Of a stretch of 25,990 bases of DNA, positions 1 to 25,990 are shown piece after piece. The notes under the pieces were generated by a model that searched no databases, was not told the DNA's origin, and saw only the letters and a list, made by a program, of their open reading frames with translations. Where the stretch lies: positions 1 through 25,990 of the IMG/VR virus record IMGVR_UViG_3300030116_004954; one strand, given 5' to 3'. Within the stretch, counting starts at the first letter, position 1, and each line of letters opens with the position of its first letter. A program made the position numbers and the translations under genes. Origin of the DNA: a virus.

Positions 1-168
1 CTGTGCAGTTGCTATTTGATCTACTTTGGTTTTTAATTCATTTCGTTCTTTTACTAGCTCCTGAAAACGATAATATGGAACAGCTTCTTGTGTCTTTTTT
101 TCGTCTTGACTGACTTGAGGTTCTTTTACAGCTTCCTCAACGGCTGTATTCTGTGTTTCTTCAGACAT
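1..168 (-). CDS. Scaffold-like acidic/coiled protein, 5' end only
   Basis: This is the first 56 codons of a gene that runs off the left edge. It starts with ATG at 168, preceded by a clear AAGGAG. The N-terminus is Glu/Gln/Val-rich and disordered-looking. It is followed by VPYYRFQELVKERNELK, which starts a predicted coiled coil. This organisation (acidic leader, a PYxRF-like turn, long helix) is common in phage capsid scaffolding proteins, and its divergent position next to the large terminase fits a head gene. The assignment is an inference from composition and context. The fragment ends exactly on a codon boundary at base 1, which matters for the possible joining with the right-edge fragment. 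Confidence 0.55.
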   Translation of the reverse strand, partial: MSEETQNTAVEEAVKEPQVSQDEKKTQEAVPYYRFQELVKERNELKTKVDQIATAQ

Positions 169-223
169 TTTTACTCCTTAAGTGGATTATATTATGGTAT
201 TAAGTTAATTATGAATTAAATTA
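169..223. promoter_or_regulatory. Divergent control region between scaffold-like gene and terminase
   Basis: Only 55 bases separate the two divergent starts. On the minus strand a perfect TATAAT lies at 191-186. A weak TTCATA stands 18 bases upstream of it, and the AAGGAG of the minus-strand gene follows it, so a minus-strand promoter is plausible. An inverted repeat TTAATT-ATG-AATTAA (205-219) sits just before the terminase start and could be an operator. No convincing plus-strand promoter is visible. Confidence 0.35.
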
Positions 224-1555
224 ATGACAATTAGAATGTCAAAGAAAATAAAAGAGTTTGAGTTCAAGCAAAAGTGGTTTGACTTTATGAAATATCAACC
301 ACACGAAGGGCAAATGAAATTACATTTCCCTGACAAACCTGACGCATCTTATTTCGTAAATATCTGTGGTAGAAGATATGGAAAGACTACTGCAGCATTC
401 CGAGAAGCTGAATTTTATGCAGCACAACCTAATAAAAAAATATGGCTAGTTGGACTATCTTACAAAAAATCACGATTAATGTTCCGAGAAATTTGGAAAG
501 ATATGGTTGCAGGTAAAGCAAACGATATTGATAGAGCATCAGAAAAAGAACAGTATATTAAGTTTAAATGGGGAACTACCGTTGAAGGAATGTCTTGCGA
601 AAATCCAGACTCGCTTGTTGGAGAAGGTGTTGATCTATTAATTATAGATGAGGCAGCAAAAATGCCAAGAAGAATTTGGGATATGTATTTATCTCCAACA
701 CTTGTAGATAGAAAAGGTAAAGCAATATTTATTACTACACCAGAAGGGTTTAATTGGATTTATGATTTATATCTATTAGGGCAAACAGATCCTCAATGGT
801 ATTCACAACAATCTCCAAGTTGGGAAAATCAATATGCGTTTCCAGAAGGAAAGAAAGATTCTTTTATTCAGGAACGAAAAAGAAATATGTCCAAAGAATT
901 GTTTGATCAGGAGTTTGCAGCAAAGTTTACTTCGATGGAAGGAAGAGTATATCCGTTTGACAGAGAGGTAGATATGGGAGAAGTTCCATATCAGGAAAAT
1001 TTACCAACCTATTGTTCAATGGACTTTGGATTTAGAATGCCTTCTGTACTATGGTTTCAAACATTTAAGCAAGATGGAAACTGGCATATCAATATTATCG
1101 ATGAAATAATTCACGAAAGAAATATTCCAACAGACAAACTTGCAGAGATGATAAAGAAAAAAAATTATCCAGTCATTACCTATTACGGAGATCCAGCAGG
1201 TAGTTTTGTTCAAGGACAATCTGGAATGGGAGATATTCATATATTACGCAGACACGGAATTTATGTAGAATATCGTATGGACAGATTATCTCGAGATATT
1301 CAAGCAGGTGTAAGTTATTGTCGTGGATTTTTTGAGAATGCAGATGGATTACGAAGAATAAAAGTAGACAAAAAGTGTGTGGGCATTGCAGAAGATTTTG
1401 AAGGATATAGATTCCCAGAAGCAGTAGAAGGTAAAGCAATTTCTAATAATCCTATCAAGGACGGATATTATGAACACGGTTGCGATGCTTTTAGATATTT
1501 TATATTGAATAGATTCCCAATTAGAAGTAATTTCATTGGAAGAATATCACGATAA
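224..1555 (+). CDS. terL: Terminase large subunit
   Basis: This is the ATP-driven DNA packaging motor and headful/cos nuclease. The ATPase domain shows a Walker A-like GRRYGKTT (residues 49-56), Walker B LLIIDEAA (138-145) and a coupling motif ITTPEG (170-175). The C-terminal RNase H-like nuclease shows SMDFGF (Asp267), YYGDPAGS (Asp323) and HGCDAFRY (Asp421), in the right order and spacing for the family. At 443 residues it is of usual length. Neither ATG 224 nor the in-frame ATG at 236 has a good Shine-Dalgarno, so the exact start is uncertain. The portal gene begins just after its stop. The small subunit is not adjacent but lies about 2 kb away on the other strand. Confidence 0.95.
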   Translation: MTIRMSKKIKEFEFKQKWFDFMKYQPHEGQMKLHFPDKPDASYFVNICGRRYGKTTAAFREAEFYAAQPNKKIWLVGLSYKKSRLMFREIWKDMVAGKANDIDRASEKEQYIKFKWGTTVEGMSCENPDSLVGEGVDLLIIDEAAKMPRRIWDMYLSPTLVDRKGKAIFITTPEGFNWIYDLYLLGQTDPQWYSQQSPSWENQYAFPEGKKDSFIQERKRNMSKELFDQEFAAKFTSMEGRVYPFDREVDMGEVPYQENLPTYCSMDFGFRMPSVLWFQTFKQDGNWHINIIDEIIHERNIPTDKLAEMIKKKNYPVITYYGDPAGSFVQGQSGMGDIHILRRHGIYVEYRMDRLSRDIQAGVSYCRGFFENADGLRRIKVDKKCVGIAEDFEGYRFPEAVEGKAISNNPIKDGYYEHGCDAFRYFILNRFPIRSNFIGRISR

Positions 1556-1568
1556 AAGGAATACTTTA

Positions 1569-2873
1569 ATGGTTTTAACAGCTAGAGAAATTATACAAGA
1601 TTCATTGACACATTTTAAAGAAGAACAAGCAAAAGCTCGTAGAGAAGAAGTAAGAAAGTTTTTAGATTATTACTCTGGCTCACTTACAGATCAATACATT
1701 GAAGGATATTTTAAATCTGACGCATTCCAAGAAATTCCCCATTACAATACTAACATCGTGAAAAAATTCGTCAATCGTATGTCCAAGATTTATACGATTG
1801 GTGCAAAAAGAAATGTAAGTGATAGATATTCAGATTTAACTATTGTTAAAAATGCTCGTATGAAACAAATGGAACGAATGACTCGTTTGCTTGGTACTTG
1901 TGCTACTTATGTTATGTATGATGAAATGGAAGAACGATTTGAATATCGTCCTATTTATTATTTTGAGCCGTATTTTGGAGATAATCCTTACAAACCAGAA
2001 TCTATTGTATATCCAATGATGCAAGGACACGCTGATATTTCTGATACAGAAGAACTAATGTATGCTTATTGGGATAAAGAAATCCACATTAAATTTAATG
2101 AAAACGGAGACATACTTGAGGAAATTCAACATAATTTAGGTGTTTTGCCTTTTGTATTTACACACAGAGAAGAACAATTAGATTCTTTTTTTGTTGAAGG
2201 TGCATCTGATTTAATATCTGCAAACGAACATATTAATATCACAATGACTGAAATGCAACTAGGATTACGATTCCAAATGTTTGGACAGCCAGTAGTAACT
2301 GGACTTATATCTGACAACTCAAATGTAAGAGCAGGATCAGACGAAATTCTTACTTTGCCTGAAGGAAGCAGCTATAACATTGTTTCCCCAGAAGGTAATG
2401 TAGAAGCTGTAATTGAAAATATTAAGTGGCAGATTGAACTTGTAGCATTAAACAATCATTTGTTTGTTACCTTTGCACAATCAGGTGGAGAAGTGCCAAG
2501 TGGAATTTCTTTAATGATTAAAGACTTAGAACGTCACGAAGATTTTATTGATGACAAAGAATTGTATCGTCAATACGAAAAAGAGTTTTATAAAGTAGAA
2601 TATGCTTTATCTCAAAATAATAACTTGGGATTACCAGAAGTTTCTCAATTTAAAGTAGACTTTTCTGAGGTTGAATATCCTATGACTACTCAAGATAAGA
2701 TTATGTTAAACGAGTATAAACTAAAACATAATCTCACAACTCAAGCACAATTATTAGCAGATGAGAATAAAGATTTAACTATTTCCGATGCACAGCAAAT
2801 CATCGAAGAAAATAAATCTATAAATCAAGTAGAGATAGTAGAAGATGAAGCTGATACAGAAGATCAGAATTAA
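1569..2873 (+). CDS. Phage portal protein
   Basis: This is the dodecameric head vertex through which DNA enters and leaves. The 434-residue protein has the SPP1 gp6-like pattern: a helical N-terminus (FLDYYSGS), a central acidic alpha/beta region and a C-terminal helical, Gln/Asn/Glu-rich tail. Its place directly after the large terminase supports the call. An upstream in-frame ATG at 1536 lies inside the terminase gene. ATG 1569 is preferred because AAAAGGA precedes it at a proper distance. The end overlaps the next gene by 29 bases. I identify it from overall pattern and position, since portals lack short diagnostic motifs. Confidence 0.82.
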   Translation: MVLTAREIIQDSLTHFKEEQAKARREEVRKFLDYYSGSLTDQYIEGYFKSDAFQEIPHYNTNIVKKFVNRMSKIYTIGAKRNVSDRYSDLTIVKNARMKQMERMTRLLGTCATYVMYDEMEERFEYRPIYYFEPYFGDNPYKPESIVYPMMQGHADISDTEELMYAYWDKEIHIKFNENGDILEEIQHNLGVLPFVFTHREEQLDSFFVEGASDLISANEHINITMTEMQLGLRFQMFGQPVVTGLISDNSNVRAGSDEILTLPEGSSYNIVSPEGNVEAVIENIKWQIELVALNNHLFVTFAQSGGEVPSGISLMIKDLERHEDFIDDKELYRQYEKEFYKVEYALSQNNNLGLPEVSQFKVDFSEVEYPMTTQDKIMLNEYKLKHNLTTQAQLLADENKDLTISDAQQIIEENKSINQVEIVEDEADTEDQN

Positions 2874-3396
2874 TTTTAATTTTAACAAGGTTACTGGAGA
2901 AGCATTCAATACAAATCTTCTTTCATCTATGGAAGGTTTAGCAATCTTTGCTAAAAACAAAGTTAAAGAAACATTTAAAACAGAAAAAGATATTACTGGT
3001 AAAAAATATGCACCATCTACTTATAAATATCTAGCTATAAAGCACGATCATAATGAGTCTAAAATTAAAAATAATAAAATTATGACAGATACTGGAGAAT
3101 TGGAAAGAAGCATTAATTATGGGATAGATGAAGTAAATCTTGCCTCTGCTGTTGGAACAGAGCTTGGAAAATACGAACAACACTTGGAAAGCAAAGTATC
3201 TGGAGTAATGAGAGATGATAAATCATACAAAGGTTATATGGGAGATTATGCTAAAGTACCACAAAGAAAATTCTTTTTTACCTCTGATGATGAAGCGTTT
3301 GAAATTATGGAAGAAAAGATAGAAGCAGAAATAAATGGGTTTTTTAAAGAATTTATAAGGAATCTTTCAACTAGTATGCGTAAACTAGGAGAATGA
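2845..3396 (+). CDS. Putative virion morphogenesis / HK97 gp10-like protein
   Basis: This 183-residue protein overlaps the portal end and probably acts in head-tail joining. It has features of the Mu gpG / HK97 gp10-type group: a helix, then a segment with TGELERSI (around residues 83-90), then a 'P-R-x-F' site at VPQRKFFFTSDDE, then a terminal helix of the EIMEEKIEAEI kind. These proteins cap the connector or act in tail completion. The family assignment comes from motif pattern and is moderately secure. Translation is probably coupled to the portal gene because of the overlap. Confidence 0.55.
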   Translation: MKLIQKIRINFNFNKVTGEAFNTNLLSSMEGLAIFAKNKVKETFKTEKDITGKKYAPSTYKYLAIKHDHNESKIKNNKIMTDTGELERSINYGIDEVNLASAVGTELGKYEQHLESKVSGVMRDDKSYKGYMGDYAKVPQRKFFFTSDDEAFEIMEEKIEAEINGFFKEFIRNLSTSMRKLGE

Positions 3397-3611
3397 AAGA
3401 TTTAATTCAGAAATTATATTTAATGATTGTAGAGCTTAGAGAAATCTCTGAAGCTAATAACGAACTACTAGGGTTTTTATGTATGAAAATAGCACCGAAT
3501 AAAACATCAACAAAAGAAATAAACAAAAGCGATATAGCTTATATCTCAATGGAAATGTCAGAATTGTATGAAAAATATGATATTATGCCTGAGGATTTTG
3601 GCGTTGCTTAG
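3393..3611 (+). CDS. Small hypothetical protein, last gene of terminase-portal block
   Basis: This 72-residue protein starts in an ATGA overlap with the preceding gene, so it is translationally coupled. The N-terminal 30 residues are helical and hydrophobic (LIQKLYLMIVELREISEANNELLGF) [shown in part], and the rest is charged. I do not recognise a family. Its 3' end overlaps the 3' end of the convergent small terminase gene by 29 bases, leaving no room for a separate terminator between the two transcription units. Confidence 0.6.
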   Translation: MKDLIQKLYLMIVELREISEANNELLGFLCMKIAPNKTSTKEINKSDIAYISMEMSELYEKYDIMPEDFGVA

Positions 3612-4251
3612 ATTCTAGCTCTTCTAATTTTTTTAACCACTTTCTTCTTTCACTATTCGTAGGACGTCGTGATGGCAATGGTTTTAATCCAACCTTTTTA
3701 GCTCGTTGCAATAAAGCATATCTACTTGCTCTATCTTCTCTAAGTTTTTCTTGAGATGGTTTTTTACCTTTTTTGATTCTTTCTACTGCTTTTTTTTCAC
3801 TCATCTCTCTTTTTCTTGGTTTGTCGTTTTCTGGATTTCTTTCTGGAAGAGTTTCTAGTATTTGAGTAACCTCTTCACTTTCAGCATCAATAATATCTTT
3901 TGCATCAATCTCTTCTGCTTTTAAAAACTTTTCGAATGGACTATCTACTGTTACGTTAATGTTTTTAACTAGCTTTCCTGAATGTTCTAATACTAAACGC
4001 CCTGCCTGAACATTACCTTCGACTGCCTCTCGTATCATACTATCTAATACCATTGGCAACTTAGAATTAAAAGAAACCATATATTTCTTATAATACAAAT
4101 CGATAAATCTATCATCTGCAAACCAGCTATGTATTGTAGATTCTCCTAACTTTAAGTGTTCAGCCAATTCTTTTTTTGTCAATTCTGGATTGTGGATCAA
4201 TAAATCAATAGCAGCCATTTGATTGGCTTTCTTTAGTTCTAAATTACTCAC
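3583..4251 (-). CDS. terS: Terminase small subunit
   Basis: This 222-residue protein is the DNA-recognition part of the packaging enzyme. The N-terminal helix-turn-helix (ELTKKELAEHLKLGESTIHSW, residues about 23-43) [one residue over a short motif: key residues are LTKKELAEHL and STIHSW] is followed by a helical segment with EGNVQAGRLVLEHSGKL and VTVDSPFEKFL. I associate that combination with phBC6A51-type small terminases. The C-terminal 90 residues are Lys/Arg/Glu-rich and probably disordered. The start is GTG at 4251, in a GTGA overlap with the preceding micro-gene. It is encoded opposite to and away from the large subunit, at the end of a chain of tiny genes. Confidence 0.82.
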   Translation of the reverse strand: MSNLELKKANQMAAIDLLIHNPELTKKELAEHLKLGESTIHSWFADDRFIDLYYKKYMVSFNSKLPMVLDSMIREAVEGNVQAGRLVLEHSGKLVKNINVTVDSPFEKFLKAEEIDAKDIIDAESEEVTQILETLPERNPENDKPRKREMSEKKAVERIKKGKKPSQEKLREDRASRYALLQRAKKVGLKPLPSRRPTNSERRKWLKKLEELESKQRQNPQA

Positions 4252-4391
4252 TTGCCTTGTCCTCTATATTTTTTCTTATAGTATTTTTTAGATTGCTTGT
4301 TGCCATACTTAGTATTGTTGCTCATACCTTGTCGAGTTTTTTTTGCACCGTTTGACTTCCTAGTGCGATCTTTAAATAATGATTTTCTCAT
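4248..4391 (-). CDS. Highly basic 47-aa protein upstream of small terminase
   Basis: The 47 residues begin MRKSLFKDRTRKSNGAKK and end KKYYKKKYRGQGK. About 40 percent are Lys or Arg, with several Tyr, Gly and Asn, and there is no hydrophobic core. The start ATG overlaps the stop of the upstream membrane protein gene (ATGA). Its stop overlaps the GTG start of the small terminase gene (GTGA), so three genes are tightly coupled. Nucleic-acid binding is a reasonable guess from charge alone. No family is recognised. The precise coupling on both sides is the main evidence that it is real. Confidence 0.65.
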   Translation of the reverse strand: MRKSLFKDRTRKSNGAKKTRQGMSNNTKYGNKQSKKYYKKKYRGQGK

Positions 4392-4603
4392 TTTTTATAG
4401 ACTTTTTCTGCTCCTGCAATTCCAAATGAGCCAAGAGTAACCCAGACAAACGAGTTATAGATGTAGTCGTTTACCATCAGTTCTATTCCAATAATACCCA
4501 TTGCTAAATCCACGATGCCGAACACACACATCAACGCAAACGATAGAAATCCAATAATGTTTTTCTCGTTGTATTCGTTTTTATCTTTAAACAATTCCCA
4601 CAT
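4388..4603 (-). CDS. Small two-helix membrane protein (holin-like shape)
   Basis: The 71-residue protein has a charged N-terminus (MWELFKDKNEYNEK). It has a first hydrophobic helix around residues 16-41, a second around 47-64 (SFVWVTLGSFGIAGAEKV) and a Lys-Lys end. This two-helix shape with a short polar turn is common among small phage membrane proteins annotated as class II holins. A more convincing holin sits beside the endolysin at 25492-25863, so this one may be an accessory membrane protein or a second holin. It is overlapped by ATGA with the downstream basic gene and follows the upstream gene directly (TAA then ATG). Confidence 0.65.
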   Translation of the reverse strand: MWELFKDKNEYNEKNIIGFLSFALMCVFGIVDLAMGIIGIELMVNDYIYNSFVWVTLGSFGIAGAEKVYKK

Positions 4604-4729
4604 TTATCTAAAATATTTTGATTTTTTAATTTTCGGCATACCCTTGAGCTTTTGTTTGATGCTTTTTTTTCGCATACCAAACAAACGCTTAGGTATAAAA
4701 TTTCTCGCAGATGATACGGTTACATTCAC
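4604..4729 (-). CDS. Basic 41-aa micro-protein, GTG start
   Basis: The predicted product has 41 residues, beginning MNVTVSSARNFIPKRLFGMR and ending KIKKSKYFR, strongly basic. It starts at GTG 4729, which overlaps the TGA of the upstream gene (GTGA), and it ends directly before the ATG of the membrane protein. The unbroken head-to-tail packing supports coding. Function is unknown. Confidence 0.5.
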   Translation of the reverse strand: MNVTVSSARNFIPKRLFGMRKKSIKQKLKGMPKIKKSKYFR

Positions 4730-4869
4730 GAATGCCTCTTTACTACTGGCACATTCATTGTTAATGATGATCCTTTGTGTTTTTTATACCCACCTCTTGG
4801 ATTCTTCATCAATTTAAACTTGCCTTTCTTTTTCATAAAGTGATACCCTCTTGGTGCTTTCACTTTCAT
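4726..4869 (-). CDS. Basic 47-aa protein with KVKAPRGYHFMKKKGKFKL start
   Basis: The 47 residues begin with a Lys/Gly/Tyr-rich stretch (MKVKAPRGYHFMKKKGKFKL) and contain MKNPRGGYKKHKGSS. The pattern resembles small basic proteins I associate with marine phage genomes, but I cannot name a family. It starts in an ATGA overlap with the preceding 15-codon gene and ends in a GTGA overlap with the next. A structural or nucleic-acid-binding role is possible from charge; that is inference only. Confidence 0.6.
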   Translation of the reverse strand: MKVKAPRGYHFMKKKGKFKLMKNPRGGYKKHKGSSLTMNVPVVKRHS

Positions 4870-4913
4870 TTCTTTTTACCCTTTTTCTTTTTTTTCTTTT
4901 TATGATACGGCAT
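4866..4913 (-). CDS. 15-codon polylysine micro-gene
   Basis: The open frame encodes MPYHKKKKKKKGKKK. It starts at ATG 4913 with AAAAGGAG ten bases upstream, a strong ribosome binding site, and stops in an ATGA overlap with the next gene. The purine run could also simply serve as a translation-coupling leader for the 47-aa gene. Whether the peptide itself has a role cannot be judged from sequence. Confidence 0.4.
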   Translation of the reverse strand: MPYHKKKKKKKGKKK

Positions 4914-4915
4914 AA

Positions 4916-5068
4916 CTATCTCCTTTTAAATTTTTTCTTTGGACAAGATCTAATGTATTCGATTCTATTTTGTATCTTCAATCCAGTATGTAACCCACAA
5001 TAAGTTATACCCTTTTCCTTCCCAGCAAACGAGCATTTCTTGTTGATTAAAGAACAGTAGTCAAACAC
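4916..5068 (-). CDS. Cys-rich 50-aa protein, GTG start, likely zinc-binding
   Basis: The product begins MFDYCSLINKKCSFAGKEKG and has four cysteines at residues 5, 12, 24 and 42, with a CPKKK end. The four-Cys pattern suggests one bound zinc ion. It starts at GTG 5068, two bases after the stop of the FmdB-like gene. Its last codons contain AAAAGGAGATAG, which doubles as the ribosome binding site of the next gene. Family unknown. Confidence 0.6.
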   Translation of the reverse strand: MFDYCSLINKKCSFAGKEKGITYCGLHTGLKIQNRIEYIRSCPKKKFKRR

Positions 5069-5069
5069 G

Positions 5070-5273
5070 CTAATCGATGTCTAATTCTTTACGTAATGCC
5101 TTATCTGACATAGATGCTGGAGTATTAATGACTAATTTAGGAATTTGAGGTATTCTCTTTACGAGGAACTGCTCATCTTCACATAAACACAATTCTAATG
5201 CGTCATCAGTCATTTTTTGCTCTACTTCGAATACTTTATCGCACTCTAAACATTTATAATCATATCTTGGCAT
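5070..5273 (-). CDS. FmdB-like zinc-ribbon protein
   Basis: The 67-residue product begins MPRYDYKCLECDKVFEVEQ, the hallmark start of FmdB-type zinc ribbons (Pro, Tyr-x-Tyr, Cys-x2-Cys, then hydrophobic-Glu). The second Cys pair is CLC (residues 29 and 31), looser than usual. Such proteins are small nucleic-acid-linked or regulatory zinc ribbons and are frequent in phages. A GTG at 5309 would give 12 extra hydrophobic residues, but ATG 5273 gives the canonical family start. No good Shine-Dalgarno precedes ATG 5273, so the transcript may be nearly leaderless. It is the first gene of the minus-strand micro-gene chain. Confidence 0.75.
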   Translation of the reverse strand: MPRYDYKCLECDKVFEVEQKMTDDALELCLCEDEQFLVKRIPQIPKLVINTPASMSDKALRKELDID

Positions 5274-5300
5274 AAGATAATTTACTGGTAAAATGCAATA

Positions 5301-5349
5301 AAAAACCACGAAAATTTAGGATTTGTGATCTAGTGAAAAACCACAAAAA
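5301..5349. repeat. Two direct copies of AAAAACCAC(G/A)AAAA
   Basis: The copies are at 5301-5314 and 5336-5349 and differ at one of 14 positions, with a spacing of 35 bases between starts. The flanks also resemble each other (an A-run before, TTAG after). They lie just upstream of the first gene of the minus-strand chain, which suits a pair of regulator binding sites. Confidence 0.5.
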
Positions 5350-5567
5350 AATTAGTGCATCAATATCTCTGCAACCTTAGTATTATTAGTCGTTTACGGC
5401 AATTTTTTATTTTCTTGATTCTTAATATATGAGTATTAAATTATTACTATTTATACGCTAGTCGTTAATCGCATTTTCGCAAGGATCATTGATAGACTTT
5501 ACAATATATAAGATATACGCTACCACCCTATAAGATTTTTCTTCTTTGGATATTGTCGTTTTAAAAG

Positions 5568-5602
5568 TTGGGGCGTGGTGTTGCCTAGGTATAAAACCCC
5601 AA
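5568..5602 (+). other. Hairpin TTGGGG...CCCCAA upstream of early block
   Basis: TTGGGG (5568-5573) pairs with CCCCAA (5597-5602) around a 23-base loop that contains the palindrome CCTAGG and TATAAAA. GC-rich runs are rare in this window, which makes the element stand out. It may be a leader RNA structure or a control site. Confidence 0.35.
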
Positions 5603-5628
5603 AAGATAATAAAAATATTTTACTAGAT

Positions 5629-5653
5629 TTGTAAATAAAACTAACATTTACAA
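5629..5653. promoter_or_regulatory. Inverted repeat TTGTAAAT-N9-ATTTACAA, possible operator
   Basis: This is a perfect 8-base inverted repeat with a 9-base spacer, ending about 50 bases before the GP88-like start. The size and symmetry match a dimeric helix-turn-helix operator. A candidate ligand in this window is the Cro-like protein at 9881-10081. Confidence 0.4.
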
Positions 5654-5704
5654 CTGTTTTATATTAAATTACTAGAAATGATAACAAATAAGGAATTAAC
5701 AAAT

Positions 5705-6712
5705 ATGGAACTAACAAAAAGAGAAGATGTCTTAACATTTGCTGGTTTAGTAGTTCGCAAAGATTATGACACTTCAATTAATATAATTAATACTTGGCTG
5801 GATAATAATCCCTTTGACTACAACGCTATGAGCAACTTCAAAGGAAACAAAAACCCAGACAAAAAGAAAAAATATCTTGGTAGTCCTCAAAACATTTATC
5901 AAGATAAACTTCTTCCGATTCTTAAAGCGTGTAACTCTTCAAATCCTAAGGAAGAGTTATATAAACTTTTCGATGGCAAAGGAAGAATTAATGGAATAAC
6001 CATTTTTTCAGATGGGAATGACAAATTAAACTTTTTGAACTTTTCAACTATGCCCAAAGTAAATTGCGGTGGGGCTGGTGGTTGTTTAAGTTTTTGCTAT
6101 TCATTTAAAAGTTTAAGAAACCCAAATGTCGTTGCTCGATGGGTTGCCAATACCATTTTAGAAAATCACGCTTTCGAGATAATAGAAGATTCTTTAAAAT
6201 GGAACTTATCCAGAAGAATATACAAAAGAGAAGTAGTTGATCTCGGAGTCGTGAACTTCAGATTATACAATGATGGAGATTTTGAAAGTCTGGATAAAAT
6301 GATATCTTGGTTTGACATCTTAAACAAGTTTCCAGAGTTGCAAAGTTACGCATACTCAAAAAGTTTGCATCTCTTCAAAAACTTTATAGATGTTTACGGA
6401 GCCGAGAACATTCCGAGCAACTTCGTTTTAAATCTTAGTTCTGGAGTACATCCGATATATAAACCCCTTAAAAAAGTTCTAGCAAACTATGACTTTGTAA
6501 GAGGCGAATTTATCGGAATCGATTTAGGCAAAAAAGTAAAGCCAACCGAATTGTCAAAAGAACAAAAGAAGGAACTTAGGGATAAAGCAATAGAAATGGG
6601 ATTTAAGAAGGCGTTTGCGTGTGGTGGAATTTGTCAGACTTGTACGAGCAAAGGACACGCTTGTGGGATGAGCAAATTAAAAGACGTTGCCATTGTAACG
6701 CCTATACATTAA
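5705..6712 (+). CDS. GP88-family Cys-cluster protein
   Basis: The 335-residue protein matches what I know of the phage 'gene product 88' family. It has a first Cys cluster in MPKVNCGGAGGCLSFCYSFK (Cys121, 127, 131). A central FRLYNDGDF with YAYSKS follows, equivalent to the family's RxHxSGDF and YAYTKS. A second Cys cluster is CGGICQTCTSKGHACG (Cys306, 310, 313, 320). The clusters suggest a metal or iron-sulfur centre. The reaction is unknown to me. ATG 5678 also opens the frame, but ATG 5705 has AAGGAA nine bases upstream and the leader shared by neighbouring genes, so it is preferred. It is the first gene of the plus-strand early block. Confidence 0.72.
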   Translation: MELTKREDVLTFAGLVVRKDYDTSINIINTWLDNNPFDYNAMSNFKGNKNPDKKKKYLGSPQNIYQDKLLPILKACNSSNPKEELYKLFDGKGRINGITIFSDGNDKLNFLNFSTMPKVNCGGAGGCLSFCYSFKSLRNPNVVARWVANTILENHAFEIIEDSLKWNLSRRIYKREVVDLGVVNFRLYNDGDFESLDKMISWFDILNKFPELQSYAYSKSLHLFKNFIDVYGAENIPSNFVLNLSSGVHPIYKPLKKVLANYDFVRGEFIGIDLGKKVKPTELSKEQKKELRDKAIEMGFKKAFACGGICQTCTSKGHACGMSKLKDVAIVTPIH

Positions 6713-6912
6713 CAACATAAGGATATAACAAAATGAATATAAAATATAAAAAAAGAAGTAATAACATCTTCCAAGATTATGAGTTCTACATCGAACAAGA
6801 AGATTTGTTCCACGTTGCTTTTTTCAACTTTTACACGAATGAAAAAGATAGGAACAAATGTAACTACATTTGGAAGAGTTTATTAAAACAACATAAGGAC
6901 ATAACAAAATGA
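6711..6912 (+). repeat. 26-base direct repeat used as translation leader (6711-6736, 6887-6912)
   Basis: The two copies are identical at 25 of 26 bases and each ends in the ATGA of a start codon. The core is AACAACATAAGGA followed by TAACAAAATGA. Each copy places AAGGA at the right distance before an ATG (6733 and 6909). Looser versions precede other early genes (see findings). Confidence 0.75.
6733..6912 (+). CDS. Hypothetical 59-aa protein
   Basis: It starts at ATG 6733 with AAGGA ten bases upstream in the repeated leader. The product begins MNIKYKKRSNNIFQDYEFYI and is rich in aromatic residues (EFYIEQEDLFHVAFFNFY) [segment], with one Cys near the end. The alternation of Phe/Tyr with polar residues suggests a small beta-rich fold. 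No family recognised. Its last codons are the second copy of the leader repeat, and it overlaps the next micro-gene by ATGA. Confidence 0.55.
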   Translation: MNIKYKKRSNNIFQDYEFYIEQEDLFHVAFFNFYTNEKDRNKCNYIWKSLLKQHKDITK

Positions 6913-6992
6913 TAATAGAAATTATAACATATAGTTTTTTTCTCTTGTTCTTTTGGGAGCAACTCAAAAAAGCAATTAGGGAATTAGACTAA
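6909..6992 (+). CDS. 27-aa single-pass membrane peptide
   Basis: The frame encodes MIIEIITYSFFLLFFWEQLK followed by KAIRELD. It has one hydrophobic helix of about 16 residues and a charged amphipathic end. It starts in the ATGA of the second leader repeat, which provides AAGGA at proper spacing. Short membrane peptides of this sort are often missed. The function is unknown. Confidence 0.45.
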   Translation: MIIEIITYSFFLLFFWEQLKKAIRELD

Positions 6993-7024
6993 AAAAACAG
7001 TCTTAGCAAACAAGCTGCGGAATT

Positions 7025-7198
7025 ATGAAAGACAAAACCCAGAGAGAGAACACCCCAAAATTTGAACTTTTTCAAGTTCCAGATCCATCAATTATATTAT
7101 ATGTTGGAGGGTATTTTTATTTTTTTATAAAACAAGTTTTTATTTTTATACTGAAAAAATTTTTATTAATAACAAAACGAGGAACTAACAATGAATAA
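7025..7198 (+). CDS. Possible 57-aa membrane protein
   Basis: The open frame begins MKDKTQRENTPKFELFQVPD, then a long hydrophobic aromatic helix (around residues 23-48), then a basic end. There is no good Shine-Dalgarno before ATG 7025. The last 8 bases overlap the next gene, and the low-complexity T-rich DNA would encode Phe/Ile/Leu in any case. A small hairpin GAACTT-TTTC-AAGTTC lies within it at 7064-7079. I regard it as uncertain; the alternative is an untranslated leader for 7191-7700. Confidence 0.3.
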   Translation: MKDKTQRENTPKFELFQVPDPSIILYVGGYFYFFIKQVFIFILKKFLLITKRGTNNE

Positions 7199-7700
7199 TA
7201 ATAATGATGGGTTTAATGTTGATGATGTTGTTTTAACTAAAAAGCAAGTCACTTCAATAATAACCAAAAGAGCAAAATTGCTTTTTAAAGATGATGTATT
7301 AAAAATTAGTGGTTTTTATTGTCAAGATTCTTTATTAAGCAACATTGAACAAATTCGAGATAAGGCAATCGATTACGTAAACGAAAACCTTCCAGAGAAA
7401 TTAACGCTTGATCAACTAAACGAATATGATTTAGCAAATCGTGTTTTCAACGAGGACTATTTTATTATTGGTTATGGTAAAGCAAGTGAATTTATCGGAT
7501 TGAATTTTTTCGGTTGGGCTGAGTGGTTGAAGGATTCAATGGATCTGGAACTCAATGATATTAACATTGAAAACTCAGAACAATTTGTAAACTATTTGGC
7601 TTATTGGGTGGGAACTTTTATATGTTCAGCACCTTACGACGTTTTAGTCGAAACCTATTTAGAACAAATAAGAGAGGAACAACAAAATGAGAAAAAGTAA
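7191..7700 (+). CDS. Hypothetical early phage protein, 169 aa
   Basis: The start ATG 7191 has CGAGGAA nine bases upstream. The central part VFNEDYFIIGYGKASEFI (around residues 85-102) and the following amphipathic helix resemble a group of uncharacterised phage proteins with an 'F-N-x-D-Y-x-I-I-G-Y' signature. I know of no function for them. The protein is acidic and largely helical, with no membrane segment. It overlaps the next gene by 14 bases, so the two are probably co-translated. Confidence 0.7.
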   Translation: MNNNNDGFNVDDVVLTKKQVTSIITKRAKLLFKDDVLKISGFYCQDSLLSNIEQIRDKAIDYVNENLPEKLTLDQLNEYDLANRVFNEDYFIIGYGKASEFIGLNFFGWAEWLKDSMDLELNDINIENSEQFVNYLAYWVGTFICSAPYDVLVETYLEQIREEQQNEKK

Positions 7701-8316
7701 AGCAATCAAATTGCTGGAGTTTATGAAGGATAAAAAAGAAGGTGTATCTTATTCGGAGATGCAACAATTTTTTTATGACATCAAACACAATGACAATAAA
7801 AAATGTCCGAGGGGATATTATTGCGTTGGAATTTCAGCATTAATAGATAATGGAATGTTTAAATATAAAAACAAAAAGTATTTTATATCTAAACACGCAA
7901 AAGAAGGTTTAAAAAATGGAACTTTAAAACCTTATGCGAGATTCCAAACAAGAAAACAAGAAATCGATTATTATAAATTTCGAATCGATTACTTTAAAAA
8001 CAAAGCCGACAATTATCAATATGATTACGTCGTCGAAAGAGATAAATATAAATCTGCAAAATATAATGCAAATACAAAAGATGATAATTATCGTATGAAA
8101 GTTGGAACGTTGATTAATCGTCTTATGTCTTTAAATCCAGAAGATTATGTTGATATTTCTATGGATCCAGAAGGTAACGCTTTTGGGGATATTATGGATT
8201 TTGGACACGAAAAATATTCTATTTTTAAAAGTAAATTTAAAGATGGAAAAACAGTTTGGAGTTTGATTCCAAGAGATAATGAACAACCAGAAAATAGATA
8301 CGAGGAGGTATATTAA
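7687..8316 (+). CDS. Hypothetical protein, 209 aa, with N-terminal helical domain
   Basis: The product starts MRKSKAIKLLEFMKDKKEG. The first 75 residues (LLEFMKDKKEGVSYSEM ... LIDNGMFKYKNKKYFIS) [segments] look like a small winged-helix-like module ending in a beta hairpin. A Lys/Tyr-rich coiled stretch follows (residues about 90-135), then a short alpha/beta end. DNA binding through the first module is a guess. GAGAGGAACAAC precedes the start, inside the previous gene. No family is recognised. Confidence 0.65.
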   Translation: MRKSKAIKLLEFMKDKKEGVSYSEMQQFFYDIKHNDNKKCPRGYYCVGISALIDNGMFKYKNKKYFISKHAKEGLKNGTLKPYARFQTRKQEIDYYKFRIDYFKNKADNYQYDYVVERDKYKSAKYNANTKDDNYRMKVGTLINRLMSLNPEDYVDISMDPEGNAFGDIMDFGHEKYSIFKSKFKDGKTVWSLIPRDNEQPENRYEEVY

Positions 8317-8565
8317 ATGAGTAAGTACACGGAAGAACAATTTGAAGAAATGGTTAATGCCCATTGTCAAGTAGCAATGGAAGAAGGAATAGAAATCCAC
8401 AACCTTGGTTGGGCTACAACCGATACCGAAATTTGTTCGAAAGCAACTAATAAATTAAATCAAGGGGTGTATTTTACCTCTGGATTTGATGATTCAAAAA
8501 AAGGTTATTATCATAAATTAAAGTTAATGAACTCTTACGAAAGGAAGGAACGCAATGAGTGTTAG
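8317..8565 (+). CDS. Hypothetical protein, 82 aa
   Basis: ATG 8317 follows a strong CGAGGAGGT, eight bases away. The product is acidic at the N-terminus (MSKYTEEQFEEMVNAHCQVA) and basic at the C-terminus, ending in Cys. No domain is recognised. It overlaps the next gene by 11 bases, and the AAGGAAGGAA within its last codons is the ribosome binding site of that gene. Confidence 0.65.
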   Translation: MSKYTEEQFEEMVNAHCQVAMEEGIEIHNLGWATTDTEICSKATNKLNQGVYFTSGFDDSKKGYYHKLKLMNSYERKERNEC

Positions 8566-8752
8566 TAAAGAAAAGTTCTTTAGGTTTCTGAATACCAGAG
8601 ATAAAGGAACTTACAATGTGTTTGATCCTAGATTCAGAGAAGATGCGAATTTAACAAAAGATGAAACCATCTTTATTATTCGTAATTACGATGAGCTAGA
8701 TCTCCAACACAACAACAAAGCGAGTATTGTAAATTATTTCAATAGTAAATAA
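8555..8752 (+). CDS. Hypothetical protein, 65 aa
   Basis: It starts MSVSKEKFFRFLNTRDKGTY. It is a charged small protein with a predicted helix-sheet-helix order and no recognisable family. It is the last gene before a strong hairpin terminator (8759-8783), which marks the end of this transcription unit. Confidence 0.6.
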   Translation: MSVSKEKFFRFLNTRDKGTYNVFDPRFREDANLTKDETIFIIRNYDELDLQHNNKASIVNYFNSK

Positions 8753-8758
8753 AAACGA

Positions 8759-8783
8759 AAGGGGGAGCAAAAAACTCCCCCTT
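8759..8783 (+). terminator. Hairpin terminator, 9-base stem
   Basis: AAGGGGGAG pairs perfectly with CTCCCCCTT around a 7-base CAAAAAA loop, followed by CTTTAAT. It sits seven bases after the stop of 8555-8752. The T-tract is short, so termination may be partial. The stem is one of the most GC-rich spots in the window. Confidence 0.85.
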
Positions 8784-8810
8784 CTTTAATAACAAATGAG
8801 GAATAAAAAA

Positions 8811-8963
8811 ATGGAAAAAAATAAAAAAGATAAAAGAAAATGCGAAGATTGTTACAAGTGGGTTTATTATTGGTTGTGTACTATTTCAGGTTATAGATGT
8901 ATGAAGTGTCAAAAACATTACGATAAAGATTGTAACTACAAAAAAGGTAAATATTATTATTAA
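8811..8963 (+). CDS. Cys-rich 50-aa protein between two terminators
   Basis: ATG 8811 has GAGGAA nine bases upstream. The product has six cysteines: CEDC at residues 11-14, then Cys23, CMKC at 30-33, then Cys41. The two CxxC pairs suggest a zinc knuckle. The rest is Lys/Tyr-rich, ending GKYYY. It is framed by hairpin terminators on both sides, so it may be expressed by read-through or as a short separate message. No family is recognised. Confidence 0.65.
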   Translation: MEKNKKDKRKCEDCYKWVYYWLCTISGYRCMKCQKHYDKDCNYKKGKYYY

Positions 8964-8964
8964 A

Positions 8965-8992
8965 AAAAAGAGGGCAATATTGCCCTCTTTTT
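8965..8992. terminator. Perfect 28-base palindromic terminator
   Basis: The arm AAAAAGAGGGCAAT (8965-8978) is followed directly by its exact reverse complement. The hairpin stem GAGGGCAA/TTGCCCTC is flanked by an A-run and a T-run, so it should work in both directions. It begins two bases after the stop of the Cys-rich gene. Confidence 0.9.
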
Positions 8993-9141
8993 CTAACAAA
9001 CAAGGTTATATGAATGAACATATAGAAAGGAATCTAATTTAATATTTATAATCTTATATTCATACTTAAAAATTTTTTTTACTTATTTGTATTATTATCT
9101 TTACACACTTGTATATTTATATTTATATTAAGCAGCAAGGA
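8993..9141 (+). promoter_or_regulatory. AT-rich intergenic region with putative promoter TTTACA-N18-TATATT
   Basis: Between the palindromic terminator and the next genes lies a very AT-rich stretch. TTTACA (9100-9105) and TATATT (9124-9129) are 18 bases apart and would start a transcript near 9136. Upstream, an AACAAACAAGG leader precedes ATG 9010 of a 10-codon frame (9010-9042). That frame also carries TATATG-N6-CATATA, an inverted repeat. I see no larger gene. Confidence 0.45.
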
Positions 9142-9267
9142 ATGAACAAAAACAAAACAAATTATTATTTATTATTGGGCATAGTTATATCTTATATCTC
9201 ATTATATACCCTATCAGTTAGTTCTCCTATAACTATGTCCAAAGTTTTATTAACAACAAGAGGTTAG
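9142..9267 (+). CDS. Possible 41-aa membrane peptide
   Basis: The frame starts MNKNKTNYYLLLGIVISYIS, a basic start followed by one hydrophobic helix, like a signal anchor, and ends two bases before ATG 9269. AAGGA is too close to ATG 9142 for normal spacing. Its codons also make up most of a long inverted repeat (9177-9240), so RNA structure may explain the openness better than coding. Confidence 0.35.
   Translation: MNKNKTNYYLLLGIVISYISLYTLSVSSPITMSKVLLTTRG
9177..9240 (+). repeat. 13-base inverted repeat forming a long leader hairpin
   Basis: GGGCATAGTTATA (9177-9189) pairs with TATAACTATGTCC (9228-9240): 12 Watson-Crick pairs and one G-U in RNA, with a 38-base loop. It lies downstream of a putative promoter (9100-9129) and upstream of the gene at 9269, so it would be in that gene's leader RNA. 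Confidence 0.55.
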
Positions 9268-9268
9268 A

Positions 9269-9628
9269 ATGTCAAAAAAGAAAAAAGAAAAATGGATCAA
9301 AGAGAAAATAGAACATTGGAAAGATACACATCAATATTGGTTCGAAAGAAAAACAAGTCAAATTACGGTGTCTAAGTTAAAAGATTTCTTAGACGAAAAG
9401 TGTATTGATGAAGAGGCTCCTATTATATTTCAATCCGTTATTTCAGAAGGTAATCCAGAAAATGAATTTTATAGTTACGAGTATTGGGAAAGTGATGGAC
9501 AAATTGTTATATCTCTGGATCAAAAAAACGGACACTATGGAAAAAAAGTACAAAGTAATGAAGATGATTTTAAAGAAGAACTTTATGAAAGTTTGGAAGA
9601 AGAATACGAATGGAGTAAATCACAATGA
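9269..9628 (+). CDS. Hypothetical acidic protein, 119 aa
   Basis: It starts MSKKKKEKWIKEKIEHWKDT, a Lys-rich helix with four Trp in the first 25 residues. A mixed region contains TVSKLKDFLDEKCIDEEAPI, and the end is strongly acidic (EELYESLEEEYEW). The segment 'KLKDFLDEK-x3-EEAPI' resembles phage proteins in which a short helix precedes a beta-rich half. No family is named with confidence. AAGAGG is upstream. It overlaps the next gene by ATGA. Confidence 0.6.
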   Translation: MSKKKKEKWIKEKIEHWKDTHQYWFERKTSQITVSKLKDFLDEKCIDEEAPIIFQSVISEGNPENEFYSYEYWESDGQIVISLDQKNGHYGKKVQSNEDDFKEELYESLEEEYEWSKSQ

Positions 9629-9888
9629 AAGAATATTCAGATAAACAAATCAATTCTATGATATTGTATTTAAGGATCAATAGAGTTGCTGAAATACAAT
9701 ATATTGATAGACAAATTACAACGGAGGCTGTTTCAAATCCATTTATGGACTCAGCCTTAGAACAAGATAAAGATTCTGGAGATTTGACTTTTTATGATTA
9801 TATGTCAGCAAGTCATTTAACTAAAGATCAATTAATATCCGCAGCAATCGAAAGTGGGTGGAAGGAGGATTGGAAAAAGTATGACTAA
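9625..9888 (+). CDS. Hypothetical protein, 87 aa
   Basis: It is translationally coupled to the previous gene through ATGA and overlaps the Cro-like gene by 8 bases. The product is helical and starts MKEYSDKQINSMILYLRINR. Its C-terminal part has SHLTKDQLISAAIESGW, an amphipathic helix. No family is recognised. Its position in a tight chain with a regulator suggests early expression. Confidence 0.6.
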   Translation: MKEYSDKQINSMILYLRINRVAEIQYIDRQITTEAVSNPFMDSALEQDKDSGDLTFYDYMSASHLTKDQLISAAIESGWKEDWKKYD

Positions 9889-10081
9889 TAATGTATTTTA
9901 TCTTTTAGACATTTGGCTAACTACCAACGAAAGAACTAATTCTTGGATAGCCAGACGTTTAGAAATAAATCGAGTGACTATAAGTCAATGGAGAAAACAA
10001 AACAAAGTTCCAATGCAATCAAAGTTAGCTATATGCTACGTGACTGGAACTAGCTATGAACAACTATGGGAGGAAGTATGA
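9881..10081 (+). CDS. Cro/C1-type helix-turn-helix protein
   Basis: The 66-residue protein contains a helix-turn-helix, roughly SWIARRLEINRVTISQW (residues 21-37), followed by RKQNKVP and a dimer-like C-terminal helix pair. This is the usual architecture of Cro-like phage regulators. A GTG at 9854 would extend the frame. ATG 9881 is preferred because AAGGAGG lies 12 bases upstream and the shorter form begins the helical domain. It could bind the inverted repeats at 5629-5653 or 205-219. It overlaps the next gene by ATGA. Confidence 0.75.
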   Translation: MTNNVFYLLDIWLTTNERTNSWIARRLEINRVTISQWRKQNKVPMQSKLAICYVTGTSYEQLWEEV

Positions 10082-10635
10082 GTGAAGAACTAATTAAAAA
10101 GTATAATCTGGAAGAGGGAGATTTTTGGATCCTTCGTGGTAAGAAGATTATATCTTTTGGTGGAGTGGTTAAGATGATAGACACGGAAGGCATTAAGTTT
10201 GAAATGTCTGATAATCTTGAGCATAGAGAAGGAATGGGAGTTGCAATAAAAGTAAAAGGTTGGCTTGAAAGCGATGAACTTGGTTTAGTCGAAGAAGAAA
10301 CTTTTGGCGAGGCAAATGATCTTAATTGCAAAAATCAATACTTCTGGGCTATGGCTGAAAAAAGAGGTAAAGCCAGAGCAACTTTAAAACTCTTAGGATT
10401 GTATGGGGATAAATTTTTCTACACAGATGTAGAATCAGACGATTGGCAAGTCAAACCACCAACAGTCACACAAGTCACAAAGTTTGATAGGCTTGAAAAA
10501 GAGGCATTAGAAAAAGGAATATTAGATAAACAAGCAAGGCAATGGCTACAGAAAAATAAAAATGGTATTAGAAATAATATCGATGTTTATAAAAAAGCTA
10601 TAGCTAGTCTTAGCAAATATATGGAGGTAGAATGA
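10078..10635 (+). CDS. Possible single-strand annealing / recombination protein
   Basis: This 185-residue protein has an N-terminal beta-rich half (FWILRGKKIISFGG, VAIKVKGWL) and a central signature FWAMAEKRGKARATLKLLGL (residues 89-108), ending ...ESDDW. A helix of the form 'AMAEKRAxxRxxLKLxGLxG...DDW' is widespread in alphaproteobacterial phage proteins. It resembles the Rad52/Erf-like helix in which Ala-Glu-x-Arg-x-x-Arg faces DNA. That link is inference. The C-terminal part is helical. ATG 10078 is chosen over 10066 because GGGAGGA lies just upstream and ATGA couples it to the regulator gene. Confidence 0.5.
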   Translation: MSEELIKKYNLEEGDFWILRGKKIISFGGVVKMIDTEGIKFEMSDNLEHREGMGVAIKVKGWLESDELGLVEEETFGEANDLNCKNQYFWAMAEKRGKARATLKLLGLYGDKFFYTDVESDDWQVKPPTVTQVTKFDRLEKEALEKGILDKQARQWLQKNKNGIRNNIDVYKKAIASLSKYMEVE

Positions 10636-10706
10636 TAGACGGTGTTTTCTTAGTAGTCGTATTAGCCATCATTTGTTTTGGTGTAACTTACTTGCTCAAT
10701 GGATAA
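10632..10706 (+). CDS. 24-aa single-pass membrane peptide
   Basis: The frame encodes MIDGVFLVVVLAIICFGVTY plus LLNG, almost all one transmembrane helix. It starts in an ATGA overlap with the preceding gene after GGAGGT and ends 8 bases into the next gene. Coupling on both sides and a clean hydrophobic profile favour a real micro-protein. Function unknown. Confidence 0.55.
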   Translation: MIDGVFLVVVLAIICFGVTYLLNG

Positions 10707-11436
10707 TAGTTTTATAAAACTTTATCGAAAGATCCAAGACAACTGGATCTGGAGCAATCCATTATACCTAAAATGTTGGATAGATATGTTGATGAGGGCT
10801 AGTATAAAGTCCTCATCAATGTTGATTAATAATCAAATTATAAAAGTCAATAGAGGGGAAATTGTATTCTCACAAAAAAATTTTGCTAATCGTAATAATA
10901 TGTCAAGGCAGCAACTAAGAACTTTTTTAAAAAAACTTCAAAAAACAAATATGATTGAGGTAAAATCTAACCAGCTACTAACCCACCTAATTATTGTCGG
11001 ATACCAACGATACAATGATTATAAATCAACCAAGAGCCAACCAACTAATAACCATATTATAAGAAAGGAAGAAAGTAAGAATAAAGAAAACAAAGATTTC
11101 AATTTATTCTGGGAGCATTATCCTAAAAAGGTTGGTAAGAAAAAAGTAGAAGATAAATTTAATTCAAACAATTATCCTATTGATTTAATATTAAAGAATT
11201 TAGAATTGCAAAAGAAATCGGATCAATGGCAAAACCAACAATACATACCTAATCCAGAAACGTACTTAAATCAAGAACGATGGAATGATGAGGTAGTATT
11301 ACCAGTTGCAGATGACGAGCCGATTTATGTTTACAAATGCGACTGCTCCAAAGAAACTTTTCAATCACAATTTAGAGATTTGTACAAGTTGTGCAGTTGT
11401 GGAGAACAAATGAAACCAAGAAAGGAATATAAATAG
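10699..11436 (+). CDS. Replication initiation / helicase-loader-like protein with zinc knuckle
   Basis: The 245-residue protein begins like phage replisome organisers: FIKLYRKIQDNWIW, then VNRGEIVFSQKNFANR and SRQQLRTFLKKLQKTNMIE, a winged helix at residues 54-100. After a Lys/Asn-rich linker comes FNLFWEHYPKKVGKKKVEDK (134-153) and IPNPETYLNQERW (183-195). These are typical of the C-terminal part of phage O/DnaD-like replication proteins that load helicase. The last 35 residues add CDC ... CSCG (Cys214, 216, 232, 234), which looks like a zinc knuckle and is an unusual extension. No helicase gene is visible in the window. Confidence 0.75.
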   Translation: MDNSFIKLYRKIQDNWIWSNPLYLKCWIDMLMRASIKSSSMLINNQIIKVNRGEIVFSQKNFANRNNMSRQQLRTFLKKLQKTNMIEVKSNQLLTHLIIVGYQRYNDYKSTKSQPTNNHIIRKEESKNKENKDFNLFWEHYPKKVGKKKVEDKFNSNNYPIDLILKNLELQKKSDQWQNQQYIPNPETYLNQERWNDEVVLPVADDEPIYVYKCDCSKETFQSQFRDLYKLCSCGEQMKPRKEYK

Positions 11437-11670
11437 ATGGGATACTACAAAAAACAAGAAATAGATATGCTTGATATGGGCTTTACTAAAGATCAAATAG
11501 AAGAAAATATAGATCATTTTATTGATCTTCAACAACAAGAGCCAGAGTATGTTAGCGATTGCTGTTCACATAGTGCTTTCGGTAATAGTTTTATAGAAGA
11601 AGAACTTACTGGGATTTGTGGCAAGTGTTTTGATGGTGCAAATTTTTCAGACTTATACAAGGAGGATTAA
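11437..11670 (+). CDS. Small putative zinc-binding protein, 77 aa
   Basis: It begins directly after the preceding stop, MGYYKKQEIDMLDMGFTKDQ. The C-terminal half has DCCSHSAFGNSF and GICGKCFD, a 'DCC ... CxxC' pattern frequent in small phage proteins and probably binding one zinc ion. The N-terminal half is an amphipathic helix. AAGGAATATAAATAG precedes the start. Function unknown. Confidence 0.65.
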   Translation: MGYYKKQEIDMLDMGFTKDQIEENIDHFIDLQQQEPEYVSDCCSHSAFGNSFIEEELTGICGKCFDGANFSDLYKED

Positions 11671-11973
11671 ATGGGATACGCAAATCCAAGTTATTCAAAA
11701 GATAACATAAACAATTACTATCTATTAACATTTTTGGGTAGTGTATTAGGAGAGGCAAGTAGCACAGGAAATAATCTCGTGGCTTTTTCTGATGATAGTG
11801 TAGATAATCAAGGATCATACGCAGTTTTCGTTTACAAAGATTATGTCAATATTGTAGATGACGGAAGTTGTTTGAGTGATAAGAATATGTATCAAATAAT
11901 TGGCTATTGTCAATTTCACGGAATAGAGTATAAGATAAATAAATGGAAAGACGCAGAGGAGTTAATAAAATGA
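11671..11973 (+). CDS. Hypothetical protein, 100 aa
   Basis: It starts after a strong AAGGAGG, immediately behind the previous stop. The product (MGYANPSYSKDNINNYYLLT...) is a small mixed alpha/beta protein with the beta hairpin YAVFVYKDYVNIVDDG and a C-terminal helix. No family is recognised. It ends in an ATGA overlap with the next gene. Confidence 0.62.
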   Translation: MGYANPSYSKDNINNYYLLTFLGSVLGEASSTGNNLVAFSDDSVDNQGSYAVFVYKDYVNIVDDGSCLSDKNMYQIIGYCQFHGIEYKINKWKDAEELIK

Positions 11974-12146
11974 GTTTTGATTTATTGTTAAAGACGCAAC
12001 AAGAGTTGCACGAGAATACTACGAAATGGAACGAAGTGATTGAGAAAATAAAGAAAATCAATTTCAAGAAATACAAAACAAATCAGACGATTGGTTTTAT
12101 AATTGATGACATAGTGAAAGGAGAGTTTATAAATGAAACCAAGTAG
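11970..12146 (+). CDS. Hypothetical 58-aa helical protein
   Basis: ATG 11970 is preferred over the upstream GTG/ATG extensions because GAGGAG lies 8 bases before it and it forms ATGA with the preceding stop. The product (MSFDLLLKTQQELHENTTKW...) is one long amphipathic, Lys-rich helix with a short hydrophobic turn IGFIIDD. It overlaps the nuclease gene by 14 bases, and its last codons carry that gene's AAAGGAGAG ribosome binding site. Confidence 0.55.
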   Translation: MSFDLLLKTQQELHENTTKWNEVIEKIKKINFKKYKTNQTIGFIIDDIVKGEFINETK

Positions 12147-12492
12147 TGCAAAAGCAAAAGGCAGAAATTTCCAGAACAAAGTCAGAGAAATGATAATGGA
12201 AAAGCTGAGCATCAACGAACACGATATAAAGACAGCTGTGATGGGCGAGAGTGGTATGGATATTATATTATCTAAAGCAGGGAGAGATACCTTTCCTTAC
12301 GCTGTTGAATGTAAAAAAGTTGAACGAATGAATGTTTGGAAGTGTTATGATCAAGCGTGTGAAAATTCAGACGACTTAACACCGTTATTAGTTTTCTCAA
12401 AAAATCATTCAAAAGTAATGGTTTGCTTTGAATTTGGAGATTTATTAGATTTAATAAACAATAGCAATGGATTTAAAAGACTAACAAAGTAA
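12133..12492 (+). CDS. PD-(D/E)XK-type nuclease, possibly Holliday-junction resolvase-like
   Basis: The 119-residue protein starts MKPSSAKAKGRNFQNKVREM, a basic N-terminal helix with Glu19. It then shows GESGMDIILS (Asp43) and FPYAVECKKVE (Glu59-x-Lys61), the D...ExK catalytic core, followed by a helix with WKCYDQA (69-75). This matches small phage nucleases of the resolvase or VRR-like kind that cut branched or free DNA. Which substrate it cuts cannot be told. It is followed directly by a metallophosphoesterase gene, which suggests joint DNA processing. Confidence 0.75.
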   Translation: MKPSSAKAKGRNFQNKVREMIMEKLSINEHDIKTAVMGESGMDIILSKAGRDTFPYAVECKKVERMNVWKCYDQACENSDDLTPLLVFSKNHSKVMVCFEFGDLLDLINNSNGFKRLTK

Positions 12493-12493
12493 A

Positions 12494-13726
12494 ATGAAAA
12501 TTTCAGAGGACGGAATATATTTTTTATCCTGCCCTACTTGTGGTAGCAAGGATCTTATTAAAAAGGGTACCCAAAAAAGTGCTGGTGGAAATTACAGACA
12601 AAGGTATTTATGTAATAGCTGTGGAACTAAAACAATATATCCAACAAAAAACGATTTAGAGGTTGTAAGAGAAAATTTAAAACTTGCTAAACAAAAACAA
12701 TCTGCACAAGATATAAATCGAATAGAACGAAAAGCATTTAGGGAACACGCCAGATATGAAAACGCAGTACATAACTTATTATTTGACATTCAAGCATTAT
12801 TGCAACAAAAGAATTTTTCAGAGTTTAAATTTAAAAAAGTCAAACAAGGCAAAAGTGTTGGAGTTCTACAAATATCTGATACACATTTTAACGAACTTGT
12901 TTCCCTACCTCATAACAATTATGATTTCAAAGTTGCTGCTAGACGTTTAAAACATTACGTAAATAGAGCAAAAGAAATATTTAAAGTTTATGATATTGAT
13001 AGTGTTTTAATTGCAATAACTGGAGATTTAATAAACTCCGATAGACGGTTAGATGAAATGCTCAATATGTCTACCAACAGATCCAAAGCTGTATTTCTTG
13101 CAGTAGATCTTTTACAACAAATTATATTTGACATTGGACAAGATTATTCTGTGACAGTTGCTTGTGTGACTGGAAACGAAAGTAGATTGAAACAAGATTG
13201 GGGTTGGAGTGATTTTATGGCATCAGATAATTATGATTTTATAATCTTTGAAATTCTAAAACACTTTTTTAAGACAAGTAATGTGCAGTTTGTTGTCGAT
13301 GATCCAACGGAGTGCGTAGTAAATGTCGCAGGACAAAATCTATTGTTATTACACGGCAACGGAAGTTTTACAACACAATACGAAAAAAGCGTAAATCAAA
13401 TAAAAGGGAGATTCTCTGGAAGAGGTGTTCAGATTGATTATATTATCTCTGGACACATACACTCTGCAAGAGTAGGGGATATAGCAAGTAGAAGTAGTTC
13501 GCTTGTGGGGGCAAATGAATACAGCGAAAAAGGATTAAATCTATCTGGAAGAGCAAGTCAAAATATTTATATTTTCCACGAAAATAAAAATATAGATGCT
13601 ATGAAAATAGATTTACAAAATGTTGGAGATGAGTGTTATGACATTGATGAAGAGTTAGAAAGTTATAATGCAAAATCTTCTAACAAACTAAAACCAAACA
13701 AAGTAATACATAAAATAGTTATATAA
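12494..13726 (+). CDS. Zinc-ribbon + calcineurin-like metallophosphoesterase fusion
   Basis: The 410-residue protein has two parts. Residues 13-43 form a zinc ribbon (CPTC ... CNSC) of the InsA/transposase-associated kind that usually contacts DNA. A helical linker rich in Lys/Gln (55-110) leads to a metallophosphoesterase: DTH (129-131), ITGDL (Asp178), VTGNES (Asn228), LLLHGN (His287) and SGHIH (His321, His323). All metal ligands are present. In the GN motif Glu replaces the usual catalytic His, as happens in several nuclease-type members. A DNA-directed phosphodiesterase or nuclease is the best guess. The start is two bases after the nuclease stop, with poor spacing for a ribosome site, so coupling is likely. 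Confidence 0.8.
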   Translation: MKISEDGIYFLSCPTCGSKDLIKKGTQKSAGGNYRQRYLCNSCGTKTIYPTKNDLEVVRENLKLAKQKQSAQDINRIERKAFREHARYENAVHNLLFDIQALLQQKNFSEFKFKKVKQGKSVGVLQISDTHFNELVSLPHNNYDFKVAARRLKHYVNRAKEIFKVYDIDSVLIAITGDLINSDRRLDEMLNMSTNRSKAVFLAVDLLQQIIFDIGQDYSVTVACVTGNESRLKQDWGWSDFMASDNYDFIIFEILKHFFKTSNVQFVVDDPTECVVNVAGQNLLLLHGNGSFTTQYEKSVNQIKGRFSGRGVQIDYIISGHIHSARVGDIASRSSSLVGANEYSEKGLNLSGRASQNIYIFHENKNIDAMKIDLQNVGDECYDIDEELESYNAKSSNKLKPNKVIHKIVI

Positions 13727-13737
13727 GAGGTAACGAT

Positions 13738-13938
13738 ATGATGTTAAAATTAAATCCAGAAGAAACACAAGTCTTGAAATATATTCTTAGAAGTCATTGG
13801 GTAAAAAGATTGCCACCAGCAATTAAAGAAGTTGCTTTTGATGTTAAAAATGCAATGGAAAAACCTAAAGTAGTAACACAAGAAGAGTATATTGGATTGA
13901 ATCCAAACTGGAAACATTGCGAAAATTGTGACGATTAG
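13738..13938 (+). CDS. Hypothetical 66-aa protein
   Basis: It begins MMLKLNPEETQVLKYILRSH, after AAGAGG. A second ATG three bases on is equally possible. It is helical in the first half and ends with NWKHCENCDD, a CxxC pair. No family is recognised. Confidence 0.55.
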   Translation: MMLKLNPEETQVLKYILRSHWVKRLPPAIKEVAFDVKNAMEKPKVVTQEEYIGLNPNWKHCENCDD

Positions 13939-13981
13939 ATAATATGAAACCACATTGTGTTAAAAATTGGCTTAAAAAAGC

Positions 13982-13987
13982 TATAAT
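13982..13987 (+). promoter_or_regulatory. TATAAT -10 element before the winged-helix/methyltransferase genes
   Basis: A perfect TATAAT lies 35 bases before ATG 14022. The -35 region is poor (GTTAAA-like about 18 bases upstream). It could give extra expression of the methyltransferase operon. It lies within an alternative upstream extension (from 13944) of the next gene, which I reject as the start. Confidence 0.35.
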
Positions 13988-14021
13988 ATCTTATTGCCTA
14001 AAACAAAACAAGGAGAGGAAT

Positions 14022-14315
14022 ATGTACTATAATACTACGAATGAAATATCATTAAACTTAAAAAATAACATAAGAAAAGCAAAAAATCAAAAAGAGATAG
14101 TTTTGGCTATGTTTCAAAAAAACTTCAATTATGAGTATACGCCAGAAACTATGGAGTTCGATCTGAAAGATCAGAAGTTGATACACGAAAAGACACCATT
14201 AACTTCTATAAGAAGAGCTTTCACAGATTTAAAAAACGAAGGATATATTGTGAAAACTAAAAATAAACACATTGGTAACTTTGGTAGATTTTCTTATAGA
14301 TGGAAATTAAAATGA
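14022..14315 (+). CDS. Winged-helix-like small protein upstream of methyltransferase
   Basis: ATG 14022 follows AAGGAGAGG at a proper distance. An upstream ATG at 13944 lacks a ribosome site. The 97-residue protein ends in a winged-helix-like half: TPLTSIRRAFTDLKNEGYIV (residues 62-81) then a Lys-rich wing and FGRFSYRWKL. The segment 'SIRRAFTDLKNEGYI' reads as a recognition helix followed by a wing strand. This pattern is common in small phage DNA-binding proteins. It overlaps the methyltransferase start by ATGA, so it may act as its regulator or partner. Confidence 0.6.
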   Translation: MYYNTTNEISLNLKNNIRKAKNQKEIVLAMFQKNFNYEYTPETMEFDLKDQKLIHEKTPLTSIRRAFTDLKNEGYIVKTKNKHIGNFGRFSYRWKLK

Positions 14316-15301
14316 AACACGGTAGTCTTTTTAGTGGTATCGGTGGAATTGATCTTGGATTTGAGATGGCTGGTATTGAAACTGCCTGGACTTGCGAGGT
14401 AGATGATTGGTGTCACGAACTTCTCAAAAAAAGATTTCCAAAAGCTAATCATTATAAAGACATAAGAGATGTTAATAAAAACAATTTAGAATCTGTTGAT
14501 ATTATCAGTGGTGGATTTCCTTGCCAGGACATAAGCACAGCAGGAAAAGGAGCAGGATTAGATGGAGAGAGGAGTAGTCTTTGGTTTGAAATGTGGAGAG
14601 TTATTTGCGATTTACAACCAAGATGGGTTTTTATCGAGAACGTATCAAATCTCGCTAATAAAGGAGGAGCAAGAGTTTTGCACGATCTTGCCAAAGCAGG
14701 GTATGATGCAGAATGGCAAGTTATATCAGCAAGAGATGTTGGAGGTAGACACCTCAGAAAAAGACTCTGGATCATTGCATACAAGAGAGATTTATTCGAC
14801 ACCATTGAGCAGAGATTTTCGCGACAATTACACGGCATTGAGGGGAAGAGTGGGAACAAAATTCGAGGAAAACGGTTTGCCAAAAACACTTTACAAAGAG
14901 GAAATTTTGAATTATCCAACACCGAGAGCAGCAGACGTTCAAGGGGGAGCAGTAAAGAATGTCGAAATGAGCAAGACGGGAAGTTTCAGTCGAAAGAACA
15001 AAAAGGGCGTAAGATACGGAGTAAAGCTGAAAGATGCAATAATGTATCTACACAACCAACTTCCGAAAGAAGAGCAAATAAAAGTGCTGAAAAACAAAAT
15101 AACGGAATTGGAAAATTTAGAATCAAAACCTTTGAAATACTTAAAAATGAATCCGAATTGGATAGAGTGGCTTATGGGCTATCCCAACAAGTGGACAGAT
15201 ATAACGATAGAGTACAAGGACTTGGAAATGGAGTTGTACCACAAATCCCATATCTTATCGGAAGAAGAATAATAAAAATAAATAACCTATTGGAGGAATA
15301 A
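14312..15301 (+). CDS. dcm: DNA (cytosine-5)-methyltransferase
   Basis: This 329-residue enzyme transfers methyl from S-adenosylmethionine to C5 of cytosine. Motif I is FSGIGGIDLG (7-16). The catalytic loop is GGFPCQD (67-73, Cys71). The ENV motif is at 109-111. Motif VIII is the GGRHLRKRLWIIAY region (144-157). The C-terminal motifs IX/X are in RVQGLGNGVVPQI (300-312) and LIGRRI. The region 160-285 between them, the target-recognition part, is Arg/Lys/Ser-rich and low in hydrophobic residues, which is odd, although LSNTESSRRSRG (201-212) fits a known spot in phage Dcm-like enzymes. ATG 14312 is used rather than 14300 because of the ATGA junction. The same DNA also encodes another recognisable protein (14562-15272), which may explain the strange composition. 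Confidence 0.85.
   Translation: MKHGSLFSGIGGIDLGFEMAGIETAWTCEVDDWCHELLKKRFPKANHYKDIRDVNKNNLESVDIISGGFPCQDISTAGKGAGLDGERSSLWFEMWRVICDLQPRWVFIENVSNLANKGGARVLHDLAKAGYDAEWQVISARDVGGRHLRKRLWIIAYKRDLFDTIEQRFSRQLHGIEGKSGNKIRGKRFAKNTLQRGNFELSNTESSRRSRGSSKECRNEQDGKFQSKEQKGRKIRSKAERCNNVSTQPTSERRANKSAEKQNNGIGKFRIKTFEILKNESELDRVAYGLSQQVDRYNDRVQGLGNGVVPQIPYLIGRRIIKINNLLEE
14562..15272 (+). CDS. Overprinted protein inside dcm (SGMMRNG / WLMGYP family)
   Basis: A 236-codon frame, +1 relative to the methyltransferase, starts at ATG 14562 with AAAAGGAG nine bases upstream. Its product has motifs I recognise from methyltransferase-associated phage proteins: CGELFAIYNQ (11-20), LSRTYQISL (24-32), LPKQGMMQNGKLYQQ (43-57; family form 'WPRSGMMRNGxxYxLP'), NYPTPRAADVQGG (117-129; 'PTPxAxDxxGG'), KKGVRYGVKLKDA (147-159) and NPNWIEWLMGYPNKWTD (198-214; 'NPxWVEWLMGxPxGWTD'). 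The methyltransferase motif VIII and the end motif RVAYGL...RVQGLGN lie on the same bases. Both frames are intact. That the protein is translated is inference from the ribosome site and motif conservation. It may be a methyltransferase subunit or a conserved by-product of Dcm sequence. Confidence 0.6.
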   Translation: MERGVVFGLKCGELFAIYNQDGFLSRTYQISLIKEEQEFCTILPKQGMMQNGKLYQQEMLEVDTSEKDSGSLHTREIYSTPLSRDFRDNYTALRGRVGTKFEENGLPKTLYKEEILNYPTPRAADVQGGAVKNVEMSKTGSFSRKNKKGVRYGVKLKDAIMYLHNQLPKEEQIKVLKNKITELENLESKPLKYLKMNPNWIEWLMGYPNKWTDITIEYKDLEMELYHKSHILSEEE

Positions 15302-15510
15302 TGGCTTTTGAACACAAAGAAAATAATGGATCGTTATTTAAAAACGAGAAAAAAGAAAAAGAAACACAACCAGATTATACTGGACAAGCAAATGTAAATG
15401 GAACATTATATAATGTATCTTCTTGGATCAATGAGAGTAAAGGTGGTAAGAGATACTTTAAATTAATTTTTTCTATTCCTAAACCGAAAGACGAAGAATT
15501 ACCATTTTAA
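15301..15510 (+). CDS. Small conserved phage protein, 69 aa, DUF736-like character
   Basis: It starts in a TAATG overlap with the methyltransferase stop, after TTGGAGGAA. The product begins MAFEHKENNGSLFKNEKKEK and continues with a beta-rich segment (DYTGQANVNGTLYNVSSWIN, then GGKRYFKLIFSIPK). The 'H-K-E-N-x-G-S-L-F-K-N' start with 'Y-T-G-x-x-x-V-N-G' is common in alphaproteobacterial and marine phages. I think of it as a small OB-like or DUF736-like protein, perhaps binding single-stranded DNA. The function is not established for me. Confidence 0.65.
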   Translation: MAFEHKENNGSLFKNEKKEKETQPDYTGQANVNGTLYNVSSWINESKGGKRYFKLIFSIPKPKDEELPF

Positions 15511-15515
15511 CTAAT

Positions 15516-15610
15516 TGGGGTAGTTTGGTATACATATAAACAATAAAACATAGGAGCATCCTTTTATTAATATAGTTTATGCAAATACCTGGTTGGCTAC
15601 GGCTACCCCA
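15516..15610 (+). ncRNA. Possible structured leader RNA before the adenine methyltransferase gene
   Basis: Four nested inverted repeats can form one long arm. TGGGGTAG (15516-15523) pairs with CTACCCCA (15603-15610). GGTAT (15527-15531) pairs with ATACC (15585-15589). ATAAAC (15536-15541) pairs with GTTTAT (15575-15580). AATAAAA (15542-15548) pairs with TTTTATT (15562-15568). The order is strictly nested, with a 4/4 internal loop between the second and third. The outer stem is GC-rich in AT-rich DNA. No protein is evident here except a weak frame from 15579. A regulatory RNA or leader is possible but matches no class I can name. Confidence 0.4.
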
Positions 15611-15617
15611 TAAAATT

Positions 15618-15779
15618 ATGATAGATAAAAAAATAGAAAAAAAGTACAAAAAATTATTATTAACTTTGAGAGAAGAAAATAATAACATAGTCGAAAGAGC
15701 AAAAAAAAATAATAAGATAAGAGAAAATCTTATATTGCGTAGATTGGAGGATAAAGATGACGAAAAAAGCTCAAGGTAG
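15618..15779 (+). CDS. Possible 53-aa Lys-rich coiled-coil protein
   Basis: The frame from ATG 15618 encodes a Lys/Glu/Asn-rich helix (MIDKKIEKKYKKLLLTLREE...) and overlaps the adenine methyltransferase start by 23 bases. An in-frame ATG at 15579 would add 13 residues but lies inside the hairpin. No strong ribosome site is visible for either. Its last codons carry the GGAGG that serves the next gene. Confidence 0.4.
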   Translation: MIDKKIEKKYKKLLLTLREENNNIVERAKKNNKIRENLILRRLEDKDDEKSSR

Positions 15780-16257
15780 ATTTTATCAAGATGTAGCTTT
15801 TAGATCTGAAAAAGATGATTGGCACACTCCGTACGAATTGTTTGAAACAATTAATTATTATTTTGATTTTGATTGCGATGTTTGTGCTGATGATGACAAT
15901 GCTCTTTGCGATCTTTACTTTACAAAAGAATTTAGCTGCTTAACAAACGAATGGTATGAAACTAATTATATGAATCCACCATATAGTAGAGGTATGGAAA
16001 AATTTATCAAACGAGCTTATAATCAATATTTCGAAGAAGGCAATGTTACGGTAGCTTTACTACCTGCCAGAACGGATACGAAATGGTTTCATAACTATAT
16101 CTATAAATCTGCTGAAATAATTTTTATAAAAGGAAGAGTAACTTTTTATAATAATGAAGGCAAATTACCTAATTCTGCACCATTTCCTAGTATGATAGTG
16201 GGTTGGGGTGTTGATCCAGGCACATTTTCAGAGTTAAAAAGGGATATTAACAAATAA
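15757..16257 (+). CDS. dam: Phage DNA N6-adenine methyltransferase (Dam type)
   Basis: This 166-residue enzyme methylates adenine N6. It has the phage Dam-family layout: DDWHTPYELFE (20-30), the DVCADDDNA region (41-49), catalytic NPPY (73-76), LLPARTDTKWFH (101-112), FIKGRVTF (123-130) and APFPSMIVGWG (141-151). The target is likely GATC-like by family but cannot be read from sequence; GATC sites are not avoided in this window. GGAGG lies 7 bases upstream of the start. It is the last gene of the plus-strand early block. With the cytosine enzyme it would let the phage modify both bases, perhaps against host restriction. Confidence 0.9.
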   Translation: MTKKAQGRFYQDVAFRSEKDDWHTPYELFETINYYFDFDCDVCADDDNALCDLYFTKEFSCLTNEWYETNYMNPPYSRGMEKFIKRAYNQYFEEGNVTVALLPARTDTKWFHNYIYKSAEIIFIKGRVTFYNNEGKLPNSAPFPSMIVGWGVDPGTFSELKRDINK

Positions 16258-16361
16258 CGCATTATTTGGGGTGTTCATACCACTTTGTCTTATCACGCTT
16301 ACGATATGCTATCAAGAGTGTTTTTATGGCTTTGTAGGGGTATTTTAAGAAGAAAAATTTT
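16258..16361. other. Short convergent intergenic region
   Basis: This lies between the ends of the adenine methyltransferase and the tail operon. No strong GC hairpin terminator is seen. The 13-base palindrome AGAAAAATTTTCT (16352-16364) lies at the tail-operon end and is a weak candidate. TTGGGGTGTTCATACC (16266-16281) contains a small GGT/ACC hairpin. The TTGGGG run also occurs at 5568 and 15515. Confidence 0.4.
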
Positions 16362-16760
16362 CTATAACTGCTCTTCAATATTGATATCAACACGATATAC
16401 ATTGTAAGCCGTTTCTGTGACTGGTAATTTGTTATTTACAAAGCGAACTTCAAATCCATTTGTACTAAAACCATCTTCGCTATAAAAAAATGAAGTCTTT
16501 TGTCCTTTGGCATAATCAAATAAAGCAACCAATTTATTTTTATTTGCCTCACTTATATTTTCGTAAATCAATCTTCTTTGCCTTCTTGATGATTCGTGAT
16601 TAGCAAAAGTGTATGTTTCTCCACCTAAAGATTTTTTTACCTTAATTCCATCGTATTTTTTAGAAACCTCAGTTCCTATGTTTGGATTCTGATCTGGAGA
16701 ATAAGTGCTAGAGTTTGCACCTGCTGCTGATGTTCCGAATTTTACTGATGATATTGGCAT
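16362..16760 (-). CDS. Small tail protein at end of virion operon
   Basis: The 132-residue product (MPISSVKFGTSAAGANSSTY...) is beta-rich, with Ser/Gly/Thr in the first 30 residues. It has a middle part SRRQRRLIYENISEANKNKL and an end with FVNNKLPVTETAYNVYRVDI. It looks like a short tail-completion or tip-associated protein: the 'KSFFYSEDGF' type region is followed by an edge strand. The family is unnamed. It is the last gene of the minus-strand operon, where tail fibres often lie, yet it is too short for a fibre. Confidence 0.55.
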   Translation of the reverse strand: MPISSVKFGTSAAGANSSTYSPDQNPNIGTEVSKKYDGIKVKKSLGGETYTFANHESSRRQRRLIYENISEANKNKLVALFDYAKGQKTSFFYSEDGFSTNGFEVRFVNNKLPVTETAYNVYRVDINIEEQL

Positions 16761-16778
16761 AAGAAAATTTACCTCTTT

Positions 16779-18989
16779 TTATATTTCTCTCAAAGATACT
16801 TTTAAATTGCCTGGATTTCTAATTATACCAACTACCATAAATTTTTTACCATTGAAACTTTCTCCAAATGGCTCTACAATCATATCTGTATGATCAAAAG
16901 CACATATATCTCCAACTTCCATCAAGTAAAAATGTGAGCCACCACTACTGCCTGGATTAATAATTTCGGTTTCTACTAATATTTTTGGATTACCTTCAAT
17001 CGCATTATAATAATTAGCATAGCCGTCATTTTTATTACCACTACCCATATTACCATTGGCTGCGCCTATTGCACCAGACAATATTTCTAAATCTTCAGAT
17101 GAAACATTTTCTTCGCTTTGGACATTATAAATACCTCTCGGATCGTTAGTTGTGTCTGTAAATGTCTTTTCAAACAACAACTCATCATTTATTGGATTTC
17201 TTTGATATTTTAAAACTCTTTTTGTAATTAAGTTGTCAAAAGCAGTAAGAGATATATTGGTGTTGGTTATATCGCTTTTTGATATGGTGTGATTTGTAGA
17301 AGGGCTATCTACCAAATAAATGTATTGTGGGCTACCATCACTCGCTTTAAATCTAAATATAAACCCACCTTCTTTTTGTGTTTTGTCTAACACTTTTTGC
17401 AGCTCTTCTTGTTTATGTAAATAGTAATAAACCGTCCAACTACTTCTCGCTGTGTTTAATGCAGAATAATTTTCTGGAGTATCTGTTATACCTGCAAACC
17501 TATGAATCAAATCTCTGTGCATTTGCACTATATTAGTTGCGACGTTACCAGCATTAAAAGATTGATCAAATCCATCTGCTCCAGTATATAATTTTTTAAT
17601 CCCAGTAACTGCACTAGAATTAGCAAGATTATCTGTGTCTGTAATTTTTGTAGTTATTTCTAAAAAGAAATCAAAAGCATCAATAGTTACGCTACCAGCA
17701 CTATCATTGTTATCTTGAACATTATGTGTAATTAAAAATTCTATTTCTACATCGTCAGGTATTTGTCCATTTGCATTTGAGAATGTGCTTGTGCTTAATA
17801 AATCTATTGCAGAAGAATACGCAGCAGCTCTATTCCCAGTTTCATTATCGATAACAACAGTATTAGAAGCTCCAAAATAAGTTGGTTTAACTCTCAAACT
17901 AGAAACAATAGTGCCACCACTATTTTCAGAATGGTTTGAAACTTGCCACTTTACATATAACTTACATTCTTGTATCTCGTGTTCTTCTTTTGATATATCA
18001 CTAATTTTAAATTTTAAACTATCTGTGCCATCTCCTTGTGGTGCAGTAAAATTCCAAGTGGAAGATGTAGTATTATCATTATCTGAAAAATTTGCTGTAT
18101 TTGTAGGTACACCTGCACTCGGAGAAGTAATGGTTATATTTTGCACAGGGCGTAATAAATATGCTCTTTCTAAGTCTAAATCTGTAAATAAAACATTTTT
18201 GTCAGTATCATTTGTTGCACCCTCGTAATCATCAAAAGAATTATTTTGTGCATCATCTAATGGAACAAATACTGGAAATCCGTCAGAACTAAATAAATCT
18301 TTTATAGGATAATGCAATCTACCATCTGTTACTGCCTCGTGTGCCAAGCAATTATACTGCCCATTGCTCAAACTATCTACCATAACTGGAAATACTTTTG
18401 CAGGACTATATTGCATTAATTTTGTATCGCTTGTATGTGTACCAACAGAAGATGTTTGTGGAGTTCCAGATCCATAAAATATTGGAAAAAAATTACCAGC
18501 ATTGCTTGTATGCTCTGGTATCTTTAAAAAATCGATAGGAGTTCTCGCTGATATTTCTATAGTAACAGTATCTTGATTTTCTAATCTAACTGATTTTAAT
18601 CTTCCAGTATAAATAGTATTCTCTTGCCCTCCAACTCTTGACTTTACCACAACATCTCTATTTATATATTTTCTTGTGCCACCATAAATTTCTGCTGCAA
18701 GAGTGGCGTTACTATGGTTTGATAATTGTCCATTGACACAAGTTATACTAATGTTTCCAACCTTTGATGTAGACTCTACTAAATCAATACTTTCTCTTAT
18801 TGAAGGCAAAGAAGTAATTAGTGAATGATATTGTGTAGCACCACTACCAACTAAAGCAGTACCAATTCTTATGTATTGCGTATTGACAGAGCCATCGGTG
18901 TAGGTATTATTTCTTAATTCAAATATCCACTCTTCCTTTATAGTAGAAGTCAATGCATTTTTGTAATCCGTTGAAGCAGTTAATGGCAT
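16779..18989 (-). CDS. Large tail-tip / hub-like structural protein
   Basis: The 736-residue protein lies immediately after the tape measure (TAATG overlap), the position of distal-tail or hub proteins. The first 200 residues (DYKNALTSTIKEEWIFELR..., VYTGRL-like segment IYTGRLKSVRL) [parts] resemble the N-terminal beta-domain of tail hub proteins. Residues about 265-455 are Ser/Thr/Asn-rich and look like an inserted beta-sandwich (ITITSPSAG ... FSNANGQIPDDVEIEFL). The final 250 residues return to a hub-like pattern (FIFRFKASDGSPQYIYL). With no separate fibre gene in the window, the insert could contribute to host recognition. That is inference. Confidence 0.65.
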   Translation of the reverse strand: MPLTASTDYKNALTSTIKEEWIFELRNNTYTDGSVNTQYIRIGTALVGSGATQYHSLITSLPSIRESIDLVESTSKVGNISITCVNGQLSNHSNATLAAEIYGGTRKYINRDVVVKSRVGGQENTIYTGRLKSVRLENQDTVTIEISARTPIDFLKIPEHTSNAGNFFPIFYGSGTPQTSSVGTHTSDTKLMQYSPAKVFPVMVDSLSNGQYNCLAHEAVTDGRLHYPIKDLFSSDGFPVFVPLDDAQNNSFDDYEGATNDTDKNVLFTDLDLERAYLLRPVQNITITSPSAGVPTNTANFSDNDNTTSSTWNFTAPQGDGTDSLKFKISDISKEEHEIQECKLYVKWQVSNHSENSGGTIVSSLRVKPTYFGASNTVVIDNETGNRAAAYSSAIDLLSTSTFSNANGQIPDDVEIEFLITHNVQDNNDSAGSVTIDAFDFFLEITTKITDTDNLANSSAVTGIKKLYTGADGFDQSFNAGNVATNIVQMHRDLIHRFAGITDTPENYSALNTARSSWTVYYYLHKQEELQKVLDKTQKEGGFIFRFKASDGSPQYIYLVDSPSTNHTISKSDITNTNISLTAFDNLITKRVLKYQRNPINDELLFEKTFTDTTNDPRGIYNVQSEENVSSEDLEILSGAIGAANGNMGSGNKNDGYANYYNAIEGNPKILVETEIINPGSSGGSHFYLMEVGDICAFDHTDMIVEPFGESFNGKKFMVVGIIRNPGNLKVSLREI

Positions 18990-21217
18990 TATGCAAGATT
19001 TCGTCTAATTGAATTTTCAATCTCTGGTAACAAATTATCTCTTACAAATTCTTGTGTACCAATAACGTTACCCATAATATTTACATTGATACTTGCACCA
19101 CCACCTGCATCTCCAAAATCTGGAGTTGATAATGGTGTAATATCTACTCTTTCTCTACCACCTGGATTATCTCCAACCATAATCATTTGTTTTCCTTGCG
19201 TTACAAAAGAGCCACCACGAGCAAAGGCTGGTGCTTGTTGTTGTGATATAAGTGCTATTTGTGCTGCAGACAATGCTAACATACCTCCAGTTATAGCTTT
19301 TGCTCTAATAGGTGCAGACTTGTCAAACAGACTTGCTGCAAGGCTTTGTTGCATCAACTTATTAATTGCTTCGTTTGTATCAATAATAACTTGTGCTATA
19401 GACATAGCTTTTTGAAGTTTAAATATTCTTCTTTGTTCTTTAGCAAACTTAGCACGAATATCATCTTCCATTGTTTGTCTTTGTTCTATAGAAGCATTTC
19501 TAAACTTATCTGTTTTCTTTAGTGCTTTTATTTCATTATCAACTCTCTGATCAAGATTTGCTTTTTGCAAATTTAACAATTCGTTTAATGAGTTCATAAA
19601 TCCACCAACTAACTGCTGTCTAAACATCTCATCAAAGTTTAATGATTCCTCAAAAGCTCTATTTAGCCTTTCTTTGTCTATCTCAGATATTTGTCTTGCC
19701 AAATCATCTGAAAATGCTTGAATACCAGTTTCAGGCATTCTAATTGATAATCCTAAATCTACTGGATCTTTGAAAGGTATACTATCTAGTAATTCTAATT
19801 GTTCTTCAAAACTTTTTATAACATCTCTATTTGCAACATCTAGCTCTAAAGATTTGAATACTAAATCATCTTCAGCTTTGGCAAGGCTTTTAAAAGCATT
19901 TACTTCTTCTTGCAAAGCGTTTTTCTTTGCTCTTGATCTGGAAATGTCTATTTCTGTTTGCTCTATTAAAATTTTGTTTATAGACAAATCTCCATCTTTT
20001 AAAATTTTTAATTCTTTTAAAAGTCTTAATTCTTCTCTTTGTGCATCTAGCAATTCTTGTTCAGCTATAGATAAATTTCTTGTAGGTAATAGGCTTTCTT
20101 TTAATGTAAAAATTCTGAGATTTAAAGCATCTATTGTTTCTTCCAATCCTTTAGTAGGAGATTGCTCTATCCCTAAAGCTCGTTGAAGCTCTTCAATTCT
20201 CTCAATATCTGTCTTATTAACTTCTTTCAAAAAGTCTGCAAATGTGCTAAAGAATCCAGTCATTCCTTGTATAGCACCTCTGAAATTAATCAAATCTCCA
20301 ATACCTGCACCCATTCTAGTAACTGCGTCTGCTAAATTAGACACCATACCAGTCATTGTCTTAGATAATGCGTCTGTAGCACCTGCAATACCAGAAGCTG
20401 GATCAAGCAATGTATCTGTTAATGCATCTCTAAATTCTGGCAATGTGAGTTTAGATAAATCATCTAATCCTTTAAAATCACGAACTAATTGTAAAATACC
20501 TCTTTCTCTAAGAATGTCTGCTGCACCTGCACCACCAGCAAATGCTCTACCAAGTGCTTGTGCTGCTTCAGTAGCAGTTACGCCCATAAAGGCTGCTAAG
20601 TCAGCAGTAGGTTTAATCATTTCTTCTGCGTTTGTACCAAATGCTTTTAATGCTGCACCAGCCTCAACAACATCAGTTAATGTAAATGGTGTGGTTGCTG
20701 CTACTTCATTGAATGTTTCAAATGCTGCTGTACCTCTTTCCACAGAGCCAAACATCGCATTTAGTCGGACTTTAACTGCCTCAAACTGCATTGATGTTTG
20801 TATAAATCCTCTTACTGCATTTAACGCAGCACCAAAGGCAAAGGTAAACAGAAGCATTGTGTTTCTAATAGCACCAAGTCGTCTTTGCAATCCAGCAGTA
20901 GCTAATCTTAATCTACCAAAAGAGCCAGTTGTTTTATCTATTCTTTGTTTGAGTAGCTTGTTTTTCAGATTTAATTGTTCTATTCTTTTTTGAAGTTGAA
21001 CAATTTGAACTCTACTTTTTGCTAATGCTACACGATGCTTCTCTTGTGACTGAATCATTTTTTGTGTGACATTTTCAGCCATCTTGCTTTGTACATTCAA
21101 TTTAGATTGTTTTTGAGCTAATCTATTTTGAGCTGCTGCTAAGGAGTCTAGTGCTTTTCTTAATTGCTTTGCACCTGGAGAGGAAAACTTTAATTCTATT
21201 TCGTATCTTTTAGCCAT
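18989..21217 (-). CDS. Tail tape measure protein
   Basis: The 742-residue protein sets tail length. It starts with a Lys/Gln-rich coiled coil (residues 10-110). A hydrophobic segment around MLLFTFAFGAALNAVRGF (about 118-136) follows. Next is the typical alpha-helical body with an Ala/Gly-rich middle (AFMGVTATEAAQALGRAF, GGAGAADILRERG), a second coiled region (EEVNAFKSLAKAEDDLVFKS) and a C-terminal ASINVNIMGNVIGTQEF. At roughly 0.15 nm per residue a helix-length estimate gives a tail near 110 nm. It overlaps the G-T chaperone frame by 8 bases. Confidence 0.88.
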   Translation of the reverse strand: MAKRYEIELKFSSPGAKQLRKALDSLAAAQNRLAQKQSKLNVQSKMAENVTQKMIQSQEKHRVALAKSRVQIVQLQKRIEQLNLKNKLLKQRIDKTTGSFGRLRLATAGLQRRLGAIRNTMLLFTFAFGAALNAVRGFIQTSMQFEAVKVRLNAMFGSVERGTAAFETFNEVAATTPFTLTDVVEAGAALKAFGTNAEEMIKPTADLAAFMGVTATEAAQALGRAFAGGAGAADILRERGILQLVRDFKGLDDLSKLTLPEFRDALTDTLLDPASGIAGATDALSKTMTGMVSNLADAVTRMGAGIGDLINFRGAIQGMTGFFSTFADFLKEVNKTDIERIEELQRALGIEQSPTKGLEETIDALNLRIFTLKESLLPTRNLSIAEQELLDAQREELRLLKELKILKDGDLSINKILIEQTEIDISRSRAKKNALQEEVNAFKSLAKAEDDLVFKSLELDVANRDVIKSFEEQLELLDSIPFKDPVDLGLSIRMPETGIQAFSDDLARQISEIDKERLNRAFEESLNFDEMFRQQLVGGFMNSLNELLNLQKANLDQRVDNEIKALKKTDKFRNASIEQRQTMEDDIRAKFAKEQRRIFKLQKAMSIAQVIIDTNEAINKLMQQSLAASLFDKSAPIRAKAITGGMLALSAAQIALISQQQAPAFARGGSFVTQGKQMIMVGDNPGGRERVDITPLSTPDFGDAGGGASINVNIMGNVIGTQEFVRDNLLPEIENSIRRNLA

Positions 21218-21913
21218 CTTTACTTTTTTTTATCTGTTGTGATTGAATATAATTTAACATTTTTTCTATAACATTGCACTTATCAATCCATTTTTTTGGT
21301 TGATTTCCGTATGATCCTTCAAAGGGAGGTACTTTCATTTTTTTACAATAAGTATATCTTTGTATATCACGCTGATATTCTTTGCTTATAAAATGATTAG
21401 GGCAAGTAAAAAAGGGTATATGAGATATAATAGCTTGATGTATTTCAAATTGTTTTTCAGAAGTAGCATTATGTTCCTCAACTTCTTGTTTTAGTAGATC
21501 TACTACATACCATACATCGTCCATAGATGTAAAGGTGTGAATGCTGTTATTCTTTTTAAGAGGTAACTTAGCTTTATATGGAAAGGTAGAATATTTGCAA
21601 CCCTCACACCAATCATCTATAAGTATGTTTAATTCAAGTGAGAGGGTTTCTATTCCCCCAAGCTATTGTATTCCTGAATAGCTAATTGCAATTCTACTCT
21701 ATCTTCTACAGACAAAGATTTAATATATTTATCATCTGCACCTTCAACACCGTTTCTAATCCATAGTGTGCTTAATGCAAATTGATTTTTAATTAATTGC
21801 TTTCCATCGACTTCTTCAAATTGTATAGAATCCATACATTTATCAAAATTGTCCACAGACATTTCTACAAGGGTAGCTTTTACACCACTCTTGAGTGTTA
21901 TTTTTTTAGACAT
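21210..21913 (-). CDS. Tail assembly chaperone G-T, -1 frameshift product
   Basis: The downstream 104-aa frame (21524-21210) has no credible ribosome site of its own. It lies exactly in the -1 frame of the upstream 87-aa chaperone. I read the 43 codons between the G stop and Met at 21524 in -1 and they contain no stop, so one slip gives a 234-residue fusion. The linker includes DDWCEGC, and the T part has further Cys and basic residues (TCPNHF, YCKKMKVPPFEGSYG). This is the G/GT organisation of long-tailed phages, in which the T half binds the tape measure and G binds tube subunits. It ends 8 bases into the tape measure gene. Confidence 0.75.
21650..21913 (-). CDS. Tail assembly chaperone G (unshifted product)
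   Basis: The 87-residue product (MSKKITLKSGVKATLVEMSV...) lies between the tail tube and the frameshifted T part, the standard site of the lambda-G-like chaperone. It is a small acidic helical protein ending EYNSLGE. AAAGGAT is upstream of ATG 21913. Its stop TAG lies one codon behind the slip site, as expected for this gene pair. Confidence 0.78.
   Translation of the reverse strand: MSKKITLKSGVKATLVEMSVDNFDKCMDSIQFEEVDGKQLIKNQFALSTLWIRNGVEGADDKYIKSLSVEDRVELQLAIQEYNSLGE
21653..21661 (-). other. Programmed -1 frameshift site TTG-GGG-GAA
   Basis: On the minus strand the G gene ends AGC TTG GGG GAA TAG, with a run of five G (21659-21655). A Gly-tRNA on GGG can re-pair one base back on GGG and then read GGA ATA GAA. 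This is a slip of the peptidyl tRNA on a G run followed by a stop codon, rather than a classical X-XXY-YYZ heptamer. No further site with open -1 frame exists downstream before the stop, because the -1 frame opens only just upstream (after TAG). Confidence 0.65.
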
Positions 21914-21931
21914 TGGTTATCCTTTATTTGT

Positions 21932-22945
21932 TTACTCTATAGTAATAGCAACTAAATCTCCAGAAGTACCTGCTACTCCTCTTGTGCTTACTGACAAGAA
22001 CATAGCTTCTTCTTCTGAGAAAGATACGTCTGTAATAATTGCTTTTGGTATTGAGAAATCTACATTTCTAGTAACACTATCTTTTGCTGTTAGCGTGTTT
22101 GCTACTGTAGATGATGATTGCCCTTCAAAAGAAGCAACTAATCCGTCTGTATCTGCGTCGTATTTAATTACTGAATCAAATGTTACAGATGCTTCTGGTA
22201 AAGCTCTTGCAATAATTTGATAATTACCTGCTGCATTGAATCCCATAAATTGAGCATCGTTTTCAATAGTACAACTAAATGATTTCATAATAGGATCTGC
22301 AACACCTGCAATAACTGTTACTGCATTTGTATCTGCGTCATCTCCATAATCTGTCGTAAAGTAGTTTGTATTAAAGTGAGCTGTACTTGTTGGATTCAAG
22401 TTGCTTGTAAAATCTGGTTTTGAGCCAGTTTTAAAAGTTCCTGACATTTTAATTCTTCCTGATTCTTCGCTAATATCTCCACTCAAGGTAAGTGAAGTTA
22501 AAACGCAACCAGTAAATAACATAGAGTTACTAGCTGATGGCACATTTAATAATACACTAAATGTTCCTACATCTGCTGTAGATGTACTATCGCCTATTTT
22601 TAACTCTGAAGGATCATAAGATGCTGGTATAGAAGAAGCACCACTTGCATCTTGTGTAATATTTTTGACTAATTTAGGTAAAATAGTTGCGTCTGCAATT
22701 CCTGAAAAACTTATTTCTTTAATAGTAAGATTGTTTGATAGGAACATATCTACTTCTTTTAAAGTTCTTCCTGCTCCGTGTCTTACATCTAAAACTTGTT
22801 GTGGATTCAATGAAGGCATTTCGATTGAATCAATATTCATTAATATATAATCTCCTACCGTAGAACTTGCTGTACCTACTGTTGCCTCGTGAGCAATAGC
22901 TAACTCAAATTCTTTCGGAGAAAATGCTGTACTTAGATTTGCCAT
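21932..22945 (-). CDS. Major tail tube protein
   Basis: The 337-residue protein is made of repeated beta strands with Ser/Thr/Asp and is the only large beta-rich protein just upstream of the chaperone pair. That is the usual location of the tube subunit. The start is MANLSTAFSPKEFELAIAHE. The C-terminal third (SFSCTIENDAQFMGF, VTRNVDFSIPKAIITDVSF) resembles the tube/Ig-like strand order of long-tailed phages. No short catalytic motif applies. Confidence rests on position, length and fold-like composition. Confidence 0.75.
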   Translation of the reverse strand: MANLSTAFSPKEFELAIAHEATVGTASSTVGDYILMNIDSIEMPSLNPQQVLDVRHGAGRTLKEVDMFLSNNLTIKEISFSGIADATILPKLVKNITQDASGASSIPASYDPSELKIGDSTSTADVGTFSVLLNVPSASNSMLFTGCVLTSLTLSGDISEESGRIKMSGTFKTGSKPDFTSNLNPTSTAHFNTNYFTTDYGDDADTNAVTVIAGVADPIMKSFSCTIENDAQFMGFNAAGNYQIIARALPEASVTFDSVIKYDADTDGLVASFEGQSSSTVANTLTAKDSVTRNVDFSIPKAIITDVSFSEEEAMFLSVSTRGVAGTSGDLVAITIE

Positions 22946-22946
22946 T

Positions 22947-23126
22947 TTACTTTACCTCTTTTACTTTTGATTTTACTTCTTCTAAATAATCTTTTGCTAA
23001 TTCTGGCACACTATCTAATTCTACAGATTTGCCACTATTAAGTTTTGCCCAGTCAGAATAGTCTAACCTTAGAAAGCTAGGTTTTCTAGGCATAAGTTCG
23101 TCTTTTAATTTATATTTTTTAGCCAT
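22947..23126 (-). CDS. Small 59-aa protein between terminator-like genes and tail tube
   Basis: ATG 23126 follows AAGGAG; the product begins MAKKYKLKDELMPRKPSFLR and is followed by LDYSDWAKLNSGKSVEL and a Lys/Glu helix. Its stop lies one base before the tail tube ATG. The sequence looks like a short linker or morphogenesis protein found at this site in related phages ('K-x-Y-K-L-K-x-x-L-M-P-R-K-P'). No role is known. Confidence 0.7.
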   Translation of the reverse strand: MAKKYKLKDELMPRKPSFLRLDYSDWAKLNSGKSVELDSVPELAKDYLEEVKSKVKEVK

Positions 23127-23128
23127 AA

Positions 23129-23638
23129 TTAACTCCTTACAATATAAAAAGATCCATCTGAAAGTACAAAGAATTTATCATTAGAGGTAACAAATCTCAC
23201 AAACTTCTCGTGTACCTCTTCATATAGGACTGGAACTGATATTCTCGAAACGTAAGAATCTTGTATTCCTGCATCAATGTTGTGTTCTATGGTAGGCATA
23301 GCTGCATAAAAATAGGGTATGCTTCCACCATTAGAATTGTTGAATAAAACTGTTTCTATTCGACTCACATCTTTGTACATAACATCTAGTGCTTTTTCGT
23401 TATTTAATTTTGTATTGATTACATAATCCATTTCTATATTATATAGATTCATAAAACTATTTGTTCGTTTTTCTTGCAACTCTTGAGATGTCGGATATAT
23501 ACGCAATGACTTTGTTCCAATGTCTTGATGCTTTGTATCAAAATAAATCGGCAATGCACCTTTAAATTCTGTGCGTAGTTTATCTCTCAAAGGAGTCATA
23601 ATTTTATCATAAGTAATGTTGTTTGATGATATTGCCAC
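23129..23638 (-). CDS. Tail-terminator-like protein, copy B
   Basis: This 169-residue protein is a paralogue of the gene just upstream in transcription order. LRTEFKGALPIY here equals LRNEFKSSLPVF there, and NLYNIEMDYVINTK plus VSRIETVLF match STYNLNIDFFMIDRK plus VSRLEETLY. The location between the adaptor and the tail tube is the site of tail-terminator and completion proteins, which are often about 140-170 residues and mixed alpha/beta. It starts with GTG 23638, overlapping the TAG of its paralogue. Confidence 0.65.
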   Translation of the reverse strand: MAISSNNITYDKIMTPLRDKLRTEFKGALPIYFDTKHQDIGTKSLRIYPTSQELQEKRTNSFMNLYNIEMDYVINTKLNNEKALDVMYKDVSRIETVLFNNSNGGSIPYFYAAMPTIEHNIDAGIQDSYVSRISVPVLYEEVHEKFVRFVTSNDKFFVLSDGSFYIVRS

Positions 23639-24057
23639 TATCTTACACTCCTCAATGAAATTTCAAATACTGCTTTTCTGTATCCTTCAAACTCATTATC
23701 ATCTTCATAGCTTATTCCATCTACTTGTATCTTAAAAGTAGGATCAATCTCTAGTAAAGAATATAAAGTTTCTTCTAGCCTAGAAACTATTTTAAAAAAT
23801 TTCTTAATAGTATTGTCATTTCTTTTTCTATCAATCATAAAAAAATCTATATTAAGATTGTATGTGCTAGATAGTTTTGCAAACATAGTTTGATTAGGAT
23901 TAGATGAATTGCCTCGAATTACAACAAATTGATTACCTCTTATTTGATTTATTTTAGAACGAAATACTGGAAGAGATGATTTAAATTCATTTCTTAAAGC
24001 ACTTTGAATAGTTTCTTCTATACTGGATTTCCAAGCATTAGTAGATACGAGAGCCAT
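23638..24057 (-). CDS. Tail-terminator-like protein, copy A
   Basis: The 139-residue protein (MALVSTNAWKSSIEETIQSA...) shares the motif pattern listed for copy B and overlaps the adaptor gene by 20 bases. Two adjacent copies suggest tandem duplication with division of labour, for example one head-completion and one tail-terminator subunit. Identity is visible but clearly divergent, so the duplication is old. Confidence 0.65.
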   Translation of the reverse strand: MALVSTNAWKSSIEETIQSALRNEFKSSLPVFRSKINQIRGNQFVVIRGNSSNPNQTMFAKLSSTYNLNIDFFMIDRKRNDNTIKKFFKIVSRLEETLYSLLEIDPTFKIQVDGISYEDDNEFEGYRKAVFEISLRSVR

Positions 24058-25018
24058 TCTTACCTCGATAGAATTGTTTGAAATCTTTACGAGTCATTTT
24101 GACTGAACGCATAGAGGCATTTTCTACTTCTTCATATATACCAGTTACTTCTATTTCCCACTCATCATTCTGTGTTGCAGTAGATGAATCACTTGATCCT
24201 TGAAATCTTATTTGCAATCCTGCTGCTAAATCTTGATAATCTCCATTAATAACTTCATCAGTTACAACTTGATTATTTTTTAATGTGTTATCGTCTTTTG
24301 CGAAAACAGAATATTTAGCAGTACCAATAGCACCACCAGTTGTTACTATGACTTTTAATCTGTCATAGCTACCAAAGTAATTTCCTCTAGTATCAACAAT
24401 ATTAAGGTTTCCAGACACAGATATTTTTCTTACAATTCCCTTAGAGGCATCTCCAGTATTCATATAGCTTAACTTTGCTTTTCCACTATTTAAGTCGCTA
24501 ATGTGCATTTGTGCTTCATCAAAAAGAGATTCTGCTATATCGCTAGTTGGATTTTTCCCTCTCACTAAAAAGAAAGCTGCTACTAAAGAAGTAACTCGTC
24601 TAATAAGATAATCATAAGTTCCATCTTTTAACAAAAATTGCTCTCTAGGCAAATTGGAATCAAGCTTAGAATCTACATAGTCACTAGCATCTTTCATTAC
24701 TCTATTTTTCAAAGTAACGAAATCTTCTCCAGCTTCCATCAATAAATCATCTGGACTACTGCTATCGTTATAATAATATACTGCATCTGTTGCACTATCA
24801 TAAAACCATTCATTGTTTGCATTTACATCAGAAAGAGCAGATTGTGCTGATCCTAAATCTTTTCCATCTACAAACAATACAGTAACTAATCCAGAGTCGT
24901 GTGATACATACCTACTTCCTGAATCTACAACCCAATTATATATTGGTTTCTTTGTATCAAATTCATCTAAATTTGGAAAAGTATCTTTTAGATCTCGTGA
25001 TGTTATATATGTAGGCAT
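24038..25018 (-). CDS. Head-tail adaptor-like protein with extra beta domain
   Basis: The N-terminal part starts with SRDLKDTFPNLDEF and holds a helical block VMKDASDYVDSKLDS (around residues 106-120) and LIRRVTSLVAAFFLVRG. That is the pattern of connector/adaptor proteins of the gp6 or DUF1320 kind, which sit below the portal. Two insertions are unusual: a strand-rich loop with LFVDGKDLGSAQSAL and WFYDSATDAVYYYNDSS (48-86), and a C-terminal beta domain (residues about 195-300, IVRKISVSGNLNIVD...). At 326 residues it is about twice a normal adaptor. Confidence 0.6.
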   Translation of the reverse strand: MPTYITSRDLKDTFPNLDEFDTKKPIYNWVVDSGSRYVSHDSGLVTVLFVDGKDLGSAQSALSDVNANNEWFYDSATDAVYYYNDSSSPDDLLMEAGEDFVTLKNRVMKDASDYVDSKLDSNLPREQFLLKDGTYDYLIRRVTSLVAAFFLVRGKNPTSDIAESLFDEAQMHISDLNSGKAKLSYMNTGDASKGIVRKISVSGNLNIVDTRGNYFGSYDRLKVIVTTGGAIGTAKYSVFAKDDNTLKNNQVVTDEVINGDYQDLAAGLQIRFQGSSDSSTATQNDEWEIEVTGIYEEVENASMRSVKMTRKDFKQFYRGKNGSRIY

Positions 25019-25492
25019 TTACTCTCCTTTGGCTCTTTTATACCACCCATACCAAAATTTTTCTTGTGTGGGGTTATCAGAAATTAGCAAAGAATAGAAT
25101 AAAATTCTATATGAAATAAATCTATCTGCCTCTAATTTTTTACAAGCAGATATTGTTGCAGCACCAATTAATCCATCTTCTTTAATTTCAAAAGTATTTT
25201 TATTGTTACACGCTTGTTGCAGTATCTTTACTGCTCTGCGTTGCCCAGTATTGACTACACAATCAAAGTATGGATAGCGTAATTCTTTCGGTAGTGATTT
25301 GGCTTTAGAAGGAATCCAGTAGTCTTGATAATAAATTTCTTTAGCTTGTTCTCTAGTTAAGTTCTTGATGTCAAGATGAGGATAGAATCGTTTGGTTATA
25401 CCGTACTTAGTTTCCCCACCTAAATCGTCTTTATCATTGACATATCCTCCTTCGTGTTCGAGAACTTTTTCAATAATTTCGTTGAACTCCAT
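25019..25492 (-). CDS. GH108 endolysin (N-acetylmuramidase)
   Basis: The 157-residue enzyme cuts the peptidoglycan glycan backbone. It shows LEHEGGYVNDKDDLGGETKY (11-30) with catalytic Glu14, then GIT (31-33) and YYQDYW (54-59). It ends with the peptidoglycan-binding half: EDGLIGAATISA (105-116) and FWYGWYKRA (146-154). This is the full-length family arrangement (GH108 plus PG-binding-3). A longer frame reaches upstream into the holin, but ATG 25492 in the TAATG overlap gives the canonical start. No signal peptide is seen, so export through the holin is expected. Confidence 0.93.
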   Translation of the reverse strand: MEFNEIIEKVLEHEGGYVNDKDDLGGETKYGITKRFYPHLDIKNLTREQAKEIYYQDYWIPSKAKSLPKELRYPYFDCVVNTGQRRAVKILQQACNNKNTFEIKEDGLIGAATISACKKLEADRFISYRILFYSLLISDNPTQEKFWYGWYKRAKGE

Positions 25493-25863
25493 TATGCTGA
25501 TCTCTTCACTTTTTCGAATGAACGCATTCCCCCCAAACCGAGAAGTCCAAGAAGTATTGTTGTCAATGTACTCATATCGAATACTGGTAAATCCACTTGA
25601 TAGCCAAATGAATATACAAGAAAAAGTAAGAACGGCTGTAATACGAAGTGATAACATAGTGCTACTCCACAAGTCCAACCAACAAAAGGACGCCAACCTG
25701 CAACAAATAAACTATTGCTATTGGCTTCAACTTTATTAACCTCAATTTGTGCTTTGTTAATTTCTTGTATGAGTTGTGCTTTTTCTGTTTTGTCCAGAGT
25801 AAAGTCATCGATTTTATCTGCTACTTTATCTATTATACCTGCTACAACATTAAGTTTTGGCAT
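25492..25863 (-). CDS. GTA-type holin (3TM holin family)
   Basis: The 123-residue membrane protein has an N-terminal amphipathic, charged helix (residues 10-45), then GWRPFVGW (56-63) at the start of a first hydrophobic stretch (61-86) and a second one around LTTILLGLLGLGGMRSFEK (100-118). This matches the holin family of gene transfer agents and alphaproteobacterial phages. It would make pores to release the endolysin, whose gene overlaps its stop. It in turn overlaps the end of the coiled-coil gene. Confidence 0.88.
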   Translation of the reverse strand: MPKLNVVAGIIDKVADKIDDFTLDKTEKAQLIQEINKAQIEVNKVEANSNSLFVAGWRPFVGWTCGVALCYHFVLQPFLLFLVYSFGYQVDLPVFDMSTLTTILLGLLGLGGMRSFEKVKRSA

Positions 25864-25990
25864 TTTTACTACCTTTTTCTAAAGATTGTAGTGCTTCTAT
25901 AACTCCTTGTTGTTTTGCTATTTGCATACGCAATTCTGCATTATTTGCTTGTAGCATTGTAATTTGCTCATTGCATTGATTGAATTGATC
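25850..25990 (-). CDS. Coiled-coil protein, 3' end only
   Basis: The fragment encodes DQFNQCNEQITMLQANNAEL, RMQIAKQQGVIEALQSLEK and GSKNAKT, then stop: a clear heptad coiled coil. It continues beyond the right edge. It overlaps the holin start by 14 bases. It could be a spanin-like or scaffold-like protein. It is 47 codons long including the stop, in frame with the edge. Together with the left-edge fragment it could form a single short protein if the sequence is circular. Confidence 0.6.
   Translation of the reverse strand, partial: DQFNQCNEQITMLQANNAELRMQIAKQQGVIEALQSLEKGSKNAKT

Follow-up and report, generated by a model that had tools for sequence, protein, structure and literature searches.

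A single C5-cytosine DNA methyltransferase appears to be encoded at this viral locus as two polypeptides from nested genes, a reading to which we give a probability of roughly 0.86. The larger gene, here called alpha, would provide motifs I-VIII and X, and the smaller gene, beta, would provide the target-recognition domain (TRD) and motif IX. The window is the whole IMG/VR virus record of 25,990 bases, in which beta lies entirely within alpha, in the +1 frame relative to it. Selection acts on both frames; alpha holds motifs I-VIII and X and beta holds motif IX, and beta modules exist in nature in one chain with motifs I-VIII. The genes of the window look naturally split, with the large domain and the C-terminal helix on one side and the small domain with motif IX on the other.

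In the proposed arrangement alpha would form the large catalytic domain (I-VIII) together with the C-terminal motif X helix, and an unstructured alpha linker would take the place of the recognition domain of an ordinary enzyme. Beta would be translated from its own ribosome-binding site within the alpha gene, giving a small DNA-reading domain made of the target-recognition region and motif IX. We infer that alpha and beta bind each other, that the variable region of beta reads the DNA and that both are needed for methylation of a short DNA sequence, presumably as a means of phage escape from host restriction.

Table 1. Features of the nested methyltransferase locus; positions refer to the window.
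Feature	Position	Strand	Basis
Alpha, catalytic subunit of the C5-cytosine methyltransferase (motifs I-VIII and X)	14300-15301	+	PF00145 E=8.7e-50; best solved relative M.HhaI
Alpha motif IV (PCQ, catalytic cysteine)	14519-14527	+	Translation; invariant in A4 alignment
Shine-Dalgarno AAAAGGAG of beta, inside alpha	14545-14552	+	Kept in 8 relatives, also L123
Beta (PHROG 1008 family), nested in the +1 frame, with the TRD-slot region and motif IX	14562-15272	+	PHROG 1008 E=7.8e-15; selection in beta frame
Alpha motif VI (ENV)	14636-14644	+	E and N invariant, V nearly so in A4 alignment
Alpha motif VIII (RxR)	14756-14764	+	Both arginines invariant in A4 alignment
Beta residues 75-193, variable, two xTPxxxD modules (STPLSRD, YPTPRAAD)	14784-15140	+	Inferred target-recognition domain
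Alpha linker, codons 166-285, opposite selected beta region	14795-15154	+	Position shares.44/.28/.28; residues 195-299 pLDDT <50
Beta motif IX (LKMNPNWIEWLMGYPNKWTD)	15141-15200	+	Best canonical motif IX profile match p=0.0003; natural variants
Alpha motif X (RVQGLGNGVVPQIPYLIGRRI and C-terminal helix)	15212-15295	+	G309, N310, P314 invariant; helices 301-308, 315-332

The two reading frames and their products

The initial annotation had described a methyltransferase and a 236-codon +1 ORF on the same DNA, a AAAAGGAG sequence nine bases ahead of the beta ATG and three stretches of double reading, and all of these were found as described, the double readings being correct in both translations. 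ORF calling and translation gave an alpha of 333 aa and a beta of 236 aa with an ATG start. The Shine-Dalgarno sequence and ATG of beta are preserved across the whole window clade, and in the relative L123 they are retained despite differing alpha residues at this site, which makes it probable that beta has a start of its own. As to the start of alpha, a second in-frame ATG at 14312 gives a better alignment with relatives than the one at 14300 and may be the real start; an upstream ORF (13944-14315, +) overlaps the alpha start by 16 bases (14300-14315).

Alpha is a member of the C5-cytosine DNA methyltransferases, as judged by the profile match and by the presence of motifs I, IV, VI, VIII and X. 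A TRD and a motif IX of its own are absent from the alpha chain, in which the frame carries no motif IX and the TRD slot is disordered and unselected. Structure prediction gave a confident, folded model for residues 1-180, disorder for residues 195-299 and helices again at motif X, and the best solved matches were M.HhaI and M.HaeIII. The alpha stretch opposite the TRD slot of beta is a nearly free linker, predicted to be disordered.

Selection in the two frames

Homologues were gathered in two independent ways, by the beta protein and by the 87 non-overlapping N-terminal residues of alpha alone. The beta-selected viral contigs gave 37 loci, all of them with alpha in the preceding frame. The N-terminus of alpha found 137 loci, 125 with a complete alpha ORF; beta was present in the same relative frame in every one of these 125, a count that is descriptive since many of these sequences belong to the beta profile. 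Independent of that profile is a test of open length in which synonymous codons were permuted while the alpha protein and its codon set were kept. The longest +1 run in the window gene was 236 codons, compared with a mean of 83 and a maximum of 159 in 500 shuffles, and among the 125 homologues, which were chosen blind to the +1 frame, p<=0.05 was reached in 84% for the +1 frame vs 3% for the +2 frame. In phage-borne relatives of E. coli Dcm, which served as the monomeric control, the longest +1 runs were 52-84 codons, none of them significant, and a shift in codon position was looked for and not seen.

The codon positions indicate the selected frame along the gene. Within the clade of the window, alpha positions 1/2/3 had.176/.096/.372 differences per site in codons 1-87, which lie outside the overlap,.129/.071/.189 in the catalytic overlap and.485/.310/.304 from motif VIII to IX, so that the differences at position 3 were halved over the overlap with motifs IV-VIII. 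Position 1 of alpha is position 3, the wobble base, of beta, and between motifs VIII and IX the pattern is therefore what a gene translated in the beta frame would show; the shift in codon position indicates that the TRD slot is selected in this frame. The clearest case, the comparison of the window with its relative L006, gave.35/.09/.04 at alpha positions 1/2/3 between motifs VIII and IX, and over one and the same stretch of DNA the beta proteins were 91% identical and the alpha proteins 63%. The position-3 dominance was lost at the same place in other clades, a Clostridia set from bacterial genomes among them, and in every clade it was regained past the beta stop. The excess at position 1 stood out in closely related clades and became indistinct in the most diverged, where position-3 dominance was still lost; one clade is without a slot score, as its motif VIII border was misplaced.

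The initial annotation had proposed a true dual-coding gene and had suggested a codon-by-codon check of constraint in homologues. The check gave selection in the beta frame over the slot and the reduced position-3 differences over the catalytic overlap, and together with the comparison to L006 it supports dual coding. The codon-position pattern between motifs VIII and IX also bears out the proposal that the basic, odd middle of the methyltransferase reflects selection in the other frame. Within the TRD slot the alpha frame of the window has 0 stops, compared with 7.1 expected if only the beta protein were kept. This argues that alpha is kept open in order to reach motif X, and that its residues in the slot matter little; the wider set was made up of loci whose alpha frame reads through, which in part accounts for its lack of alpha-frame stops.

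Three loci that were tried as negative controls (L053, L095 and L104) proved unsuitable, as each has a +1 ORF of a second kind, and Dcm was used in their place. This second kind (L095:3149-3694, L104:3164-3679, L259-L280; 28 loci) overlaps methyltransferases of the 'PQRRRRVF' type and carries SLSDILETxxPxKYYLSPKACxGILRRAxxRGK. Its alpha retains canonical motifs IX and X, and the share of position 3 is.34 over the SLSDILET-type domain vs.42-.44 outside.

Motif IX, recognition modules and natural variants

Residues 13-219 of beta match PHROG 1008, an entry with the library name 'DNA methyltransferase' that is silent on a nested second frame, and the same profile was matched by all 74 members of beta set A2. 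Searches of Pfam, NCBIfam and PDB sequences gave no credible match for beta. A motif IX profile built from canonical sequences, including M.HhaI, had its best match at exactly the NPNWIEWLMGYPNKW site in 83/83 beta proteins, and the M.HhaI sequence HPRECARVMGYPDSY aligns with motif IX of beta. Judged from sequence, the beta motif NPxxxEWLMGYPxxW (NPNWIEWLMGYPNKW) is methyltransferase motif IX. This identity of WLMGYP had been missed by the initial annotation, and it makes the second protein most likely the half of this enzyme responsible for recognition. Whole-profile comparison (hhalign) of beta with canonical methyltransferases gave no match, and the comparison for variants carrying both IX and X gave a probability of 50.7% that was not relied on; the link between beta and the methyltransferases rests on motif IX, the natural variants and the gene layout.

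The number of xTP modules per beta protein is mostly one to three and reaches five. The betas of L007 (2289-3146) and L011 (2501-3193) are near-identical save for one in-frame block of ~55 residues with one xTPxxxD module, possibly a change of target specificity, and between those of the window and L006 the difference is a block of ~34 residues. Gain and loss of module blocks between relatives would be expected of a recognition region that changes its target. The structural model of beta was weak (mean pLDDT 61.5, >80 only at about residues 131-180), and a Foldseek search with it returned noise and no fold match, which is unsurprising for a model of this quality. The model was not counted as support, since partner-dependent folding and a poor model would look alike.

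Natural variants of the layout place the same parts in different frames. In L177 and L121 the same LNPDWVEWLMGYP is found in the alpha frame, directly before motif X. In L070, L076, L088, L060 and L115 alpha terminates right after motif VIII, and the +1 ORF continues through xTPxxxD modules to EWMMG.P and GNGVVPQQ (IX and X); motif X is likewise in the beta frame in L050 and L092. In L357 (Mycobacterium phage Saroj) motifs I-VIII, several xTPxxxD modules, EWMMGWP and motif X are all in one single frame, and two more modules remain in the +1 ORF. Thus the frame border shifts among variants and fusion of the modules with the catalytic domain is possible, which argues that beta is the C-terminal part of the enzyme.

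Two further loci have irregular layouts. The parts in L106 (673-1465) are spread over three forward frames, of which one has motifs I-VIII, +1 has the tail with motif X and +2 has PTPTASD...LNPTWLEWLMGYP, and this may be a natural rearrangement or an assembly error. For L367 (2388-3557), a prophage of E. coli EC20, the annotation divides the cytosine methyltransferase into two pseudogene fragments, which adjoin a frameshifted MT-A70 methyltransferase and may represent either decay or a split layout that was misread.

Alternative readings, distribution and known systems

Ribosomal frameshifting, by which motifs I-VIII would run on into the +1 frame for the TRD and motif IX of a single protein, is improbable, although it survives best among the alternatives. 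It would yield a complete single-chain enzyme in the layout of L070, and L357 encodes such a chain in one frame. However, beta has its own conserved start and Shine-Dalgarno sequence, and the alpha frame stays open as far as motif X. A fusion is made less likely by the beta-frame constraint over the overlap with motifs IV-VIII, for which it has no need, and by the second shift back into alpha that the window layout demands for motif X.

About as improbable is a beta with another job, such as an anti-restriction factor, an inhibitor or a nuclease, overprinted by chance on the methyltransferase. Beta is a selected protein without a known fold, as would suit this reading, but it has the motif IX that alpha is missing, it carries motif X in variants whose alpha is without it, L357 has beta modules joined to a methyltransferase, and alpha has no folded TRD of its own. 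Of the 'partner or anti-restriction factor' in the initial annotation, the partner is upheld in form and the anti-restriction factor found no support.

The initial annotation had also considered that the family is a shadow of Dcm, in which case methyltransferase codon choice would have left the +1 ORF as an untranslated by-product, and PHROG 1008 would be a set of mis-called ORFs. Some conserved beta motifs do face conserved alpha motifs, and beta was never found apart from alpha, either in the bacterial beta-selected loci or in the Pseudomonadota genomes. Most records examined also leave the +1 ORF unlisted: it is a separate gene in 0/10 named phage records and likewise not in the E. coli records examined, and in KT997847 it is annotated, as 'putative cytosine-specific methyltransferase'. 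Against these points stand the synonymous shuffle with its Dcm control, the beta-frame selection over a stretch that leaves alpha almost unconstrained and the persistence of the +1 ORF where alpha ends after motif VIII, and with L357 in addition we regard the shadow as refuted and very improbable. As for the single frameshifted gene of the initial annotation, indels from sequencing or assembly are common in single contigs and L106 is possibly such a case, but an indel in an ordinary methyltransferase gene has practically no likelihood as the source of a frame relation that recurs, with both frames open, in hundreds of independent viral and bacterial loci.

The nested two-gene layout extends well beyond the viral contigs. 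In bacterial genomes of several phyla, all 77 assessable beta-selected loci overlap alpha at +1; three further loci, cut at contig ends, were left out. Among Pseudomonadota a match was found in 17/299 genomes (centre included) and every locus with a clear beta has the nested layout, the two weakest hits (L342 and L343) giving no beta profile match. Beta-like features are in the +1 frame in 9/10 named phage loci, and the tenth (L365) has its motif IX in alpha and a shorter +1 ORF that matches weakly. Beta is present in both L358 and L362. Cultured phages with the nested layout include Sulfitobacter phage phiGT1 and Synechococcus phage S-H1. More tentatively, and with somewhat less than even confidence, nesting may be the default for the whole phage and mobile-element branch of C5 methyltransferases, with beta a modular specificity cassette whose targets change by in-frame gain and loss of xTPxxxD modules and the alpha frame opposite merely kept open. 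If so, specificity could evolve without touching catalysis.

The nested overlap recurs in every complete homologue of the sampled branch and is easily testable. Many phage and prophage entries for a 'DNA cytosine methyltransferase' may cover only half an enzyme; alpha cloned by itself could be inactive, and the missing half probably sets the target. Long overlaps on the same strand with both frames selected are, to our knowledge, seldom established in prokaryotes, and the locus offers a test case from nature for the sharing of one enzyme between two frames at a domain border. A literature search on this overlap in phages found none among the papers covered, which does not prove that none exists.

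The small-subunit gene of M.EcoHK31I, as Lee, Kam and Shaw are said to have described in 1995, lies inside the large-subunit gene in another frame, and beta is nested in the window in this same way. M.EcoHK31I has motifs I-VIII and X on the large subunit and IX on the small, with the TRD predicted in the large subunit, and M.AquI is split into an alpha with I-VIII and a beta that has IX-X as well as the distal variable region (PMC3404938). The window shares its motif distribution with M.EcoHK31I (and M.EaeI), two-subunit C5 methyltransferases, and by analogy it probably works like M.EcoHK31I. In contrast to the TRD placement predicted for M.EcoHK31I, the TRD slot of the window is selected in the small-subunit frame, and the prediction might change under the same codon analysis. 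The EcoHK31I sequence was sought by similarity in plasmids and E. coli genomes, where only other methyltransferases were found. Variants like L070 share the motif layout of M.AquI, whereas the window has its motif X in alpha, with one gene nested in the other; a small subunit with X is found only in variants (L070, L050 and others). The two-subunit split is thus already known from M.EcoHK31I and M.AquI, and what is added here is its breadth and codon-level evidence suggesting that recognition is written in beta.

Alpha of the window corresponds to the catalytic domain of the monomeric M.HhaI and M.HaeIII, which differ in having one chain, one frame and a TRD of another sequence. The C5 methyltransferases of SPR/SPbeta/phi3T-type phages are multispecific, single-frame monomers. 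They are like beta in their side-by-side recognition modules, which could give several specificities if beta reads DNA as proposed.

Elsewhere in the window, a 445-aa ORF after the terminase (1536-2873, +) is without a Pfam match, and a 410-aa ORF before the methyltransferase (12494-13726, +) is zinc-ribbon-like at its N-terminus (CPTCGSxxxI...CNSCG) and weakly matches a calcineurin-like phosphoesterase, under the curated cut-off. Directly downstream of the nested genes is a Dam gene (phage DNA N-6-adenine methyltransferase, PF05869, E=1.9e-32; 15757-16257, +), and genes for two kinds of DNA methylation are therefore adjacent in this phage.
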